Shown here in pieces: positions 1 to 64,000 of a DNA stretch of 64,000 bases. The DNA lies in assembly GCF_003569785.1 (NCBI RefSeq), contig NZ_KZ983993.1, forward strand, positions 62,001-126,000, in the 5' to 3' direction. The position numbers were made by a program, and so were the translations under genes. The stretch's first letter is position 1. Every line of letters starts with the position of its first letter. Origin of the DNA: Leucobacter sp. wl10 (lineage in GTDB: Bacteria; Actinomycetota; Actinomycetes; Actinomycetales; Microbacteriaceae). The notes beneath the pieces are model-generated. The model was not told the origin of the DNA. It searched no databases and was given only the letters and a program-made list of their open reading frames with translations.

Positions 1-437
1 CCATCGCCCGCGCGGTGTACTTCGGCGCGAAGGTGCTGATCCTCGACGAGCCGACCGCCGCTCTGGGGGTGAAGCAGTCGGGCGTGGTGCTGCGCTACAT
101 CGTGCAGGCGCGCGACCGCGGTCTGGGCGTGATCTTCATCACGCACAACCCGCACCATGCCTATCCGGTGGGCGACCGCTTCCTGCTGCTGAAGCGCGGG
201 CAGAGCATCGGTTACCACGAGAAGTCGGAGATCTCTCTCGAGGAGCTCACGGGCCTCATGGCGGGCGGTGCCGAGCTCGAGCAGCTGGTGCACGAGCTGC
301 GTCAGGTGGGTACCAGCACGGACACGGTGCGCACCATTCGCGACGAGATCGAGCATGACGAGGCGGCCGGGGTCGGCCGCGTGACGGTGACCGAGGCCGT
401 GAACATCGGGGACGTCCCCGAGGAGGACGGCAAGTAG
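1..437 (+). CDS. sugar ABC transporter ATP-binding protein, C-terminal part (gene starts before the window)
   Basis: This is the last 145 codons of an ABC ATPase; the reading frame is open from base 3, so the Walker A and most of the signature region lie outside the window. The visible part starts with the end of the signature helix ([10 protein letters not shown]), then Walker B ([11 protein letters not shown]) and the switch histidine (FITHNPHHA). The short spacing and the acidic tail of about 60 residues fit single-NBD ATPases of the ribose/fructose/inositol import family (FrcA-like). It would energise carbohydrate uptake, in keeping with the sugar and cyclitol dehydrogenases just downstream. 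A perfect hairpin follows the stop codon. Confidence 0.85.
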
Positions 438-454
438 TTGCGCGCTCCGCCGAG

Positions 455-490
455 ATCCGGGGATCCGCTCGCGAGAGCGGATCCCCGGAT
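455..490. terminator. 16-bp perfect hairpin after the ABC ATPase gene
   Basis: Bases 455-470 are the exact reverse complement of 475-490, with loop GCGA, 17 bp after the stop codon. T-rich bases (TCGTCTT) follow. It is likely a transcription terminator. A convergent gene ends at 643, so it may serve mainly the plus strand. Confidence 0.75.
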
Positions 491-642
491 TCGTCTTCCC
501 GGGCTCGGCGTCACCTCGACTCGGGGTGCATCTCGCATTGCTGAGAGGAGCGGTCGGGCGTGAGGGACGATCCACCGTCCGCATGCGCAACCGGGCCGGG
601 CGCGGGAGGTGCGCGATGCGCGGCCGGGAGCTCAGGAGGGGC

Positions 643-1479
643 CTACCGCCGGCCGTAGCGGTGTTCGTAGAGCGCGATTCCCGCGGTCACGGAGACATTC
701 AACGACTCGACCCTCGAAGCCATGGGAATCGCGTATCGGTGCGTCGCGAGGGCCGCCATCTCGGGTGAGAGCCCGTCGCGTTCGCCTCCCAGCGAGATGA
801 CGAGGCGTTCCTGCACGGAGCGGATCGCATTGAGCGGCTCGGTGGCGCCCGCCGACAGCGCCGCCACCGGGAGCCCTTCACGGTGGACGAAGCCGGCGAA
901 CTCTTCTCGCGTGGCCGTGACGACGGGCGTGGCGAACACCAGCCCTCGACTCGCACGGATCAGGCGCCGGTCGAGAACCGTACGCAGACCGCTCTCGAGC
1001 AGCACGACGCCCGCAGCGCCCAGTCCGCATGCCGTCCGCGTAGTCGCGCCGATGTTGCCGATCAGTCGCACTCCATCGAGTGCGATGACATCGCCTGAGT
1101 TACGGCTCAGATCCCGGAGCCGAGGGCGTCTCGGAGAGTGGGCGAGTGCGAAGACGCGGGCTCGCTTCTGCTCCCCGAACAGCCTCCCGATCACGGCGTC
1201 ACCAAGGATGTAGAGCGGCGTGCGGGGATGATCGGCGGCAAAGATGAACCTGTCTTCTGCAGCGGATGCCGCCGCATACAGGCTGTCGAGCCTGATCCCG
1301 CACGCCACAGCCTGCTCGATGTTCTCTCGGTCATCGATGATGAAGACCCTGGGCTTCTGGCTGCGGTTGCGGAGAGTATCGGCGACGCGGCGGGCGACCG
1401 GGTGGCGAGCGCTGTCGATCGACTGCACCCTACCCGGTGCACCCGTCTCTGCCGCAATCGCCTCCGCCGCCATGCGCAC
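643..1479 (-). CDS. tsnR: TsnR/NshR-type 23S rRNA (adenosine-1067-2'-O)-methyltransferase
   Basis: The 278-residue product matches in order and spacing the SPOUT-class methyltransferases that modify A1067 of 23S rRNA and give thiostrepton resistance (Tsr, NshR). It has an N-terminal L30e-like substrate domain (about 20-115) with an LFGEQKRARVFALA stretch. The SAM-binding knot domain carries LDGVRLIGNIGATTRT (135-149, catalytic Arg about 148), DRRLIRASRG (170-179), SLGGERDGLS (229-238) and ESLNVSVTAGIALYE (258-272). I recognise it from family memory; no alignment was run. The start is GTG at 1479 or ATG at 1473; neither has a strong ribosome site. No thiopeptide biosynthesis genes are visible, so a self-protection role in a producer is not supported here; general rRNA modification or intrinsic resistance is possible. 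Confidence 0.85.
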   Translation of the reverse strand: MRMAAEAIAAETGAPGRVQSIDSARHPVARRVADTLRNRSQKPRVFIIDDRENIEQAVACGIRLDSLYAAASAAEDRFIFAADHPRTPLYILGDAVIGRLFGEQKRARVFALAHSPRRPRLRDLSRNSGDVIALDGVRLIGNIGATTRTACGLGAAGVVLLESGLRTVLDRRLIRASRGLVFATPVVTATREEFAGFVHREGLPVAALSAGATEPLNAIRSVQERLVISLGGERDGLSPEMAALATHRYAIPMASRVESLNVSVTAGIALYEHRYGRR

Positions 1480-1490
1480 CAGCGTGCGGC

Positions 1491-1505
1491 CTCACGCGAC
1501 GTGAG
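1491..1505. promoter_or_regulatory. 15-bp palindrome just upstream of the tsnR-like gene
   Basis: CTCACG-CGA-CGTGAG has perfect 6-bp arms and lies 12 bases before the GTG start on the minus strand, covering the place where the ribosome site should be. It could be an operator or a small mRNA hairpin limiting translation. No functional evidence is available. Confidence 0.4.
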
Positions 1506-1527
1506 TGTCAAAACGGGCTCGGCGTGA

Positions 1528-1734
1528 CTACTCCCAGGTGGCGTGTTCGGGACGAACGCCGTGCTTGCTGGCGTTCGCGTCGATGATGTCGGAGAGCCAC
1601 TCCGCCAAACCCGGCTCGATATCGGCGAGGCGATCGGTGCAATCGCTCCCCGCTTCCACTCCCGAACGCTTCGCCTCGGCCAACGCGGAGTGCGCCCGAT
1701 ACCCCCCGGGGTAACTCTGCGGCCACTGTCCCAT
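1528..1734 (-). CDS. possible small hypothetical protein (68 aa)
   Basis: This is an open frame with ATG at 1734, ending 48 bases before the tsnR-like gene and on the same strand. The composition looks protein-like (acidic and amphipathic; ends DANASKHGVRPEHATWE), but I recognise no family and the ribosome site is weak. It may be a short real gene, the remnant of a longer one, or chance. The 1480-1835 gap otherwise holds the palindrome at 1491 and the divergent promoter at 1772. Confidence 0.3.
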   Translation of the reverse strand: MGQWPQSYPGGYRAHSALAEAKRSGVEAGSDCTDRLADIEPGLAEWLSDIIDANASKHGVRPEHATWE

Positions 1735-1771
1735 CCGCGCAGGTCCGGTAACGCTCCCCGCGCGTTTCGCA

Positions 1772-1814
1772 TTGACATGGAGGGTCGCCTGTCCCTACAA
1801 TTTGGACCGGTCCA
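1772..1814 (+). promoter_or_regulatory. strong sigma-70-type promoter with overlapping palindromic operator
   Basis: TTGACA (1772-1777) and TACAAT (1796-1801) are 18 bases apart, near consensus and conspicuous in this GC-rich DNA. The 12-bp perfect palindrome TGGACCGGTCCA (1803-1814) falls directly on the expected transcription start. That layout suits repression of the dehydrogenase operon by a GntR- or LacI-type regulator encoded elsewhere. Confidence 0.7.
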
Positions 1815-1880
1815 TTATCTGAGCCCGGATCCGCGATGAAGCACGGTTCCGATAGCACCTCGACCGGGAGAAGCGCGAGT

Positions 1881-3113
1881 ATGCAGACGAACGAAGACGG
1901 CTCCACGACCATCGGCGTGGGCCTGATCAGCGTGGGCTGGATGGGTCGGCTGCACAGCCGCGCCTACTCGAACCTGCGGTACGTCTACCCGGAGCTCAAG
2001 ATCAAGCCGCGACTCGTGCACGCGGCCGACCCCGCCCCTGCACGCGCGCAGGAGGCGGTCGAGGCGCTCGGCTACGAGCGGGCCGGCGCCGACTACCGCG
2101 ACGTGCTGAACGATCCCGAGGTCGACGTCGTCTCGATCTGCGCCCCCAACTTCCTCCACGCCGAGATCGGGATCGCCGCCGCCGAGGCGGGCAAGCACTT
2201 CTGGATCGAGAAGCCCGTGGGCCGCGGCGAGGGCGAGACCCGCTCCGTCGCCGAGGCGGCCGCCGAGGCCGGCGTGATCTCCTCGATCGGCTTCAACTAC
2301 CGCCACGCCCCTGCGGTCGAGCACCTGCGCGCCATCATCGCGAGGGGCGAGCTGGGCCGCATCACCAACGTGCGCGGGCAGATGTTCGCCGACTACTCCT
2401 CCGATCCCCGCGGCGCGCTGTCCTGGCGCTTCGTGCGCGGCCTCGCCGGCAACGGCGTGCTCGGCGATCTCATGGGCCACCTCGTCGACCTCGTGCAGTA
2501 CACGCTCGGGCCCATCGCCGAGGTCAGCGCGCTCACGTCCAGGGTCTACACCGAGCGCCCCGAGCTGCCCATGGGCACCGGCACGCACTTCGCCGTGATC
2601 GAAGAGGGTGCGGACGTCGAGATGAAGCCCGTCGAGAACGAGGACTACGCGGCCATGCTCGTGCGCCTCTCGGGCGCCGCGGTCGCCGCCGGCGCGGTGG
2701 GCACGCTCGAGGCCTCGCGCGTCGCCGTCGGCCCGCGCGCCAGTTACGGCATCGAGGTCTACGGCACCGAGGGTTCGGCCCTGTGGGACTTCGAGCGCAT
2801 GAACGAACTGCGGCTCTCGGGCGGCCTCGGCGCCGAGAACCAGGGCTACACCCGCGTCATGGCGCACCCGGGCATGGGCGACTTCGGGCGTTTCCAGCCG
2901 GGATCGGGCACCTCGATGGGCTACGACGACCTGAAGGTGATCGAGGCCAAGAAGTTTCTGCAGGCGGTGCTCGGTCGCGAGCACCTGGGGTCGAACATCC
3001 AGGACGCGCTCTCCGCTGCGCAGGTGGTCACCGCGGCCGAACGGTCCGCCGAGGCTCGCCGCTGGGAGACGATCGCCCCCGTCAGCGGCACGACCGCCGC
3101 GATGCGGGCCTGA
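1881..3113 (+). CDS. Gfo/Idh/MocA-family oxidoreductase
   Basis: This is an NAD(P)-dependent sugar or cyclitol dehydrogenase of about 410 residues. The N-terminal Rossmann fold begins GVGLISVGWMG (12-22) and the family motif EKPVGRG (E110-K111-P112) carries the catalytic lysine. A C-terminal alpha/beta domain follows (GDLMGHLVDLVQ, the conserved GxxxDxxxH-like helix). I prefer ATG 1881, which has GGGAG ten bases upstream and removes a low-complexity leader; ATG 1836 in the same frame would add 15 residues. It is the first gene of an apparent operon with an IolE-like enzyme and another dehydrogenase. The substrate is not readable from sequence. Confidence 0.88.
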   Translation: MQTNEDGSTTIGVGLISVGWMGRLHSRAYSNLRYVYPELKIKPRLVHAADPAPARAQEAVEALGYERAGADYRDVLNDPEVDVVSICAPNFLHAEIGIAAAEAGKHFWIEKPVGRGEGETRSVAEAAAEAGVISSIGFNYRHAPAVEHLRAIIARGELGRITNVRGQMFADYSSDPRGALSWRFVRGLAGNGVLGDLMGHLVDLVQYTLGPIAEVSALTSRVYTERPELPMGTGTHFAVIEEGADVEMKPVENEDYAAMLVRLSGAAVAAGAVGTLEASRVAVGPRASYGIEVYGTEGSALWDFERMNELRLSGGLGAENQGYTRVMAHPGMGDFGRFQPGSGTSMGYDDLKVIEAKKFLQAVLGREHLGSNIQDALSAAQVVTAAERSAEARRWETIAPVSGTTAAMRA

Positions 3114-3254
3114 TCCCGCCCCGCATCCCGCCCGCCCGAGACCCCGCGCCCGACGCCCCGCGCCGAAAGAAGAGTTTCCCGGCCGAAATCGAGGATTCGG
3201 CCCCCAAACTCCTCCTTCGCCGCCCCGCCCCGCAACCATCCAAGAAGGAGCCCC

Positions 3255-4124
3255 ATGAACGCACGCATCGCCTCCGCCCCCATCAGCTGGGGCGTCATCG
3301 AGGTCCCAGGCTGGGGCCTGCAGCTCGACCGCGAGCGAGTGCTCTCCGAGATGGTGGGCCTCGGCATCGAGGCGACCGAGTTCGGCCCCGAGGGGTTTCT
3401 GCCGGACGCGCCGGCCGAGCGCGCCGAGGCCCTGGCCTCGGCGGGTCTGCGCGCGGTGGGCGGCTTCTTCCCGGTGGTGCTGCACCGGTCGGACGAGGAT
3501 CCGCTGCCCGTCATCGAGCGCGAGCTCGAGGCGTACGTCGCCGCGGGCGCCGGAACCATGGTGCTGTCGGCCGTCACCGGCGAGGACGGCTACGACCGTG
3601 CGGCCGATCTCGGCGAGGAGGAGTGGGCGACCCTGCTCGCGAACCTCGACCGCGCGCTCGACGCGGCGGCGGCCGTGGGCGTCGTCGCGACGCTGCACCC
3701 CCACCTCGGCACCGTCGTCGAATCGCCTCGGGCCGTCGAGCGGGTGGTCGCGGGATCGCGCATCGGACTGTGCCTCGACACCGGCCACTACACGCTGGGC
3801 GGTGGGGATCCGGTGGCGTTCGTGCGGCAGCACGCCGACCGCATCGTGCACGCCCACCTCAAGGATGTGAGCCTCGACGTCGCAGCTCGCGTGCGCAGCG
3901 GCGGCATCGACTACCGGGAGGGAGTGCGCCAGGGCATGTACCGGGCGCTCGGCGCGGGAGACGCTCGCATCGGCGAGATCGTCGAGGCGCTCCGCGATGC
4001 CGGCTACGGCGGCTGGTACGTGCTCGAGCAGGACACCGTGGTCGAGAGCGAGGAGGACGCCCTCCGCGCGCTCGAGAACGCGCGGCGCAGCGTGGCGTTC
4101 ATCCGCGAGGCGGTCGCGGCATGA
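3255..4124 (+). CDS. IolE-like sugar-phosphate isomerase/dehydratase (TIM barrel)
   Basis: The 289-residue xylose-isomerase-like barrel has the N-terminus typical of 2-keto-myo-inositol (inosose) dehydratases: APISWGVIEVPGWG, then EFGPEGFLP. Metal/substrate ligands of the family are visible in TLHPHLGT, GLCLDTGHY, VHAHLKD and the final YVLEQDTVV (Glu). An AAGGAG ribosome site lies at 3245-3250. It overlaps the next gene by 4 bp (ATGA), so the two are probably translated together. It would dehydrate or isomerise the ketone made by the neighbouring Gfo/Idh dehydrogenases. A related epimerase or isomerase role cannot be excluded, so no symbol is given. Confidence 0.8.
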   Translation: MNARIASAPISWGVIEVPGWGLQLDRERVLSEMVGLGIEATEFGPEGFLPDAPAERAEALASAGLRAVGGFFPVVLHRSDEDPLPVIERELEAYVAAGAGTMVLSAVTGEDGYDRAADLGEEEWATLLANLDRALDAAAAVGVVATLHPHLGTVVESPRAVERVVAGSRIGLCLDTGHYTLGGGDPVAFVRQHADRIVHAHLKDVSLDVAARVRSGGIDYREGVRQGMYRALGAGDARIGEIVEALRDAGYGGWYVLEQDTVVESEEDALRALENARRSVAFIREAVAA

Positions 4125-5134
4125 GCGATCCGCTGCGCATTGGCCTGCTGGGGGCGTCGAGGATCGCGGAGCTCGCGATCACGGAGGCGAGCCGCGAAAC
4201 CGGTGACGTCCGCGCCGCCGTGGCGGCGCGGGATCCCGAGCGCGCGCGTGCGTACGCCGCGGAGCACGGCTACGAGGGGATCCGAGACGGTTACGAGGAG
4301 CTCATCGCCGACGACACCCTCGATCTGATCTACATCGGCCTGCCCAACGGGCTCCACGCCGAATGGACGGTGCGGGCGCTCGACGCCGGGCGCAGCGTGC
4401 TCGTGGAGAAGCCGTTCGCCTCGAACCTGCTCGAGTTCGACGCGGTCGCCTCACGGCTGGAGTCGTCGCGAGGGTGGGCCTGGGAGGCGTTCCACTACGC
4501 CGATCACCCGGCCGTGCACCGGCTCATCGAGGTCGTGCGATCCGGCGAGATCGGCGAGCTGCGGGGGATCGACGTGCACATGGACATGCCGGCGCCGCCC
4601 GCGAGCGATCCTCGGTGGAGCTTCGATCTGGCCGGCGGCGCGATGATGGATCTCGGCTGCTACGCCCTGAACGGGCTGCTGCTGCTCGGCGAGGCGCTCG
4701 GCGAGCCGGTCGAGCTGATCTCGGCCGAGGCCGACCCGTACGAGGGAGATGGGCGGGTGGACGCGACCGTGCGCGCGCGGCTGCGCCTGGGCGAAGCGCC
4801 GGTGGCGATGCACGCGAGCATGGCCGGCCCGGGGTGGGACTTCGGATTGCGGGTGACGGGCAGTCTGGGCGAGACGTATCTGCCGAACTTCGTGAAGCCG
4901 CAGGAGGACGGCAGGCTGATCGTGCGCAGCACGAGCGGGGTGGGCGCCGAGGAGCGCGTGGAGCGCACGGGCGGGGCGTCGTCGTACGCGTATCAGCTGC
5001 GGCGGGTGCGCGACGCGGTGCGCGCAGACCAGCGCTCCGCGGCGCTGCTCGGCCGTTCGCGGCGTACGATGGCCCTGCTCGACGCAGTATATGCCGAGAG
5101 CGGCATGCCTAGGAGGCCCGGCCGCCTCGGCTGA
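4121..5134 (+). CDS. Gfo/Idh/MocA-family oxidoreductase
   Basis: This 337-residue dehydrogenase has Rossmann motif GLLGASRIAE near the N-terminus, VEKPFASN (catalytic Lys) near residue 90 and WEAFHY just after. That layout is typical of the dihydrodiol/1,5-anhydrofructose-like branch of the family. The conserved helix GGAMMDLGCYALNGL follows. The start codon overlaps the stop of the IolE-like gene. The C-terminal end is short and basic. It probably interconverts a sugar or cyclitol and its keto form together with the two preceding enzymes. Confidence 0.85.
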   Translation: MSDPLRIGLLGASRIAELAITEASRETGDVRAAVAARDPERARAYAAEHGYEGIRDGYEELIADDTLDLIYIGLPNGLHAEWTVRALDAGRSVLVEKPFASNLLEFDAVASRLESSRGWAWEAFHYADHPAVHRLIEVVRSGEIGELRGIDVHMDMPAPPASDPRWSFDLAGGAMMDLGCYALNGLLLLGEALGEPVELISAEADPYEGDGRVDATVRARLRLGEAPVAMHASMAGPGWDFGLRVTGSLGETYLPNFVKPQEDGRLIVRSTSGVGAEERVERTGGASSYAYQLRRVRDAVRADQRSAALLGRSRRTMALLDAVYAESGMPRRPGRLG

Positions 5135-5239
5135 GCGGGGGCGGTTCCGGTCGGAGATTCGGCGTCCGTGACGCAACGCGCGGATCCCCTCTGATCGGGC
5201 CCCGCCTCCGACCGAACCCGATCGCAGAGGAGCGAACAC

Positions 5240-6037
5240 ATGCAGCAGCTCATGACCGGCAAGATCCTGCTCGTGACGGGAGGGAGTCAGGGCCTGGGTC
5301 TGGCCGTCGCCGAGGCCGCGGCGTGCGAGGGCGCGGCCGGCGTCGCGGTCGTGGGGCGCAGCGCGCAGAAGGCTGAAGCCGCCGCCGCCGCGATCCGCGA
5401 GCGGGGTGCGGGGCACGTCGTCGAGACGCTCCCGATCGTTGCCGATCTGGCCGAACCGGGCGAGGCGGAGCGCGCCGTCGCCGAGACGATCGAGCGCTTC
5501 GGGCGCATCGACGGCCTCGTGAACGCGGCGGGCGCGACGAGCCGCGGCACGCTGCTCGACACCACGCGCGAGCTGCTCGACGAGCACCTCGCCGTGAACC
5601 TCGTGGCCCCCTTCATGACGATGCAGGCCGCCGTCGCCGACATGCGCCGCCGGGGCGAACCCGGCACGATCGTCAACATCATCTCGATGGCGATGCACGG
5701 CGGCCAGCCGTACCTCGCGCCCTACACGGCCTCGAAGGCCGGCCTCGCCGGTCTCACGAGGAACGCCGCGTTCGCGCACCGCTTCGACCGCATCCGGATC
5801 AACGGCCTCAACATCGGCTGGACGGCCACGCCGGGTGAGGCGGCCACCCAGCGAACCTTCCACGACGCGGGCGACGACTGGCTCGTACGGGCGGAGGCGG
5901 CGCAGCCCATGGGCAAGCTGGGGCGGCCCGACGAGATCGCCGACGCGGTGGTCTTCCTGCTGAGCGACCGCAGCGGCGTGGTCACGGGGTCCGTCATCGA
6001 CTGGGACCAGAACGTGCCCGGGGCGTACGACCAGTAG
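5240..6037 (+). CDS. short-chain dehydrogenase/reductase (SDR)
   Basis: This 265-residue classical SDR has cofactor motif TGGSQGLG (14-21), NAAG (about 95), the catalytic Ser region IISMAMHGG and YTASK with catalytic Tyr/Lys. The tail (GSVIDWDQNVPGAYDQ) resembles carbohydrate-acting SDRs. A good AGAGGAG ribosome site lies 8 bases before ATG. It is probably the last gene of the first dehydrogenase operon, oxidising a hydroxyl of a sugar-derived intermediate. Confidence 0.88.
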   Translation: MQQLMTGKILLVTGGSQGLGLAVAEAAACEGAAGVAVVGRSAQKAEAAAAAIRERGAGHVVETLPIVADLAEPGEAERAVAETIERFGRIDGLVNAAGATSRGTLLDTTRELLDEHLAVNLVAPFMTMQAAVADMRRRGEPGTIVNIISMAMHGGQPYLAPYTASKAGLAGLTRNAAFAHRFDRIRINGLNIGWTATPGEAATQRTFHDAGDDWLVRAEAAQPMGKLGRPDEIADAVVFLLSDRSGVVTGSVIDWDQNVPGAYDQ

Positions 6038-6209
6038 GGGCGAGGCTTTTCGATGAGCGGGCGGCGGCGATGATCCGCTCTACGTGCCCGTCGCGCTCGC
6101 CGCCCCCGTGGAGCCGGGATCGCCGCGCTCTCGGCGATCCCGAGGCCGCGCTCGACCGCATCTCGCGCTTCGAGCCGACGGCGTGATCCCTCATCGCACT
6201 GCACTGCTA

Positions 6210-6254
6210 TTGACGAGGCGACCGCCGCTCGGTTACGATGTAGGTACGTACCTA
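6210..6254 (+). promoter_or_regulatory. toxin-antitoxin promoter with 14-bp perfect palindrome
   Basis: TTGACG (6210-6215) and TACGAT (6234-6239) are 18 bases apart. They are followed at once by TAGGTACGTACCTA (6241-6254), a perfect 14-bp palindrome at the expected transcription start. Autorepression by the antitoxin-toxin complex at such a site is the rule for Phd/YefM-type modules. The central GTAC core is compatible with this family. Confidence 0.75.
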
Positions 6255-6270
6255 TCTTGGAGCGATGGCG

Positions 6271-6516
6271 ATGAATGCGATATCTGCGCGAGAGTTCAAT
6301 CGCGATGTCAGCGCGGCGAAGCGGGCAGCGCTCGAGGGGCCTCTGGTGATCACCGATCGGGGGAATCCGGCGTTCGTTCTGATCTCGATCGCCGAGTACC
6401 GCAAAATGTGCGGCGCCTCTTCCGGTCAGGCTTTGCTCGACAGGCTCAGCATGGATGACGACTTCGACTTCGAGCCCGAGCCGGTGCGCGGGTTTGCGCG
6501 AGCGGCGCAGTTTTGA
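6271..6516 (+). CDS. Phd/YefM-family antitoxin
   Basis: This short protein has the Phd N-terminal DNA-binding fold (AISAREFNRDVSAAKRAA, then GPLVITDRGNPAFVLISIAEYRKM) and an acidic disordered tail (DDDFDFEPEP) that would wrap the toxin. ATG 6271 is preferred because GGAG at 6259-6262 is 8 bases away; ATG 6265 is too close to it. The stop overlaps the TTG start of the PIN toxin. It neutralises the toxin and represses the operon at the 6241 palindrome. Confidence 0.88.
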   Translation: MNAISAREFNRDVSAAKRAALEGPLVITDRGNPAFVLISIAEYRKMCGASSGQALLDRLSMDDDFDFEPEPVRGFARAAQF

Positions 6517-6953
6517 GGTTTCTACTCGACACGAATGTTGTGAGCGAGATCCGTAAGCCGGCTCGTGTCGCCGATGCGCAGGTGCGGGCATGGTTCGCAG
6601 CGCAGCACGCTGACGAACTGCTTCTCAGTGTTATCTCCATTCTTGAGATCGAGTTGGGGATCGCCCGCTTGGAGCGACGAGATGCCCCACAGGCTGGGGT
6701 GTTGAGAGCGTGGCTCGACGACGAACTTCTGGATGGGTTCGCAGGGCGAGTGCTCGACGTCGATATCGCCGTAGCCCGAGCGGCTGCCCGCATGCATGTC
6801 CCCGATCCTCGAGCTGAACGTGACGCGCTGATCGCCGCGACGGCTCAGGTGCATGGGTTGACAGTCGCCACACGCAACCTCAAAGATTTTGAGTCGCTCG
6901 GTGTGGAACTGTTGAGTCCCTGGGCCGGGTCCTCGGCGGGATCCTCGGCCTGA
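6513..6953 (+). CDS. VapC-like PIN-domain ribonuclease toxin
   Basis: The 146-residue PIN domain has the acidic metal-binding set in order: LLDTNVVSE (Asp6), SILEIELG (Glu about 46), PRAERDALIAATA (Asp about 102) and TRNLKDFE (Asp about 121). PIN toxins cut tRNA or rRNA. It starts with TTG at 6513, overlapping the antitoxin stop (TTGA), so translation is coupled. The C-terminus (SPWAGSSAGSSA) is low complexity. The module interrupts a run of sugar dehydrogenase genes and has lower G+C than they do, hinting at separate acquisition. Confidence 0.9.
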   Translation: MRFLLDTNVVSEIRKPARVADAQVRAWFAAQHADELLLSVISILEIELGIARLERRDAPQAGVLRAWLDDELLDGFAGRVLDVDIAVARAAARMHVPDPRAERDALIAATAQVHGLTVATRNLKDFESLGVELLSPWAGSSAGSSA

Positions 6954-7291
6954 CCGCGTTGGCTGCGCGGTTCCAGATTCGGCTCGTGAGGGGACGCTTC
7001 GCTCAAGTCGTGGCAGTTCCGCGAGTTGTTCACAGATTCTCGAATTTGGCGGTTCGGGCTCTGCGCGAGCGGTCACACTTGAGTCATTGGGAGCGAGGTA
7101 TATTACACGTGCGCATTCGACGCCCGCCTGAGTGAGCGGGCCCTCGCGGATCCGCGCAGCCTGATCTCGGGGGAGCGGCGTGTCGCGGAGGCGGAAGCGC
7201 GCCTGTTGAAGCCGCCCGATCCCGCATCGACATCGCCCCGGCTTTCGGCTAGATTCGATCCGTTCGAATTTGTCAGCACAAAGGAGTCGGC
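6954..7291. other. intergenic region with possible operator before the second dehydrogenase operon
   Basis: I see no convincing gene in these 338 bases. The first half resembles degenerate coding sequence. An AT-rich patch (TATATTAC, 7099-7106) may be a -10 region without a clear -35. The inverted repeat ATTCGA-N5-TCGAAT (7253-7269) lies 22 bases before ATG 7292 and next to an AAAGGAG ribosome site (7280-7286). It could be an operator for the downstream operon. Confidence 0.4.
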
Positions 7292-8290
7292 ATGAGGATC
7301 GGTATCATCGGCACGGGGATCATGGGGGCCTTCCACGCGCAGTGCCTGCACGCGGAGGTGTCGGGGGCGACCGTCACCGCGGTCGCCGACTCCGACGTCG
7401 ATCGCGCCCGCGCGGCGGCCGCCGCGATCCCCGGCTCCCTCGCCTTCGACGACGCGCAGGCCCTGATCGACTGCCCCGACGTCGACGCGGTGCTCATCGC
7501 CTCGCCCGACGCGCTGCACGCCGAGCAGACGCTCGCCTGCATCGCCGCGGGCAAGCCGACGCTCTGCGAGAAGCCGCTCTCCTACTCCGTCGACGAGGCC
7601 GAACGGGTCGTCGTCGCCCACCGCACCGCCGTGGGCGACGGGATCCCGCTCGTGCACCAGGGGTTCATGCGCCGCTTCGACCCGGGCTACGTGGAGCAGA
7701 AGCGGGTCGTCGCCTCGGGTGCGCACGGCCGTCCCCTCATGGTGCACTCCGTGGGCCGCGGCGTCACCTCGGGCCCGGGCGCGACAGACGAGTCCGTCAT
7801 CTTCAACTCCGCCATCCACGACCTCGACCTCGTGCCGTGGCTGCTCGACGCGCCCGTGACCGAGGTGAGCTGGCACGCTCCCGAAGCGCCCAGCAGCACG
7901 GGCGGCGGTCTCCGGGACCGCTTCCTCCTGCTGCTCCGCACCGCAGACGGCGCGCTCTCGACCGTGGAGGTCTTTCTCAACGCCCGCTACGGCTACGACA
8001 TGCGCTGCGAGGTGGTGTGCGAGACGGGCGCGGTGTCCATCGCCGAGCCGCACCGCGTGGCCGTGTCGACCTCGCTGGTCGCCTGCACGGCGGTGCCCGA
8101 GGACTTCCGTCCGCGCTTCGCCGAGGCCTACCGGCTCGAGCTGCAGGAGTGGGTGACGGCCCTCGGCGAGGGGCGCGCGCCCGCGCTCGCCACCATAGAT
8201 GACGGGGCGACCGCCACCCGGGTCGCCGCGGCCGCGGCGGCATCGATGCGCGCGGGCGGCGCCTTCGTGAGGGTGGGGGACGTGCGATGA
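7292..8290 (+). CDS. Gfo/Idh/MocA oxidoreductase, inositol 2-dehydrogenase-like
   Basis: This 332-residue enzyme has GIIGTGIMGAFHA at residue 4, the catalytic-lysine motif CEKPLSYS (about 90-97), GFMRRFDPGY (about 122-131, characteristic of IolG-type enzymes) and IHDLDLVPWLL (the DxxxH/ExxH helix). It probably oxidises myo-inositol or a related cyclitol/sugar to the ketone with NAD+. A strong AAAGGAG site precedes it. It overlaps the next dehydrogenase by 4 bp. Confidence 0.85.
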   Translation: MRIGIIGTGIMGAFHAQCLHAEVSGATVTAVADSDVDRARAAAAAIPGSLAFDDAQALIDCPDVDAVLIASPDALHAEQTLACIAAGKPTLCEKPLSYSVDEAERVVVAHRTAVGDGIPLVHQGFMRRFDPGYVEQKRVVASGAHGRPLMVHSVGRGVTSGPGATDESVIFNSAIHDLDLVPWLLDAPVTEVSWHAPEAPSSTGGGLRDRFLLLLRTADGALSTVEVFLNARYGYDMRCEVVCETGAVSIAEPHRVAVSTSLVACTAVPEDFRPRFAEAYRLELQEWVTALGEGRAPALATIDDGATATRVAAAAAASMRAGGAFVRVGDVR

Positions 8291-9321
8291 GCGGCCGGAT
8301 CCTGCCCCGCCCCGTCGTGCCCGACCCGCTGTCGGTCCCCTCGCTGCGCTGGGCGATCCTCGGCACCGGCTGGATCGCCGCCCGCTTCGTCGAGGCGCTG
8401 CAGCAGCACACCGCGCAGCGCGTCGTCGCGGTCGGATCCCGCACCGCCGCCCGAGCAGCGGAGTTCGCCGCGCAGCACGGAATCGAGCTGGCGTACGGGT
8501 CGTACGAGGAGCTCGTCGCCTCCGACGTCGATGCGGTCTACGTCGCCACCGGCCACCTCGACCACTTCGCGCACGCGACGCTCGCGCTCGAGGCCGGCAG
8601 GCCGGTGCTCATAGAGAAGCCGATGACGCCGAGGCTCTCCGAGGCGCGCGCGCTCGCCGACCTGGCGCGCGCGAGGGGGGTCTTCGCGATGGAGGCCGTG
8701 TGGTCGCTGGCGCTGCCCCGCTACTCGGTGGTGCGGCAGGTGCTCCAGCAGGGGCTGCTGGGCGAGGTCGTCGAGGTGCACGCGAACCTCGGCGAGCGGC
8801 TGGTGGATCACCACCGCGCCATGGACCCGGTGCAGGGCGGCGGCGCGATGAACGACATCGGCACCTACGCGATGATGTTCGCGAACGAGGTGCTGCCGGG
8901 CCTGCGGGTGCTCGCGGCGCACGGGCAGCGCCACGCGGCGCGCGGGGCGGTCGGCCAGTTCCACGCGCTGCTGGGCGACGGCGCGGGTCGTCAGGCCACC
9001 GTCAGCGCCTCGATGCTCGCGGACACGCCCTCCACCGCGTACGTGGCGGGCACGGAGGCGACGCTCTCGCTCGACGCGCCGTTCTACCAGCCCGGGCCGG
9101 TCGTGGTGCGCTTCCACGACGGCGAGCGGCTGCGCTACGAGGAACCCGCGCTCGCACACACGCAGCTCTTCTGGGAGGCGCTCGAGGTCGCCCGCTGCGT
9201 CGAGGCCGGGCTCGCGGAGTCGCCGCTGCGCACGCTCGACCAGACGCTCGCGACGATCTCGCTCATGGAGCAGGCCAGGGAGCTGATGGGGGATCCGGCT
9301 TCCGCCTCGAACGCACGCTGA
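8287..9321 (+). CDS. Gfo/Idh/MocA-family oxidoreductase
   Basis: This 344-residue dehydrogenase is coupled to the preceding gene by an ATGA overlap. It has WAILGTGWIAARF (Rossmann), IEKPMTPRL (catalytic Lys) and MEAVWSLALPRY, as in the trans-dihydrodiol dehydrogenase-like branch, plus the NDIGTYAMMF helix. It is the fourth family member within 7.5 kb; the divergence between copies argues for different substrates rather than a recent duplication. The 136-base gap to the convergent amidase shows no clear terminator. Confidence 0.85.
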   Translation: MSGRILPRPVVPDPLSVPSLRWAILGTGWIAARFVEALQQHTAQRVVAVGSRTAARAAEFAAQHGIELAYGSYEELVASDVDAVYVATGHLDHFAHATLALEAGRPVLIEKPMTPRLSEARALADLARARGVFAMEAVWSLALPRYSVVRQVLQQGLLGEVVEVHANLGERLVDHHRAMDPVQGGGAMNDIGTYAMMFANEVLPGLRVLAAHGQRHAARGAVGQFHALLGDGAGRQATVSASMLADTPSTAYVAGTEATLSLDAPFYQPGPVVVRFHDGERLRYEEPALAHTQLFWEALEVARCVEAGLAESPLRTLDQTLATISLMEQARELMGDPASASNAR

Positions 9322-9457
9322 GGCATTCGGCCCCGCCCCCGTTCCGCTCGCGCTGTGCTCTGCTTCGCCTCCGGCCCCCGTCCCCGCCCCGCGCCCCTCC
9401 CTTGCCGGGGTCCTGTTCGCGTGAGCGCAGGCCTTCCGTGCGGGAGCGGGTGCGGCG

Positions 9458-10855
9458 TCAGACGGTCGTGAGCTGTGCGGCGAGCTGCAGCAGCTGCGCC
9501 TCCGATCCCGGCCTCCCGATCAGCTGAGCGCCCATCGGGAGCGAGCCCGGGGCGGAGGGATTCGGCACCTCGAGGATCGGCACCGCGACCGCGGGCAGGC
9601 CCGAGACGTTGACCATCGACGTGAACGGCGTCCATTCGCACTGCGCCCGGTAGTCGTCGTCGGGCGCGAGCTTCAGAAACGCGCCGACGCGCGGCGGCAG
9701 CGCCGCGAGCCCCGGTGTGAGCACCGCGTCGTAGGCGCCCCACTGCCGGCGCAGCTCGGCCGCGATCTCCTGCAGGGCCGCCGCCGCCTCGAGGTGCGCC
9801 GGGCGCGGCCGGGCCAGCGCGCGCTCCCGGAACACCCGGGTGTACGGGATCAGCCGATCCTCGTGGCCCTCCGGCAGCTCCAGCAGCGAGAGGTTCGCCA
9901 TCCATCCGATGCGGAAGGCCTCGGGGTAGCGGGGGTCGTAGCGCAGGTCCGCCTCCTCGACGAGGTGTCCGCGATCCGACAGTCTCTCGGCCGCGAGTCG
10001 CCAGGCGAGCCGCGCCTCGGGCGAGAGCGGCACGGGGTGCGCGGCCTCGAACGGCGAGGCCGCGCTGATCCCGATCCGCAGCGCGCTCAGGGCGTCGGCC
10101 TCGCGCACCGCGCGGAGCGTGGTCTCGGGGCCGCCCCGCATCGCGTCGAAGAGCACGGCCGCGTCCTCGGCGCCGCGGGCGATGGGGCCCGAGGTCGTGA
10201 GCCGCGGGGCCCCGAAGTCGTCGACCGGCCCATCCTCCAGATCGGTGGGCACGGCGCCGAGGCCGGGCTTCAGGCCTATGAGCCCGCAGGCGAGGCTCGG
10301 GATCCTGATCGACCCGCCCCCGTCGCTGCCGGGGGCGACCGGAAGCAGCCCCGCGGCTACCGCGGCCGCGCTGCCCCCGGACGATCCGCCCGGCGTGCGC
10401 TCGGGGTCGAGGGGGTTGCGGGCGGGGGGTGCGATGAGGTTCTCGGAGTAGGCGTTGAGGCCCAGCTCGGGCACCTGGGTCTTGCCGAGCGAGATGGAGC
10501 CGGCCGCGCGCAGCACCGCCACGCCGGGCCCGTCCTGCTCGGCGATCGGGTGCGGTAGGGCGGCGCTGCCCAGGGTGGTGGGCGCCCCGGCGACGTCGAC
10601 GAGGTCCTTGTGCGCGAGGGGCAGGCCGTGCAGCGGGGGGAGCCCGGCCCGTTCTTCGGGGGCGAGCGCCGCGAAGCGGGCGTCGGCCGCGTCGGCCTCG
10701 GCCAGCGCGAGCTCGGCCGTCACCGCGATGAAGGCCCCGAGGTCTTCGCGCTCGGCGATCCGCCTCAGGAAGTGCGTCGCGGCCTCGCGCGCCGACACCT
10801 CGCCGGTGCGCAGGGCGTCGCGCAGTTCGAGCGCGGTCTCGGGGAATCTGCTCAT
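9458..10855 (-). CDS. amidase (amidase-signature family)
   Basis: This 465-residue hydrolase has the Ser-cisSer-Lys triad regions: Lys in GLPLAHKDL (about 79-87), cis-Ser in TPGGSSGGSAAAVAAG (about 152-167) and the nucleophile in GSDGGGSIRIP (about 176-186). It would hydrolyse an amide to acid and ammonia; GatA is less likely because no gatC or gatB is nearby. The start is ATG 10855 with a weak ribosome site. It is divergent from the zinc-transport operon, with about 160 bp between them. Confidence 0.88.
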   Translation of the reverse strand: MSRFPETALELRDALRTGEVSAREAATHFLRRIAEREDLGAFIAVTAELALAEADAADARFAALAPEERAGLPPLHGLPLAHKDLVDVAGAPTTLGSAALPHPIAEQDGPGVAVLRAAGSISLGKTQVPELGLNAYSENLIAPPARNPLDPERTPGGSSGGSAAAVAAGLLPVAPGSDGGGSIRIPSLACGLIGLKPGLGAVPTDLEDGPVDDFGAPRLTTSGPIARGAEDAAVLFDAMRGGPETTLRAVREADALSALRIGISAASPFEAAHPVPLSPEARLAWRLAAERLSDRGHLVEEADLRYDPRYPEAFRIGWMANLSLLELPEGHEDRLIPYTRVFRERALARPRPAHLEAAAALQEIAAELRRQWGAYDAVLTPGLAALPPRVGAFLKLAPDDDYRAQCEWTPFTSMVNVSGLPAVAVPILEVPNPSAPGSLPMGAQLIGRPGSEAQLLQLAAQLTTV

Positions 10856-10986
10856 GCCACCAGGCTACGCGCCGATCGCCCTCCCGCAGGGGCGTGCCGG
10901 GCCATCCGCCGGCGGCCCGGATGCGGGCGGGTCAGCAGCGGCGGGCGGCGGCGGACCTGTCTCGGCGCCGCGGTGGCGGTCTACGC

Positions 10987-11006
10987 TATAGTGATAATCG
11001 TTCTCA
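10987..11006 (+). promoter_or_regulatory. zur box: -10 element overlapping a Zur/Fur-type box
   Basis: TATAGT (10987-10992) overlaps TGATAATCGTTCTCA (10992-11006), an imperfect dyad close to the actinobacterial Zur consensus (TGA-A-AT-N-TT-TCA). It lies 15 bases before the binding-protein gene. Binding of a zinc-loaded Fur-family repressor here would block transcription of the importer. A suitable repressor is encoded at the end of the operon (14494). Confidence 0.7.
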
Positions 11007-11021
11007 TATAGAAAGTCGGGC

Positions 11022-11996
11022 ATGTCACGCACTCCTCGCAGCACTCACCCCCTCAAGGCCACCGCGCTCGGAGGCGCCGCGCTCGCCGCGCTCGTGCTGG
11101 GCGCGTACAGCGGCGGGGGATCCCGGGCCGACGATTCGGGATCCGACCGCCTCAGGGCGGTCGCGACCACCACCCAGCTCGCCGACTTCGCACGGCAGGT
11201 GGGCGGTGATGACATCGAGCTCACGGGTCTGCTCGCCCCGGGGGGATCGGCGCACCGCTTCGACCCGACCCCGGCCGACCTGGTCGCGCTCGGCGAGGCG
11301 GAGGTGCTCATCGCGAACGGCGCGGGCCTCGAGGGGTTCATCGACTCCGCCGTCGAGGCGTCGGGCTTCGACGGCGAGATCGTCACCGCGAGCGAGAGCA
11401 TCGACCCCGGCCCCGATCCCGGCGAGCCGAATCCGCACATCTGGACCTCGCCCCGCAACGCCGCGCGCATGGTGTCGATGATCGCGGGCGATCTCGCCCG
11501 CATCGATCCCGAGCGCGCCGACGGTTACGCCGAGCGCGCCGACGCGTACGCCGCGCGGCTCGACGCGCTCGACGCCTGGATCGCGGCGCAGTTCGAGCGC
11601 GTGCCCGCCGAGCAGCGCGTGCTCGTGAGCGGCCACGACTCGCTGGGCGCCTACCTCGACGACTACGGCATCGAGTTCGTCGGCTCCATGCTGCCGAGCT
11701 TCGAGGACAACGCCGAGCCGAGCGCCGCCGACGTCGACGCGCTCGTCGCCTCGATCGAGGAGCGCGGGGTGAGGGCCGTCTTCGTCGAGTCGTCGATGAG
11801 CCCGAAGCTGGCGCGGGCGATCGCCCGGGAGGCCGGGGTCGAGGTGGCCGACGCCGGGGCGCTCTACGCCGACTCGCTCGGGGCGCCCGGCAGCGACGGG
11901 GCCACCTACATCGGGGCGACCGCGCACAACACGCGGGTGATCCTGGAGGCCTGGGGCGCGACGGTGGATCCGCTGCCCGCTCCCCTGCGCGGATGA
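11022..11996 (+). CDS. metal (zinc-type) ABC transporter substrate-binding protein, atypical lipobox
   Basis: This cluster A-I (ZnuA/TroA-like) binding protein has 324 residues. Metal ligands are recognisable: His in GGSAHRFDPTPADL (about 84), His in PHIWTSPRNA (about 138), His in SGHDSLGAYLDDYG (about 205), and an acidic residue in GALYADSLG. The signal peptide ends LVLGAYSGGGS, where a lipoprotein needs Cys; codon TAC at 11106-11108 gives Tyr29 instead. The protein may therefore be unlipidated, or the base may be wrong. The stop overlaps the ATPase start. It is the first gene of a zinc-uptake operon behind a Zur-like box. Confidence 0.87.
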   Translation: MSRTPRSTHPLKATALGGAALAALVLGAYSGGGSRADDSGSDRLRAVATTTQLADFARQVGGDDIELTGLLAPGGSAHRFDPTPADLVALGEAEVLIANGAGLEGFIDSAVEASGFDGEIVTASESIDPGPDPGEPNPHIWTSPRNAARMVSMIAGDLARIDPERADGYAERADAYAARLDALDAWIAAQFERVPAEQRVLVSGHDSLGAYLDDYGIEFVGSMLPSFEDNAEPSAADVDALVASIEERGVRAVFVESSMSPKLARAIAREAGVEVADAGALYADSLGAPGSDGATYIGATAHNTRVILEAWGATVDPLPAPLRG

Positions 11997-12772
11997 TGCG
12001 CGCATCGTCCGGCGCTCGCGACGACGCCCTCTCGCTGAGCGGCGCCGCGTTCGGCTACGGCGGGAGGACCCGGGTGGAGGGGCTCACCCTCGAGGTGCCC
12101 GAGGGCTCGGCCGTCGCGCTCGTCGGCCCGAACGGATCGGGCAAGTCGACCCTGCTGCGGGGCATCCTGGGGCTCGCGGATCTCACGGCGGGAGGCGCCC
12201 GGGTGCTCGGCGAGGCCCCGGGTCGCGCCCGGCCCCGCATCGGCTCGCTGCCGCAGGCCGACACGCGCGACGCCGCTCTGCCGGTGACGCTGCGGCAGGT
12301 CGTCACGATGGGGCTCTACCGCTCCCGCGGGGCGCTGCGCCCGATCGGCCGCGCGGGCCGCGCCGCGGTCGCGGGGTCGCTCGAGCGCGTCGGCCTGGCC
12401 GAGCTCGCCGGGCGCCGCTTCGGCGAGCTCTCGGGCGGCCAGCAGCAGCGCGGCATCCTGGCCCGGGCGCTCGTCTCGGGCCCCCGGATGCTGCTGCTCG
12501 ACGAGCCGTTCAACGGACTCGACGGCGAGAACCGCGAAGCGCTGCTGCGGCTCGTGCGCGAGCTGCGCGACGAGGGGCGCACGGTCGTCGTGTCGACGCA
12601 CGACCCCGAGATCTCGCGGCGGGTCTGCACCCACGCGCTGCGGCTCCGCTCCGGGCGTCGCCCGGGCGAGCCCGGCCGCCCGGCGGCGTTCGGGCCGCTC
12701 GCCGAGGCGCTCGCGCTCGGGGGCACGGTCCCGGAGCCGCGCACCACCGCCACCGTGCGGGAGGCTGAGTAG
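11993..12772 (+). CDS. metal ABC transporter ATP-binding protein (ZnuC-like)
   Basis: This 259-residue ABC ATPase has Walker A GPNGSGKST (about 45-53), the Q-loop in GSLPQADTR, signature LSGGQQQRG (about 145-153), Walker B MLLLDEPFNGLD and switch VSTHD. It starts inside the binding-protein stop (ATGATG overlap) and shares one base with the permease start. It powers uptake of zinc or manganese across the cytoplasmic membrane. Confidence 0.9.
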   Translation: MMRASSGARDDALSLSGAAFGYGGRTRVEGLTLEVPEGSAVALVGPNGSGKSTLLRGILGLADLTAGGARVLGEAPGRARPRIGSLPQADTRDAALPVTLRQVVTMGLYRSRGALRPIGRAGRAAVAGSLERVGLAELAGRRFGELSGGQQQRGILARALVSGPRMLLLDEPFNGLDGENREALLRLVRELRDEGRTVVVSTHDPEISRRVCTHALRLRSGRRPGEPGRPAAFGPLAEALALGGTVPEPRTTATVREAE

Positions 12773-13659
12773 TGGAGGCGACCCTCGACGCCTTCTCGCT
12801 CCCCTTCATGTGGCGCGCGCTGCTGACGGTCGCGGTGCTCGCGATCGCCGGGGGCGTGGTGGGCCTCTTCATCGGACTCCGCGAGCTCGAGTTCGTGAGC
12901 GACGCCCTCGTGCACGCCGTGTTCCCGGGGCTCGTCGTGGGCGCCGCGCTGGGCGGCACGGCGGGGTTGCTCCCCGGCGCGGCGATCGCGGCCGCGCTGG
13001 CGGCGTCGCTGTTCGCGACGATCGGGCGCAGGGGCGACGCCGACGCCGCCATAGCGGTGGTGCTGACGGGCCTGTTCAGCCTGGGCGTCGTGCTGGTCTC
13101 GCGCCGGGAGGGCTACGTCTCGCAGTTGCAGGAGCTGCTCTTCGGGCGTCTGCTCACGGTCACTCCGTCGCAGCTGCGGCAGATCGCCGTCGTCGCGGTC
13201 GTCGCGATCCTCCTCGTCGCGCTGACGCGGCGCGCCCAGCTCTTCAGGGCCTTCGACGCAGCCGGCGCGGAGGCCGCCGGCTTCCGCCCGCTCGGCACCG
13301 ACCTGACGCTCGGCGCAGCGGTCGCGCTGCTCGTGGTGGCGGGCGTGCAGGCGCTCGGCGTGCTCATGGTCGTCGCGCTGCTGACCGTGCCCATGGCCGC
13401 GTCCCGGCTGCTCACCCGCGGCTTCGCGCTGCTGATCCCGATCGCGATCCTGCTGCCGCTCGTGGCGGGTGCGCTGGGGCTGTGGCTCGCGTTCGAGTGG
13501 TCGGTCGGATCGGGGGCGCCCGTCTCGCCCGGCGCCGTGGTCGTGCTGCTGCTCGTGGGGCTCTACCTGCTCGCGGCGCTCGCGCGCGCGATCGTGAGCC
13601 GAGCGACGATCGCGGATCCGCAGGCGGAGGCCGACCGCATCGCGGGGGGCCGATCGTGA
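12772..13659 (+). CDS. metal ABC transporter permease 1 (ABC-3 family)
   Basis: This 295-residue integral membrane protein has about eight hydrophobic segments. It starts with GTG at 12772, sharing one base with the preceding stop. It carries ABC-3 features: GLRELEFVSDALVHAVFPGLVVG near residue 40 and a conserved GALGLWLAFEWSVGSGAPVSPGAVVVLLL end. It would pair with the next permease to form the channel; two different permeases in one metal importer are common in actinobacteria. Confidence 0.87.
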   Translation: MEATLDAFSLPFMWRALLTVAVLAIAGGVVGLFIGLRELEFVSDALVHAVFPGLVVGAALGGTAGLLPGAAIAAALAASLFATIGRRGDADAAIAVVLTGLFSLGVVLVSRREGYVSQLQELLFGRLLTVTPSQLRQIAVVAVVAILLVALTRRAQLFRAFDAAGAEAAGFRPLGTDLTLGAAVALLVVAGVQALGVLMVVALLTVPMAASRLLTRGFALLIPIAILLPLVAGALGLWLAFEWSVGSGAPVSPGAVVVLLLVGLYLLAALARAIVSRATIADPQAEADRIAGGRS

Positions 13660-14477
13660 GCGGCCTCGCGACGCTCGAGCTCACGCTGCTCGGCCTGCTC
13701 TCGGGGCTTGCGGGCGCGCTCATCGTGCTGCGCCGCCGCTCGTTCTTCGCGGTCGCGCTGAGCCACGCCACCTTCCCCGGCGGCGTCGTGTTCGCGGTCG
13801 CGGGCTGGAACCTGCTGCTCGGCCAGGCGCTCTTCGCGGTGCTGCTCGTGCTCGCGATGACGCTGCTGGGCCGTATCCCGGGGCAGGGGCGGCAGGTGAC
13901 GAGCGGTGTCGTGCTCTCGTTCGGCTTCGCGCTCGGCTCGCTGCTCGCGAGCCTCAACCCCGCACTGGGCGTGCCGGTTGAGGCCCTGCTGGTCGGGTCG
14001 CTGCTCGGCGTGGGCGCCGGCGACGTCGCGGCCACGGGAGGCGTGCTGATCGCCTCGCTCGCGATCCTCGCGCTGTCGTGGCGCCGGATCCTGTTCCACG
14101 CCTTCGACCCCGCGGGCTTCGCGGCCGCGGGGTTCCGCGCGTGGCCCGTCGAACTCGTGACGGCCGCGGTGACCGCCGCGGCCGTGGTGGTGTCGATGCC
14201 CGCGGTCGGGGCGATCCTCGGCGTGGCGATGCTGATCGGCCCGGCGGCGACGGCGCGGGTGCTCGTGTCTCGGCTCGAGTGGGTGCCACCGCTCTCGGCG
14301 GCGCTCGGGATCGCGGGGGGCCTGGCGGGGATGCGGATCTCGCGCGAGTTCGGCATCGCGGCCGGCGGTTCGGTCGGGCTCGTGATCACCGGCGTGTTCC
14401 TGCTGGCGTTCGTCGCGCGGGCATGGGCGCGCCGAACCCGGCGACCGTGCGCCCGGAACTTCGCTACGGTGGGATGA
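13656..14477 (+). CDS. metal ABC transporter permease 2 (ABC-3 family)
   Basis: This 273-residue membrane protein starts with GTG at 13656, overlapping the first permease by 4 bp. It shows ABC-3 motifs: LRRRSFFAVALSHATFPGGV (about 26-45), AFDPAGFAAAGFRAWPVEL (about 150) and GAILGVAMLIGPAATARVL. It is a paralogue of the preceding gene. The tail (RAWARRTRRPCARN) is basic, consistent with a cytoplasmic C-terminus. Confidence 0.87.
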   Translation: MSGLATLELTLLGLLSGLAGALIVLRRRSFFAVALSHATFPGGVVFAVAGWNLLLGQALFAVLLVLAMTLLGRIPGQGRQVTSGVVLSFGFALGSLLASLNPALGVPVEALLVGSLLGVGAGDVAATGGVLIASLAILALSWRRILFHAFDPAGFAAAGFRAWPVELVTAAVTAAAVVVSMPAVGAILGVAMLIGPAATARVLVSRLEWVPPLSAALGIAGGLAGMRISREFGIAAGGSVGLVITGVFLLAFVARAWARRTRRPCARNFATVG

Positions 14478-14493
14478 GGATCGGAGGTGCTCG

Positions 14494-14931
14494 ATGCAGC
14501 CGAAGCGGAACACGTGGCAGCGCGAGGCGGTGCGGGCGGCGCTCGCCGAGCGCCGGGGGTTCGTGAGCGCTCAGCAACTGCACCGCGACCTGCGCGACGG
14601 CGGGTCGACCATCGGCCTGGCCACGGTCTATCGCGCGCTGGCCGGTCTCGCCGAATCGGGCGAGGCCGATTCGCTGCAGTCGCCCGAGGGCGAGAACCTG
14701 TTCCGCTCCTGCGCCGCTCCCGGCCACCACCACCACCTGGTCTGCCGCGGCTGCGGCGACACCCGCGAGCTCGCGGCCTCGGTCGTGGAGGAGTGGACGA
14801 GGAGGGTGGGAGAGGAGCACGGCTTCACCGATATCGAGCACGTGGTCGACCTGTTCGGCCTCTGCGAGCGCTGCCGGAGCGAGCGCCCGCCCGAAGAGAC
14901 GCGCTTCGCCCACAGGGGCGGCGCAAGGTGA
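14494..14931 (+). CDS. zur: Fur-family metalloregulator, probably Zur
   Basis: This 145-residue protein has the Fur winged helix (NTWQREAVRAAL, FVSAQQLHRDL, GLATVYRALAGLAE), the metal/dimer segment APGHHHHLVCRGCGD and two structural zinc CxxC motifs, CRGC (about 81-84) and CERC (about 127-130). Its place at the end of a znu-type operon and the Zur-like box at 10992 make zinc the likeliest signal; Mn or Fe sensing is possible. It would repress the operon when zinc is plentiful. Confidence 0.87.
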   Translation: MQPKRNTWQREAVRAALAERRGFVSAQQLHRDLRDGGSTIGLATVYRALAGLAESGEADSLQSPEGENLFRSCAAPGHHHHLVCRGCGDTRELAASVVEEWTRRVGEEHGFTDIEHVVDLFGLCERCRSERPPEETRFAHRGGAR

Positions 14932-15018
14932 CAGAACGATAACAATCGCGGGCCTCGTCGGGACAGCATCGTCCCATGCGGCGCGGTACCCGGTGGTCAG
15001 CGGCGCATTATTTACGCT

Positions 15019-15046
15019 TTGATCGGGAATTTTCACCTATTATACA
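15019..15046 (+). promoter_or_regulatory. probable promoter of the glutamate-type ABC operon
   Basis: TTGATC (15019-15024) and TATACA (15041-15046) are 16 bases apart inside a distinct AT-rich island (about 15005-15057). The transcript would begin near 15053, giving a leader of roughly 55 bases to ATG 15109. No operator palindrome was seen. The rest of the 14932-15108 gap holds nothing recognisable. Confidence 0.6.
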
Positions 15047-15108
15047 GAAAATTTGTAGGTCGCCACAAGGACTATCGCGAAGGGTGCGGGCGTGTCTACG
15101 ATCGCCGT

Positions 15109-15891
15109 ATGGCACAGGCAAAGACGACAGTGGTCAGAGTGGCCCGCGACGATCGGCAACCACTCGTCATCATCAGCGAGGTGAACAAGCACTACGGCGA
15201 GCTGCACGTGCTGAACGACATCAACACTCAGGTGGGTCGCGGCGAGGTGGTGGTGGTGCTCGGCCCGTCGGGCTCGGGCAAGTCGACCCTCTGCCGCGCC
15301 ATCAACCGGCTCGAGACCATCGACTCCGGCACGATCACCATCGACGGCCAACCGCTGCCCGAGGAGGGCAAGGAACTCGCGAAGCTCCGCGCCGACGTCG
15401 GCATGGTGTTCCAGGCCTTCAACCTCTTCGCGCACAAGACGATCCTCGAGAACGTGACGCTCGGTCCCGTCAAGGTGCGCGGCATGAGCCGGAAGGCCGC
15501 CGAGGAGAAGGCGATGGCGCTGCTCGACCGCGTCGGCATCGCGGATCAGGCGAAGAAGCTCCCGTCGCAGCTCTCGGGCGGCCAGCAGCAGCGCGTCGCC
15601 ATCGCGCGCTCCCTCGCCATGGATCCGAAGCTGATCCTGCTCGATGAGCCGACGAGCGCGCTCGATCCGGAGATGATCAACGAGGTGCTCGACGTCATGA
15701 TCGCTCTCGCGAACGACGGCATGACCATGGTCGTGGTGACGCACGAGATGGGATTCGCGCGCCGGGCCGCCGATCGCATCGTCTTCATGTCCGACGGGCA
15801 GATCGTGGAGGAGGCGACACCCGAGCAGTTCTTCACCGATCCCCAGACCTCCAGAGCCAAGGACTTCCTCTCGAAGATCCTGGGTCACTGA
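15109..15891 (+). CDS. gluA: glutamate-type amino acid ABC transporter ATP-binding protein
   Basis: This 260-residue polar-amino-acid ABC ATPase has Walker [11 protein letters not shown]-loop VFQAFNLFAHKT, signature LSGGQQQRV, Walker [13 protein letters not shown] and switch [10 protein letters not shown]. The N-terminal 15 residues are non-conserved. ATG 15109 is preferred, since upstream in-frame starts lie in the promoter island. Gene order (ATPase, binding protein, two permeases) is that of actinobacterial gluABCD. It drives uptake of glutamate or a related amino acid. Confidence 0.88.
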   Translation: MAQAKTTVVRVARDDRQPLVIISEVNKHYGELHVLNDINTQVGRGEVVVVLGPSGSGKSTLCRAINRLETIDSGTITIDGQPLPEEGKELAKLRADVGMVFQAFNLFAHKTILENVTLGPVKVRGMSRKAAEEKAMALLDRVGIADQAKKLPSQLSGGQQQRVAIARSLAMDPKLILLDEPTSALDPEMINEVLDVMIALANDGMTMVVVTHEMGFARRAADRIVFMSDGQIVEEATPEQFFTDPQTSRAKDFLSKILGH

Positions 15892-15979
15892 GCCCGTTCC
15901 GGGGGCCACCGCCCGAGACCGGAACGATATCGAAGGACCGGCACGAACCGGGCCCCAAGGAAGAGAAGGCAGGAAACTC

Positions 15980-16861
15980 ATGAGAATCGCCAAGTACGCA
16001 GCAGTGCTCGCGGCGGCGGGAGCACTGACGCTCACCGCGTGCGCCTCCGGATCGCCGAACGATGCCGGGAACGAGCAGACGACCACCGCGCCGGTCGAGG
16101 AGGTGACCTTCGATGAGGGCACCACCATGGCCAAGTTGCAGAACGCGGGCAAGATCACCATCGGGACGAAGTACGATCAGCCGCTCTTCGGCCTCATGAA
16201 TCCCGGCACGAATCAGCCGGAGGGGTTCGACGTCGAGATCGGCAAGCTCATCGCCTCGAAGCTCGGCCTGAGCGACAAGCAGATCCAGTGGAAGGAGGCG
16301 GTCTCGGCGAACCGCGAGCCGTTCATCCAGAACGGCGAGGTCGACATCGTCGTCGCCACCTACACGATCAATGACGAGCGCAAGCAGGTCATCGACTTCG
16401 CGGGCCCCTACTACATCGCCGGGCAGGACCTCCTCGTGCTGCAGGGCAACCCCGAGGGCATCAAGGGCATCGAGGACGTCAAGGGCAAGCAGGTCTGCTC
16501 GGTCACCGGGTCGACCTCCGAGCAGAACCTTCAGGCTGCCGGGGTCGAGGTGCTCGCCACCGACACCTACTCGAACTGCCTCGAGCCGCTGCGGTCGGGC
16601 CAGGTCGTCGCGGTGTCTACCGACAACGTGATCCTCGCGGGCCTCGCCGACCAGAACCAGGGCGAATTCGAGGTGCTCGACAACCCCTTCACCGAGGAGC
16701 CCTACGGCATCGGGCTGAAGAAGGGAGACCAGGAGTTCCGCAACTTCATCAACGACGTGCTCGAGCAGTCGTACGAGGACGGCTCCTGGGCCGCGGCCTG
16801 GGAGAGCACGGCGGGCAAGGTGCTCTCCACGCCGGAGCCGCCGGCGGTCGACCGCTACTGA
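15980..16861 (+). CDS. gluB: glutamate-type ABC transporter substrate-binding lipoprotein
   Basis: This 293-residue PBP2-fold lipoprotein has lipobox LTLTACASGS (Cys at about 21). The mature part has family features: GKITIGTKYDQPLFGL, EGFDVEIGKLIASKLGL, VDIVVATYTINDERKQVIDFAGPYY (amino-acid contact region) and CSVTGSTSEQNL. GAAGGCAGGAAAC precedes ATG. It captures glutamate or a similar ligand outside the membrane. Confidence 0.88.
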   Translation: MRIAKYAAVLAAAGALTLTACASGSPNDAGNEQTTTAPVEEVTFDEGTTMAKLQNAGKITIGTKYDQPLFGLMNPGTNQPEGFDVEIGKLIASKLGLSDKQIQWKEAVSANREPFIQNGEVDIVVATYTINDERKQVIDFAGPYYIAGQDLLVLQGNPEGIKGIEDVKGKQVCSVTGSTSEQNLQAAGVEVLATDTYSNCLEPLRSGQVVAVSTDNVILAGLADQNQGEFEVLDNPFTEEPYGIGLKKGDQEFRNFINDVLEQSYEDGSWAAAWESTAGKVLSTPEPPAVDRY

Positions 16862-16924
16862 CCCGGTCCGCCGGGCGGCGATGCGCCGCCCGGCGGACCT
16901 CTCCTCGGAGAAGGGATCCCGAAC

Positions 16925-17575
16925 GTGGACGTGCTCCTCGCGAACTCCGGCACCGTCATCGCCGGGTTTCTGATGACCCTCAGGCTGCTGCTCTTCGGCG
17001 GCCTCGGAGCGATGGCCATCGGCCTGGTCGTGGCGACCATGCGCATCTCGCCGGTGGCGTCGCTGCGCAGCTTCGCAACGGTCTACACCGAGCTGATACG
17101 CAACACCCCGCTGACGCTGCTGCTCATGTTCATGGTGTTCGTGCTGCCGTTGATCGCTCCGAATCGGCCTCCGTACGAGGTGCTGGCGTCGATCGGCCTG
17201 GCGATCTACACCTCGCCGTTCGTGGCCGAGGCCCTGCGCAGCGGTATCAACGGCGTGCCGGTGGGCCAGGCAGAGGCGGCCCGCTCGATCGGCCTCGCCT
17301 TCGGCCAGACGCTCACGCTCATCGTGCTGCCGCAGGCCCTGCGCATGGTGGTGCCGCCGCTCATCAACGTGTTCATCGCGCTCACGAAGAACACGTCCGT
17401 CGCGGGCGGCTTCTTCGTGGTCGAGCTGTTCGCCACGGCCCGGCAGCTCACCAACGCCAACGGGCAGGCGGTGATCCCGATCCTCGTGGGGGTGGCCTGC
17501 TTCTACCTGCTGATCACCATTCCGCTCGGTCTCATCGCCGGGCAGATCGAGAAGAAGGTGCGGGTACTGCGATGA
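16925..17575 (+). CDS. gluC: glutamate-type ABC transporter permease
   Basis: This 216-residue HisM-type permease has about five membrane segments and the EAA loop EAARSIGLAFGQTLTLIVLPQALR (about 117-140), which contacts the ATPase. It starts with GTG at 16925 and overlaps the second permease by 4 bp. NTPLTLLLMFMVF is typical of this subfamily. Confidence 0.88.
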   Translation: MDVLLANSGTVIAGFLMTLRLLLFGGLGAMAIGLVVATMRISPVASLRSFATVYTELIRNTPLTLLLMFMVFVLPLIAPNRPPYEVLASIGLAIYTSPFVAEALRSGINGVPVGQAEAARSIGLAFGQTLTLIVLPQALRMVVPPLINVFIALTKNTSVAGGFFVVELFATARQLTNANGQAVIPILVGVACFYLLITIPLGLIAGQIEKKVRVLR

Positions 17576-18504
17576 GTCAGGCCACCGTTCTCTACGACGC
17601 CCCCGGCCCCCGGGCCCGCGCTCGCTCCCGGACCATCTCCATCGTGGGTCTCCTCGCCGTGCTCGGGCTGCTCGGCTGGGTGACCTGGCGGCTCGCGCAG
17701 CCGCAGGTGGCGGTCAACGGCAACGTCACGCCCGGCATGCTGGACCCCTCCCGGTGGGACGTGCTCGGGTATGCCGAGGTGTGGCAGTATCTCGGCCGAG
17801 GCGCCTGGAACACGATCCGCGCCGCCGCGGTCGCCATGGTCGGCGCCATGCTGCTGGGGATGCTCTTCGCCTTCGGCAGGCTCGCCGAAAGCGCGCTCGT
17901 CCGGGTGCCGGTGAGCGTGATCCTCGAGTTCTTCCGGGGCATGCCCGTGCTGCTGATGATGCTCTTCATCCTGCTGGTTGCCTCGACCGGTGCGTTCTGG
18001 GCGGTGGTCATCGCGCTCATCATCTACAACGGGGCGATCGTCGGCGAGGCGCTGCGCGCCGGCATCCTCGCGCTCAACAAGGGGCAGCGCGAGGCCGGCC
18101 TCTCGATCGGGCTCACTCCCGTGCGCACCCGGCTGATGATCGAGTTCCCGCAGGCCTTCACGCAGATGCTGCCGATCCTCGTGGCGCAGATGGTGGTGCT
18201 GCTGAAGGACACCTCGCTCGGGTACATCGTCGCCTATCCGGAGCTGGCGAAGACCGTGAAGGACGCCTCGACGTTCTACGGCAACCGTTATCTGTTCACC
18301 TTCTGGGTGGTCGCCGTGGTGATCTACCTCGCGATCAACCTCAGCGTGTCGTGGTTCGGCCGCCGCATGGCGCGCTTCGCAGCGGCGCGCGGCGGCAGGG
18401 CGGGCGGTGCGGTCGCCGCCGTCGCGGCGGTCGACGCCGGGGGCGGCGGAGACGGTGCGATGGGCGCCGCCTCGGGTGCGCCCGGGGCCGAGAGGCCGTC
18501 CTGA
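17572..18504 (+). CDS. gluD: glutamate-type ABC transporter permease
   Basis: This 310-residue partner permease has an N-terminal membrane segment (SIVGLLAVLGLLGWVTW), an extra extracytoplasmic stretch as in GluD proteins, and the EAA loop QREAGLSIGLTPVRTRLMIEFPQA (about 165-188). The C-terminal 50 residues are Ala/Gly-rich and probably disordered. Its stop codon TGA lies inside the CTGAGG from which the next enzyme may start. Confidence 0.87.
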   Translation: MSQATVLYDAPGPRARARSRTISIVGLLAVLGLLGWVTWRLAQPQVAVNGNVTPGMLDPSRWDVLGYAEVWQYLGRGAWNTIRAAAVAMVGAMLLGMLFAFGRLAESALVRVPVSVILEFFRGMPVLLMMLFILLVASTGAFWAVVIALIIYNGAIVGEALRAGILALNKGQREAGLSIGLTPVRTRLMIEFPQAFTQMLPILVAQMVVLLKDTSLGYIVAYPELAKTVKDASTFYGNRYLFTFWVVAVVIYLAINLSVSWFGRRMARFAAARGGRAGGAVAAVAAVDAGGGGDGAMGAASGAPGAERPS

Positions 18505-19739
18505 GGCCCGCTCGCCGAGCGGGCGAGCCCGCGGCCGCCCCGGGCCGGTGGTCGGCCGACGCGTCCGCCCCGCGCGAGCGCGCCTACCTCGACCCGGCGA
18601 CCGGCGACCGGTACCCGCTCGACGCGCCCCGCTGGCGCTCCGACGCCGGTGGGCCGCTGCTGATCACTCCGGGCCGGGGCATCGGGGCGGGCGACGTCGA
18701 CGGTGCGGAGCGCAGCCTGTGGCGGTACCGCGCCGCGCTGGCGCTGGAGATCGAGCATCCGATCACCCTCGGCGAGGGCTGCACGCCGCTCGTGCAGAGG
18801 GAGTGGGCGGGGGCGCGGCCGTACTTCAAGCTCGAGTGGTTCTCGCCGACGGGCAGCTTCAAGGACCGTGGCGCGAGCGTGATGCTGTCGGTACTGCGGC
18901 ATCAGGGGGCGACCGCGGTGATCGAGGACTCGTCGGGCAACGGAGGGGCGGCCGTCGCGGCGTACGGCGCGGCGGGCGGGATCGACGTCACGGTGTTCGC
19001 CCCGGCATCGACCTCGCCCGCGAAGCTGGTGCAGGCCCGCGCCTACGGCGCGCGCGTCGAGCTGACCGAGGGGCCGCGGGAGGCTTCGCAGGCGGCCGCG
19101 ATCGCCGCGGCCGAGCGCGGAGAGGGCTGCTACGCGAGCCACAACTGGCAGGCGTTCTTCCTCGAGGGCACGAAGACGCTGGCGTACGAGATCTGGGAGG
19201 ATCTCGGCTTTCGCGCTCCGGACGCGGTGGTCGTGCCCGTCGGGGCCGGGAGCAGCCTGCTCGGCTGCTCCCTCGGATTCGGCGAGCTGCGGCGGGCCGG
19301 GGCGATCGACCGGGTGCCCCGGTTGTACGCCGCTCAGCCGCTGCACTGCTCGCCGGTCGACGCCGCGCTGCGCGGAGAGGTCGGGCGGCCCGTGCTGCCG
19401 ACCGTCGCCGAGGGCACGGCGATCCGCGCCCCGCTGCGCCTCGCCGAGATGCTCGCCGCGCTCCGCCGGACCCGCGGCGGCACCGTGGCCGTGCCGGAGG
19501 AGGAGATCCTCGCGGCACATGCCGCTCTCGCCGGGCGGGGCCTCTACGCGGAACCGACGAGCGCGACCGCGGCGGCCGCGCACGCTCGCCTCGTCGCCGA
19601 CGGCGCGCTCCGCCCGCACGAGACCGCGGTGGTCGTGCTCACGGGATCCGGCCTCAAGGCAGCGAGCCCTGCAGCGCGGGAGCCGTGGAGCGATCGTCGG
19701 CCTTCGGCCCCCGGTCCGTGCGGCGCGCACGCCGCCTGA
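18501..19739 (+). CDS. threonine-synthase-like PLP-dependent enzyme, start codon unclear
   Basis: This fold-type II PLP enzyme shows the Schiff-base lysine in SPTGSFKDRGASV, the phosphate-binding loop SSGNGGAAVAAYG and the C-terminal VVVLTGSGLK. The N-terminal YLDPATGDRYPLD resembles threonine synthase and its homologues, which act on O-phosphohomoserine or related amino acids. No ATG, GTG or TTG occurs in frame between 18501 and the first conserved residues (about 18588). The best-placed candidate is CTG 18501, overlapping the permease stop. The 3' end overlaps the convergent RND gene by 86 bp. Linkage to an amino-acid importer suggests catabolism of the imported compound. Confidence 0.75.
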   Translation: MRPARRAGEPAAAPGRWSADASAPRERAYLDPATGDRYPLDAPRWRSDAGGPLLITPGRGIGAGDVDGAERSLWRYRAALALEIEHPITLGEGCTPLVQREWAGARPYFKLEWFSPTGSFKDRGASVMLSVLRHQGATAVIEDSSGNGGAAVAAYGAAGGIDVTVFAPASTSPAKLVQARAYGARVELTEGPREASQAAAIAAAERGEGCYASHNWQAFFLEGTKTLAYEIWEDLGFRAPDAVVVPVGAGSSLLGCSLGFGELRRAGAIDRVPRLYAAQPLHCSPVDAALRGEVGRPVLPTVAEGTAIRAPLRLAEMLAALRRTRGGTVAVPEEEILAAHAALAGRGLYAEPTSATAAAAHARLVADGALRPHETAVVVLTGSGLKAASPAAREPWSDRRPSAPGPCGAHAA

Positions 19740-22700
19740 CGACGCGCCGGGCGCGCCGCCGCGCCCTTCGGAGCGCGAGCCGCTCTCTGCGCCGCTCGAC
19801 GAGCGCGTACAGGATCGGTACGAGCACCAGGGTGAGCAGCGTCGACGAGATGAGGCCGCCGATCACGACGATGGCGAGCGGCCGAGAGATGAACACTCCC
19901 CCGCCGGTGAGCCCGAGCGACATGGGCACCAGCGCGAAGATCGTCGCGGCTGCCGTCATCAGGATCGGCCGCAGCCGCAGCCGTGTGCCGTGCTCGACCG
20001 CCTCCTCCAGCGACGCCCCGCTCTCCCTGAGCCGATTCACGAGGTCCATGAGCACGATCGCGTTCGTCACCACGATGCCGATGAGCATGAGCAGGCCGAT
20101 GAGCGCCGGGAGGCCGAGCGGCGTGTTCGTGATCAGCAGGCCGAGGATCGCGCCCGTCGCGGCGAAGGGGATCGAGACGAGCAGCACGAAGGGACCGCGG
20201 AAGCTCCGGAAGGTCGCCACCATCACGAGGAGCACGAGCACGATCGCCGCCAGCATGGCGCCGCCGAGCTGGGCGAACGCCTCGTCCTGCTCGGCGCTGA
20301 CTCCGCCGAGCTCGAAGCTCACGCCCGCGGGTAGGTCGACGGTCGCGATGGCGCGATCCACCGCGCTGCTCGCCGCGTCGAGCTGCCCGCTGCGGGGCGT
20401 CACCGTGAGCGCGACCTGGCGCTCGCCGTCGGCGCGGGTGATCGTGGGCGCCGTGAGCTCCTCCTCCACCGTCGCGATGTCGGCGAGCCGGATCGCGGTG
20501 CCGGTCGCCTCCGCGGCGGCCCGCTGCTCGGCCTCCGCCGCCTGCTGCTCCGTCAGCTGGGCCGCGGCGTCGGACTGCGCCCGCTGCAGACCGGCGATCT
20601 GCTCGTCGATTCCGGTGATGCCGCCCTGCGCGCTCGCGATCGCCCCCTCGAGCGAGGCGATCTGCTCGGTGCGCTGCTGCTGGGCGCGCACCGCGGCCTC
20701 CTCCTCGGGCGTGCGCGGCTCCCCCGGCACGATCGGCATGCTCCGCAGCTGAGCGAGCTGCTCGTTCAAGGGCCCCAGCTGCGCGACGAGTTCGGAGCGC
20801 TGCGCCGCCGCCTGGTTCAGCTGATCGCTCAGCTCGGCGCTCGCCTTGATCCGCTGCTCCTCGGCGGCGGCGTCCGCCTTCTCCTGGAGAGCGTCCGAGG
20901 CCTGCTTCTGCGCCTGAGCCGTCTGCTGCGGCGTGACCGGCAGCACGATCTCGCCGAGCTGCTCCGCGGTGCGCCCGGCTCCCGGGGTGCGCAGCACGAT
21001 GTCGCGCTCGCGGCCCTCGAGCATCAGGCGGCCCACGGGCTGTCCCTCGAGTGCCTCCTGCACCGAGCGGGCGACGAGGGCGCGGTCGAAGCCGGAGCGG
21101 GCGGCTGCGGTCTCGTCGAGCTTCACCCGCATCACGGGCTGCTCGCCCGCGAGGTCGCTGCGCACCGCCTGCACGCCGGCGGCCCCGGAGAGCTCCTTCT
21201 GCAGCAGGTCGCTGGCGCGCTGCAGCGCGGCCGGGTCGGATCCCCTGATCTGCAGGGCGATCCCGTCGCCCGCCGCTCCGCCGACGAACGCGTCCTGCGT
21301 CTGCAGCTGCACCTTCCCGGCGTCGGGAAGGGTCTTGAGCGTTCGCTCCACCGCGTCGCCGACGGCCGCGGCGTCGGCTCCGTCCTCGAGCTGCAGGTCG
21401 TACGAGATCGCCTCCGTCGCGCCTCCGGAACCGCCCGCTCCGGCGGTTCCGAGCGGAATCGACGTCATGACGTCGCGCACGCCGGCCACTTCGCCGAGTG
21501 CGCGCTCCACCGGCTCCGCCGCGGCGACCAGGGCATCTCCGCCTCCCGACCCCGCAGCCTCGGCGCCGCCTCCGACCGGAACCGGCGGCGTCTGGGTAAC
21601 CCGCAGGCTCTCGTTGCCCGAGGAGCCGAGGAAGTCGGTCTGCAGGAACGGCGTCATCGCGAGCGTCGCGACGAGGACGAGCGTCGACGAGATCAGGGTG
21701 ATCGCGGGGTGGCGCCGCGTCGCGTTCAGCACGGGCATGAGGGCGCGCTGCAGACGATCGGGGGCCGTGTGGATCTCTGCCAGATCGCTCTCGGGCGCCG
21801 CGGGATCCGTCGCGTCGCCGTCGCGGTGCCGCTCGTGGACGGGCCTCGCCCTCGCAGCCGTCGCGCGCATGAACCAGTACGCCAGCACCGGCACGATCGT
21901 GAGCGCCACGAGCAGCGAGGCGAGCAGCGCGATCGTCACCGTCACCGCGAAGGGGCGGAACAGCTGCCCCGCGATGCCCGAGACGAGGGCGATCGGCAGG
22001 AACACCGCCACCGTGGTGAGCGTCGAGGCGGTGATCGCGCCCGCGACCTGCCGCACCGAGGCGACGACCCCCGCGGGCGTGAGGGGTCCGGATCCGCGCC
22101 GTCGGCTGATGTTCTCGATCACCACGATCGAGTCGTCCACGACCCGCCCGATCGCGATCGTGAGCGCGCCCAGCGTCAGGATGTTGAGGGTGTTGCCGCT
22201 CCACCACAGCCCGACGAGCGTGATGAGCAGTGAGAGGGGGATCGAGACCGCCGCGATCACGGTCGATCGCCACGAGCCGAGGAAGGCGAGGATCACCAGT
22301 ACGGCGAAGAGCAGGCCCAGCCCGCCCTCGACCGAGAGGTCCTTGATCGACTGCTCGATGTACGGCGCCTGATCGAAGATCGAGACGAACTCGGCCTGCA
22401 GGCCCGGCGCGAGGCGGTCGAGCTCGGCGGTGACGGCGCGCGAGATGTCCACGACGTTCGCGCCCTGGGAGGGGAAGACCTGCAGCGTCAGCGCGGGGTT
22501 GCCGTTGACGCGCGAGATGGTGTCGGCGGGCACGGCCTCGACGCTCACGTCGGCGAAGTCGGAGACGCGCACGACGCCGCTCTCGCCGCCGCTCTCCACG
22601 GTGAGCGGCATCGCGGAGATCTCCTCGACGGCCTTCTCCGGGGAGGAGCTCGGCGCCGATCCGACCGTCACCGACACGGGACCGTCCGCCGTCTCGGCCT

Positions 22701-23349
22701 GGCCGGCGGGGAGCGCGGCGCCGCGCGATTCGAGTGCGGGGGCGATCTGAGCGGGGTCGACCTTCAGCCGCTCGACGTCGGCCGGGCGCGGCGCGATCAG
22801 GATCCGCTGATCCTGACGACCCGCGAGGTCGACCCGCTGCACGCCGCTCAACCCCTGCAGCGCCGGCACGACCTCCTGCGCGAGGGCGTCTCCGAACGCG
22901 GCTTCATCCTTCGCGGTGCCCGCGCTCAGCACCATGGCGGGTATCTCGTCGGAGCCCCCGGAGAAGACCTGCACCTCCGTGCCGTTCGGAAACGAGGACT
23001 TCAGGGATTCGGCGGCGGAGCGGATGGTGCGCAGCGTGTCGGCGTCGTTCTCGCCGAAGGGCCACTCGACCGTGATCTCCGCCGATCCGCTCGACGTGGA
23101 CGAGGCGACCCGGGTCACCCCGGGCACGGCGCCGATCGCCTGCTCCGTCGGCTCGGTGATGACGCGCGCCATCTCCTCGGGGGCGAGGCCGGAGGACTGC
23201 ACCGAGACGAACGCCATCGGGGCCTGCATCGGCGGCATGAGCTCCTGCTTGAGCGAGCTCATCGCGAAGACGCCGAGCACGGCCACCGCGAGCGTGGTCA
23301 ACCCGACGATGAGGCGGTTCTTGAGGCTGGTGCGGGTGAGGAAGGACAT
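19654..23349 (-). CDS. RND-superfamily (HAE-type) efflux transporter with coiled-coil hairpin insertion
   Basis: This 1231-residue AcrB/SwrC-like exporter has TM1 near residues 12-30, a first porter domain, a TM2-6 block with the proton-relay motif IGRVVDDSIVVIENI (about 398-412), a second large extracytoplasmic domain and a final TM block (PLAIVVIGGLISSTLLTLVLVP). Between EQLGEIVLPV (about 804) and GTAIRLADIATV (about 949) lie some 145 extra Ala/Gln/Glu-rich residues forming two predicted helices joined by a Pro-rich turn (MPIVPGEPRTPEEE). AcrB has only a short loop there. No periplasmic adaptor or TetR gene adjoins it. GAAAGG precedes ATG 23349. Confidence 0.88.
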   Translation of the reverse strand: MSFLTRTSLKNRLIVGLTTLAVAVLGVFAMSSLKQELMPPMQAPMAFVSVQSSGLAPEEMARVITEPTEQAIGAVPGVTRVASSTSSGSAEITVEWPFGENDADTLRTIRSAAESLKSSFPNGTEVQVFSGGSDEIPAMVLSAGTAKDEAAFGDALAQEVVPALQGLSGVQRVDLAGRQDQRILIAPRPADVERLKVDPAQIAPALESRGAALPAGQAETADGPVSVTVGSAPSSSPEKAVEEISAMPLTVESGGESGVVRVSDFADVSVEAVPADTISRVNGNPALTLQVFPSQGANVVDISRAVTAELDRLAPGLQAEFVSIFDQAPYIEQSIKDLSVEGGLGLLFAVLVILAFLGSWRSTVIAAVSIPLSLLITLVGLWWSGNTLNILTLGALTIAIGRVVDDSIVVIENISRRRGSGPLTPAGVVASVRQVAGAITASTLTTVAVFLPIALVSGIAGQLFRPFAVTVTIALLASLLVALTIVPVLAYWFMRATAARARPVHERHRDGDATDPAAPESDLAEIHTAPDRLQRALMPVLNATRRHPAITLISSTLVLVATLAMTPFLQTDFLGSSGNESLRVTQTPPVPVGGGAEAAGSGGGDALVAAAEPVERALGEVAGVRDVMTSIPLGTAGAGGSGGATEAISYDLQLEDGADAAAVGDAVERTLKTLPDAGKVQLQTQDAFVGGAAGDGIALQIRGSDPAALQRASDLLQKELSGAAGVQAVRSDLAGEQPVMRVKLDETAAARSGFDRALVARSVQEALEGQPVGRLMLEGRERDIVLRTPGAGRTAEQLGEIVLPVTPQQTAQAQKQASDALQEKADAAAEEQRIKASAELSDQLNQAAAQRSELVAQLGPLNEQLAQLRSMPIVPGEPRTPEEEAAVRAQQQRTEQIASLEGAIASAQGGITGIDEQIAGLQRAQSDAAAQLTEQQAAEAEQRAAAEATGTAIRLADIATVEEELTAPTITRADGERQVALTVTPRSGQLDAASSAVDRAIATVDLPAGVSFELGGVSAEQDEAFAQLGGAMLAAIVLVLLVMVATFRSFRGPFVLLVSIPFAATGAILGLLITNTPLGLPALIGLLMLIGIVVTNAIVLMDLVNRLRESGASLEEAVEHGTRLRLRPILMTAAATIFALVPMSLGLTGGGVFISRPLAIVVIGGLISSTLLTLVLVPILYALVERRRERLALRRARRRARRVVRRRARRTDRGPKADDRSTAPALQGSLP

Positions 23350-23605
23350 GGGGCCTTTCGGTGGGGTGCGGCGATGTCGTCGCCGGATCCGGGGCGCGCA
23401 CCTCGGCCGGAATGACGGGGTGCGCGCTGGCGCACGCCGGCGATGCGCACTCCGCGCACCGCACCCTCGCCGGAGACACCCTCAGCCTCTCGGGTGTTCG
23501 GCGGTCGCGCATCCTCCCAGGGTGCTATTTCGGATCAGCCCGAAGTATGAGTCGGGAGACCCGGAGCGGCGGACCCCACCGGCTCGCCGCTCCGGGATCG
23601 AGGCC

Positions 23606-24619
23606 TCAGGCGAGCCGCGTCTCGGGCGCCATCGAGTAGGTGTGCTCGGGGTCGGCGAACACGGCATCGCCGAGGGCGTCGTCGATCGCCGCGAGCGTGT
23701 CGGCGTCGAGCTTGATCCCCGACGCCCGCACGGTCTCGGCGAGCTGCTCGGGGCGCGAGGCTCCGACGAGGGCGGACGCGACGTTCGCATTCTGCAGCAC
23801 CCACGCGATGGCCAGCTGCGGCATGGTGAGCCCGGCCTGCTCGGCGATCGGGCGCAGGCGCTGCACGGCCGCCAGCACGTCGTCGCGCAGGAAGGACTCG
23901 ATGAACTTCGCCCCGCCCCGTCGGTCGGTGGCGCGGGACCCCTCCGGTACCGCCCCGCCCGGAGCGTACTTGCCCGACAGCACCCCCTGCGCCATCGGCG
24001 ACCACACGATCTGCGAGATCCCGAGCTCCTGCGAGGCGGGCACCACCCGGCCCTCGATGACGCGCCACAGCATCGAGTACTGCGGCTGGTTCGAGACGAG
24101 CTGCACGCCGAGCTCGCGCGCGAGCGCGTGGCCCTCGCGGAGCTGCTCCGCGGTCCACTCGGAGACGCCGATGTAGAGCGCCTTGCCCTGCCGCACGATG
24201 TCGGCGAAGGCCTGGAAGGTCTCCTCGAGCGGGGTCTCGGCGTCGAAGCGGTGCGCCTGGTAGAGGTCGACGTAGTCGGTGCCCAGGCGGCGGAGCGAGC
24301 CGTTGATCGACTCGAGCACGTGCTTGCGGCTGAGGCCCGTGTCGTTCGGCCCCTTGGGACCGGTGGGGAAGTACACCTTGGTGAAGATCTCGAGGCTCTC
24401 GCGGCGCTGGCCGCTGAGCGCGCGGCCGAGCACCTCTTCGGCCGCGAGGTTCGCGTAGGCGTCGGCCGTGTCGAAGGTGGTGATGCCCGCGTCGAGCGCG
24501 GCGTGCACCGTGGCGATCGCGTCGTCGTCGTCCACCTGCGAGGCGTGGGTCACCCAGTTGCCGTAGGTGATCTCCGAGACCTTGAATCCGCTGTTGCCGA
24601 GGTATCTGTATGCGACCAT
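23606..24619 (-). CDS. aldo/keto reductase (Kv-beta/YghZ-like)
   Basis: This NADPH-dependent TIM-barrel reductase of about 337 residues has the catalytic tetrad spread over FDTADAYANLAAEEVLG (Asp, Tyr), IFTKVYFPTG (Lys) and LYQAHRFD (His). A C-terminal NADP site is seen in SALVGASRPEQL. The start is taken as ATG 24619, with AGGGTGG upstream; GTG 24628 would add three residues. The gene stands alone between an RND exporter and an SGNH hydrolase. The substrate, an aldehyde or ketone, is unknown. Confidence 0.88.
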   Translation of the reverse strand: MVAYRYLGNSGFKVSEITYGNWVTHASQVDDDDAIATVHAALDAGITTFDTADAYANLAAEEVLGRALSGQRRESLEIFTKVYFPTGPKGPNDTGLSRKHVLESINGSLRRLGTDYVDLYQAHRFDAETPLEETFQAFADIVRQGKALYIGVSEWTAEQLREGHALARELGVQLVSNQPQYSMLWRVIEGRVVPASQELGISQIVWSPMAQGVLSGKYAPGGAVPEGSRATDRRGGAKFIESFLRDDVLAAVQRLRPIAEQAGLTMPQLAIAWVLQNANVASALVGASRPEQLAETVRASGIKLDADTLAAIDDALGDAVFADPEHTYSMAPETRLA

Positions 24620-24691
24620 GCCGCCCACCCTAGCGGGGGCCGACCGCCATGATCAGGGCCGGGCGATCCGGTCGGACGGGCCCGGCGCAGC

Positions 24692-25594
24692 TCACCCGGA
24701 ATCACCGGGCGACATCGTCGGTGCGACCCGCGTCCACTCCGCCAACTTCGCGGCGCGGCCGTCGCCGCTCGAGCGGCCGGTGAGCCGCCGCTTCACCCAC
24801 GGCACCACGTGGTCGCGGGCGTAGCTCAGCTGCTCCCGGCGGGTGGGCCGCGGGATCGGCGCCGCCTCGATCGCCCAGCCGCTCGGCGGCGCGAGATCCA
24901 GCGCCCGCAGCACGTTCGCGGCCACGCGGCGATGCCCCACGGGTGCGAGGTGCAGGCGGTCGGGCGACCAGTACTGCGACCCGCCCAGCTCGGCATCGCT
25001 CCAGTTGTCGGCGAAACGGATCCCGAGCCTCTCGGCGATGCCGCGCGCCTCCCGCACCAGCTCGTCGCCCTTCGCCCGCACCCGGTCGCCGCCCGGGAGC
25101 CCCGCCGTCGGGTTCGCCCCGGCGAGCAGCAGCGGCTCGGCTCCGGCCTCCCGGATCCGCACCAGCGCCCGCTCGGTCTCCGCGCTGATCCACGCGAGGT
25201 CGGTGCCGGGGCGCAGCATGTCGTTGCCGCCGCCGTTGAAGCTGACGAGCGTCGGGCCGAGGGCGAGCGCGGGTTCGAGCTGCTCCGCGATGATGGGGGC
25301 GAGCAGGCGACCGCGGATCGCGAGGTTCGCGTACTGGATCGGCTCGCCCGTCGCCTCGGCGATCCCCCGCGCGACGAGGTCGGCCCAGCCGCGCACCGAG
25401 CCGTCGGGCTGCTCGTCGCCGACGCCCTCGGTGAAGCTGTCGCCGACGGCGACGTAGCGGATCCGCGCCCGCTCCGGCCGCGGTGCTGCATGGGCGGCCG
25501 GGGCGGCTGTCTCCGCAGCGGGATCGTGTGTGCTGCGATCCCCCGCCTCTTGATCCCGAACCCGGTGCTCTCGCTCAGCCTGCCCGTCACCCAC
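24692..25594 (-). CDS. SGNH/GDSL-family hydrolase
   Basis: This esterase/lipase-type enzyme has block [15 protein letters not shown] (nucleophile Ser), block II Gly in AIRGRLL, block [13 protein letters not shown] (Asn) and block [15 protein letters not shown] (Asp/His). It is intracellular by sequence, since no signal peptide is seen. The first about 45 residues from GTG 25594 are low-complexity, so the true start may be further in. It resembles actinobacterial acyl-ester hydrolases of about 260 residues. Confidence 0.83.
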
Positions 25595-25623
25595 CCACCC
25601 AGCCTACGCCCGTCTCACCGCGC

Positions 25624-25675
25624 CCCTGCCCGCCGCTCCCCGGCCCTGCCCGCCGCTCCCCGGCCCTGCCCGCCG
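25624..25675. repeat. 20-bp tandem repeat, 2.6 copies
   Basis: The unit CCCTGCCCGCCGCTCCCCGG occupies 25624-25643 and 25644-25663 exactly, and 12 further bases repeat to 25675. It lies just upstream of the SGNH hydrolase start and begins a gene-free stretch (25595-26082). The next about 230 bases are purine-rich and GC-rich, with no recognisable gene until the ribosomal promoter at 25911. Confidence 0.8.
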
Positions 25676-25910
25676 TCGGAACGCCAGAATCTTCCCGAAA
25701 GGCCAAGAAAATCGCGCTAATACCGTGGTGTCTCGGGAGGGCCGTGGTGCTTCGGTGTGCGAAAAGGCGTGCGGACCGAGAGCAGGGGCGGGCGGGCGAG
25801 GGGGCGCGGGCGAGAGAGGGGGCGGGCGGCAGGACGGGGACGGGGCGGTTCGGGAGAGGAAGGGGCGAGGGCGGCGCAAGACGGGTCGGAGCACGGGCGA
25901 CACGCCCGGC

Positions 25911-26082
25911 TTGTGCGATACCGGATCCTGACATAGAATCGATGTTTGGCTGCGCGCCGTCCCAGTGCGCAGACCGCGGGGGCCGCTCGCCTCGAGACCG
26001 GAATGACTTGTCAGGCCGGGGCACCTGCAGACAAGAAATCTTGGGTGGGGCCGTCCGGCCTCACGGTATGAGAGGAAACACC
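25911..26082 (+). promoter_or_regulatory. promoter and about 140-nt leader of the rpmB-rpmG-rpsN operon
   Basis: TTGTGC (25911-25916) and TAGAAT (25934-25939) are 17 bases apart. The transcript from about 25946 has a leader with short hairpin-forming pairs (CTGCGC with GCGCAG near 25951-25973; GGCC-GTCC-GGCC near 26050-26060) and AGAGGAAA before ATG 26083. The leader length suggests post-transcriptional control of the ribosomal proteins, but no known motif was recognised. No Zur-like box is visible. Confidence 0.6.
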
Positions 26083-26319
26083 ATGGCAGCAGTGTGCCAG
26101 GTGACCGGCGCCGTTCCCGGCTTCGGTCACAACATCTCGCACTCGCACCGTCGTACCAAGCGCCGGTTCGATCCGAACATCCAAAAGAAGACCTACTTCG
26201 TGCCGTCGCTCGGCCGCAAGGTGACCCTCACCCTGTCGGCCAAGGGCATCAAGGTGATCGATGCCCGCGGCATCGACGCCGTCGTGGCTGATCTGCAGAA
26301 GCGTGGGGTGAAGTTCTAA
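26083..26319 (+). CDS. rpmB: 50S ribosomal protein L28
   Basis: This 78-residue L28 contains the family core [26 protein letters not shown] and [15 protein letters not shown]. It has one cysteine and lacks the paired CxxC zinc motifs, so it is the zinc-independent (C-) form. Its stop TAA shares its last A with the ATG of L33. Confidence 0.95.
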
Positions 26320-26486
26320 TGGCGAAGGACAAGGACGTACGTCCGATCATCAAGCTCCGCTCGACCGCGGGGACCGGGTTCACCTACGTGACGAAGAAGA
26401 ACCGCCGCAACACCCCCGACCGCCTCGTGCTCAAGAAGTACGATCCGGTCATCCGCAAGCACGTCGAGTTCCGAGAGGAGCGCTAA
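26319..26486 (+). CDS. rpmG: 50S ribosomal protein L33
   Basis: The 55-residue L33 ([20 protein letters not shown], then YVTKKNRRN and [16 protein letters not shown]) has no cysteine, so it is a zinc-independent form. It overlaps L28 by one base and is separated from S14 by two bases, so the three genes form one tight operon. Confidence 0.95.
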
Positions 26487-26488
26487 TC

Positions 26489-26794
26489 ATGGCGAAGAAG
26501 AGCATGATTGCGAAGAACAAGCAGCGCCAGGCGATCGTCGACCGCTACGCGGAGAAGCGCGCCGAGCTGAAGAAGGCCCTCATCGACCCCAACGGGACCG
26601 ACGAGAGCCGCGAGGCCGCCCGCGTGGGCCTGCAGAAGCTCCCCCGCAACGCCTCGCCGGTGCGCGTGCGCAGCCGCGACGTCATCGACGGCCGCCCCCG
26701 CGGCGTGCTGTCGAAGTACGGCGTCTCGCGTGTGCGCTTCCGCGACATGGCGCACCGCGGCGAGCTGCCCGGCATCACGAAGTCGAGCTGGTAA
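26489..26794 (+). CDS. rpsN: 30S ribosomal protein S14 (long, zinc-free type)
   Basis: This 101-residue S14 ([14 protein letters not shown], then [29 protein letters not shown] and the end LPGITKSSW) is the long form without the CxxC-CxxC zinc knuckle of the short form. In Streptomyces and mycobacteria, linked C- forms of L28, L33 and S14 are Zur-controlled back-ups. In this lineage they may be the main copies. Confidence 0.95.
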
Positions 26795-26833
26795 GCAGCT
26801 CGTGCTGTAAGCAAGCCTCGCAGGCCGCGATCG

Positions 26834-26869
26834 AAGCGGGCGCGGGTCCCCCGGGATCCGCGCCCGCTT
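26834..26869 (+). terminator. rho-independent-type terminator of the ribosomal protein operon
   Basis: AAGCGGGCGCGG (26834-26845) pairs exactly with CCGCGCCCGCTT (26858-26869), and TCGT follows. It stands 39 bases after the S14 stop. Confidence 0.85.
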
Positions 26870-26994
26870 TCGTGCCCGATGACGTATCGCGAGCCGCCGG
26901 CGGCCCCATATGACACGCCGCGACACAAAATCCCCGCCGAGTTCCGCAGAATTCCGCCGAATTGGGGTAGATTCGTAGCGATCAACCGATCGGA

Positions 26995-27013
26995 CCCTCC
27001 CAAACCGGGAGGG
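26995..27013 (+). promoter_or_regulatory. leader hairpin upstream of hup
   Basis: CCCTCCC (26995-27001) and GGGAGGG (27007-27013) form a perfect 7-bp stem, 60 bases before the HU start. It is probably within the mRNA leader, because a TAGATT -10-like element lies at 26968-26973 with no clear -35. It could stabilise the message. Confidence 0.45.
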
Positions 27014-27072
27014 ATACCTGAACACGATCAGGGGCTGGGGAGCACTGCGTCTTCGCCCTGGAAGGACACAAC

Positions 27073-27351
27073 ATGGCACTCAACAAGACTGAGCTTGTCG
27101 CGAAGATCGCCGCCGAGACCGGCCAGAGCCAGGCCGCTGTTTCGAGCGTGATCGACGGCCTCTTCGCCGCGGTTTCCGAGACCGTCGCCGCAGGCGACAA
27201 GGTGTCGATCCCCGGCTGGCTCTCCTTCGAGACCGCGACCACCGCTGCTCGCACCGGCCGCAACCCCCGCACCGGCGAGACCATCGACATCCCCGCAGGC
27301 AAGCGCGTGAAGGTGTCGGTCGGCTCGAAGCTCAAGGCTGCCGTGAAGTAA
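27073..27351 (+). CDS. hup: HU-family nucleoid protein
   Basis: The 92-residue HU protein has MALNKTELVAKIAAETG, the dimerisation core and the DNA-binding arm GRNPRTGETIDIPAGKRVKVSVGSKLK with the intercalating Pro. It lacks the long Lys/Ala-rich tail of mycobacterial HupB, so it is the short form. GGAAGGACACAAC precedes ATG, and a strong terminator follows. It compacts and bends DNA. Confidence 0.93.
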   Translation: MALNKTELVAKIAAETGQSQAAVSSVIDGLFAAVSETVAAGDKVSIPGWLSFETATTAARTGRNPRTGETIDIPAGKRVKVSVGSKLKAAVK

Positions 27352-27363
27352 CCCGCTCTCCCT

Positions 27364-27404
27364 GAAGACCCCCGCTCGGCGTTCGTCGCCCGGCGGGGGT
27401 CTTC
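27364..27404. terminator. 12-bp-stem terminator between hup and dcd
   Basis: GAAGACCCCCGC (27364-27375) pairs exactly with GCGGGGGTCTTC (27393-27404). It is centred between the HU stop and the end of the convergent dcd gene, so it may act in both directions. Confidence 0.85.
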
Positions 27405-27468
27405 TCGTGTCCGCTGTTCCAAGCGGCGGGCGATGCGATCGGGATCGGGAAAACGTTGGCCCGAGGGC

Positions 27469-28074
27469 TCAGCCGCCCGCGTGCCCCTCGTCGGTGACGG
27501 TCACATCGGCGCGGTGGAAGTTGAGGTGCGAGCGCGAGGCCGTGGGTCCGCGCTGGCCCAGGTAGCGGGAGAACGTTGCGCCCGCGCCGTACGGCCGCTC
27601 GGCCGGCGAGAGCAGCTTGAAGAAGCAGAGCTGGCCGATCTTCATGCCGGGCCAGAGGCGGATCGGCAGGGTGGCGACGTTGGAGAGCTCGAGGGTGACG
27701 TGCCCCTCGAAGCCGGGATCGATGAAGCCCGCGGTGGAGTGCGTGAGCAGGCCGAGCCGGCCGAGCGAGCTCTTGCCCTCGAGGCGGGCCGCGATGTCGT
27801 CCGGCAGGCCCACCTTCTCGAAGGTGGAACCGAGCACGAACTCGCCGGGGTGCAGGATGAAGCCCTCGGCCGGGTCGACCTCGATGAGGCGGGTCAGCTC
27901 GGGCTGCTCCTCGGCGGGGTCGATGACCGCGTACTTGTGGTTGTCGAAGAGACGGAAGTAGCGGTCGAGCCGCACGTCGACGCTCGACGGCTGCACCATC
28001 GAGGCCTCGCTGGGCGTGAGCCTGATGCGCCCGGATTCGAGTTCGGCGTTGATGTCGCGGTCTGAGAGCAGCAC
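27469..28074 (-). CDS. dcd: dCTP deaminase, probably bifunctional (dUMP-forming)
   Basis: This 201-residue trimeric dUTPase-fold enzyme has [33 protein letters not shown] (catalytic Ser/Arg/Glu region) and [13 protein letters not shown]. The [14 protein letters not shown] sequence matches the mycobacterial bifunctional dCTP deaminase/dUTPase that makes dUMP directly, rather than the E. coli type; that assignment is from family knowledge. GTG 28074 starts the conserved MLLSDRDI with no ribosome site, so the message may be leaderless. Confidence 0.9.
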
Positions 28075-28096
28075 GTGTCGAGTCTACGGGAATGGC

Positions 28097-28228
28097 CCCC
28101 GGCGGGTGATCTCGGCCATGACGGTCACGCTCTCCGCCGACCACCGGGTGCTCGACGGCGCGCTCGCCGCCGAGTGGCTCGCCGCCTTCGCGAAGCGCAT
28201 CGAGCAGCCGCTGGGTCTGCTGGTCTAG
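28097..28228 (+). pseudogene. C-terminal remnant of a dihydrolipoamide acyltransferase (E2) gene
   Basis: The frame reads RRVISAMTVTLSADHRVLDG, then ALAAEWLAAFAKRIEQPLGLLV and stop. This is the last about 44 residues of a 2-oxoacid dehydrogenase E2 catalytic domain, with its active-site motif DHRVxDG intact. Nothing upstream encodes the lipoyl or core domains; dcd starts 23 bases away on the other strand. It is therefore a decayed gene end left by a rearrangement. It lies where the dcd promoter would be expected. Confidence 0.75.
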
Positions 28229-28267
28229 GCTCGAACGACCCGCACACCTCCGCCGAAGGGACTCCGC

Positions 28268-28894
28268 ATGCCCGTACTGCTCCGCATCGACTCCTCTGCC
28301 GGCGGCGCCGACTCCAGGTCCCGCCGCATCACGGACGAGCTCGCCGGGGCCTGGCTCGCCCGCGGCGAGGAGTTCTCCGTGGTCGCGCGGGATCTGAACG
28401 CGTCCCCGCCGCCGCACCTCGGCGACACCGCCCAGCACTGGCCCGAGCGCCTGCGCGGCGGCGCCGTGCTGGACGCCGGGACCGCCGCGCTGCAGGGTGA
28501 GCTGATCGCCGAGCTGCTCGCGGCCGACGCGGTCGTCATCGGCGCGCCCATGTACAACTACACCTTTCCCTCGACGCTGAAGGCGTGGCTCGACTTCGTC
28601 CACGTGCCCGGCGTCACCGCCCCGTTCGACGAGCCGACCCAGCCGCTCGCCGGCCGCCCCGCCGTGATCGTGAGCGCGCGCGGCGCCACCGACGACGACG
28701 GCGCCTTCGAGCACGTCTTCGCCCCGCTGCGGCTCGCCCTGGGCGACGGGCTCGGCATGGACGTGCACGTCGTCTCGACGAGCCGCACCCTGGCCGACGC
28801 CGTCCCCGACCTCGACGCCGCGCTCGCCGCCGAGGAGCTCGCGCGGGCGCTCGACCGGGTGCGCGAGCTCGGAGCGTCGCTGCCTGCGACGTGA
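28268..28894 (+). CDS. azoR: FMN-dependent NADH-azoreductase
   Basis: This 208-residue flavodoxin-fold oxidoreductase of the AzoR family has RIDSSAGGADSRSRRITDEL (FMN phosphate loop), the signature PMYNYTFPSTLKAWLDFV (about 98-115) and VSARGATDDD. It reduces quinones and azo dyes with NADH. GAAGGGAC lies before ATG. The following 272 bases hold no gene; an imperfect inverted repeat is present near 28991-29021. Confidence 0.9.
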   Translation: MPVLLRIDSSAGGADSRSRRITDELAGAWLARGEEFSVVARDLNASPPPHLGDTAQHWPERLRGGAVLDAGTAALQGELIAELLAADAVVIGAPMYNYTFPSTLKAWLDFVHVPGVTAPFDEPTQPLAGRPAVIVSARGATDDDGAFEHVFAPLRLALGDGLGMDVHVVSTSRTLADAVPDLDAALAAEELARALDRVRELGASLPAT

Positions 28895-29166
28895 TCCTGA
28901 GCTGGCTCCTGCGCTCGGCGGAGGAGTGCAGCTGGCGTCGAGATTCCGCACGAATCGAGTCAGAGATGCGCGGCAGGTAGCTTGCAACCAGATCTCCACA
29001 GTGCCGGTAAGTGTGGATCTGAAGAACCGCCACGTATGGATTTGGGGTGAACTCAAGTAGGTATTTGGGGCGTATTCAGGCTCGGAACCGGCGACTACCC
29101 GCCACACCGAGCCCCGATCGTGTTGCGCAGCGCGTTCTCGGCTGAACCCGTCCTCGTCTGCCCCTG

Positions 29167-30417
29167 TCAGGGCCCGAGTGCGTCAATAGGAATGACCCAG
29201 ACTCCGTCACTGCGTCGGTAGGCCATGCCGGTGGCGGTGATGACCGCCAAAGCTGCAGGTGTACCTGTGCGTACCTCATCGATCTGGTTCGCGAACTTCA
29301 GGAGTCCCTCTGCGGCGGCATCGACAGCCCGCTGGCCGAGTTTGACTTCGAACGCGGCCCAGCGCCCGTCATCGAGCTGCACGATCGCATCGACTTCGAG
29401 TCCTTTGGCATTTCGGAAGTGAGAGACGAGGCCTCCAAGAGGTTGCGAATAGACGCGCAGATCCCGTACCGCCAGAGACTCGAAGAGGAGGCCGGTCCAG
29501 TTCAAGTCGGCGAGCAGCCGTTCGGGGGTGCCGCGGATCGCCGCCACCGCGAGAGAGGGGTCGGTGAAATGCCGCTTTGCGGCTTCGCGGGCCGGAGTTC
29601 TCGAGCGAAGATGCGGCCCCCACGCAGGCTGATCCTCAAGAACCATGAGGCGCGCGAGCCCGTTGATGTCGTTGGTCACCGTCGATCGGGTTACGGTGCC
29701 GTCCGCACCCGCGACGTCAGCGGTGATCTGCGTGATGCGAGCCTCCGTCGCCACATTGCGTGCGAGCGTGCTGAGAAGGCGTTGGATCCTCTCCGGACTG
29801 CGGGTGCGATGGCCGACTGCAGGCAGGTCGACGTTGCTGATCTGATCGAGATAGCCTCGGAGCGCCCGTGCCGCCGTACGCGGTCCGTCCTGCTGCAGGG
29901 CGGGCCATCCGCCGGTAACGATCCGATCGATCACGTCGGTGACCTCGAGCCCGGCTCCCTTCGCGGGTTCCTGCGCGCCGGTGAACAGCCGTTCGAGTGA
30001 TACCGAACCATTGGAGTGACCCGACTCGAAGAGGGACATCGGGCGCATGCGGAGCGCCGCGATCCGTCCTGCTCCGGAATGACGGCTCGCGTTGTCGGAG
30101 GGGGTGGCGGAACCGGTGAGGATGAAGATTCCCTTTTCGCCGGATCGATCATCGACCGCGCGTCTGACGTGATTCCACAACTGCGGTTCGAGCTGCCATT
30201 CGTCGAGCAGGATCGGCGGGTCGCCTTGCATGAGCAGGCTCGGCGCGACTTCGGCTGTCCGGCGCGCGGCATCATCGATGTCGAATCTGAAGGCGGTTCT
30301 GGATCGCGTGGCCCCGGTAGCGGTTTTGCCGCATGCCCGGGGGCCTTCGATGAGCACGGCTCCGACAGCCGCGAGCATCTCATCCAGCTCGGAGTCGACT
30401 ACTCGAGTGCGATACAT
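29167..30417 (-). CDS. DUF4143-type ATPase with nuclease-like C-terminal motif
   Basis: This 416-residue protein has an N-terminal P-loop ATPase (Walker A EGPRACGKTATG about 24-35, Walker B PPILLDEWQ, sensor FILTGSA). The C-terminal DUF4143 region contains EVDAIVQLDDGRWAAFEVKLG, a PD-(D/E)xK-like pattern. Such proteins are widespread, of unknown role, and often sit in mobile or defence-rich regions. ATG 30417 is chosen for the GGAAGGG site. The gene has lower G+C than its neighbours and an AT-rich repeat array 150-265 bp upstream, both suggesting transfer. Confidence 0.85.
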   Translation of the reverse strand: MYRTRVVDSELDEMLAAVGAVLIEGPRACGKTATGATRSRTAFRFDIDDAARRTAEVAPSLLMQGDPPILLDEWQLEPQLWNHVRRAVDDRSGEKGIFILTGSATPSDNASRHSGAGRIAALRMRPMSLFESGHSNGSVSLERLFTGAQEPAKGAGLEVTDVIDRIVTGGWPALQQDGPRTAARALRGYLDQISNVDLPAVGHRTRSPERIQRLLSTLARNVATEARITQITADVAGADGTVTRSTVTNDINGLARLMVLEDQPAWGPHLRSRTPAREAAKRHFTDPSLAVAAIRGTPERLLADLNWTGLLFESLAVRDLRVYSQPLGGLVSHFRNAKGLEVDAIVQLDDGRWAAFEVKLGQRAVDAAAEGLLKFANQIDEVRTGTPAALAVITATGMAYRRSDGVWVIPIDALGP

Positions 30418-30566
30418 CGGAAGCCCTTCCCGGCCGTGCCAGAGAGCCGGACCCAGTCGTGGATTCTGCGACTGTGTGCAGTACGACAAGTGCCTGTCGG
30501 CACAAGCTCTCAGTCGTCTCTTGCATCGTGTATTACTTTGCCTATTGTACGGCCTTCGCACTGTGC

Positions 30567-30681
30567 ATGAGTAGTCTATTGCTCAGAATATTCCGTTTTT
30601 ACTGCGCAAAATATTCCACTCCTATTGCACAGAACATTCCGACTCTATTGTGCAGAATATTCCACTTGTACTGCACAGAGC
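30567..30681. repeat. array of five 23-bp direct repeats upstream of the DUF4143 ATPase gene
   Basis: Units start at 30567, 30590, 30613, 30636 and 30659, each exactly 23 bp. The consensus is ATTCC-N5/6-TAyTGCrCAGAAT; the first unit is the most diverged. The block is AT-rich in a GC-rich region and ends 8 bases before the tetR stop. Units abut without spacers, so this is not CRISPR. Regularly phased sites of this kind usually bind a protein cooperatively, as operators or iterons. The ATPase gene reads away from them on the minus strand. Confidence 0.85.
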
Positions 30682-30688
30682 ATTCCCC

Positions 30689-31441
30689 TCAGAAGAGACG
30701 CAGCCCGGTCGGCGGGATGAAGCCGGGACCGGGTGCCTGCTCCCCGGCCGGCAGCGGAGGGCGCTCATCGGCGGAAGCCGTCTCGGTGCCGGATCCCGCC
30801 TCGTCTCCAACCTCCTCCGTGAGGGCGAAGAGCAGCTCTGCGAGGCGATCGCCGAGTTCGTCGAAACCTCCGTCGGTGTGCGGCCCCGCGAGCGCGGCCG
30901 TGCGCAGCGCCCGCTCGTAGACGCCGCTGAACACCGGTATCGCGCGCTCGACGGGGATCACGAAACGGCGGCCGGCGGCCGAGACCACCCGCTCCACCGC
31001 GCCGGAGATGCTGGTGTAGAAGCGGTCCATGAACTCGTGGTGCCCCGGCGCGATCGAGGGGTCGCGCATGGCCAGCAGCAGAAACTCCGTCTCGAGCACG
31101 AACCAGGCCGTCGCGTCGCTCGCCGGAGCGAAGAACTCCACCACGTAGCGCCCGGCCTCTGCGGGGGAGATGCAGCCGCTGCGCTCGCGCAGCGTCGGTT
31201 CCAGCTCGCGCGCCCTGACGGCCAGACTCTCGGCGCGCTGCTCGAACTCGCGCTCGAGCAGTGCGAGGAGGAGCTGTTCCTTGCTCGAGAAGTTGGAGTA
31301 GAAGGCTCCTCGCGTGAACCCGGCGCGGGCGCACACCGCCTCGACGGAGGAGCCCTGCAGTCCCCCCTCGACGAACACCTCGGTCGCGGCGTCGAGAAGG
31401 CGCGCCCGGGTCTCCTGGCGTCTGGCACTCGGAGTCGACAT
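30689..31441 (-). CDS. TetR-family transcriptional regulator
   Basis: The 250-residue regulator has the N-terminal HTH (RARLLDAATEVFVEGGLQGSS, AVCARAGFTRGAFYSNFSSKEQLLLALLE) and a C-terminal ligand domain with hydrophobic helices. The last about 30 residues are Pro/Gly-rich. It is divergent from the MmpL gene, with two palindromic sites between them, so it probably represses both itself and the transporter until a ligand binds. Confidence 0.9.
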   Translation of the reverse strand: MSTPSARRQETRARLLDAATEVFVEGGLQGSSVEAVCARAGFTRGAFYSNFSSKEQLLLALLEREFEQRAESLAVRARELEPTLRERSGCISPAEAGRYVVEFFAPASDATAWFVLETEFLLLAMRDPSIAPGHHEFMDRFYTSISGAVERVVSAAGRRFVIPVERAIPVFSGVYERALRTAALAGPHTDGGFDELGDRLAELLFALTEEVGDEAGSGTETASADERPPLPAGEQAPGPGFIPPTGLRLF

Positions 31442-31482
31442 GCGACCATCTTCGCACGCTCAGCACCCTCGAAGCCTGTACC

Positions 31483-31520
31483 GATACATTGGTGCATCGA
31501 ACTCGATACATTCGTGTATC
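31483..31520. promoter_or_regulatory. two TetR-type operators in the tetR-mmpL divergent region
   Basis: GATACATTGGTGCATC (31483-31498, one arm mismatch) and GATACATTCGTGTATC (31505-31520, perfect GATACA/TGTATC arms) are 22 bp apart, about two helical turns, on the same face of DNA. They lie 31-69 bases before the MmpL start and 42-79 before tetR. This is the typical arrangement for cooperative TetR dimers. Confidence 0.82.
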
Positions 31521-31551
31521 AAGTGTGAATCGTTCCGATCGGAAGGCCCGC

Positions 31552-34281
31552 ATGTCCACGCTGCTCTACGCCCTCGGCCGCTGGGCCACCCGGGCGAAGA
31601 CCCTCGTGCTCGTTCTCTGGATCGCCGTGCTCGCCCTGCTGGGAGCGGGAGCGGGCCTCTTCGGCCAGGGCGCCGATGCGCCGATCAACATCCCGGGAAC
31701 CGAATCTCAGGAGGCGATCACGGAGCTCGGACGCACCTTCCCCGAGGTGAGCGGCGCCAGCGCGACGATCATCGTCGTCGCGGCCGACGGCGAGCGGGTC
31801 GACGCCGCGCCGTACAAGCAGGTCGTCACCGACGCGGCCTCCGAACTCGAGGACGTGAAGGGCGTCATCGCGGTGCAGACCCCCTTCAGCGAGCTCGCGG
31901 GCGGGGGCCTCTCTGACGACGGCAGCGCCGCGCTCATCACCGTGCAGATCGAGGGAGACACGAGCACGGTGCCCGACGCGACGATCAAGGGCATCGAGCG
32001 CGCCACGGCGGGGATCCAGGATCGCCTGCCTCAGGGCGCCCAGAGCTCGTACGGAGGCGAGGTGTTCTCATCGTCCGTCCCGAGCATCAGCCCCACCGAG
32101 GCGGTCGGCGTGCTCGTGGCGTTCGTGGTGCTGATCCTCACCCTCGGCTCGCTGATCGCGGCCGGCATGCCGCTCATCATCGCGATCCTCGGCGTGGGCG
32201 TCTCGATCGCCGGCCTCTTCCTCGTCACGGCGTTCGCCGATCTCACCTCCACCACGCCCATGCTCGCGCTCATGCTCGGCCTGGCGGTGGGCATCGACTA
32301 CACCCTCTTCATCGTGAGCCGGCACCAGGAGCAGCTGAGGGCCGGCGCGCCCGTCGAGGAGTCGATCGCCAGGGCGACGGCGACGAGCGGCTCCGCGGTC
32401 GTGTTCGCCGGACTCACCGTGATCATCGCGCTCGTGGGGCTCTCGGTCGCCGGCATCCCGTTCCTCACCGCGCTCGGCGTGGCCGCCGCCGCCGCGGTCG
32501 CGGTGGCGGTGCTCGTCGCGGTCACGCTCACGCCCGCGGTGATGGCGATGGCCGGCACCCGGATCCTGCCGAAGAAGCAGCGGAGGGCGCTCGAGGCGGG
32601 CGTCGCCGAGCAGACCCGCGCCCCCTCGCGCGCCGACCGCTTCTTCGGGGGGTGGGTGCGTGCGGTCACCCGGCGCCCGCTCGTCACGATCCTCTCCGTG
32701 CTCGTGCTGCTCGGCATCGCGGCGGTCCCCGCGCTCCAGCTGCGCCTCGCCCTCCCCAACGCGACCTCGCTGCCCGCCGACGACCCGGCGCGAGTGACCT
32801 ACGAGCTCACGGGCGAACGCTTCGGCGAGGGCTACAACGGGCCGCTGCTGCTGACGGGATCGATCATCGAGAGCAACGACCCGCTCGGGCTCATGAACGA
32901 CCTCGCCGACGAGGTGCGCCGGGTGCCCGGCGTCGCCGACGTGCCCCTCGCCACCCCCAACCAGGGCGCCGACACGGGCATCATCCAGGTGGTTCCCGAG
33001 GAGGGGCCGCACGCCGAGAGCACCGCCGCGCTCGTGCGCGAGCTGCGCGACATGCGCGACGAGTGGGAGCGGAAGTACGGGGTGAGCCTCGCCGTGACGG
33101 GCTTCACCGCGGTCGGCATCGACGTCTCCGAGATGCTCATGCGGGCGCTGCTGCCCTTCGGCGTCCTGGTGGTCGGGCTGTCGCTGATCCTGCTCGCCAT
33201 GGTCTTCCGCTCGGTCTGGGTGCCCATCAAGGCGACGCTCGGCTACCTGCTCTCGGTGGGAACGGCGTTCGGGGCGGTCGTGGCGGTGTTCCAGTGGGGC
33301 TGGTTCGCGGACCTGCTGGACGTCGCCTCGACCGGCCCGGTGCTGAGCTTCATGCCGATCATCCTCATGGGCGTGCTCTTCGGCCTGGCGATGGACTACG
33401 AGGTGTTCCTCGTCTCGCGCATCCGGGAGGAGTACGTGCACGGCGCGAAGGCCCGCGATGCGATCCATCGGGGTTTCGTGGGCAGCGCGAAAGTGGTCAC
33501 GGCGGCGGCGCTCATCATGTTCGCGGTGTTCGCGGCCTTCGTGCCCGAGGGCGATCCGTCGATCAAGGTGATCGCGCTGGGGCTCGCCGTCGGCGTGTTC
33601 GTCGACGCGTTCGTCGTGCGCATGACGCTCGTGCCGGCCGTGCTGGCACTGCTGGGCGACCGCGCCTGGTGGATGCCGCGGCGGCTGTCGAGACTGCTGC
33701 CCGCCTTCGACGTGGAGGGCGAGGGGCTCGCGCGCGAGATCGCGCACGCCGACTGGCCCGCCGACATGCCCGAGGCCGTCATCGCAGCCGACCGGCTGCT
33801 GCTGCCCGATCAGGTGAGGGCGCCCGAGCTGCGGGTCGCGCCGGGGGAGGCCCTGGTGCTCGACCCGCGCGATCCCGTGTCGCTGCCACTCGCGCAGACC
33901 CTCACCGGCCGCGGTCCGATCGTCGCCGGCACGCTGAAGGTGGGCGGGCTGCTGCTGCCCGAGCGGGCGTCCTCGCTGCGGGCGCGCTCGGCGTGGGCCG
34001 ATCCCGAATCGCTGCGCGAGGCGCTGCGGGATCGCCCGTCGTTCCTGCTGCTCGACCTGCGCGCGGCCGCCGGGCGACCGCTGACCCCCGCCGCCGCCGA
34101 GGACGTCCGCTCGGCGTTGGCCGCTGCGGTCGTCGAGACGAACCGGGGGTCGGCGCCGGCGCTGACCGTCGCCGTGCTCGGCGGGCGGGATCTCGCCGAG
34201 CGGCTGCTGCCCGACGGGGCGGTGCTCGTGCAGCCGGCCGCCGTCGGCGCCGCGCAGACCATGGAAGGAGCCGCACGATGA
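31552..34281 (+). CDS. MmpL-family RND transporter
   Basis: This 909-residue exporter has TM1 near residue 16, two extracytoplasmic domains and two six-helix blocks. The MMPL motifs GLAVGIDYTLFIVSRHQEQL (first half) and FGLAMDYEVFLVSRIREEYV (second half) carry the proton-coupling Asp-Tyr pairs. The C-terminal about 180 residues form an unusual soluble Leu/Ala-rich cytoplasmic extension after TM12. ATG 31552 has GGAAGG 6 bases upstream. It is coupled by ATGA to the YhgE-like gene. It probably exports a lipid or toxic hydrophobic compound sensed by the TetR regulator. Confidence 0.9.
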   Translation: MSTLLYALGRWATRAKTLVLVLWIAVLALLGAGAGLFGQGADAPINIPGTESQEAITELGRTFPEVSGASATIIVVAADGERVDAAPYKQVVTDAASELEDVKGVIAVQTPFSELAGGGLSDDGSAALITVQIEGDTSTVPDATIKGIERATAGIQDRLPQGAQSSYGGEVFSSSVPSISPTEAVGVLVAFVVLILTLGSLIAAGMPLIIAILGVGVSIAGLFLVTAFADLTSTTPMLALMLGLAVGIDYTLFIVSRHQEQLRAGAPVEESIARATATSGSAVVFAGLTVIIALVGLSVAGIPFLTALGVAAAAAVAVAVLVAVTLTPAVMAMAGTRILPKKQRRALEAGVAEQTRAPSRADRFFGGWVRAVTRRPLVTILSVLVLLGIAAVPALQLRLALPNATSLPADDPARVTYELTGERFGEGYNGPLLLTGSIIESNDPLGLMNDLADEVRRVPGVADVPLATPNQGADTGIIQVVPEEGPHAESTAALVRELRDMRDEWERKYGVSLAVTGFTAVGIDVSEMLMRALLPFGVLVVGLSLILLAMVFRSVWVPIKATLGYLLSVGTAFGAVVAVFQWGWFADLLDVASTGPVLSFMPIILMGVLFGLAMDYEVFLVSRIREEYVHGAKARDAIHRGFVGSAKVVTAAALIMFAVFAAFVPEGDPSIKVIALGLAVGVFVDAFVVRMTLVPAVLALLGDRAWWMPRRLSRLLPAFDVEGEGLAREIAHADWPADMPEAVIAADRLLLPDQVRAPELRVAPGEALVLDPRDPVSLPLAQTLTGRGPIVAGTLKVGGLLLPERASSLRARSAWADPESLREALRDRPSFLLLDLRAAAGRPLTPAAAEDVRSALAAAVVETNRGSAPALTVAVLGGRDLAERLLPDGAVLVQPAAVGAAQTMEGAAR

Positions 34282-36317
34282 GCCTGTCGCTCGTACGCCG
34301 CACCGGAGCGCGGCCCGTGCACTGGACCACGATCTTCGGCCTGATGCTCGTGCCGCTCACGGTGGCGGGCGTGCTGCTCTGGGGCCTCTGGAACCCCACC
34401 GAACGACTCGGCACCGTCACCGCCGCCGTCGTCAACAACGACGAGCCGGTCGAGATCGACGGGCAGCCCACGCCGCTCGGGCGGGTGCTCGCGGGCGAGC
34501 TGATCGGCGGCGCGTCGTCCGAGGCCGGCGGCGCGAACTTCACGTGGGTGCTCACCGACGCCGCCGACGCCAAGTCGGGTCTCGACGACGGCCGGTACAC
34601 CACGGTCGTGACGATCCCCGAGAACTTCTCGGCCGCAGCGACCTCGCTCTCGAACGGACCGGACAAGGCCGAGACCGCGCGCATCGACATCGCGGAGAGC
34701 GACCGCGGACGCCTCATCGACACGGCGCTGTCGAGCATCGTCACCCAGACCGCGACCGGCGTGCTCAACCGGCAGCTCGGCGCGCAGTTCGTGGGCAGCG
34801 TGTTCGTGGGCATGAGCGAGCTGAGCGGCGGGATCAGCGACGCCGCCGACGGCGCCACGGCGCTGGCCGATGGCGGCGCGCAGCTGGCCGACGGCGCGAC
34901 CCAGCTCGCGGACGGCACCCGCCAGCTGGCCGATGGCACCCAGCAGCTGTCGAGCGGCGCCGGCGAGCTGTCGAGCGGGGCGTCGCAGCTCTCGACGGGC
35001 GTGGGCCAGTACGTCGGCGGGGCCTCCCAGCTGGCGCAGGCCTACGCGCCGCTGGGGCAGGGAACCGTCGCCGCCGCCACCCAGCTGAAGACGACGATCG
35101 GGGCGATCGGTCGGCTGCAGGCCGAAAGCGCGGCGCCGCAGCAGCAGGTCGCTCAGGGACTCGCCGCGGTCGGCGGCGCCATGGATCCGCAGACCGGGCT
35201 GCCCGCCGACATCGCGACCCTCGTCGCGGAGTGCTACGCCTCCGGCGCCAGCGCGGAGTTCTGCGCGCAGCTGCAGTCGACGCTCGGCGCGCGCGCCGGC
35301 CAGATCGGCGACGGCCTCGTGGCGGTGCAGGGCGGCATGACGGGTCTCGCGACGGCGCAGCAGAACTTCGCCGCGACCATGCAGGGGGGCACACAGCCGG
35401 ATCCGAACGTCGATCCCGTCGCACAGCTCGACCAGCTCATCGCCGGGGCCGGGCAGTTCGGCACCGGTCTCAACGAGTTCGCGGCTCAGGGAGCGCAGCT
35501 CTCTGAGGGTGCCGCGGGCCTCGCGGGCGGCGCGTCGCAGCTCGCCACCGGCACCGCGCAGCTCGCGGCGAACACGCCGCAGCTCGCCGACGGCGCCGCC
35601 CAGCTCGCCGACGGCGCGGGCAAGTCGGCCGACGGCGCGGGCGCGCTCGCGACTGGCCTGGGCGAGGCCGCGAGTGGAATCCCGGACTACACCGAGGCCC
35701 AGCGCAAGAAGCTCGCCGACATCGCGGTCGCCCCGGTCGAGGCTCGAGGCGGTGGCGACGAGCTGTTCAACGCCTCGGGTGTGCCGCTGTTCGCCGGGAT
35801 CGCGCTGTGGGCGGGCGCGCTCGCGTCGTTCCTCGTGCTCGCGCCGCTGTGGCGCCGCACGCGCGAGGCGGCCCGCGGCGTGGGGTGGATCGCGCTGCGC
35901 AGCGCGGCGCCGGCGGCGGCGCTCGGCGCGGTGCAGGGGGCGATCGCCGGCGTCGTGCTGCCGATCGCGCTCGGCTACGAGCTGGGTCGCGGGGCGGCGT
36001 TCTTCGGACTGGCCCTGCTGGCCGGTGTCGCGTTCGCGCTCGTGGTGCAGGGGCTCTCGGCGCTGCTCGGTGGGTTCGGGCGCTTCGTCGCGTTCGCTCT
36101 GCTGGTGGTCGCGTTCGCGGTCGGGATCGTCTCGACCGTGCCCGGCCCGCTCGCCGCCGTGGGCGACGCGAGCCCCGTCGGCTCGGCGCTCAGGGGTTTC
36201 CAGGCGATCGCCACCGAGGCCTCCGGTGCGGGCGTCGCGGCGCTGCTGCTGGCACTGTGGGGCCTCGGAGGCCTCGTGCTCACGGCTCTCGCGGTGCGAA
36301 GGGCGCGAAAGGCTTAG
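34278..36317 (+). CDS. YhgE/Pip-family membrane protein with heptad-repeat ectodomain
   Basis: This 679-residue protein has an N-terminal TM (IFGLMLVPLTVAGVLLWGLW), then a large outside domain. The domain contains many 7-residue repeats of the form GAxQLAD/GAxQLSx (about 195-240 and again 410-460) that would make long helices. A C-terminal ABC-2-like five-helix membrane domain follows. The YhgE/Pip family includes phage-receptor (Lactococcus Pip) and export-accessory proteins. Coupling to MmpL suggests a joint export complex. The stop codon lies inside the first 61-bp repeat. Confidence 0.87.
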   Translation: MSLSLVRRTGARPVHWTTIFGLMLVPLTVAGVLLWGLWNPTERLGTVTAAVVNNDEPVEIDGQPTPLGRVLAGELIGGASSEAGGANFTWVLTDAADAKSGLDDGRYTTVVTIPENFSAAATSLSNGPDKAETARIDIAESDRGRLIDTALSSIVTQTATGVLNRQLGAQFVGSVFVGMSELSGGISDAADGATALADGGAQLADGATQLADGTRQLADGTQQLSSGAGELSSGASQLSTGVGQYVGGASQLAQAYAPLGQGTVAAATQLKTTIGAIGRLQAESAAPQQQVAQGLAAVGGAMDPQTGLPADIATLVAECYASGASAEFCAQLQSTLGARAGQIGDGLVAVQGGMTGLATAQQNFAATMQGGTQPDPNVDPVAQLDQLIAGAGQFGTGLNEFAAQGAQLSEGAAGLAGGASQLATGTAQLAANTPQLADGAAQLADGAGKSADGAGALATGLGEAASGIPDYTEAQRKKLADIAVAPVEARGGGDELFNASGVPLFAGIALWAGALASFLVLAPLWRRTREAARGVGWIALRSAAPAAALGAVQGAIAGVVLPIALGYELGRGAAFFGLALLAGVAFALVVQGLSALLGGFGRFVAFALLVVAFAVGIVSTVPGPLAAVGDASPVGSALRGFQAIATEASGAGVAALLLALWGLGGLVLTALAVRRARKA

Positions 36318-36499
36318 GGGAAAACGCGTAGCGTTTTCCCGCCTTTCGCGCCGACGCCACCGCGTCGGAAAGGCTTAGGGGAAAACGCGTAGCGTTTTCC
36401 CGCCTTTCGCGCCGACGCCACCGCGTCGGAAAGGCTTAGGGGAAAACGCGTAGCGTTTTCCCGCTTTTCGCGCCGACGCCACCGCGTCGGAAAGGCTTA
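36308..36499. repeat. three tandem 61-bp hairpin units (plus a 9-bp fourth)
   Basis: Units run 36308-36368, 36369-36429 and 36430-36490; the fourth begins AAAGGCTTA at 36491 and stops. Copies are nearly identical (one C/T change in unit 3). Each holds a perfect stem GGGAAAACGC-GTA-GCGTTTTCCC (first copy 36318-36340), an outer pairing of CGAAAGGC with GCCTTTCG in the first copy, and GACGC-CACC-GCGTC. The first copy contains the stop codon of the YhgE-like gene. The structure looks like a terminator that has been amplified in tandem. Confidence 0.9.
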
Positions 36500-36529
36500 A
36501 ACGCCTCGCGTTCTCCATCCCCGGGGACC

Positions 36530-36581
36530 GGAGTCCCGAATGGTTGCCGCGATACCGCATGAAGCAGCCATTCGAGACTCC
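36530..36581. repeat. 18-bp-arm inverted repeat before the AAA+ gene
   Basis: Bases 36530-36547 pair with 36564-36581 (16 of 18 positions; one of the two mismatches would be a G-U pair in RNA), with a 16-base loop. It is 83 bases upstream of the AAA+ ATPase start. It could be an attenuator, an end of the preceding terminator region, or a small mobile palindrome. The rest of the gap to 36664 shows only an AGGGGAGAG ribosome site. Confidence 0.7.
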
Positions 36582-36664
36582 CGCTTTCGGGGGATCCCGA
36601 GGGTATGCTCACCCGGAGGCTGACAGAATCGAAATGGTTCGGTCTCGGCTGAGGGGAGAGCAGG

Positions 36665-37876
36665 ATGACACAGGGCGACGATTTCCTTGAGGTGATCGAG
36701 GCCGAGGTGGTTCGGGATCCGCAGAACCCGGCGCTGCGGGAGGACTTCATCACGCTGCTGCTGCAGAGCGATCTCGACCGCGCGGCGCACGAGGTGGCGG
36801 CGTTCGAGGCGCACGGCGGCGATCCTGATCGCGCCCGCGTGCTGCGGGCGCGCGTGATGGCGGCCCGGATGCGCGGCGGGGCGCCCGCCCCGGCGCCGTC
36901 GAAGCATCCTGCGCCCCCGGCCCCCCGCCCGGCCCCGGTCCCCGCCCCGACTGCGAGCGACTCCTCCGACGACGATGTCAGCCAGCCGGGCCTGTGGGAC
37001 GCCGAGCGCCCCTCGGTGACCCTGGCCAACGTGGCGGGCCTCGCCGAGGTCAAGCAGCACCTCGACTCGACGTTCCTCGCGCCGCTGCGCAACCCCGAGC
37101 TCGCGGCCGCCTTCGGTCAGAAGCCCGGCGGATCGCTGCTCATGTACGGCCCGCCGGGCTGCGGCAAGACGTTCCTCGCGAAGGCGATCGCGGGCGACCT
37201 CGGCGCGTCCTTCATCCACGTCACACTCGCCGATCTGCTGAGCAAGTGGGTCGGCGACAGCGAGAAGGCCGTGCAGAGCATCTTCCGCGATGCGCGCGCG
37301 GCCGCGCCCTGCGTGATCTTCTTCGACGAGTTCGACGCCCTCGGCGGGCGCCGCAGCTCGGGCGGCGGCGGGTCGCAGGCGATGCGCATGGTGGTGACGC
37401 AGCTTCTCGAGGAGCTCGACGGCGTCACGAGCCAGAACGACGGCGTCTACTTCCTCGCAGCGACCAACCGCCCGTGGGACATCGACCCCGCCCTCAGGCG
37501 CCCGGGCCGCATCGACAAGACGGTGCTCGTGCTGCCGCCCGACGCGATCGCGCGCTCCGCGATCCTGCAGGGGGACCTCGAGGGCAAGCCCGCCCAGGAC
37601 GTCGATGTCGTCGCGGTCGCGGCGGCGACCGAGGGCTTCTCGGGCGCGGACATCGCGCAGGTGGCGAAGATCGCGCTGCAGCAGTCGATGCAGGCGTCGA
37701 TGAGCGCGGGTGCGATCGTGCCCGTGACGACCGAGGCCGTGCTCGAGGCGGCGGCCGGCATCACGCCGTCGACGACCTCGTGGTTCGACCAGGTCGCGCC
37801 CGTCATCGAGTACGGCGTCGACGACGGCACCTTCGAGCAGCTGCGCAGCTACCGCGTGAGGCACGGCATGCGATGA
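36665..37876 (+). CDS. AAA+ ATPase with TPR-like N-terminus (function unknown)
   Basis: The 403-residue protein has a short helical N-terminal region (about 5-70), a Pro/Ala linker (75-105) and one classic AAA module: Walker A GPPGCGKT (162-169), pore loop KWVG (194-197), Walker B VIFFDEFD (217-224), sensor AATNRP and arginine region RRPGRID. The aromatic pore loop and the small C-terminal helical lid resemble Vps4/katanin/Cdc48-type unfoldases, suggesting substrate threading. It overlaps by 4 bp the first of three paralogous TPR-like genes, so they probably act together. AGGGGAGAG precedes ATG. Closest experimental relatives are unknown to me. Confidence 0.85.
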   Translation: MTQGDDFLEVIEAEVVRDPQNPALREDFITLLLQSDLDRAAHEVAAFEAHGGDPDRARVLRARVMAARMRGGAPAPAPSKHPAPPAPRPAPVPAPTASDSSDDDVSQPGLWDAERPSVTLANVAGLAEVKQHLDSTFLAPLRNPELAAAFGQKPGGSLLMYGPPGCGKTFLAKAIAGDLGASFIHVTLADLLSKWVGDSEKAVQSIFRDARAAAPCVIFFDEFDALGGRRSSGGGGSQAMRMVVTQLLEELDGVTSQNDGVYFLAATNRPWDIDPALRRPGRIDKTVLVLPPDAIARSAILQGDLEGKPAQDVDVVAVAAATEGFSGADIAQVAKIALQQSMQASMSAGAIVPVTTEAVLEAAAGITPSTTSWFDQVAPVIEYGVDDGTFEQLRSYRVRHGMR

Positions 37877-39183
37877 TCAGGTGGAACCCCTTCGGGGGCG
37901 CGGGTGCTTCGGGGGGCGAGCCCGAGGACCCCGTCGAGTTCGAGCGCGCGGCCATCGAGCGCGATCGCGATCTCGCCTGGGAGCTGTTCGACGCGCAGCC
38001 GACGCATCGGCGGATCCCCGAGCTCGCGCGCAGCGTGCTCGCGCGGGAGCCGAGCTTCACCGGCATGATCATCCTGATCGCGCTGCATCACCGGGCGCGC
38101 GGCGAACTCGACGAGGCCAGGCGCCTGCTGCAGGATCTCCTGGGGCGGCAGGATCGCCAATTCCTCAGCGCGCTCAGGCTCCTGCGCGACCTCGAGTACT
38201 CCGACAAGCGGTTCGCCGAATCGCAGCGGCTCGCCGAGGCGGTGCTGCGAGAGGATCCGGAGGCGGACTGGATGGACCGCATGGTCCACGCCAGCGCCCT
38301 GGTCTTCACCGGAGGCCGCGAGGCGGGGTGGGAGCGGATGGACGCGGCGGTGGAGCTGAGCGCCCGCACCGACCCCGAGCACCACGCGAGTGCGCTCGCG
38401 CAGCGGGCCGCGCGCTTCCTGCAGATGGGGGCGCCGCCTGACCGCTTCCTCCCGGCGGCGGAGGAGGCGATCGCCGCGAATCCCGTCGAGCCGGTGCTGT
38501 CGATCGCGCTCGCGTACGCGTACCTGTTCCACTACCGCGCGGAGGAGGCGGAGGCGCTGTTCCGGCGCGTGCTGCGGGAGGACCCCACCGACGAGGTGGC
38601 GCAGGGCGGCATGATGATGGCTCGAGGGTTCCTGGATCCCATCGAGCGCGGCGACGCCACGATGGAGGTGTTCCGCCGCGCGGGCATGGGGGAGATGGCG
38701 TGGCGGACCATGTACGAGCAGGTGTTCGACACCGGGCTCGAGGATGCGCTCTCCGCCCTGGACAGGGTGCTGCCGCGCGCGCTCGTCCGCGTGCTGCGCG
38801 GGGGTCTCAGGAAGTCCGCGGTGCCGCAGACGCTGGGTGAGGCGACGCTGCTCGCCTGGCACGACGGGCAGGACCCGGGCACGGGCGTGGCGTGGGGGCT
38901 CGACGAGCCCTTCCGACTGATGTCGTCGCGCGAGATCGACGAGATGGAGCACGCGATCGAGCGGGATCCGGCGGCCTGGCCGCAGTGGAGCGCCGAGGAC
39001 GAGTCCTTCACCCTGATCGCCACGGACGACGCCGGCGCATACTTCTTCGAGGGCTTCGCCGGTCGGCTCTACCGCCGCTGCGCCGGGCAGGAGGATCGGG
39101 AGGTCGCCCCGAGCCTCGCCGACTGGGTGTGGGATCGCGTCGTCGCCCTCGGTGGCGAGGAGCGCCGGCCCGGGCGGGTGTGA
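37873..39183 (+). CDS. TPR-like protein with SUKH-like C-terminal domain, paralogue 1
   Basis: This 436-residue soluble acidic protein has helical TPR-like repeats at about 30-260, with landmarks RIPELARSVLAREP, GELDEARRLLQDLLG, AEAVLREDPEADWMDR, LAYAYLFHYRAEEAEALFRRVLREDP and FLDPIERG. The C-terminal domain (about 325-430: LLAWHDGQDPGTG, WPQWSAEDESFTLI, DDAGAYFFEG, EDREVAPSLADWVWDRVV) resembles SMI1/KNR4 (SUKH) folds by pattern only. It is translationally coupled to the AAA+ ATPase, hence a likely partner or adaptor. Two more copies follow in tandem. Confidence 0.75.
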   Translation: MIRWNPFGGAGASGGEPEDPVEFERAAIERDRDLAWELFDAQPTHRRIPELARSVLAREPSFTGMIILIALHHRARGELDEARRLLQDLLGRQDRQFLSALRLLRDLEYSDKRFAESQRLAEAVLREDPEADWMDRMVHASALVFTGGREAGWERMDAAVELSARTDPEHHASALAQRAARFLQMGAPPDRFLPAAEEAIAANPVEPVLSIALAYAYLFHYRAEEAEALFRRVLREDPTDEVAQGGMMMARGFLDPIERGDATMEVFRRAGMGEMAWRTMYEQVFDTGLEDALSALDRVLPRALVRVLRGGLRKSAVPQTLGEATLLAWHDGQDPGTGVAWGLDEPFRLMSSREIDEMEHAIERDPAAWPQWSAEDESFTLIATDDAGAYFFEGFAGRLYRRCAGQEDREVAPSLADWVWDRVVALGGEERRPGRV

Positions 39184-39213
39184 CGGGGCGCAAGAGGGGA
39201 AGGGGACGAGCGC

Positions 39214-40504
39214 ATGGACGAGGATCCGGAGTTCGATCGGGGCGGGTTCGATGCCGACGATCTCGAGCGCGAGGCGATCGCCAGGGATCGCGCGCTCGCG
39301 TGGGAGCTGTACGAGACCCGTCCCGAGCATCCGCGCATCGCGGAGCTCACGCGGAGCGTGCTCGCGCGGGCGCCTCAGATCACGGGCATGATCATCCTGC
39401 TCGCGCTGCACCGCCGGGCCTGCGGCGAGGTCGAGGAGGCGCGGCGCCTGCTGCGGGAGCTGGCGGGGCGGCGCGATCCCCAGTACGTCAACGCGGTCAA
39501 GAACCTGCGCGATCTGGAGTTGTCCGACAAGAAGTATGCCGAGGCCCTGCACCTGACCGAGATCGTGCTGCGGGAGGACCCGGAGGCCGACTGGACCGAG
39601 TGGATGGACTACGGCACCGCGGAGGTGTTCGTGCGGAGCCCCGAGGAAGGCTGGCGGCGGATCGACGACGCCGTCGAGATGGCCGCCCGCACCGACCCGG
39701 ACTGGTACGCCGACGCCCTCGCCCAGCGCGCCCTGCGGCTCCTCACCACGGGCGCGCCGCCGATACGCTTCCTCCCCCGCCGCGGAGCAGGCGGTCGAGG
39801 CGGATCCCACCGAGCCGACCATCACCCTGGCGCTGGCGTACGCGTACCTCTTCGACTACCGGCCCGACCGTGCCGAGGAGCTGCTCCGGCGTCTGCTGCG
39901 GGAGGATCCGACCGACAGGGGCGCCCTCGGCGGGATGACCGTCGCGCGGGGGTTCCTCGACCCGATCGAGCGCGGCGACACGACGCTCGACGCGCTCCGA
40001 GAGTTCCGCATGGGGGAGCTCGCCTGGCGGATGATGCGCGATCAGATGTTCCGCACGGGCCTCGACGAGGCGCTCGAGGCGCTCGACGCCGTGCTGCCGC
40101 ACGACCTGGCCCGCTCGTTGCGCCCGCCCCTCGGCGGAGAGGCGGCGCGGGAGAGCTACGGCGAGACGGAGCTGCTCGAGTGGCACGACGGCCAGGAGCC
40201 GGGCACGGGCGCGCTGTGGGGCTTCGACGAGCCCTTCCGGCTGATGTCGGCGGCCGAGGTCGACGAGATGGAGCACGCGATCGTTCGGGATCCGGCCGCG
40301 TGGCCGCAGTGGGACTCCGAGAACGAGTACTTCACCCTGATCGGCGCGGACGACGCGGGGGCCTACCTCTTCGTGGGGCCCGGAGGCGTGCTGCATCGCC
40401 GCTGCGCCGGGCAGGAGGACCGGGAGGTCGCCCCGAGCCTCGCCGACTGGGTGTGGGATCGCGTCGTCGCCTTCGGCGGCGAGGAACGCCGGCCGGGCCG
40501 GTAG
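39214..40504 (+). pseudogene. TPR-like protein, paralogue 2, interrupted by a +1 frameshift
   Basis: The first 189 codons (from ATG 39214) align with the neighbouring copies up to APPIRFLP. Then a run of five C (39774-39778), where the other copies fit four bases, shifts the frame. The correct continuation, EQAVEADPTEPTITLALAYA and onward, is in the next frame and stays open to TAG 40504. It covers FLDPIERGDTT, ELLEWHDGQEPGTGALWG and EVAPSLADWVWDRVV. With one C removed the product would be about 429 residues. It is either a true recent pseudogene, a phase-variable tract or a base-calling error. Confidence 0.85.
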
Positions 40505-40541
40505 CACGGTATCCGCACGTTGGCGCAGTCCCGGCTCCCGA

Positions 40542-40583
40542 GTTCGGGGTTCGAGGTTCGGAGTTCGGAGTTCGGGGTTCGGA
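40542..40583. repeat. six-copy 7-bp microsatellite (GTTCGGR)
   Basis: Units GTTCGGG, GTTCGAG, GTTCGGA, GTTCGGA, GTTCGGG and GTTCGGA run without gaps from 40542 to 40583, in the spacer between paralogues 2 and 3. A 7-bp period is not a multiple of three, so changes in copy number would shift any frame through it. No gene seems to cross it. Confidence 0.9.
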
Positions 40584-40592
40584 GCCCCCTCA

Positions 40593-40644
40593 GCTCGACA
40601 GTAGATGCTTGAGAATTGTGAAAGAAGAGCATCTACTGCCGAGC
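40593..40644. repeat. 17-bp-arm inverted repeat between paralogues 2 and 3
   Basis: Bases 40593-40609 and 40628-40644 are reverse complements except for one position, with core CAGTAGATGCT / AGCATCTACTG perfect, around an 18-base AT-rich loop (TGAGAATTGTGAAAGAAG). It lies 51 bases before the paralogue 3 start. It may be an operator, a transcript hairpin or a small non-autonomous palindromic element; no target-site duplication was seen. Confidence 0.85.
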
Positions 40645-40694
40645 GGACAGGTGGACGTCGAGGCGGACGGGTGAATGTTGCAGGAGGGGAGCGC

Positions 40695-41954
40695 ATGAGC
40701 GCACACGACGACATCGAGCGCGCGGCGATCGAGCGGGACAGGGATCTCGCCTGGGAGCTGTACGACGTGCGGCCCGAGCACCCGCGGATCCCGGAGCTCG
40801 CGCAGAGCGTGCTCGCACGGGAGCCGACGTTCACCGGCATGATCATCCTCACGGCGCTGCACCGCGAGGCGTGCGGCGAGGTCGAGGAGGCCAGGCGCCT
40901 GCTGCAGGATCTGATGGGCCGGAGAGACCGGCAGTATCTCAACGTGCTCAAGAAGCTGCGCGACCTCGAGTTCTCGGACGAGAACTACGCCGAAGCGCTG
41001 CGCCTCGCCGAGATGGTGCTGCGTGAGCACCCCGAGGCCGACTGGATGGACCGCATGGACTACGGCAGTGCGCTGATCTTCACCGGCGATCCCGGGGGCG
41101 GGTGGCGGGTGATCGACGAGGCCGTCGAGTCGACCGCCCGGGTGGATCCCGAACAGTACGCGATGGCGCTCGGGCAGCGCGCGACGCGGCTGCTCGCCTC
41201 GGGCGCGCCGCCGGAGCGCTTCCTGCCCGCCGCGGAGGAGGCGCTCGCGGCGGATCCGAGCGACCCGATCCTCGCCACCACCCTGGCCTACGCCTATCTG
41301 TACCACTATCGCGCGGAGGAGGCTGAGGGTCTGTTCCGGCGCGTGCTGCGGGAGGACCCGACCGACGAGGTGGCGCAGGGCGGCATGATCGTCGCGCGCG
41401 CGTTCCTCGACCCCATCGAGCGCGGGGTGCGCACGATGGACGACCATCGCCGTGCCGGCACCGGGGAGATGGCGTGGCGCACGCTGCGCGACCAGATGTT
41501 CGGCACGGGACTCGTGGAGGCGCTCGTCGCGCTCGACGCCGTGATGCCGGAGGCGCTGGCGGCCTCCCTGCGCCCGCCCCTCGACCGCGAGACGGCGCGC
41601 GACTCGGGCGGCGAGTGGAGGGTGCTCGCGTGGCACGATGGGCAGGAGCCCGGCACCGGCGCGCTGTGGGGCGCGGGCGACTCCTTCCGGCTGATGACCG
41701 CGGCCGAGATCGGCGAGATGGACGAGGCGATCGAGCGGGATCGGGGGGCCTGGTCGCAGTGGGACGAGGAGGAGTACTACACGCAGATCTTCACTGACGA
41801 CGCGGGCGCGTACCTCATCGAGGGCCGGGGCGGCCGCCTGATCCGCCGGGCCCGGGGGGAGGCGGACCGGGAAGTCGCGCCGAGCCTCGCCGACCGGCTG
41901 TGGGATCGCGTGGTCGCACTCGGCGGAGAGGATCCGAGGCCGGGGCGCCCCTGA
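40695..41954 (+). CDS. TPR-like protein with SUKH-like C-terminal domain, paralogue 3
   Basis: This intact 419-residue paralogue of the proteins at 37873 and 39214 is collinear with them throughout. It has RIPELAQSVLAREPTFTGMI, EARRLLQDLMGRRDRQYL, LAYAYLYHYRAEEAEGLFRR and FLDPIERG. The C-terminal part carries VLAWHDGQEPGTGALWG, DDAGAYLIEGRGGRL and EVAPSLADRLWDRVV. The C-terminal part varies more than the helical part, which could mean different binding partners. AGGAGGGG lies 7 bases before ATG 40695. Function unknown. Confidence 0.78.
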   Translation: MSAHDDIERAAIERDRDLAWELYDVRPEHPRIPELAQSVLAREPTFTGMIILTALHREACGEVEEARRLLQDLMGRRDRQYLNVLKKLRDLEFSDENYAEALRLAEMVLREHPEADWMDRMDYGSALIFTGDPGGGWRVIDEAVESTARVDPEQYAMALGQRATRLLASGAPPERFLPAAEEALAADPSDPILATTLAYAYLYHYRAEEAEGLFRRVLREDPTDEVAQGGMIVARAFLDPIERGVRTMDDHRRAGTGEMAWRTLRDQMFGTGLVEALVALDAVMPEALAASLRPPLDRETARDSGGEWRVLAWHDGQEPGTGALWGAGDSFRLMTAAEIGEMDEAIERDRGAWSQWDEEEYYTQIFTDDAGAYLIEGRGGRLIRRARGEADREVAPSLADRLWDRVVALGGEDPRPGRP

Positions 41955-42005
41955 GCGGCTCGGGCGGGGTTCCGCGAGGCGAGACGGCGGGGCTAGGCTC
42001 GAGGC

Positions 42006-42974
42006 ATGACGATGCGCGCGATAGTTGCTGAGCAGGCCGGCGGTCCCGAGGCGCTGAGGATCGCGGAGGTTCCGGATCCCGAGGCCGGTCCGGGGGAGCT
42101 GCTCGTGCGGACCGTGGCCGTCGGCGTGAACTTCATCGAGACGTACCAGCGGTCCGGCCTCTACTCCGTGCCGTTCCCGTTCACGCCGGGTGCGGAGGGT
42201 GCCGGGCGCGTGCTCGCGGTCGGCGAGGGCGTCGAGGGCTTCGCGGTCGGCGACCTGATCGCCACGGCCGAGGCGCGCGCCACCTACGCCGAGCGCTTCG
42301 TCGTGGAGGCGGAGCGCGCGGTCGCCGTACCCGACACGATCGGCGCCGACACCGCGGCGGCGCTGCCGCTGCAGGGGCTGACCGCGCACTACCTCGCGAC
42401 CTCCGCGGCGCGACCGCAGCCGGGCGACACGGTGCTCGTGCACGCGGGCGCCGGTGGCGTCGGCCTGCTGCTCACGCAGCTGCTCGTCGCGCGCGGGGTG
42501 CGGGTGCTGACCACCGCCTCGACGCCCGAGAAGGGGGAGCTGAGCCGGGGCGCGGGCGCCGCCGAGGTGCTCGATTACGCGGGCTTCGCGGATCGCGCGC
42601 GCGAGCTCACGGACGGTGACGGCGTCGCCGTCGTCTACGACGGCGTCGGCAGGAGCACCTTCGACGACTCCCTGCGCGCCCTGCGCGTGCGAGGCGAGCT
42701 GGTGCTCTTCGGAGCGGCGAGCGGCCCCGTGCCGCCGTTCGACCTGCAGCGCCTCAACGCCGGCGGATCCCTGTCGGTCACCCGTCCCTCGCTCGGCCAC
42801 TTCCTGCGCACGCCCGAGGAGCGGGCCTGGCGCTACGGCGAACTCTTCGACGCGATCTCCGCGGGGGCGCTCGACATCCGCATCGGCGTGCGCTTTCCCC
42901 TGGCCGAGGCCGCCGCGGCGCACGCGGCGCTTGAGGGCCGGGAGACGACGGGCAAGGTGATCCTCGAGCCGTGA
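42006..42974 (+). CDS. quinone oxidoreductase (zeta-crystallin-like, MDR family)
   Basis: The 322-residue NADPH:quinone reductase has VGVNFIETYQRSGLY (substrate region), PFTPGAEGAGRV, HAGAGGVGLLLTQLL (NADPH site, about 154-168) and the C-terminal GRETTGKVIL. No zinc-ligand loop is present, as expected for the quinone branch. The start is ATG 42006 or 42012. The gene is single, with 43-82 base spacers on both sides and no operon partner. Confidence 0.9.
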   Translation: MTMRAIVAEQAGGPEALRIAEVPDPEAGPGELLVRTVAVGVNFIETYQRSGLYSVPFPFTPGAEGAGRVLAVGEGVEGFAVGDLIATAEARATYAERFVVEAERAVAVPDTIGADTAAALPLQGLTAHYLATSAARPQPGDTVLVHAGAGGVGLLLTQLLVARGVRVLTTASTPEKGELSRGAGAAEVLDYAGFADRARELTDGDGVAVVYDGVGRSTFDDSLRALRVRGELVLFGAASGPVPPFDLQRLNAGGSLSVTRPSLGHFLRTPEERAWRYGELFDAISAGALDIRIGVRFPLAEAAAAHAALEGRETTGKVILEP

Positions 42975-43056
42975 GCAGGCCGCTCTCGCCTCGCACGTTC
43001 AGTCGTCGGGACCGGGAGAGGCTCGGAAGCGGAGCGCAAGCGGGATCGCCCGTCTT

Positions 43057-43872
43057 CTACAGCGCGTCGCGGAATGCGCGGGCCTCGCCCATGAGCTCCT
43101 GCACGCGGGCCAGGTCCGCCTCGTTCTCGAAGACGCCGTCGCGCTTGAAGTAGGTGCCGATCACGGCGCCGTCGGCGACCGCGAGCTGCTCGGCGACGTT
43201 GCTCGCGCGCACGCCCGTGTTCACGAAGACCGGCGTGTCGCCCGCGTTCTCCTTGATGATGGAGAGCGACTGGGCGTCGGTCGGCGCGCCGGCGGTGAGG
43301 CCAGAGACGCACAGCGCGTCAGGCCGGCACGCGAACACGGTGGAGCGGGCGATCGAGGCGAGGTCGCGGTCGGCGAGGTACTCCGCGGACTCCGGGACGA
43401 TGTTGAACAGGAGTTTGACGCTGCCGGCGCCGATGCGGTGGTGGTGGCGGGCGACCTCGCCGATGTTCGTGTCCCAGAGCCCGAAGTCGCTCGCGTAGAC
43501 CCCCGTGAAGATCTCGCGCACGAACTTCGCATCGGTCGCGGTTGCGAGGTCGATCGACGCGCGGCCGTCCCAGAGCACGTTGACGCCGTAGGGCACCTCG
43601 AACTCGGACTGCAGTTCGCCGATGACGCGCGCCATCGTGATCGCCGTGATGGGCTCGGTCTTGGTCAGGTAGGGGAGGCTGAACTCGTTCGAGATCAGGA
43701 CGCCGTCGACGCCCCCCTCCTGCAGCCGGCCGAGCTCGCGCTTCGCGCGATCGACGATCGCCGACAGGCCGCCCGTCGAGTCGTAGCCCGGATCCCCGGG
43801 GAGGGCCGCGAGGTGAAGCATCGAGATGACGGGCTTGTGCGTGCCGAAGACATCGGGGAGCCAGTTGGCCAT
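43057..43872 (-). CDS. BtpA/SgcQ-family TIM-barrel protein
   Basis: The 271-residue protein matches the BtpA family: KPVISMLHLAALPGDPGY at the N-terminus, GVDGVLISNEFSLPY, PYGVNVLWDGRASIDLATA, FVREIFTGVYASDFGLWD and SGLTAGAPTDAQSL. The family is named for a photosystem I assembly factor, but non-phototroph members (SgcQ) sit in sugar loci. That is the case here, divergent from a DeoR regulator. GAGG before ATG 43872 supports this start; an in-frame start at 43920 lies inside the operator palindrome. The biochemical role is unknown. Confidence 0.83.
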   Translation of the reverse strand: MANWLPDVFGTHKPVISMLHLAALPGDPGYDSTGGLSAIVDRAKRELGRLQEGGVDGVLISNEFSLPYLTKTEPITAITMARVIGELQSEFEVPYGVNVLWDGRASIDLATATDAKFVREIFTGVYASDFGLWDTNIGEVARHHHRIGAGSVKLLFNIVPESAEYLADRDLASIARSTVFACRPDALCVSGLTAGAPTDAQSLSIIKENAGDTPVFVNTGVRASNVAEQLAVADGAVIGTYFKRDGVFENEADLARVQELMGEARAFRDAL

Positions 43873-43905
43873 TGTTCCTCGTTCCAGGTTCGGAATGTGA
43901 AAGAT

Positions 43906-43936
43906 TTGTGAATAATTCACGATGAGCTAATCACAA
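43906..43936. promoter_or_regulatory. operator cluster in the btpA-deoR divergent region
   Basis: GTGAATAATTCAC (43908-43920) is a perfect 13-bp palindrome. The half-site TTGTGA (43906-43911) recurs inverted as TCACAA (43931-43936). The AT-rich block separates BtpA (start 43872) from the DeoR-type regulator (start 43995). It is a likely autoregulatory binding site controlling both directions. Confidence 0.7.
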
Positions 43937-43994
43937 GAGATTCGATAACACAATGGGGTGTTCTATCCTGGTTCCTGACGACTGGAGGCCGTGC

Positions 43995-44768
43995 ATGGAA
44001 GCGCAGGAGCGACGCGAGCTCATCGAGCGGCGGATTCTTTCCGACGGCGAGGCCTCCTTCAAGACGCTGTCGCAGGAGTTCGGCGTCTCGGAGATGACGG
44101 TGCGGCGCGACCTCGAGCTGCTCGAGCAGTCGGGGAGTGTGCGCCGGATCATGGGCGGCGCGATCGCCGCGCACGGCACCGCCGTCGAGCCGGGCTTCGA
44201 TGCCCGGGCGCTGGTCAGCGCGCGCGAGAAGGTGGGCATCTCGATCGCGGCGGTGGGGCACCTGATCCCGGGTGAGACGGTCGTGCTCGACAGCGGCAGC
44301 ACGGCGCTCGCGGTCGCCCGCACGATCGTGGGGCGGGGCCTCGGGCTCACGGTCGTCACGCCGAGCATCCTCGTGGCGGCCGAGCTGCACAACGAGCCCA
44401 ACACGACCGTGCTCGTCACCGGGGGCACCGTGCGGCCCGGCGAGCTGAGCCTCATCGGGGCCGAATCCGTCGCGGCGTTCGATCGCTACAACTGCGACGT
44501 GTACATCATGGGCGTCTCGGGGGTTGACGGGAAGCGCGGGCTCTCCGACTACAGCAACGAGGAGGCCGCGGTGAAGCGCGCAGCCCTGCGCGCGGCCGAG
44601 CGCGTCATCGTCGTCGCCGACGCCTCGAAGCTCGGTCGGGTGCACCTGACGAACGTGGCCCTGCCTGGCGAGATCGACCTGCTCATCACGGACGGGCCCG
44701 CGGACCACCCAGCGCTCGTCGGATTGCGCGCGGCCGGCGTGACCGTGGAGTGCGTGCCCTCCCTCTGA
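43995..44768 (+). CDS. DeoR/GlpR-family sugar-responsive repressor
   Basis: The 257-residue regulator has the winged HTH RRELIERRILSDGEASFKTL and VSEMTVRRDLELLEQSGSVRR, and the DeoR sensor domain (DSGSTALAVARTI, NCDVYIMGVSGVDGKRGLSDYSNEEAAVKRA, VVADASKLG), which binds a phosphorylated sugar. ATG 43995 is chosen for GGAGG six bases upstream. It stands between BtpA and the sugar ABC operon and probably represses both until a sugar phosphate made by the downstream kinases accumulates. Confidence 0.9.
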   Translation: MEAQERRELIERRILSDGEASFKTLSQEFGVSEMTVRRDLELLEQSGSVRRIMGGAIAAHGTAVEPGFDARALVSAREKVGISIAAVGHLIPGETVVLDSGSTALAVARTIVGRGLGLTVVTPSILVAAELHNEPNTTVLVTGGTVRPGELSLIGAESVAAFDRYNCDVYIMGVSGVDGKRGLSDYSNEEAAVKRAALRAAERVIVVADASKLGRVHLTNVALPGEIDLLITDGPADHPALVGLRAAGVTVECVPSL

Positions 44769-44887
44769 GCGACCCGGAGCCGCTCCGGCCGTCGTCCGGC
44801 CGTCGTCGGGCCGTCGCCGAGCCGTCGCCGCGTCCCGTCGCCCGGGCTTCCGCGCGCGGCCGAACTGGGAACCCGCCGGGTCGTGTG

Positions 44888-44952
44888 TTGACAACGCCTC
44901 GGAGATGGTTTTACTCTTCCCAAACGATGAAATTTCGTCCCAGAACTTGGGA
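44888..44952 (+). promoter_or_regulatory. promoter and operator of the carbohydrate ABC operon
   Basis: TTGACA (44888-44893) and TACTCT (44912-44917) are 18 bases apart. The near-palindrome GATGAAATTTCGTC (44926-44939) sits at the start site. It is nested in a wider inverted repeat TCCCAA (44918-44923) / TTGGGA (44947-44952). This is a plausible site for the adjacent DeoR regulator or a catabolite regulator. Confidence 0.68.
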
Positions 44953-44985
44953 TTAATGATGGAAACTCACACAAAGGAGTGTCAA

Positions 44986-46026
44986 ATGCGGCGCAGATTG
45001 GTAACAGGACTCGGTATCGGAGCGATTGCGACGCTGGCTCTCACCGGCTGCGGTCAGGTCGGCGGCGGCGGTTCGGCGGGTGGTTCGGCGGACGGCGGCT
45101 CCAAGGGCGGCCCGCTGACGATGGTCACGGTCGTCAAGATCACCGGGGTCGGCTGGTTCGACCGCATGGAGGTCGGCGTGAACGAGTACGCGCAGGACAG
45201 CGGCAACGACGTCCGCCAGGAGGGTGCGGACGACGCGAGCCCCGAGAAGCAGATCCAGATCATCCAGGATCTGATCCCGCAGGCGCCCGACGCGATCACC
45301 GTCGTCCCGAACTCGCCCGAGGCGCTCGAGACGGTCCTCGGCCAGGCCCGCGACCAGGGGATCGTCGTCGTCGCGCACGAGGCCGCGGGCATCAAGAACG
45401 CGGACATCGACATCGAGGCCTTCGACAACAAGTCGTACGGCGCGCAGATCATGGACAACCTCGGCCAGTGCATGGGCGGCGAGGGCAAGTATGTGCAGTT
45501 CGTGGGCGGCTTGACCGCGAAGACCCACATGGACTGGGTCGGCGGCGCCTACGATCAGCAGCAGACCAAGTTTCCCGACATGCAGCGCGTCGAGGATCCC
45601 GTAGAGAGCAAGGAGGACGAGAACGTGGCCTACCAGCGCACCAAGGAGCTGCTCGCGAAGTACCCGGACCTCAAGGGCATCCAGGGCTCGGCCGGAACCG
45701 ACGTCGCAGGCGCGGCGCGCGCGGTGCAGGAGGCCGGACTGGCCGATCAGGTGTGCGTCATGGGCACGAGCATCCCCTCGGTGGCGAAGAAGTACCTCTC
45801 CGACGGCTCCATCGACAAGATCTTCTTCTGGGATCCGGCGATGGCCGGCAAGGCCCAGCTGAAGATCGCCGAGATGCTGGTCAACGGTGAGGAGATCAAG
45901 GACGGCACCGACCTCGGCATCGAGGGCTACGAGTCGCTCACGGCCCTCGAGGGGTACGACAACGTCTTCGTGGGAGACGCCGCCGTCACCGTCGACAAGC
46001 AGAACGTCGACGAGTACGACTTCTGA
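44986..46026 (+). CDS. sugar ABC transporter substrate-binding lipoprotein (RhaS/LsrB-like)
   Basis: This 346-residue type I periplasmic-binding-protein-like lipoprotein has signal peptide and lipobox LALTGCGQ (Cys about 22), then a Gly/Ser linker. The fold core is TMVTVVKITGVGWFDRMEVG, PDAITVVPNSPEALETVL, GIQGSAGTDVAGAARAV and FFWDPAMAGKAQLKIAEML, as in rhamnose/autoinducer-2 type binding proteins. AAAGGAG at 44973 supports ATG 44986. Cysteines at about 160 and 252 could form a disulfide. The ligand is unknown; the kinases downstream suggest a short ketose or polyol. Confidence 0.87.
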   Translation: MRRRLVTGLGIGAIATLALTGCGQVGGGGSAGGSADGGSKGGPLTMVTVVKITGVGWFDRMEVGVNEYAQDSGNDVRQEGADDASPEKQIQIIQDLIPQAPDAITVVPNSPEALETVLGQARDQGIVVVAHEAAGIKNADIDIEAFDNKSYGAQIMDNLGQCMGGEGKYVQFVGGLTAKTHMDWVGGAYDQQQTKFPDMQRVEDPVESKEDENVAYQRTKELLAKYPDLKGIQGSAGTDVAGAARAVQEAGLADQVCVMGTSIPSVAKKYLSDGSIDKIFFWDPAMAGKAQLKIAEMLVNGEEIKDGTDLGIEGYESLTALEGYDNVFVGDAAVTVDKQNVDEYDF

Positions 46027-46077
46027 GCCGCTCGCCCGGCCGCCGGCACCGCCCGCTGACCCACCCGAGGAGACCCG

Positions 46078-47592
46078 ATGACCGCAGACCCAGCCCCCGC
46101 AGCAGCACCTCCCGTGCTCGAGGTGCGGGGTGTCCGGAAGACCTTCGGCGGCGTCGTGGCGCTCGACGACGTGGGGATCACGCTCCGCCCCGGCGTGGTC
46201 CACTGTCTCGCGGGCGAGAACGGCTGCGGCAAGTCGACGCTCATCAAGATCGTCAGCGGCGTGGAGCCGGCCGACACCGGGGAGATCCTGATCGACGGAG
46301 AGCCCGTGTCGCGGATGACGCCGACGGCGGCGCTCCGGGCCGGCATCCAGGTCATCTATCAGGACTTCTCGCTCTTCCCCAACCTCACGGTCGCCGAGAA
46401 CATCGTGCTGCCGGCCGCCATCGCCGCGCGCAGCAAGCTGTACCGCGCGAAACGCCTGCGGCCCGCGGCCGAGCGCATCGTGCAGGAGCTCGGCCTGAGC
46501 CTCGACCTCGACGAGGAGGTCGGTAAGCTCTCCGTGGCCGACCGCCAGCTCACGGCCATCTGCCGCGCGCTCGTGCAGGAGGCACGGGTGATCTTCATGG
46601 ATGAGCCGACCACGGCGCTCACCCACTCCGAGGTGGAGCGACTGTTCGAACTCGTGCGCCGATTGCAGGGCCGCGGGGTCGCGCTCGTCTTCGTGAGCCA
46701 CAAGCTGGAGGAGGTGCTGTCGGTGTCGCAGGAGGTAACGGTGCTGCGCAGCGGGCGGCTCGTCGCTCACGGCCCGGTCGAGGAATTCGACGTGCGTTCC
46801 CTGACCGAGGCCATGACCGGGCGCGAGGTCGACGACTCCCGGATCGTGGTGGAGGTCGACCCCGGCGCGGGCCCGCTCCTGCGCGTCGAATCGCTCACGC
46901 TCCCGGGCGCTTTCACCGACGTCTCCTTCGATCTGCGTGCGGGGGAGGTGCTCGGTCTGACGGGGCTCCTCGGATCGGGCCGCGGCGAGATCGCCGAGGC
47001 GCTCTTCGGCGTGCTGAAGCCGGAATCGGGCACGGTCGAGCTCGGCGGCGTCCGCGTGCGGCCGGGCAGCATCCGATCCTCGATCGCCGCCGGATTCGGC
47101 TACGTGCCCGAGGACCGCCTGACGCAGGGGCTCTTCCTGGACAAGCCGATCTCGGACAACATCATCGCGAGCTCGCTCGGCGAGCACGCGCGCGGACGGC
47201 TCTTCCTGAGCCCCCGGCGCACGGCCGAGACCATTTCCCGGCTGTTCGACCGGCTCCGGATCAAGGCGCCGAGCGTGGCCGCCCCCGTGCGGTCGCTCTC
47301 GGGCGGCAACGCCCAGAGAGTCGTGCTGGCCAAGTGGCTCGCGACCGAACCGCGCGTGCTGATCCTGAACGGACCGACGGTCGGGGTCGACGTCGGCTCC
47401 AAGGAGGAGATCCTGCAGATCCTCCGCGAGGCCGCGACCGCGGGCATGGGAGTCGTCATGATCTCCGATGACGTACCCGAGCTCGTCTCCATCTGCCGCC
47501 GCGTGCTCATCGTGCGACGGGGCGAGATCGTCGGCGAGTTCACCGACGACCGCATCGAGACCCATCGAATTCAGGAGGTGATCGCAGCATGA
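46078..47592 (+). CDS. sugar ABC transporter ATP-binding protein (two NBDs, RbsA-like)
   Basis: The 504-residue tandem ABC ATPase has first-half Walker A GENGCGKST, Walker B VIFMDEPTTAL and switch VFVSHK. The second half has GLLGSGRGE and signature LSGGNAQRV, but Walker B reads RVLILNGPTVGVD, with Asn-Gly replacing the usual Asp-Glu. The second site is therefore probably catalytically inert, as in several sugar importers of this class. It overlaps the permease start by 4 bp. Confidence 0.9.
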   Translation: MTADPAPAAAPPVLEVRGVRKTFGGVVALDDVGITLRPGVVHCLAGENGCGKSTLIKIVSGVEPADTGEILIDGEPVSRMTPTAALRAGIQVIYQDFSLFPNLTVAENIVLPAAIAARSKLYRAKRLRPAAERIVQELGLSLDLDEEVGKLSVADRQLTAICRALVQEARVIFMDEPTTALTHSEVERLFELVRRLQGRGVALVFVSHKLEEVLSVSQEVTVLRSGRLVAHGPVEEFDVRSLTEAMTGREVDDSRIVVEVDPGAGPLLRVESLTLPGAFTDVSFDLRAGEVLGLTGLLGSGRGEIAEALFGVLKPESGTVELGGVRVRPGSIRSSIAAGFGYVPEDRLTQGLFLDKPISDNIIASSLGEHARGRLFLSPRRTAETISRLFDRLRIKAPSVAAPVRSLSGGNAQRVVLAKWLATEPRVLILNGPTVGVDVGSKEEILQILREAATAGMGVVMISDDVPELVSICRRVLIVRRGEIVGEFTDDRIETHRIQEVIAA

Positions 47593-48686
47593 GCGCCGCA
47601 CTGAGAACCGGCCGCTCGAGGCTGCGTGCCTCGGCCTTCTCCAGCGAGCTGGTGCTCGTCGGCATCATCCTGCTGCTCGTCGTCGTGATGAGCCTCGTGA
47701 ATCCGACCTTCTTCACCGTGCACACGCTGTTCTCGATTCTCCGGGCGGCGCTCGTGCCGATGGTGCTCGCGCTCGGCGTGCTGCTCGTCATCATTTCGGG
47801 CGGGATCGACGTCTCGTTCCCCGCCATCGCGATCTTCGCGGCGTACACGACGGTATTCCTGGCGCAGCAGGGGCAGTTCGACCCCGGTCTGATCGGCGTG
47901 ATCGTGATGGCGATCGCGATCGGCGCGCTGCTCGGACTCGTCAACGGTGCGGTGATCGCGAGGTTCAGGCTGCCGACGCTGATCGTCACCCTCGCGACCC
48001 AGGGGATCTTCAAGGGGGTGCTGCTCGCCTACGTCGGCTCCCGCTACATCGCGGATCTGCCCGGCAGCGTCTCCCAGCTCTCGACCTCGAGCCTCATCGC
48101 CGTCGAGGGCAGCCGGTCGTACCTGCCGATGGCGGCGGTGCCCGTCGTCGTCCTCGTCGTCGCGGTCTCGCTGCTGCTCGGCAAGACGATGTTCGGGCGC
48201 GGCCTCTACGCGATCGGCGGCGATATCGAGGGCGCCAGGCGTGCCGGCTTCCCGGTCGTGCGCTACCAGGTGCTGCTGTACGTGCTCGCCGGGGCCATCG
48301 CCGCGATCGGCGGCCTCGTGCACGTCGTGCTGGGCCAGAACGCGAACCCGCAGGACCTCGTCGGCACCGAACTCGACGTGATCGCCGCGGTCGTGCTCGG
48401 CGGAGCCTCCATCTTCGGCGGGCGCGGAAGCGTCATCGGCACGGTGCTCGGCGTCCTGCTCGTGCAGATCATCAACAACAGTCTGATCCTGATGGGCGTG
48501 CCGACGGCCTGGCAGCGCGCCGCGGTCGGCGTTCTGCTCGCGCTCGGCGTCGGCGTGCAGGCGCTCATGGCGAAGCGGGCGGCGAGACGCACATTCGTGA
48601 TCGACGGCGGGGGTCCGGCCGCAACCCCCCGGACCGACGGCGCGCGCCCGGGCAATTCCGAGAGGGAGGCGGCTCATGCCGAGTGA
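47589..48686 (+). CDS. sugar ABC transporter permease 1 (BPD_transp_2 family)
   Basis: The 365-residue RbsC-like permease has about nine to ten hydrophobic segments. Family motifs are GVLLVIISGGIDVSFPAIAIFAA (about 78-100), the ATPase-contact loop GGDIEGARRAGFPV and VLGGASIFGGRGSVIGTVLGVLL. The C-terminal 30 residues are polar. It overlaps the second permease by 11 bp. Confidence 0.9.
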   Translation: MSAALRTGRSRLRASAFSSELVLVGIILLLVVVMSLVNPTFFTVHTLFSILRAALVPMVLALGVLLVIISGGIDVSFPAIAIFAAYTTVFLAQQGQFDPGLIGVIVMAIAIGALLGLVNGAVIARFRLPTLIVTLATQGIFKGVLLAYVGSRYIADLPGSVSQLSTSSLIAVEGSRSYLPMAAVPVVVLVVAVSLLLGKTMFGRGLYAIGGDIEGARRAGFPVVRYQVLLYVLAGAIAAIGGLVHVVLGQNANPQDLVGTELDVIAAVVLGGASIFGGRGSVIGTVLGVLLVQIINNSLILMGVPTAWQRAAVGVLLALGVGVQALMAKRAARRTFVIDGGGPAATPRTDGARPGNSEREAAHAE

Positions 48687-49803
48687 ATCCGACCGGGGCG
48701 GCGTCGCCCGGATCAACGCCGACGTCGACCGCTCGTTCCGCGCGCTGCTCGGCAGGGTCCACGTCGAGCGCGGCATCGGCCGGATGGTCGTGCTGCTCGC
48801 CATCGCGTCCGCCTTCTTCGCGGTGCTGAAACCCGGGATCTTCCTGAACCCGCTGAACCTGCAGAACCTCATGGTCGCGTCCCCCGAGATCGGGATCCTG
48901 GCGGTCGCGATGGCGTTCGCGATGATGACGGGCGGCATCGACCTCTCCCTGGTCGCGATCGCGAACCTCACCGCGGTCACCGTGAGCACCGCGTACACGG
49001 CCGTGGCCGCCGGAGACCCGGCGCAGGCCGAGGCGATGGCGCCCCTGATCCTGCTGCTCGGTCTCGGCGTCGGGCTGCTCGGGGGCGCGGTGAACGGGTT
49101 TCTGATCTCGTCGGTGGGGATCGCCCCGATCCTCGCCACTCTCGCGACGATGCAGATCTACAACGGCCTCGCGATCGTGTGGACCGGCGGTAAGACGCTC
49201 TACGGCGCTCCCGAGGCGCTCGCCGCGGTCGGCAAGTCGACCGTGGCCGGGATCCCGGTGCTGTTCCTCGTCTTCATCGTCATTGCGCTGATCGTCGGCG
49301 TGCTGCTGTCGCGCACACCCTTCGGCCGCCGCACGATGCTCCAGGGCGCGAACGGAGTCGCGGCGCGCTACTCGGGAATCCGCGGATCGAGCGTGCTCAT
49401 GGGCACCTATCTGCTGACGGGCCTCCTCGGGGGCTGCGCCGGCCTCGTCTTCCTCGCCCGCAACCCGACGGCCAGCGCCGACTACGGCAGCTCGTACGTG
49501 CTGCTCGTCATCGTCATCGCGGTGCTCGGCGGGACCAACCCGGTGGGCGGCTACGCCACCGTGACCGGCGTCGTGCTCGCGACCCTCGTGCTGCAGGTCG
49601 TGCAGTCGGGCTTCACGGCGCTTCGGCTCTCGGCCTACGAGTACGCCATCGCGCAGGGAGTGATCCTGATCGCGGTCATGGTGTTCGACCAGGTCCGGCT
49701 GCGCCGGCGTCACCGCGAGGCCCCATCGACGCCGACGAGTATCGTGGCGACCGCCGCAGCCGCCGAGACCGCGGGGGCGGAAGGCACCCGGGCACCGAGA
49801 TGA
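48676..49803 (+). CDS. sugar ABC transporter permease 2 (BPD_transp_2 family)
   Basis: The 375-residue partner permease has FAMMTGGIDLSLVAIANLTAV (about 93-113), the contact loop GANGVAARYSGI and VIAVLGGTNPVGGYATVTGV. The two unlike permeases would form a heterodimeric pore. Its C-terminal tail is Ala/Thr-rich. ATG 48676 lies inside the preceding gene. Confidence 0.9.
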   Translation: MPSESDRGGVARINADVDRSFRALLGRVHVERGIGRMVVLLAIASAFFAVLKPGIFLNPLNLQNLMVASPEIGILAVAMAFAMMTGGIDLSLVAIANLTAVTVSTAYTAVAAGDPAQAEAMAPLILLLGLGVGLLGGAVNGFLISSVGIAPILATLATMQIYNGLAIVWTGGKTLYGAPEALAAVGKSTVAGIPVLFLVFIVIALIVGVLLSRTPFGRRTMLQGANGVAARYSGIRGSSVLMGTYLLTGLLGGCAGLVFLARNPTASADYGSSYVLLVIVIAVLGGTNPVGGYATVTGVVLATLVLQVVQSGFTALRLSAYEYAIAQGVILIAVMVFDQVRLRRRHREAPSTPTSIVATAAAAETAGAEGTRAPR

Positions 49804-49828
49804 CCGGCTGGACGAGGCGGAGGACACC

Positions 49829-51337
49829 ATGACCCGACTGCTCATGGGCATCGACATCGGGACCTACGAGACCAAGGGCGTGCTGGTCGATGCGGCCGGG
49901 GCGGTGCGGGCAGAGGCGCGGGCCCGGCACGGGATCAGCACGCCGCGGCCGGGGTGGGTCGAGCACGACGCCGAGACCGTGTGGTGGGCCGACCTCGTCC
50001 GGGTGGCCCGCGAGCTCACGTCGCACGCGGGGCCGGGCGACGAACTGATCGGCCTCGGGTGCAGCGCGATCGGGCCGTGCGTGCTCCCGGTCGATGCGGC
50101 GCTGCGCCCCCTGCGGCCCGCGATCCTCTACGGCGTCGACACGCGGGCCTCGGCGGAGATCGCCGAGCTCGAGGAGCGGCTCGGGCGCGAGGAGATCTTC
50201 CGCCGCGCGGGTAACGCGCTGACGAGCCAGTCCGCCGGCCCGAAGATGCTGTGGATCGAGCGGAACGAGCCGGACGTCGCCGCGCGCACCCGGTGGTACC
50301 TCACGAGCCAGAGCTTCCTGGTCGCGCGGCTCACCGGCCGGGTGGTCGTCGACCACGCGACCGCCGGCTACTCCCACCCGTTCTACGAACTCGCGGAGCT
50401 GCGCTACAACTGCGACGGGCTCGCCGGAACGGTGCCGGAGGAGAAGCTGCCCGAGGCGGCGTGGTCCGCCGAGGTCGCCGGGACGGTGACCGCGGCCGCC
50501 GCCGCCGAGACCGGTCTCCCCGAGGGGCTGCCCGTGGTCGTCGGCACCACGGACTCGCCGGCCGAGGCCGTGGGCTCCTCCGTCATGGCGCCGGGCGACC
50601 TCATGCTGCAGCTCGGCTCCACCGGCTACCTGATCCGGATCGGCGATCGGCCGGCGACGAGCGACGTGCTCTGGGCGGCCCCGTGGGTGATGCCGGGCCG
50701 ATTCGTGCTCGCGGCCGGCACGTCGACCGGCGGCACCGCGACCCGCTGGATCGCGGATCAGCTCGACCTTGAGCGCGGCGACGGCGACGCTGCGCTGTTC
50801 GGCCGGTTGATGGAACTCTCCGGGGCGTCCCCGATCGGCGCGAACGGGGTGCTGCACCTGCCGCACTTCAGCGGTGAGCGCACGCCCTTCCACGACCCCG
50901 ACGCGCGCGCCGCGTTCGTCGGGATGAGCCTCGGCACGGACCGCGCCGACCTCGCGCGGGCGGTCTCGGAGGGTGTCGGCCATTCGATCGCCCTGGCGCT
51001 CGCCGCGCTCGTGGCCGAGGGGGGCGGGGACCCGCGGGTCGTCGCGGTCGGCGGCGGAATCAAGAACTCGATCATCACCCGCACCATCTGCGATGTCACC
51101 GGCCACGAGCTGGCGCTCGCGGAGACCGTCGGCGCTTCGTACGGCGACGCGATCCTCGCCGGAATCGGCGTCGGTGCGATCTCGGAGGCGGAGGGCGCGG
51201 GATGGCCTGGGTTTCTCGAGCCGGCGACGCCGGGCGCCGACGGCGACGCCGGGGTGCGCGAGATCCGGCTCGCACACGACCGCTTCCAACGCACGTACTG
51301 GGCGCTCCGGGCGGCCAGAGAGGGAGAGCACGCATGA
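49829..51337 (+). CDS. FGGY-family carbohydrate kinase
   Basis: The 502-residue sugar kinase has N-terminal phosphate loop GIDIGTYETKGVLVD (8-22), PGWVEHDAETVWW (xylulokinase-like), catalytic Asp in GTTDSPAEAVGS, adenosine loops LQLGSTGY and GTSTGGTATRW, and GVLHLPHFSGERTPFHDPDARAAF. It phosphorylates the imported sugar or polyol; xylulose, erythritol and related substrates are all possible. CGGAGGA precedes ATG, and ATGA couples it to the next gene. Confidence 0.9.
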   Translation: MTRLLMGIDIGTYETKGVLVDAAGAVRAEARARHGISTPRPGWVEHDAETVWWADLVRVARELTSHAGPGDELIGLGCSAIGPCVLPVDAALRPLRPAILYGVDTRASAEIAELEERLGREEIFRRAGNALTSQSAGPKMLWIERNEPDVAARTRWYLTSQSFLVARLTGRVVVDHATAGYSHPFYELAELRYNCDGLAGTVPEEKLPEAAWSAEVAGTVTAAAAAETGLPEGLPVVVGTTDSPAEAVGSSVMAPGDLMLQLGSTGYLIRIGDRPATSDVLWAAPWVMPGRFVLAAGTSTGGTATRWIADQLDLERGDGDAALFGRLMELSGASPIGANGVLHLPHFSGERTPFHDPDARAAFVGMSLGTDRADLARAVSEGVGHSIALALAALVAEGGGDPRVVAVGGGIKNSIITRTICDVTGHELALAETVGASYGDAILAGIGVGAISEAEGAGWPGFLEPATPGADGDAGVREIRLAHDRFQRTYWALRAAREGEHA

Positions 51338-52401
51338 GTCGCTGGCCCGAACTGGCCGCGCACCTGGCGCTGGTGAACGGGGTCGGCCCCGGCACAAAGG
51401 TCGGGATCTTCGCGACGACGGTCGGCGCGCTCGACGCCGTGGCCGCCTTCGTCGAGGAGGTCTACCGGCTGGGCGGCGTTCCGCAGGTGCTGCTGACCGA
51501 GGAGCGCTACGACCGGTACGCGCTCGCCCACGCCGACGAGGAGGTGCTGCGTGTGCCGGCCCCGCTCGAGCTCGCCTCGATGGAGTGGGCCGACGTGCAC
51601 GTCTCCTTCCGCGGCATGGAGCCGCCGGCCGCCGAGATCGACGGTGCGCGGCTGAGCCTGCAGCGCGAGGGCAAGGGCGTCGTCTCGACGGCCCGGTGGC
51701 GGGGCACGAGGTGGACCCTCGTGCGCATTCCGAGCGCGGAGTGGGCCGACCTCGTCGGGGTGCCCGCGGCGCAGCTCGAGCGCGAGTTCTTCGCGGGCAC
51801 GCTCGCCGACTGGGAGGCCCACCGGGCGCACCTCGACCGGCTGTGCGAGCGGTTGAACGGCGTCCGCACGGTGCGCATCGTCGACGCCGGCACCGACCTC
51901 ATCCTCGACTGCACGGGCCGCACCTGGGTGCCGTTCGCCGGCGAGGCGAACCTGCCGGACGGCGAGGTGGCCACGGCGCCCCGCGAGGACGGCGTCGACG
52001 GCCGTATCTCCTTCCCCGGCCGCTTCTGGTTCGGCGGGGCCCGCATCACCGACCTGCGGCTCGAGTTCTCGGGCGGCCGGGTCGTGCGGGCCGAGGCAGC
52101 CGAGGGCGCCGACTTCGTCGACCGCGTCCTCGCCGCGCCGGGCGCGCGGGTCGTCGGCGAGCTCGGGATCGGCACGAACCCGAGCATGCGCACCATGACC
52201 GGCGACCTGCTGCTCGACGAGAAGATCCTCGGCACGGTGCACATCGCCCTCGGGCGCTCGTACCCGCAGTGCGGTGGCCTCAACGAGTCGGCCATCCACT
52301 GGGACATCGTGAAAGACCTGCGGCCCTCCGGTCGGCTCGAGATCGACGGCGAGGCGCTGATCGACGGGGAGCGGTACGCGCCGGTGCTGGCCGGCGACTG
52401 A
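51334..52401 (+). CDS. M29-family (AmpS/aminopeptidase T-like) metallopeptidase homologue
   Basis: The 355-residue protein carries the M29 C-terminal signature region: VGELGIGTNPSMRTMTGDLLLDEKILGTVHIALGRSYPQ, GGLNESAIHWDIVKDLR. The metal-ligand Glu/His residues (GELGIG, DEKILGTVH, IHWD) are in place. The N-terminal domain (WPELAAHLALVNGVGPGTKVGI) also fits. It lies between two sugar kinases in one operon, an unexpected place for a peptidase, so the metal site may serve another reaction here. Confidence 0.82.
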   Translation: MSRWPELAAHLALVNGVGPGTKVGIFATTVGALDAVAAFVEEVYRLGGVPQVLLTEERYDRYALAHADEEVLRVPAPLELASMEWADVHVSFRGMEPPAAEIDGARLSLQREGKGVVSTARWRGTRWTLVRIPSAEWADLVGVPAAQLEREFFAGTLADWEAHRAHLDRLCERLNGVRTVRIVDAGTDLILDCTGRTWVPFAGEANLPDGEVATAPREDGVDGRISFPGRFWFGGARITDLRLEFSGGRVVRAEAAEGADFVDRVLAAPGARVVGELGIGTNPSMRTMTGDLLLDEKILGTVHIALGRSYPQCGGLNESAIHWDIVKDLRPSGRLEIDGEALIDGERYAPVLAGD

Positions 52402-52415
52402 TCGAAGGAGACACC

Positions 52416-54107
52416 ATGCGCAAGATCATCAACGGGGCCGACGCGTTCGTGGACGAGGTGCTCGAAGGCATCCTGCTGGCGCACCCCGACGAGCTGCGGG
52501 CGGCGACCGAGGATCGTCGGGCGCTCGTGCGCGCCGACTCCCCCGCAGCCGGTCGGGTCGGCATCGTCACCGGCGGCGGATCGGGTCACCTGCCCTTCTT
52601 CCTCGGCTATGTCGGGCGCGGGCTGTGCTCGGCCGTCGCCGTCGGCAACGTGTTCTCCTCGCCGAGCCCGGCACAGATCCACGCGGCGTCCGTCGCGGTC
52701 GACGGGGGGGCGGGGGTGCTCTACCTCTACGGGAACTACGGCGGCGACGTCTACAACTTCGACATCGCGGCCGAGCTGTGCCGCGGGCAGAGCATCGAGG
52801 TGCGCACGGTGCTGGGAGCAGACGACGTCCAGTCGGCCCCGCCCGCATCGGCCGCGATGCGCCGCGGGGTCGCCGGCCTCGTGCTCGTCTACAAGGCGGC
52901 GGGCGCCATGGCGGACCGCGGCGCCTCGCTCGACGAGGTGGCCCGAGTCGCGCAACGAGCGGCAGATGCCACCCGCACGATGGGCGTCGGATTGTCGCCG
53001 ACGATCCTGCCCGCGGCGGGCGAGGCGACCTTCGCGCTGGACGAGGGGGAGATGGAGATCGGCGTCGGGATCCACGGGGAGCGGGGCAGCCATCGCGGCC
53101 CGATCGAGACCGCGGACGAGATCACTGACCGGTTCCTCGCGGAGCTCGGCACCGAGCTCGACTTGAGCGCCGGGTCGCGCGTCGCGGTGCTCGTGAACGG
53201 GCTCGGCGCGACCCCGCTCGAGGAGCTCTACGTCGTCTACCGTCGCGTGCACCGGGTGCTCGCCGAGCGCGGGGTCGAGATCGCCTACCGGCTCGTCGGC
53301 GAGTACGTCACGAGTCTCGAGATGGCCGGGGCGTCGCTGTCGATCATGCAGCTCGACGACGAGCTCGAGGAGCTGCTGCACGATCCCGCGGGGTCCCCGT
53401 TCTTCCGGCAGGGCGATGCGACCGTGCCCGAGGCCGCGGCGGGCGATGCGCCGATCGTGCCGGTGAGCGCTGCGGCGGTCGCCGACATCGTGTCGGCCGG
53501 GAGCCCGAGTCGACTGCGCGAGACGCTGATCGCCGCGCTGCCGCGCATGGAGCGGCACACGGACGAGCTGCGCGAGCTCGACGCCATACTCGGGGACGGG
53601 GACCTGGGCATCACGGTGTCGGCGGGCAGCCGGGCCGCGGCCGGGGCGGTGGCGGGGCTCCCCGAGGACGCTGACGCCCGCAGCGTGCTGCGCGTGGCTG
53701 GGCTCGCCTTCTCGTCGGCGAACCCGTCGACGTTCGCGGCCCTCGTCGGCAGCGGCCTGATCGGGGCGGCCGACACGCTCGAGCGCGGCGCGCACCTCGG
53801 GGTCGACGGTGCGGCCGGCCTGCTTCGGGCGCTCTCCGAGCGGATCGCCGAGCGCGGGGGCGCTGAGCCGGGCGACAAGACCCTGCTCGACGTGCTCGCT
53901 CCAGTGGTCTCGGCGCTCGAAGCCGGTGCCGCCCCCGAGGAGCTCTCGGGGGTCGCCGCGGCGGCTGTCGAGGAGACCGCGGGGTGGCGGTCGCGCCGCG
54001 GCCGGGCCGCTTGGCAGCAGGAGCGGTCGATCGGGCAGCGGGATCCCGGCGGGGTCGCCGCGCTGCGGTTCGTCGAGGAGATCGTCGGCGCGGCCGGCGA
54101 GGAGTGA
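52416..54107 (+). CDS. dihydroxyacetone-kinase-family protein (DhaK-DhaL fusion)
   Basis: The 563-residue ATP-dependent ketose kinase has a DhaK half with GGGSGHLPFFLGYVG (53-67), NYGGDVYNFDIA (Asp about 112) and the covalent substrate His220 in VGIHGERG. The DhaL half has the nucleotide/Mg site ILGDGDLGITV (about 389-399) and PGDKTLLDVL. Ordinary DHA kinases read GHEP at the first motif; here it is GHLP, which suggests a substrate larger than dihydroxyacetone, for example a tetrulose (inference). GAAGGAGA lies before ATG. Confidence 0.88.
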   Translation: MRKIINGADAFVDEVLEGILLAHPDELRAATEDRRALVRADSPAAGRVGIVTGGGSGHLPFFLGYVGRGLCSAVAVGNVFSSPSPAQIHAASVAVDGGAGVLYLYGNYGGDVYNFDIAAELCRGQSIEVRTVLGADDVQSAPPASAAMRRGVAGLVLVYKAAGAMADRGASLDEVARVAQRAADATRTMGVGLSPTILPAAGEATFALDEGEMEIGVGIHGERGSHRGPIETADEITDRFLAELGTELDLSAGSRVAVLVNGLGATPLEELYVVYRRVHRVLAERGVEIAYRLVGEYVTSLEMAGASLSIMQLDDELEELLHDPAGSPFFRQGDATVPEAAAGDAPIVPVSAAAVADIVSAGSPSRLRETLIAALPRMERHTDELRELDAILGDGDLGITVSAGSRAAAGAVAGLPEDADARSVLRVAGLAFSSANPSTFAALVGSGLIGAADTLERGAHLGVDGAAGLLRALSERIAERGGAEPGDKTLLDVLAPVVSALEAGAAPEELSGVAAAAVEETAGWRSRRGRAAWQQERSIGQRDPGGVAALRFVEEIVGAAGEE

Positions 54108-54237
54108 GGGGAAACCTGAGGGCGGGACTGCGGGTGCTCACGCTCTGAGCCCCGGGGAGGGTCGGGGCCGGCGGGCCGCGGGCATCGAGGCGGTGCGCAT
54201 CACGCGCGACACGCCGCTCTGGGGGACTGAGCGCGCG

Positions 54238-54672
54238 TCAGCGATCCGCGGTGGGATCGATGCGCGTGATGCCCGGAATCCCGTCGAAGCCCCGGTCGGT
54301 CGAGGCGATCTTCTCGATGCCGTACGCCAGCGCCGTCGCCGCGTGCACGGCGTCGCGGCCCCCGACGCCGGGCAGCTGCTCGATCAGCTTGAGCGAGGTA
54401 TCGAGCACTTCGTGGTCGAACTTCAGGATCGTGAGCATCGCCATGAGGTCGCGTCCTTCCTGAACTGCGAGCTCACGGTCGCCGGTGACGCGCTGGCGAT
54501 GGTGCACGACCTCCTGGATCATCTCCGTGCTGGCGTAGCCGCGTCCACGCCCCGCCGCGAGGTCTCGAAGCATGGCGATGGATGGGGCTTTGTACCTGCC
54601 CGAATCGGAGAGCGCATAGATGGCGATGTTGGCGTCGAGAAGCACCGCGTCCTCCATGATCTCAGGGATCAC
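54238..54672 (-). CDS. PIN-domain ribonuclease toxin (VapC-like)
   Basis: The 144-residue PIN protein has acidic residues in DAVLLDANIAIYALS (Asp near 13), STEMIQEVVHH (Glu), GVGGRDAVHAATAL (Asp) and IASTDRGFDGI (Asp). The start GTG 54672 overlaps the antitoxin stop (GTGA). It is a ribonuclease toxin whose translation is tied to the antitoxin. The gene ends just before a gap of about 130 bases to the convergent kinase gene. Confidence 0.87.
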   Translation of the reverse strand: MIPEIMEDAVLLDANIAIYALSDSGRYKAPSIAMLRDLAAGRGRGYASTEMIQEVVHHRQRVTGDRELAVQEGRDLMAMLTILKFDHEVLDTSLKLIEQLPGVGGRDAVHAATALAYGIEKIASTDRGFDGIPGITRIDPTADR

Positions 54673-54965
54673 GCGGCGGCCTCGCCGTTGTTCCGGGTCG
54701 ACTGATGCAAGGGGTCCATCTCGCGTTCGTAGTCGGCTTTGAGATCGTTCCAGTCTGGGAGCGGATCCTGGGGCGCGGCATCGGCCCGCGCGAGCATTCG
54801 CTCGAGGATCTCCGTTTTCCGCCTGTGCAGCGCGTTCACCCGCTCGTCGACGGCCTCGCGGATGAACGCGCCGACGCTCACGCCGCGGATGCGCGCCTCG
54901 GCCTCGAGCGCCGCGTAGCGCTCCGGGTCGAAGAGCACCTGCACTCGTTTCTCCAGGGTGGCCAT
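54669..54965 (-). CDS. ribbon-helix-helix (CopG-type) antitoxin
   Basis: The 98-residue protein has an N-terminal RHH motif (EKRVQVLFDPERYAALEAEARIRGVSVGAFIREAVDERV) and an acidic, flexible C-terminal arm (DPLPDWNDLKADYEREMDPL) for toxin binding. It is the first gene of the module. An inverted repeat with perfect 11-bp arms lies directly upstream. Confidence 0.87.
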   Translation of the reverse strand: MATLEKRVQVLFDPERYAALEAEARIRGVSVGAFIREAVDERVNALHRRKTEILERMLARADAAPQDPLPDWNDLKADYEREMDPLHQSTRNNGEAAA

Positions 54966-54985
54966 GACCGCAGCCTACGCCGGAT

Positions 54986-55012
54986 CCTGCACATGCACAA
55001 GGCATGTGCAGG
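54986..55012. promoter_or_regulatory. 11-bp-arm inverted repeat operator of the RHH/PIN module
   Basis: CCTGCACATGC (54986-54996) and GCATGTGCAGG (55002-55012) are exact reverse complements around ACAAG. It lies 21 bases before the antitoxin ATG on the minus strand. The repeated TGCAC/GTGCA half-sites suit cooperative RHH dimers and autorepression. Confidence 0.8.
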
Positions 55013-55034
55013 TGCAGTGCCGGGACGGCGATCC

Positions 55035-56090
55035 CTACGGCACGCGCCGCAGCCAGGCCTCCGTCGTGAACTTCTTCTCGACGAGGCGCTCGGCCGCGTC
55101 CCACTCGCCCTCGGTGACCTCGCCGTCGGTGCCGCCGTGGCGCCGCTTGAAGACCTCGATCATCTTCTCGATGATCGCCTCGCGCTCGAGGCCGGTCTGG
55201 CTGCGCAGCGGATCCACCCGCTTCTGCGCGCTCGCGGTGCCCTTGTCGGAGAGCTTCTCGCGACCGATGCGCAGCACCTGCGTCATAGCCTCGGGGTCCA
55301 TGTCGTAGGCCATGGTGACGTGGTGCAGCACCGCGCCCGATCCGAGGCGCTTCTGCGCGGCTCCGCCGATCTTGCCGTGGGGGCTCGTGATGTCGTTGAG
55401 CGGCTTGTAGTGCGCGTCGATGCCGAGCGCCTGCAGCGCCTCCAGCACCCACTCGTCGAGGTAGGCGTAGGAGTCGGCGAAGCTCATGCCGCGCACCAGC
55501 TCGCCGGGCACGTACAGCGCGTAGGTGATGCAGGCCTCCGGCTCCATGTACATGGCGCCGCCGCCCGAGATGCGGCGCACGATCCGGGCGCCATACGCCC
55601 CCGCCTGCTCCTCGTCGACCTCGTTCTTGACCGACTGGAAGCTGCCGATGAACACCGCGGGGGCGTTCCACTCCCAGATGCGCAGCGTGGGTCCGCGCAG
55701 CCCCTCGCCCACGGCCGCGGTGAGCACCTCGTCGAGGGCGGCGTTGAGCACGGGCGCGACCGGCGGTTCGTGCACGATCTGCCAGTCGTAATCGCGCCAG
55801 TGCGCCGCCCCGGTCACGGCGCGCCGGATCGCGACGCCCACCGAGTCGGGCGTGAAGCCGAGCAGGTGCACCTCGCTCGGCAGCGTCTTGCGGATGGCGT
55901 CGCCGACCTCCTCGATGGTGCTGGCCGGATTCAGGCCGTCAACGGCGCCGTTGATGCACTCGAGCGCGTCGTCCGGTTCGAGGAAGAAGTCGCCGGAGAG
56001 GCGGAAGTCGCGGATACGGCCCTCGACCACCTCGAAGTCGACGACGACCAGCTTGCCGCCGGGGACCTTGTACTCACCGTGCATGCTCAT
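55035..56090 (-). CDS. lplA: lipoate-protein ligase A, N-terminal accessory domain fused
   Basis: The 351-residue ligase has an N-terminal small accessory domain (HGEYKVPGGKLVVVDFEVVEGRI; the domain that is C-terminal in E. coli LplA). The catalytic BPL/LplA domain follows, with WEWNAPAVFIGSFQSV, IVRRISGGGAMYMEP (lipoyl-AMP loop) and LNDITSPHGKIGGAAQKR (catalytic Lys). It activates lipoate with ATP and attaches it to E2 or GcvH proteins. ATG 56090; an AT-rich TAATCTAAAC directly upstream could be a -10 for a near-leaderless message. Confidence 0.88.
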   Translation of the reverse strand: MSMHGEYKVPGGKLVVVDFEVVEGRIRDFRLSGDFFLEPDDALECINGAVDGLNPASTIEEVGDAIRKTLPSEVHLLGFTPDSVGVAIRRAVTGAAHWRDYDWQIVHEPPVAPVLNAALDEVLTAAVGEGLRGPTLRIWEWNAPAVFIGSFQSVKNEVDEEQAGAYGARIVRRISGGGAMYMEPEACITYALYVPGELVRGMSFADSYAYLDEWVLEALQALGIDAHYKPLNDITSPHGKIGGAAQKRLGSGAVLHHVTMAYDMDPEAMTQVLRIGREKLSDKGTASAQKRVDPLRSQTGLEREAIIEKMIEVFKRRHGGTDGEVTEGEWDAAERLVEKKFTTEAWLRRVP

Positions 56091-56111
56091 AGGTTTAGAT
56101 TACGCCTCAGC

Positions 56112-56981
56112 TCACTCGCCCGCCACGCGGTCCAGCATCCAGGTCGAGAGGTCGGCGAAGACGTCGTCCCGGTTGGTTTCGTTGAGCGTTTCGTGACGCG
56201 CACCGGGATACACCTTGACGGTCACGTCGCGCACCCCGCGCCTGCGGTACGCCTCGGCCAGCTGCCGCACGCCGTCGCCGCGGTTGAGCGCGTCATCGCC
56301 GCCGGAGACGATGAGGATGGGCACCTCGGTTGCGAGGCCGTGCCCCGGTTTGCCGAAGAGCCGCAGGCCGTCGGCGACGCCCAGCAGCTTCGCGGTGTCG
56401 GCGTCGAAGCACAGCGGGTCATCCGCGAAGGCCCGAGCGACCTCGGGGTCGCGGCTGAGCCACTCGAAGCCGCTGGCCTCCGGGCCCGCCCAGCGCGCGT
56501 TGAGCTTCCCGCTCTCCATGTGCTTGAAGGTGCGGAACGCCGTTCCCGAGAGCACGAGCGCGTTCCAGGCGCGTGGATGCTCGTTCAGGATCCGCTGCGC
56601 GATCAGGGAGCCCAACGAGTGCGCGAACATCACGACCGGCAGATCGGGGTGCCGCTCGCGAATGATCGAGGTGAGCTGCAGGATCGCCGCCTCGGCGGCG
56701 GGCAGTCCGCCCGCGCCGAGACGCCCCAGCCTCGAGAGGTCGCCGGCGTACTGCTTGCGTCCGGTCTCGCCGTGGCCGCGGTGGTCGTCGGCGTAGACCG
56801 TGAAGCCCGCCTCCACCAGGTGCCCCGCGAAGGCGTCGTAGCGCTTGGCGTGCTCGCCGATGCCGTGCGAGATCTGCACCACGCCCACCGGATCCTCGGC
56901 GGCCCACTCGTAGGCGAAGATCTCGACGCCGTGAGCATCGATGTAGCTGAACTCGGCGTACCCGGGCGTCTCGCTGCTCAT
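56112..56981 (-). CDS. alpha/beta hydrolase (monoacylglycerol-lipase-like)
   Basis: The 289-residue serine hydrolase has oxyanion region ISHGIGEHAKRYD, GHGETGRKQYAGDL, nucleophile elbow MFAHSLGSLIAQR (Ser about 120, Ala in place of the first elbow Gly), acid in LIVSGGDDALNRG and His in YPGARHETLNE. The Hydrolase_4 layout suggests lysophospholipid or monoacylglycerol substrates. It ends 22 bases before the lplA start, so the two may be co-transcribed. Confidence 0.88.
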   Translation of the reverse strand: MSSETPGYAEFSYIDAHGVEIFAYEWAAEDPVGVVQISHGIGEHAKRYDAFAGHLVEAGFTVYADDHRGHGETGRKQYAGDLSRLGRLGAGGLPAAEAAILQLTSIIRERHPDLPVVMFAHSLGSLIAQRILNEHPRAWNALVLSGTAFRTFKHMESGKLNARWAGPEASGFEWLSRDPEVARAFADDPLCFDADTAKLLGVADGLRLFGKPGHGLATEVPILIVSGGDDALNRGDGVRQLAEAYRRRGVRDVTVKVYPGARHETLNETNRDDVFADLSTWMLDRVAGE

Positions 56982-57033
56982 GTCCTCATTCTGGTCGGTC
57001 CGGCTGCGCGCCGCCAGGGCGGGGGCGGGCTCG

Positions 57034-58368
57034 TCATGCCCGGACCGCCGGCGCTTCGACCTCCACAGCCCCGACGCCGCGCGTGCGGTCGAAGGAGATC
57101 CGCGTCCCGAACGGCTCGCTCAGGCGCGAGAGCTCATCGATGATCGTCTCGGCGGAGTCGCCGGCGGCGATGCGCGGCATGCCCCGCAGCGATCGCTGCT
57201 CGCTGTTCATCTGCAGGTCGAGCGGGTGCAGCGCGACGCTCGCGACCCCGCCCGTCTTCTCGTCCGTCTCGAGCTCCGCGAGCAGTGCCTGCGAGAAGCG
57301 CTCCTGGCTGTAGAAGCCGAGCCGCTCGCCGTTCGCGCCGCGGCGGCGGGCGCCGTGCAGATCGGAGGGGAACGCGTCCGCCGGGTGCGAGTACTTCTCA
57401 TACATCTCGACGGGCACCCGGTAGCCCGACTCGAGGTCGAAGGTCAGGCCGTTGAGCGAGTAGAAGATCGGCGCACCCCGGTAGACCTCGATCCCGCGCA
57501 GCATGTGAGGGCCGTGCCCGAACACGGCGTGGGCGCCCGCGTCCACCATGGCGTGCGCCGCTTCCACGATGAACTCCGCGGGCTGGTCCGAGTACCAGCC
57601 GTCGCGCTCGCCCTCGTGGGCGTGGAGGCTCACGATGACGGTGTCGCCCGATCGGCTCGCGTCGACGATCGAGCGGCGGATCTCGTCGAGGTCGTGACGG
57701 TTGACCTCCCAGCGCACTCGGGCGGCGTCGCCGCGGCGCACGGGCACGCCTCCGAACGTCGTGAGATCCGGATCGAGGTTCTCCCGGATCTCGATCCGGT
57801 CCGTCTCGCGGTGGGTCGCGTCGATTCCCAGCGCCGCTTCGATGCCGAGGATCTGCTGGAACTGCTCCGGGGGCAACTCGTAGGAGACCCGCCAGCGGAG
57901 CGGGTTCAGCCCGGGGCGCGCGGCGACGTTCCTTCCCGCGTCGGCCGCGCGGAACTCGTCGGCCCCCGACGTCGAGGCCGCGATGAGCGCCACCCGGCCC
58001 TTCGCCGTGTCGGCGAAAGCCGCCTGCCGGGCCTCGGCGAGGGTGCGGCCCACCCCGGCGAGCACGAGCCCCTGCTCGGCGAAGGCCTGCATCGTGTCGA
58101 GGACTCCGAGGTGGCCGTAGTCTCCGGTGTGGTTGTTCGCGCCCGAGACGAGCGAGATCCCCAGCTCACGCATCTCCTGCGCGGCCCAGCGGTGGTTGCC
58201 GAGGGTGTAGCCGTGGGGGTAGGCGGGGGTCGAGTCGTTCGGCACCGTGAACTCGGCATTCGCGAAGATCGCGTCCGATCGGTCGAACAGCTCGGTGATC
58301 GTCGGGTCGAACCGTTCGCGAAGGCGGCGACTGCCGAATATCATGTCGCCGGCGCCGATGATGTTCAT
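57034..58368 (-). CDS. CapA-family metallophosphatase-like protein
   Basis: The 444-residue protein of the PgsA/CapA (PGA_cap) family has GAGDMIFGSR (metal Asp), ANAEFTV, SGANNHTGDYGHLGVLDTM, SLHAHEGERDGWYSDQPAEFIVEAA, AVFGHGPHMLRGIEVYRG and IFYSLNGLTFD. Members act in poly-gamma-glutamate synthesis or as cytoplasmic phosphoesterase-like enzymes; no signal peptide or TM is seen and no pgsBC genes are nearby, so it is probably cytoplasmic. GAGGGATCC precedes ATG. It is likely co-transcribed with the upstream ABC transporter (57-base gap). Confidence 0.82.
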   Translation of the reverse strand: MNIIGAGDMIFGSRRLRERFDPTITELFDRSDAIFANAEFTVPNDSTPAYPHGYTLGNHRWAAQEMRELGISLVSGANNHTGDYGHLGVLDTMQAFAEQGLVLAGVGRTLAEARQAAFADTAKGRVALIAASTSGADEFRAADAGRNVAARPGLNPLRWRVSYELPPEQFQQILGIEAALGIDATHRETDRIEIRENLDPDLTTFGGVPVRRGDAARVRWEVNRHDLDEIRRSIVDASRSGDTVIVSLHAHEGERDGWYSDQPAEFIVEAAHAMVDAGAHAVFGHGPHMLRGIEVYRGAPIFYSLNGLTFDLESGYRVPVEMYEKYSHPADAFPSDLHGARRRGANGERLGFYSQERFSQALLAELETDEKTGGVASVALHPLDLQMNSEQRSLRGMPRIAAGDSAETIIDELSRLSEPFGTRISFDRTRGVGAVEVEAPAVRA

Positions 58369-58425
58369 GGTGGATCCCTCCGTATCGATGGGCGGCGTCG
58401 CAGCCGGGAAGCCCGGCGGGCGCCA

Positions 58426-59189
<764 letters not shown>

Positions 59190-59193
<4 letters not shown>

Positions 59194-60107
59194 CGCTCCG
59201 CCCTCCCGGCGCCGGCCTCCACCGTTGCGTCCGCCGACTCGGGATCCCTCGCCGAGGACGCGAGCCTCGTACGAGCCGAGTCGCGATCGCTCTTGCCGTA
59301 GTGCTTCTCGAGGAAGTGCTGGCCGATCATCAGGAGCGTGGTCACGATGAGGTACCAGATCGTCGCGACGAGCAGCAGGGGGATGGTCTCGAACGTCCGC
59401 GAGTACACCGCCTGAACCGAGTACAGCAGGTCGGGAAACGCGATGACCGAGACGAGCGAGGTCGCCTTCAGCATCGAGATGACCTGGTTGCCCGTCGGAG
59501 GCAGGATCGTGCGGATGGCCTGCGGGAAGACGATCCTCGAGAACACCCTCGCCGGCCCCATGCCGAGGGCCTGCGCCGCGTGCACCTGCCCCCGCGGCAC
59601 CGAGAGGATCCCGCCCCTGATGATCTCGGCCATGTACGCGCCCTCGTTGATGCCGAGTGCCAGCACGCCGACCATGAAGGGGGTGATCAGCTCGTTGACG
59701 TCGAGTGGAGCCATCTGCCACGGTGTGAACGGCACCCCGAACGCGATGGTGGGGTACAGCGCCGAGATGTTGAAGATCAGGATGACCTGCACCATGAGCG
59801 GCGTGCCGCGGAACAGCCAGAGGTAGAGCGAGGCGATCCCGCGCAGCACCCACGAGGCCGACTGGCTCATGAGCGCCGTGATGACCCCCAGCACGAGGGC
59901 GATGAGCATCGCGAGCACCGTGAGCCGGATCGTATTCCAGAGGCCCTGGAGCACGAGCGTCGAGGTGAAGTAGTTCGCCACGACGCCCCACTGGAACCGC
60001 TCGTTCGTGACGAGCGTGCTCGCCAGCCCGAGCACCGCGACGATGACCGCGAGGCTGAAGACCCTGCGGGCGATGTGGCGCCGCGGGACGATTTTCACAG
60101 GGGTCAT
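59190..60107 (-). CDS. amino-acid-type ABC transporter permease
   Basis: The 305-residue HisM-type permease has five to six TM segments, starting with [19 protein letters not shown]. It has [17 protein letters not shown] and the EAA loop [25 protein letters not shown] single permease gene suggests a homodimeric channel. The last about 30 residues are polar and probably disordered. Confidence 0.9.
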
Positions 60108-60123
60108 CGGATCGCCGCCGAGG

Positions 60124-61074
60124 TTACTGGCGCTCTGCCTGCGCAGCCTCGAGGAGGGCCGTGTAGTCGGCGTTGTCGTTGTTCACGACCTCCTCCGTGG
60201 GAGCGAGATCCTCGAGCCCGTACTTCGCGAGCATCTTCTCCCACTCGCCGTTCCCGACGAGGTACAGCATCGCGGCCCTGACGGCCTCCTTCATGCCGTT
60301 GCCCTGCGGGGTGAGGATGCCGTTGAGCTCGACGAGCTCGTTGCCGGTCTTGGAGAGGGCGAGGGTGTCGTCCTGGCTGGCGGTGTAGCGCGAGGCGCCC
60401 ATCGAGAGGAAGACGGCGTCCGACCGGCCGCTCTTGAGCGAGAGGAGCATGTCGGGGATGCCCTGGAACGCCTGGACCGTGATCTTCTTCTCGCCCGCGG
60501 CGACGCACGCATCGGACTGCGTGTTCACCTGCTCCTCCTGGCTGGAGCCGGTGTCGACCCCGATCGTGAGGCCGCAGGCGTCGGCGAGCCCGGTTCCCTT
60601 GAGCGGGCTGTCCGCCTGCACGACGAGCGAGGAGGGCTCGCCGAACATGACGTCGACGTAGTCCACGACCTCTCGGCGGTCGGGCTTGTCCGTCGTGATG
60701 TTGGTGACGAGGTCGTAGCGGCCCGCCTGCAGGCCCGGGATCAGGGTCGCGAAGTCGACTCCCTTGCCCCGCACCTCGAGCCCGAGGACGCCCCCCAGCG
60801 TGTTGGCGAGGTCGACGGAGAGCCCGCGGTCCTTGCCGTTCTCGTCGATCTCGCCGTAGGGGAGGCCGGCGGTGTTCTGATAGCCGACGTTGAGGAAGCC
60901 CTTGGCGGCGATCTCGGCGGGGATGAGTTTGCGGATCTGCTCGATCTCGGGGGTCACCTCGACCGCCTCCGGCGCGGTCTCGGGTGCGGCCGGCTCGGCG
61001 GAGCTCGCGCACCCGGCCAGGGTGAGACCCAGAGCTGCGACTGCTCCGAGCAGCAGGTACTTCCGAGATTTCAT
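60124..61074 (-). CDS. amino-acid-type ABC transporter substrate-binding lipoprotein
   Basis: The 316-residue PBP2 lipoprotein has lipobox LTLAGCASSAEP (Cys about 22). The mature domain has GFLNVGYQNTAGLPYGEID, RGLSVDLANTLGGVLGLEV, GRYDLVTNITTDKPDRREVVDYVDV and GLTIGVDTGSSQEEQV. ATG 61074 has GGAG 7 bases upstream; in-frame upstream starts are less likely. A TAGAAT -10-like element (minus strand, 61125-61120) lies upstream without a clear -35. Ligand unknown; linkage to CapA and hydrolase genes hints at peptide- or glutamyl-derived compounds. Confidence 0.88.
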   Translation of the reverse strand: MKSRKYLLLGAVAALGLTLAGCASSAEPAAPETAPEAVEVTPEIEQIRKLIPAEIAAKGFLNVGYQNTAGLPYGEIDENGKDRGLSVDLANTLGGVLGLEVRGKGVDFATLIPGLQAGRYDLVTNITTDKPDRREVVDYVDVMFGEPSSLVVQADSPLKGTGLADACGLTIGVDTGSSQEEQVNTQSDACVAAGEKKITVQAFQGIPDMLLSLKSGRSDAVFLSMGASRYTASQDDTLALSKTGNELVELNGILTPQGNGMKEAVRAAMLYLVGNGEWEKMLAKYGLEDLAPTEEVVNNDNADYTALLEAAQAERQ

Positions 61075-61199
61075 GAACGTCTCCATCTTGCGACCGTCGG
61101 TGAGAATCGCCAAAACTTCATTCTATGCGGGGGATCTGTTCGTGCGGGTATTTTTATTGCGGCCTGCGACGAAGGCGCGGCGGGGCGGCCGGCCCGCCG

Positions 61200-62849
61200 C
61201 TACGCGGCGGCCCGGTAGGCGACCTCGCCGTCGACGAGCGTCAGCGCCGCGGTCGTGCCCAGGAGCTCGTCGGGCGCGTCGGTGAGCGCGTTCGCGGTCC
61301 ACACCGTCACGTTGGCGCGGTAGCCGGTCGCGATGCGGCCGAGCTCGTGCTCGCGCTTGGTCGCGTAGGCGGCGCCCAGGGTGAGCCCCTCGAGCGCCTG
61401 TGCCGGGGTGAAGACGCGCCGCGGCTGGTAGGGCTCGCGGCTGCGCTCGAGCGCCGACTTCGCGGTGAGTGCGATGAACAGGTTGTCGGGGGCCACGTGG
61501 GGTGCGGTGGGCGCATCGGTGCCGAGCGCGAGCGGCACACCGGCCTCGCGGAACTTGTGCCAGGGGAAGCCGGTCAGCGCGCGCTCGTCGCCGAGCACGG
61601 CCTGCCAGTTGTCGAGCACCGCCGGGTCGCAGTGCACCGGCTGCATCGAGGCGGTGACGCCGAGCGCCGCCATGCGCGCGATCGTGTCGTCGGCGACCGA
61701 CTCGAGGTGCTCGACGCGGGGGCGGCGATCCGCCCGCGGACCGTTCACGCGGATGCACTCCTGCACCGCGTCGAGGGCGATGGTGCTCGCCTCGTCGCCG
61801 ATCGCGTGCAGCGCGAGCTGCAGCCCGGCCGCGTCGGCGGCGGCGGCGACGGGCAGCGCGAACTCCCGCTCCCAGATCGGGCCGGGCATCGCGCCGTTCG
61901 CGTAGGGCGCGCGCATCGCCGCGGTGCACGCATCGATCACGCCGTCGAGGATGAACTTCACGCCCACGATGCGCAGCCACTCGTCGCCGTACCGCGCCGC
62001 CACCTCGTCGCGGATCCTCGCGACCTCGGCGACCTCGGCGAGGTCGGTCTCGAGGTCGCCGGAGGCGGTGAGGATCCAGTGCGCGTTGACGGGGAAGGGG
62101 AGGCGGCCGTCGCGGTCGAGGATACGGCGGTAGGCCTCGAGGTCGGGGTGCCCGAACGACATCTCGGAGGCCCCGGTGACGCCGGTCTCGAGGTAGGCCT
62201 CGAAGGCGGCGGCGAGCCAGCGGTCGCGATCCTCGTCCGTCGCCACCTGGTCGAGGTAGCCCCAGCCGTACTGCATGGCCGCGGTCTCGAGCAGGAACCC
62301 GGTGGCGTCGCCGTTCTCGTCGCGCTCGATCTCGCCGCCGACGGGGTCGGGGGTGTCGCGGGTGATGCCCATGGCCTCGAGCGCCGCCGAGTTCACCCAC
62401 ATCGTGTGCAGGTCGTTCGCGTCGAGGAACACGGGCACGTCGGAGACGGCCGCGTCGAGCATCGTCGCGGTGGGCCGCTGCCCCTGCTCGAAGATGTCGA
62501 AGCGCCAGCTGACGCCGGTGATGCGCGGCGCATCGGGGTCGGCGGCGCGCGCGGCGGCGATGCGCCCCTGCACCTCTGCGACCGATGTCGCGTCGCGCAA
62601 CTGCACCTTCGACAGCGCCTCGCCGAGCATCAGCACGTGCGCGTGGCCCTCCCAGACCGACGGCGTCACGAGCGCGCCGCCCAGGTCCACCTCCTCGACG
62701 TCGCCGCCGCCCGCGGCGAGGCGTACGGCGTCGAGGTCGCCGGCCGCGAGGATGCGGCCGGCGCGCACGGCGAAGCTCTCCCGGAGCGCGACGGAGGCGT
62801 CGCCGGTGAAGACGGCGGCGTTGCGGTAGATGATGGTGCTGGAGGACAT
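61200..62849 (-). CDS. YtcJ-like metal-dependent amidohydrolase
   Basis: The 549-residue amidohydrolase-3 protein has metal-binding PSVWEGHAHVLML (GHxH), FILDGVIDACTA (carboxylated-Lys position region), LALHAIGDEAS, RVEHLESV and LGTDAPTAPHV (Asp). Such enzymes hydrolyse cyclic amides or exo-amides. ATG 62849 is chosen as the start of the conserved SSSTIIYRNAAVFTGD. A 206-base gap to the downstream flavin reductase shows no clear gene. Confidence 0.87.
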   Translation of the reverse strand: MSSSTIIYRNAAVFTGDASVALRESFAVRAGRILAAGDLDAVRLAAGGGDVEEVDLGGALVTPSVWEGHAHVLMLGEALSKVQLRDATSVAEVQGRIAAARAADPDAPRITGVSWRFDIFEQGQRPTATMLDAAVSDVPVFLDANDLHTMWVNSAALEAMGITRDTPDPVGGEIERDENGDATGFLLETAAMQYGWGYLDQVATDEDRDRWLAAAFEAYLETGVTGASEMSFGHPDLEAYRRILDRDGRLPFPVNAHWILTASGDLETDLAEVAEVARIRDEVAARYGDEWLRIVGVKFILDGVIDACTAAMRAPYANGAMPGPIWEREFALPVAAAADAAGLQLALHAIGDEASTIALDAVQECIRVNGPRADRRPRVEHLESVADDTIARMAALGVTASMQPVHCDPAVLDNWQAVLGDERALTGFPWHKFREAGVPLALGTDAPTAPHVAPDNLFIALTAKSALERSREPYQPRRVFTPAQALEGLTLGAAYATKREHELGRIATGYRANVTVWTANALTDAPDELLGTTAALTLVDGEVAYRAAA

Positions 62850-63055
62850 GGGCGCTCGCTTTCGTGATGCGGTGGTGAGGCCGTTCGCCTTCGATGCTAT
62901 CCCCGCGGGGCGCGGGCGCAATCCGCTGCGCTCGGCACGGCTTCCGCGGGCGGCGGTGCGCTGCGGTCCCGCAGTATCCGGCTCCGCACCGCGTGCAGCG
63001 CGCCGACCGACCCGTGGAGGAGGCCGCGGGATCGTCGCCCGCTGAGCGCGGCCGC

Positions 63056-63571
63056 TCAGATCATGTACTCGAGCTCGCGGTAGGCCCCGCGGTAGAAGAG
63101 CAGCGGGGGGCGATCCGGGTCGGTCGAGATGCCGAGCACTCGCACGAGGAAGATGAGGTGGTCCCCCGCCTCGACCTCGCGCTCGACCTCCCCGGCCACC
63201 CAGCCGGTTCCCCCGTCGAGCGCGGGCGCGCCGTTGGCCTCCGACGGGTGCCAGGACACGTCGCGCCACTTGTCGGTGCCGGATCGCGCGAACTGCGAGC
63301 TCAGATACTGCTGCTCGGCGCTCAGGAAGTTGACGACGACCCTGGCGTGGTCGCGCACGGCCGCGAGGCTCTGCGAGGTGCGGGCGATCGAGAAGGAGAC
63401 GAGCGGCGGATCGATCGAGACGCTGGTGAACGACTGGCAGGTGAAGCCGACCGGGCCGGCGGCTCCGTGCGTGGTGATGATCGTGACCCCGGACGCGAAG
63501 GCGCCCATCGCGTCGCGGTACTCGCGCTCGTCGAACGGCGCGGGGGAGGTCGCGGCGGTGTCCGGGATCAT
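63056..63571 (-). CDS. flavin reductase domain protein
   Basis: The 171-residue FMN-binding split-barrel protein has REYRDAMGAFASGVTIITTHG, GFTCQSFTSVSIDPPLVSFSIA, VNFLSAEQQYLSSQFA and the end LLFYRGAYRELEY. It supplies reduced flavin to two-component monooxygenases. ATG 63571 overlaps the stop of the upstream FMN reductase gene by 4 bp. Confidence 0.88.
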   Translation of the reverse strand: MIPDTAATSPAPFDEREYRDAMGAFASGVTIITTHGAAGPVGFTCQSFTSVSIDPPLVSFSIARTSQSLAAVRDHARVVVNFLSAEQQYLSSQFARSGTDKWRDVSWHPSEANGAPALDGGTGWVAGEVEREVEAGDHLIFLVRVLGISTDPDRPPLLFYRGAYRELEYMI

Positions 63572-64000
63572 GCGCCCGTCCCGGCCCGCGCGGCGGAGCC
63601 GGGCAGCAGCCGGCCCTGGCCGGCGATCCACTCGTCGAGCACCTCGTCGCGATGGTCGAAGCGGTGCATTGCGAACGCGAGCCCCCGCGTGGGCACGCTC
63701 GCCCCCAGTTCGACGAGCAGCGGGCGCAGCGTGAACTCGACGGCCAGCGCGTGCTCGGCCGAGGCGATCGTGAAGACCGGCACGGCGACGAGCCCCTCGA
63801 GGCCCCGCGCGGGGGAGCGATCGAGGAACGCCTTCAGCAGGCCCGTGTAGCTGGCCTTGTAGGTGGGGGAGGCGATCACGGCGCAGGTCGACGCCCGCAG
63901 CTGCTCGCTCAACGGATCGAGGGTCGTCGAGGGCCAGCGGAAGAGCTCGTCGGCGTGCTCGATGAGGTCGACGGTCGGCCGGAGCTCGGCACCCGTGAGT
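63568..64000 (-). CDS. NADPH-dependent FMN reductase (SsuE/MsuE-like), 5' part outside the window
   Basis: The frame is open to the window edge at 64000, so the N-terminal flavodoxin motif is missing. The visible 143 codons read DLIEHADELFRWPS, ASTCAVIASPTYKASYTGLLKAFLD (FMN-contact loop) and LRPLLVELGASVPTRGLA, typical of SsuE/MsuE reductases. Paired with the following flavin reductase, it suggests a two-component oxygenase (for example sulfonate desulfonation) upstream of the window. Confidence 0.85.
   Translation of the reverse strand, partial: LTGAELRPTVDLIEHADELFRWPSTTLDPLSEQLRASTCAVIASPTYKASYTGLLKAFLDRSPARGLEGLVAVPVFTIASAEHALAVEFTLRPLLVELGASVPTRGLAFAMHRFDHRDEVLDEWIAGQGRLLPGSAARAGTGA

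Follow-up and report, generated by a model that had tools for sequence, protein, structure and literature searches.

An AAA+ ATPase gene paired with tandem genes for TPR proteins bearing a putative SUKH-like domain in Leucobacter sp. wl10

The 64,000-nucleotide stretch of Leucobacter sp. wl10 DNA analyzed here (the window) encodes a classical AAA+ ATPase followed by three tandem copies of a gene for a TPR protein (Table 1). Our analysis suggests, at slightly better than even probability, that this module is a two-component protein-remodelling machine made of an unfolding or disassembly motor and a co-encoded substrate adaptor. The initial annotation had named rare co-occurrence of the two genes in other genomes as one outcome that would speak against a system. 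Instead, a TPR gene lies directly beside the ATPase gene in 43 of the 46 related ATPase loci examined, a count that includes L102, scored as paired though stops interrupt both its ATPase and its partner. The junctions are mostly 4-bp overlaps or gaps within about 40 bp, and the three loci whose ATPase has no TPR neighbor (L089-L091) represent one family. The 46 loci (the window, L013, L055-L074, L084-L103, L037, L039, L051, and L137; the G033 match was left out) were gathered by ATPase sequence alone, save L013 and L137. Partner calls used a TPR profile built from eight partners, which match by construction, and the partners of L085, L102, and L103 were identified by tblastn.

Table 1. Features of the module and its surroundings (positions in the window)
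Feature	Coordinates	Strand	Evidence
Three tandem 61-bp units and a partial fourth, strong hairpin in each unit	36307..36499		Repeat search, MFE
Classical AAA+ ATPase	36665..37876	+	Pfam AAA 2.6e-42; alignment of 20 relatives; motif positions
Adaptor copy 1: TPR solenoid (residues ~20-285) and SUKH-like C-terminal domain (~300-436; weak but concordant signals)	37873..39183	+	Pfam, fold
Adaptor copy 2: one-base frameshift in C run 39774-39778	39214..40504	+	Family matches halves separately
Inverted repeat between adaptor copies 2 and 3	40600..40637		Repeat search
Adaptor copy 3, 419 aa	40695..41954	+	Groups with single-copy adaptors of related genomes

The ATPase is a 403-residue protein that scores 144.8 bits against PF00004 (cut-off 21.2) and also matches AAA_lid_3 (9e-8). 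A divergent helical N-terminal domain and a Pro-rich linker are followed by the pore loop KWVG, as the initial annotation had read it, at residues 194-197; the Walker A and B and arginine-finger motifs were located, as was an RRPGR motif. KWxG is the pore-loop motif of Vps4. The pore-loop residue is aromatic in 18 of the 20 aligned ATPases, the exceptions being L064 and L070. For the AAA part, the best NCBIfam model is Cdc48/p97, at 210 bits against a cut-off of 802.65, and the closest PDB sequences are the second ATPase ring of Cdc48/p97 (E about 1e-102, residues ~113-346). MIT and Vps4_C are absent among the best 25 of the 27 Pfam families matched at E up to 1. The N-terminal arm of the window ATPase (protein P0001) gave no TPR family match in Pfam, while TPR_19 was found at the N-terminus of the two relatives' ATPases scanned (5.8e-7 and 1.1e-6).

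The ATPase gene overlaps by 4 bp the gene for the first adaptor copy, a 436-residue protein whose helical repeats, already suspected from the letters, prove to be TPRs. TPR_19 scores 32.0 bits for copy 1 and 38.6 for copy 3, against a Pfam cut-off of 25, and the top Foldseek matches to the solenoid are consensus TPR proteins (E 2e-6). A TPR model exceeds its cut-off in 12 of the 13 adaptor proteins scanned, with the second copy of L058 just under it (24.1 vs 25). The two further paralogues proposed at first are both there, spaced at 1323 and 1451 nt, but the middle one carries a frameshift. Because of this single base, the second half of the listed 486-aa open reading frame is read in the wrong frame. 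Apart from the frameshift, each half is open (pairwise dN/dS 0.42-0.54) and the adaptor family aligns to each separately; the frameshift may be an error of the draft assembly, which comprises 64 contigs. The start of copy 3 is most likely that given in Table 1, in agreement with the coordinates that the initial annotation proposed for checking.

The initial annotation also saw the adaptors as a diversifying recognition set, and here the data point the other way: mean pairwise identity is 60% in the SUKH region vs 53-59% in the TPR region, and in the adaptor tree the divergence of copy 1 from the other type is older than the divergence from genome G106. Copy 3 clusters with adaptors that occur singly in related genomes (support 87/89). 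Tandem copies of the soluble adaptor occur in two loci, the window and L058, and membrane-type duplicates in L096 and L101. Of the hairpins and inverted repeats said to border the locus, the hairpins lie upstream only, at the end of the gene for an ABC2-type membrane protein (MFE z -5.7 for one unit), and match nothing elsewhere in the genome; an inverted repeat is present, but between copies 2 and 3. Rfam gave no match at gathering scores across 36000-42200, and the promoter/terminator scan gave a signal no higher than shuffles.

Weak but concordant signals from sequence and model suggest that the C-terminal domain of the adaptor is SUKH-like. It carries a WHDGQ motif and a beta-rich second half. 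Three of the 12 domain sequences match SMI1_KNR4 (best E 0.0085), more than match any other Pfam family; the other nine match no SUKH model. As a whole protein, copy 1 (P0002) stays under the cut-off (E 0.075, 14.1 bits vs 25.4), as does its isolated domain against PF09346 (17.1 bits), and SUKH is absent from the Pfam matches listed for the window protein P0004. A Foldseek search of 350,542 chains, made with a domain model of pLDDT 43, placed 3d5p (SMI1/KNR4) and 3ffv (Syd) first (E 0.10 and 0.12). With the same model, VIA gave Z 4.2 and 3.5 for the top SUKH chains, with 2prv, 5j1b, and 2pag further down; short alignments to unrelated chains (Z 3.1-2.9) were interspersed among them. In profile comparison by hhalign, the probabilities were 0.5% and 5.9% for two SUKH sets, the PDB sequence search with the domain profile gave no match at E up to 10, and in NCBIfam one of the 12 members matched one model, unrelated (E 0.074). 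The SUKH-like fold first proposed agrees with the isolated domain and the fold search, in which SUKH-type chains came top and no known enzyme fold appeared (the other outcome that the initial annotation had named as speaking against it), but the model is poor and the whole protein falls short in Pfam. Four weak matches to the SUKH-domain profile (L130-L133) were dropped as frames without called genes.

By a simple hydropathy rule, 33 of the 43 TPR partners have predicted C-terminal TM segments (L085 shows only one before its contig ends), and 10, the window included, have a soluble C-terminal domain with no predicted TM segment. When loci were sought through the adaptor sequence (nine) or the SUKH-domain sequence (one more), the ATPase gene adjoined in all ten. 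Nine of the ATPases with a soluble partner fall into a single clade (SH-aLRT 99), with L062, whose partner has 4 TM segments, as sister, in a quick tree from which L102, L103, L037, L039, L051, and L137 were left out and in which the program flagged L062 and other long branches. This grouping therefore makes it probable that the membrane tail was swapped for a soluble domain once. The adaptor-sequence search found the soluble adaptor in 9 of 299 family genomes; a scan of genome contigs for the P0002 pattern gave one relative, Labedella, whose genome holds both adaptor versions.

We propose that the ATPase would act as a hexamer with its N-terminal arm docked on the TPR solenoid, using the pore to thread a client protein or take it apart. 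Where the motor works, and on which target, would depend on the C-terminal region of the TPR protein. In most relatives this region would be a membrane anchor; in the present clade a SUKH-like soluble domain, probably acquired in one replacement, would bind either the client or a protein that bridges to it. In some lineages the adaptor gene would have been duplicated. The SUKH tip may thus recognize a soluble or peripheral complex and deliver the motor there. A more specific version, which we put forward tentatively, is a modular unfoldase with interchangeable recognition heads, in which soluble SUKH adaptors would select proteins, incoming toxins possibly among them, and pass them to a Cdc48/Vps4-type motor.

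Alternatively, the TPR protein could itself be the client, an oligomer (membrane-bound in most relatives, soluble here) dismantled by the ATPase as ESCRT-III is by Vps4, which we consider rather unlikely. TPR solenoids are usually binding platforms, and the C-terminal part was altered while the pairing persisted, a change more readily made in an adaptor than in a subunit of a polymer. What speaks for a client is the tight pairing itself, together with a passage of PMC11237479 in which snf7 is displaced by a TPR-6TM gene in bacterial Vps4-like loci.

The genomic context also bears on what the module does. The genes that flank it are direct neighbors of each other in five of six congeners (empty sites); the membrane version is found at another site in two of the six, and an ATPase match is missing in the other four. 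A tblastn search with P0002 gave no match in plasmid and phage collections, which ruled out carriage on either as represented there. Neighbors within 6 genes were clustered, requiring at least 2 genera, and the top 25 clusters were considered. Besides the ATPase and adaptors, none of these occurs in more than 4 genera, positions are scattered, and no recurring client, defence, or toxin gene is seen among them. About 20 neighboring proteins were scanned with Pfam, and most of those identified act in metabolism, regulation, or transport or as chaperones; one transposase and a single DUF222-HNH protein were also present.

Two neighbors were recorded separately. A 3-TM gene, retained as no more than a lead, adjoins the adaptor in L055, L057, and L137. 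A ~130-aa domain without a Pfam family ('c6') adjoins the soluble module in L013, is close by in L055-L057, and in L137 forms a fusion with the adaptor. Among family genomes, 4 of the 9 with the soluble module contain it, vs 14 of the remaining 290 (Fisher p 0.001). Most of this association may reflect synteny, since three of the four genomes belong to one genus and two further members of that genus (G175 and G224) have 'c6' without the ATPase; 'c6' was set aside as a third component on these grounds.

The best-known role of SUKH domains is toxin immunity, and the initial annotation considered a defensive role. Here SUKH tips would recognize incoming toxins or phage proteins for the ATPase to unfold. 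The patchy, inserted distribution would suit such a device, as would the tandem adaptor copies, the Tn3-type transposase near the L059 module, and the closest PADLOC model, IetA (114 bits). However, PADLOC on five module proteins returned AAA-type similarity only, NCBIfam IetA/IteA scores 120 bits, far below its cut-off of 510, and the adjoining gene encodes a TPR protein, not a protease. We regard the defence reading as weak and improbable, since none of the listed neighbor clusters is a recurring defence gene and the SUKH domain shows conservation instead of diversification. Still less probable is an accessory pair of little consequence that drifts and loses its duplicates: the broken copy 2, the congeners without an ATPase match, and the stops in L102 would fit it, but dN/dS is 0.15 for the close orthologues L055/L056 and 0.38-0.54 in the remaining pairs tested, both genes are open in the nine other soluble loci, and the frameshift may be an assembly error.

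If the preferred motor-and-adaptor reading is right, bacteria would have a Cdc48/Vps4-type motor in which an exchangeable adaptor selects the target, by way of a membrane tail in most lineages and of a SUKH domain in one. The soluble clade, its 4-TM sister L062, the two-version Labedella genome, and the congeners that carry the membrane version or neither would then offer natural comparisons for a client search.

Compared with known systems, the window ATPase resembles Vps4/CdvC in its single AAA+ domain, its N-terminal helical arm and linker, and its KWxG pore loop. It differs in its NCBIfam CdvC score (166 bits vs a cut-off of 650) and in the TPR gene that adjoins it, apparently in place of ESCRT-III, and the N-terminal arm is a TPR in the relatives' ATPases scanned. 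Unlike Cdc48/p97, it has one AAA domain, not two, and the Cdc48 N-domain was not seen. IetAS shares a related AAA+ domain, but has an IetS protease as partner where the window has a TPR protein. The WHDGQ motif, the beta-rich half, and the top folds recall the SUKH superfamily (SMI1/KNR4, and Syd and YobK, which we take to be members), whereas the window domain shares its protein with a TPR solenoid, accompanies an AAA+ ATPase, and scores under the Pfam gathering threshold. The initial annotation knew of no characterized system of this make-up, which holds only partly. The SUKH form was not found mentioned in the literature searched, but one sentence in the part of PMC11237479 considered here mentions a bacterial pair of a Vps4-like AAA+ protein and a TPR-6TM protein (example ACB74714.1), so that the general ATPase-TPR-TM pair is already in print. 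By description, our membrane-anchored relatives fit that pair, a classical AAA+ protein beside a TPR protein; the window and nine related loci differ from it in having a soluble, putatively SUKH-like adaptor instead of a multi-TM C-terminus.

The ATPase is closely paired with a TPR protein, and the ATPases that have a soluble adaptor form a single clade. Relatives were searched by ATPase sequence, with matches in 35/299 family genomes (E up to 1e-60) and 10/396 phylum genomes (E up to 1e-90); all genome samples used (299, 396, 374 and 199) are subsets of larger groups, and the frequencies are rough. A TPR gene directly adjoins the ATPase gene in 43 of the 46 loci examined (36 by script, L085, L102, L103, L037, L039 and L051 by tblastn, and L137). 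Within the window's family this holds for 36/36 loci, one more match (G033) standing outside the count, and the three loci without a TPR neighbour (L089-L091) all come from one other family. The gene order is reversed at L086, with the TPR gene first, and TPR genes flank the ATPase at L087 and L092, one per side. At L102, a decaying module, stops interrupt the ATPase and its TPR-TM partner alike.

According to simple in-house scripts for gene calls and TM counts, the partner carries 2-9 predicted TM segments in 33 loci (at L085, just one before the contig end) and none in 10 loci, which hold the SUKH-tipped form. Searching the 299 family genomes with the adaptor sequence gave 9 strong and 2 weak matches. 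A SUKH-domain profile gave 3 strong matches among 374 class genomes, including the window's own genome and G971, from outside the family; 4 weak matches were dropped. The ATPase adjoins every strong adaptor match. Labedella has both versions, a soluble module (L013) and a membrane module (L099).

A quick tree of 40 ATPases placed all nine that have a soluble partner in one clade (SH-aLRT 99), with L062, whose partner has 4 TM segments, as its sister. The label "soluble" requires a single change on this tree, in which several long branches, including L062, were flagged. L137 was found later and lies outside the tree; it has an ATPase with 74% identity to the window's (P0001) and an adaptor with 44% identity to copy 1 (P0002). 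The adaptor tree joins copy 1 to the first of the L058 copies (support 98/96), so this duplication is older than the split of the two genomes. Tandem membrane adaptors occur at L096 and L101.

Features of the ATPase-adaptor locus in the window
Feature	Position	Detail
Strong-hairpin units of 61 bp, three near-identical copies	36307-36499	At end of ABC2-type membrane protein gene
AAA+ ATPase gene (P0001), 403 aa; one AAA domain plus lid domain	36665-37876	AAA 144.8 bits vs cut-off 21.2 (Pfam)
Adaptor copy 1 (P0002), 436 aa	37873-39183	TPR repeats above Pfam cut-off
Inverted repeat	40600-40637	Between adaptor copies 2 and 3
Adaptor copy 3, 419 aa, intact	40695-41954	

The genome is a 3.8-Mb draft in 64 contigs. 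The ATPase and copy 1 genes share a 4-bp overlap, and two paralogues of copy 1 lie downstream, at spacings of 1323 and 1451 nt. Copy 2 carries a one-base frameshift within a C run (39774-39778); apart from this, each half is open and matches the adaptor family separately. Their dN/dS against copies 1 and 3 (0.42-0.54) is like that of the intact copies (0.46), so either the break arose recently or it reflects an assembly error. The hairpin units lie on the upstream side of the module only, and no second site was matched in the genome. A short GTTCGG-like repeat stretch lies just before the inverted repeat.

The module sits between an ABC2-type membrane protein gene and a zinc dehydrogenase gene. 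These two genes are adjacent, with a short gap and no module between them, in 5/6 congeners, and on separate contigs in the sixth (G253). Two congeners have the membrane version at another site (L068, L071) and four of the six gave no ATPase match; thus the module was probably gained here. Base composition gave no sign of recent import because the G+C content of the module equals that of the window (0.717 vs 0.712). At L059, a Tn3-type transposase gene (12067-15138) lies close to the soluble module.

An adaptor model built from five aligned rows was confident over residues 20-285 approximately and poor past that (mean pLDDT 62); its best Foldseek matches were consensus TPR proteins (E 2e-6). 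Modelled alone, the C-terminal domain was poor (pLDDT 43). Against 350,542 chains, this model matched 3d5p (SMI1/KNR4, E 0.10) and 3ffv (Syd, E 0.12) first, the third-ranked match having a probability of 0.04. A second fold comparison again placed 3d5p and 3ffv first (Z 4.2 and 3.5), with 2prv (YobK), 5j1b (yeast Knr4) and 2pag lower down (Z 2.4-2.9), interspersed with unrelated chains that reach Z 3.1 over short aligned stretches. In Pfam, SMI1_KNR4 was matched by more of the 12 domain sequences than any other family (3/12; best E 0.0085, below the gathering score). Aligning the domain to two SUKH sets with hhalign gave no significant match; when the domain profile was compared with eleven SUKH proteins from family genomes, those of the HDGQ type scored best (E 0.013 and above). 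The domain is probably SUKH-like, as judged from sequence and model. Across adaptors, mean identity is 60% in the SUKH region vs 53-59% in the TPR region, and this similar conservation is more in keeping with a fixed client than with an arms race.

The adaptor of L137 (8744-10441), from a genome outside the family, has an extra C-terminal domain of ~130 aa, which in L013 and L055-L057 is a free-standing protein encoded close to the module; it matched no Pfam family. G049 (L126, L147), a genome without an ATPase match, has an HDGQ-type SUKH gene ~1 kb from a gene for this domain. A related 3-TM gene lies directly beside the soluble adaptor in L055 (11476-12012), L057 (7783-8553) and L137 (7992-8744), on the same strand at two loci and convergent at one.

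Beyond a general bacterial Vps4-like AAA+/TPR-6TM pair mentioned in excerpts of PMC11237479, nothing further on point was found for the SUKH form or the ATPase-TPR pair in the open-licence papers searched. Because an aromatic pore-loop residue is present in 18/20 ATPases, the ATPase may act as a hexamer that threads or disassembles a client. Its N-terminal arm could dock on the adaptor, since TPR occurs in this arm in both relatives' ATPases scanned (n=2); Pfam gave no TPR match in P0001 itself. The membrane tail or the SUKH tip would choose the target.
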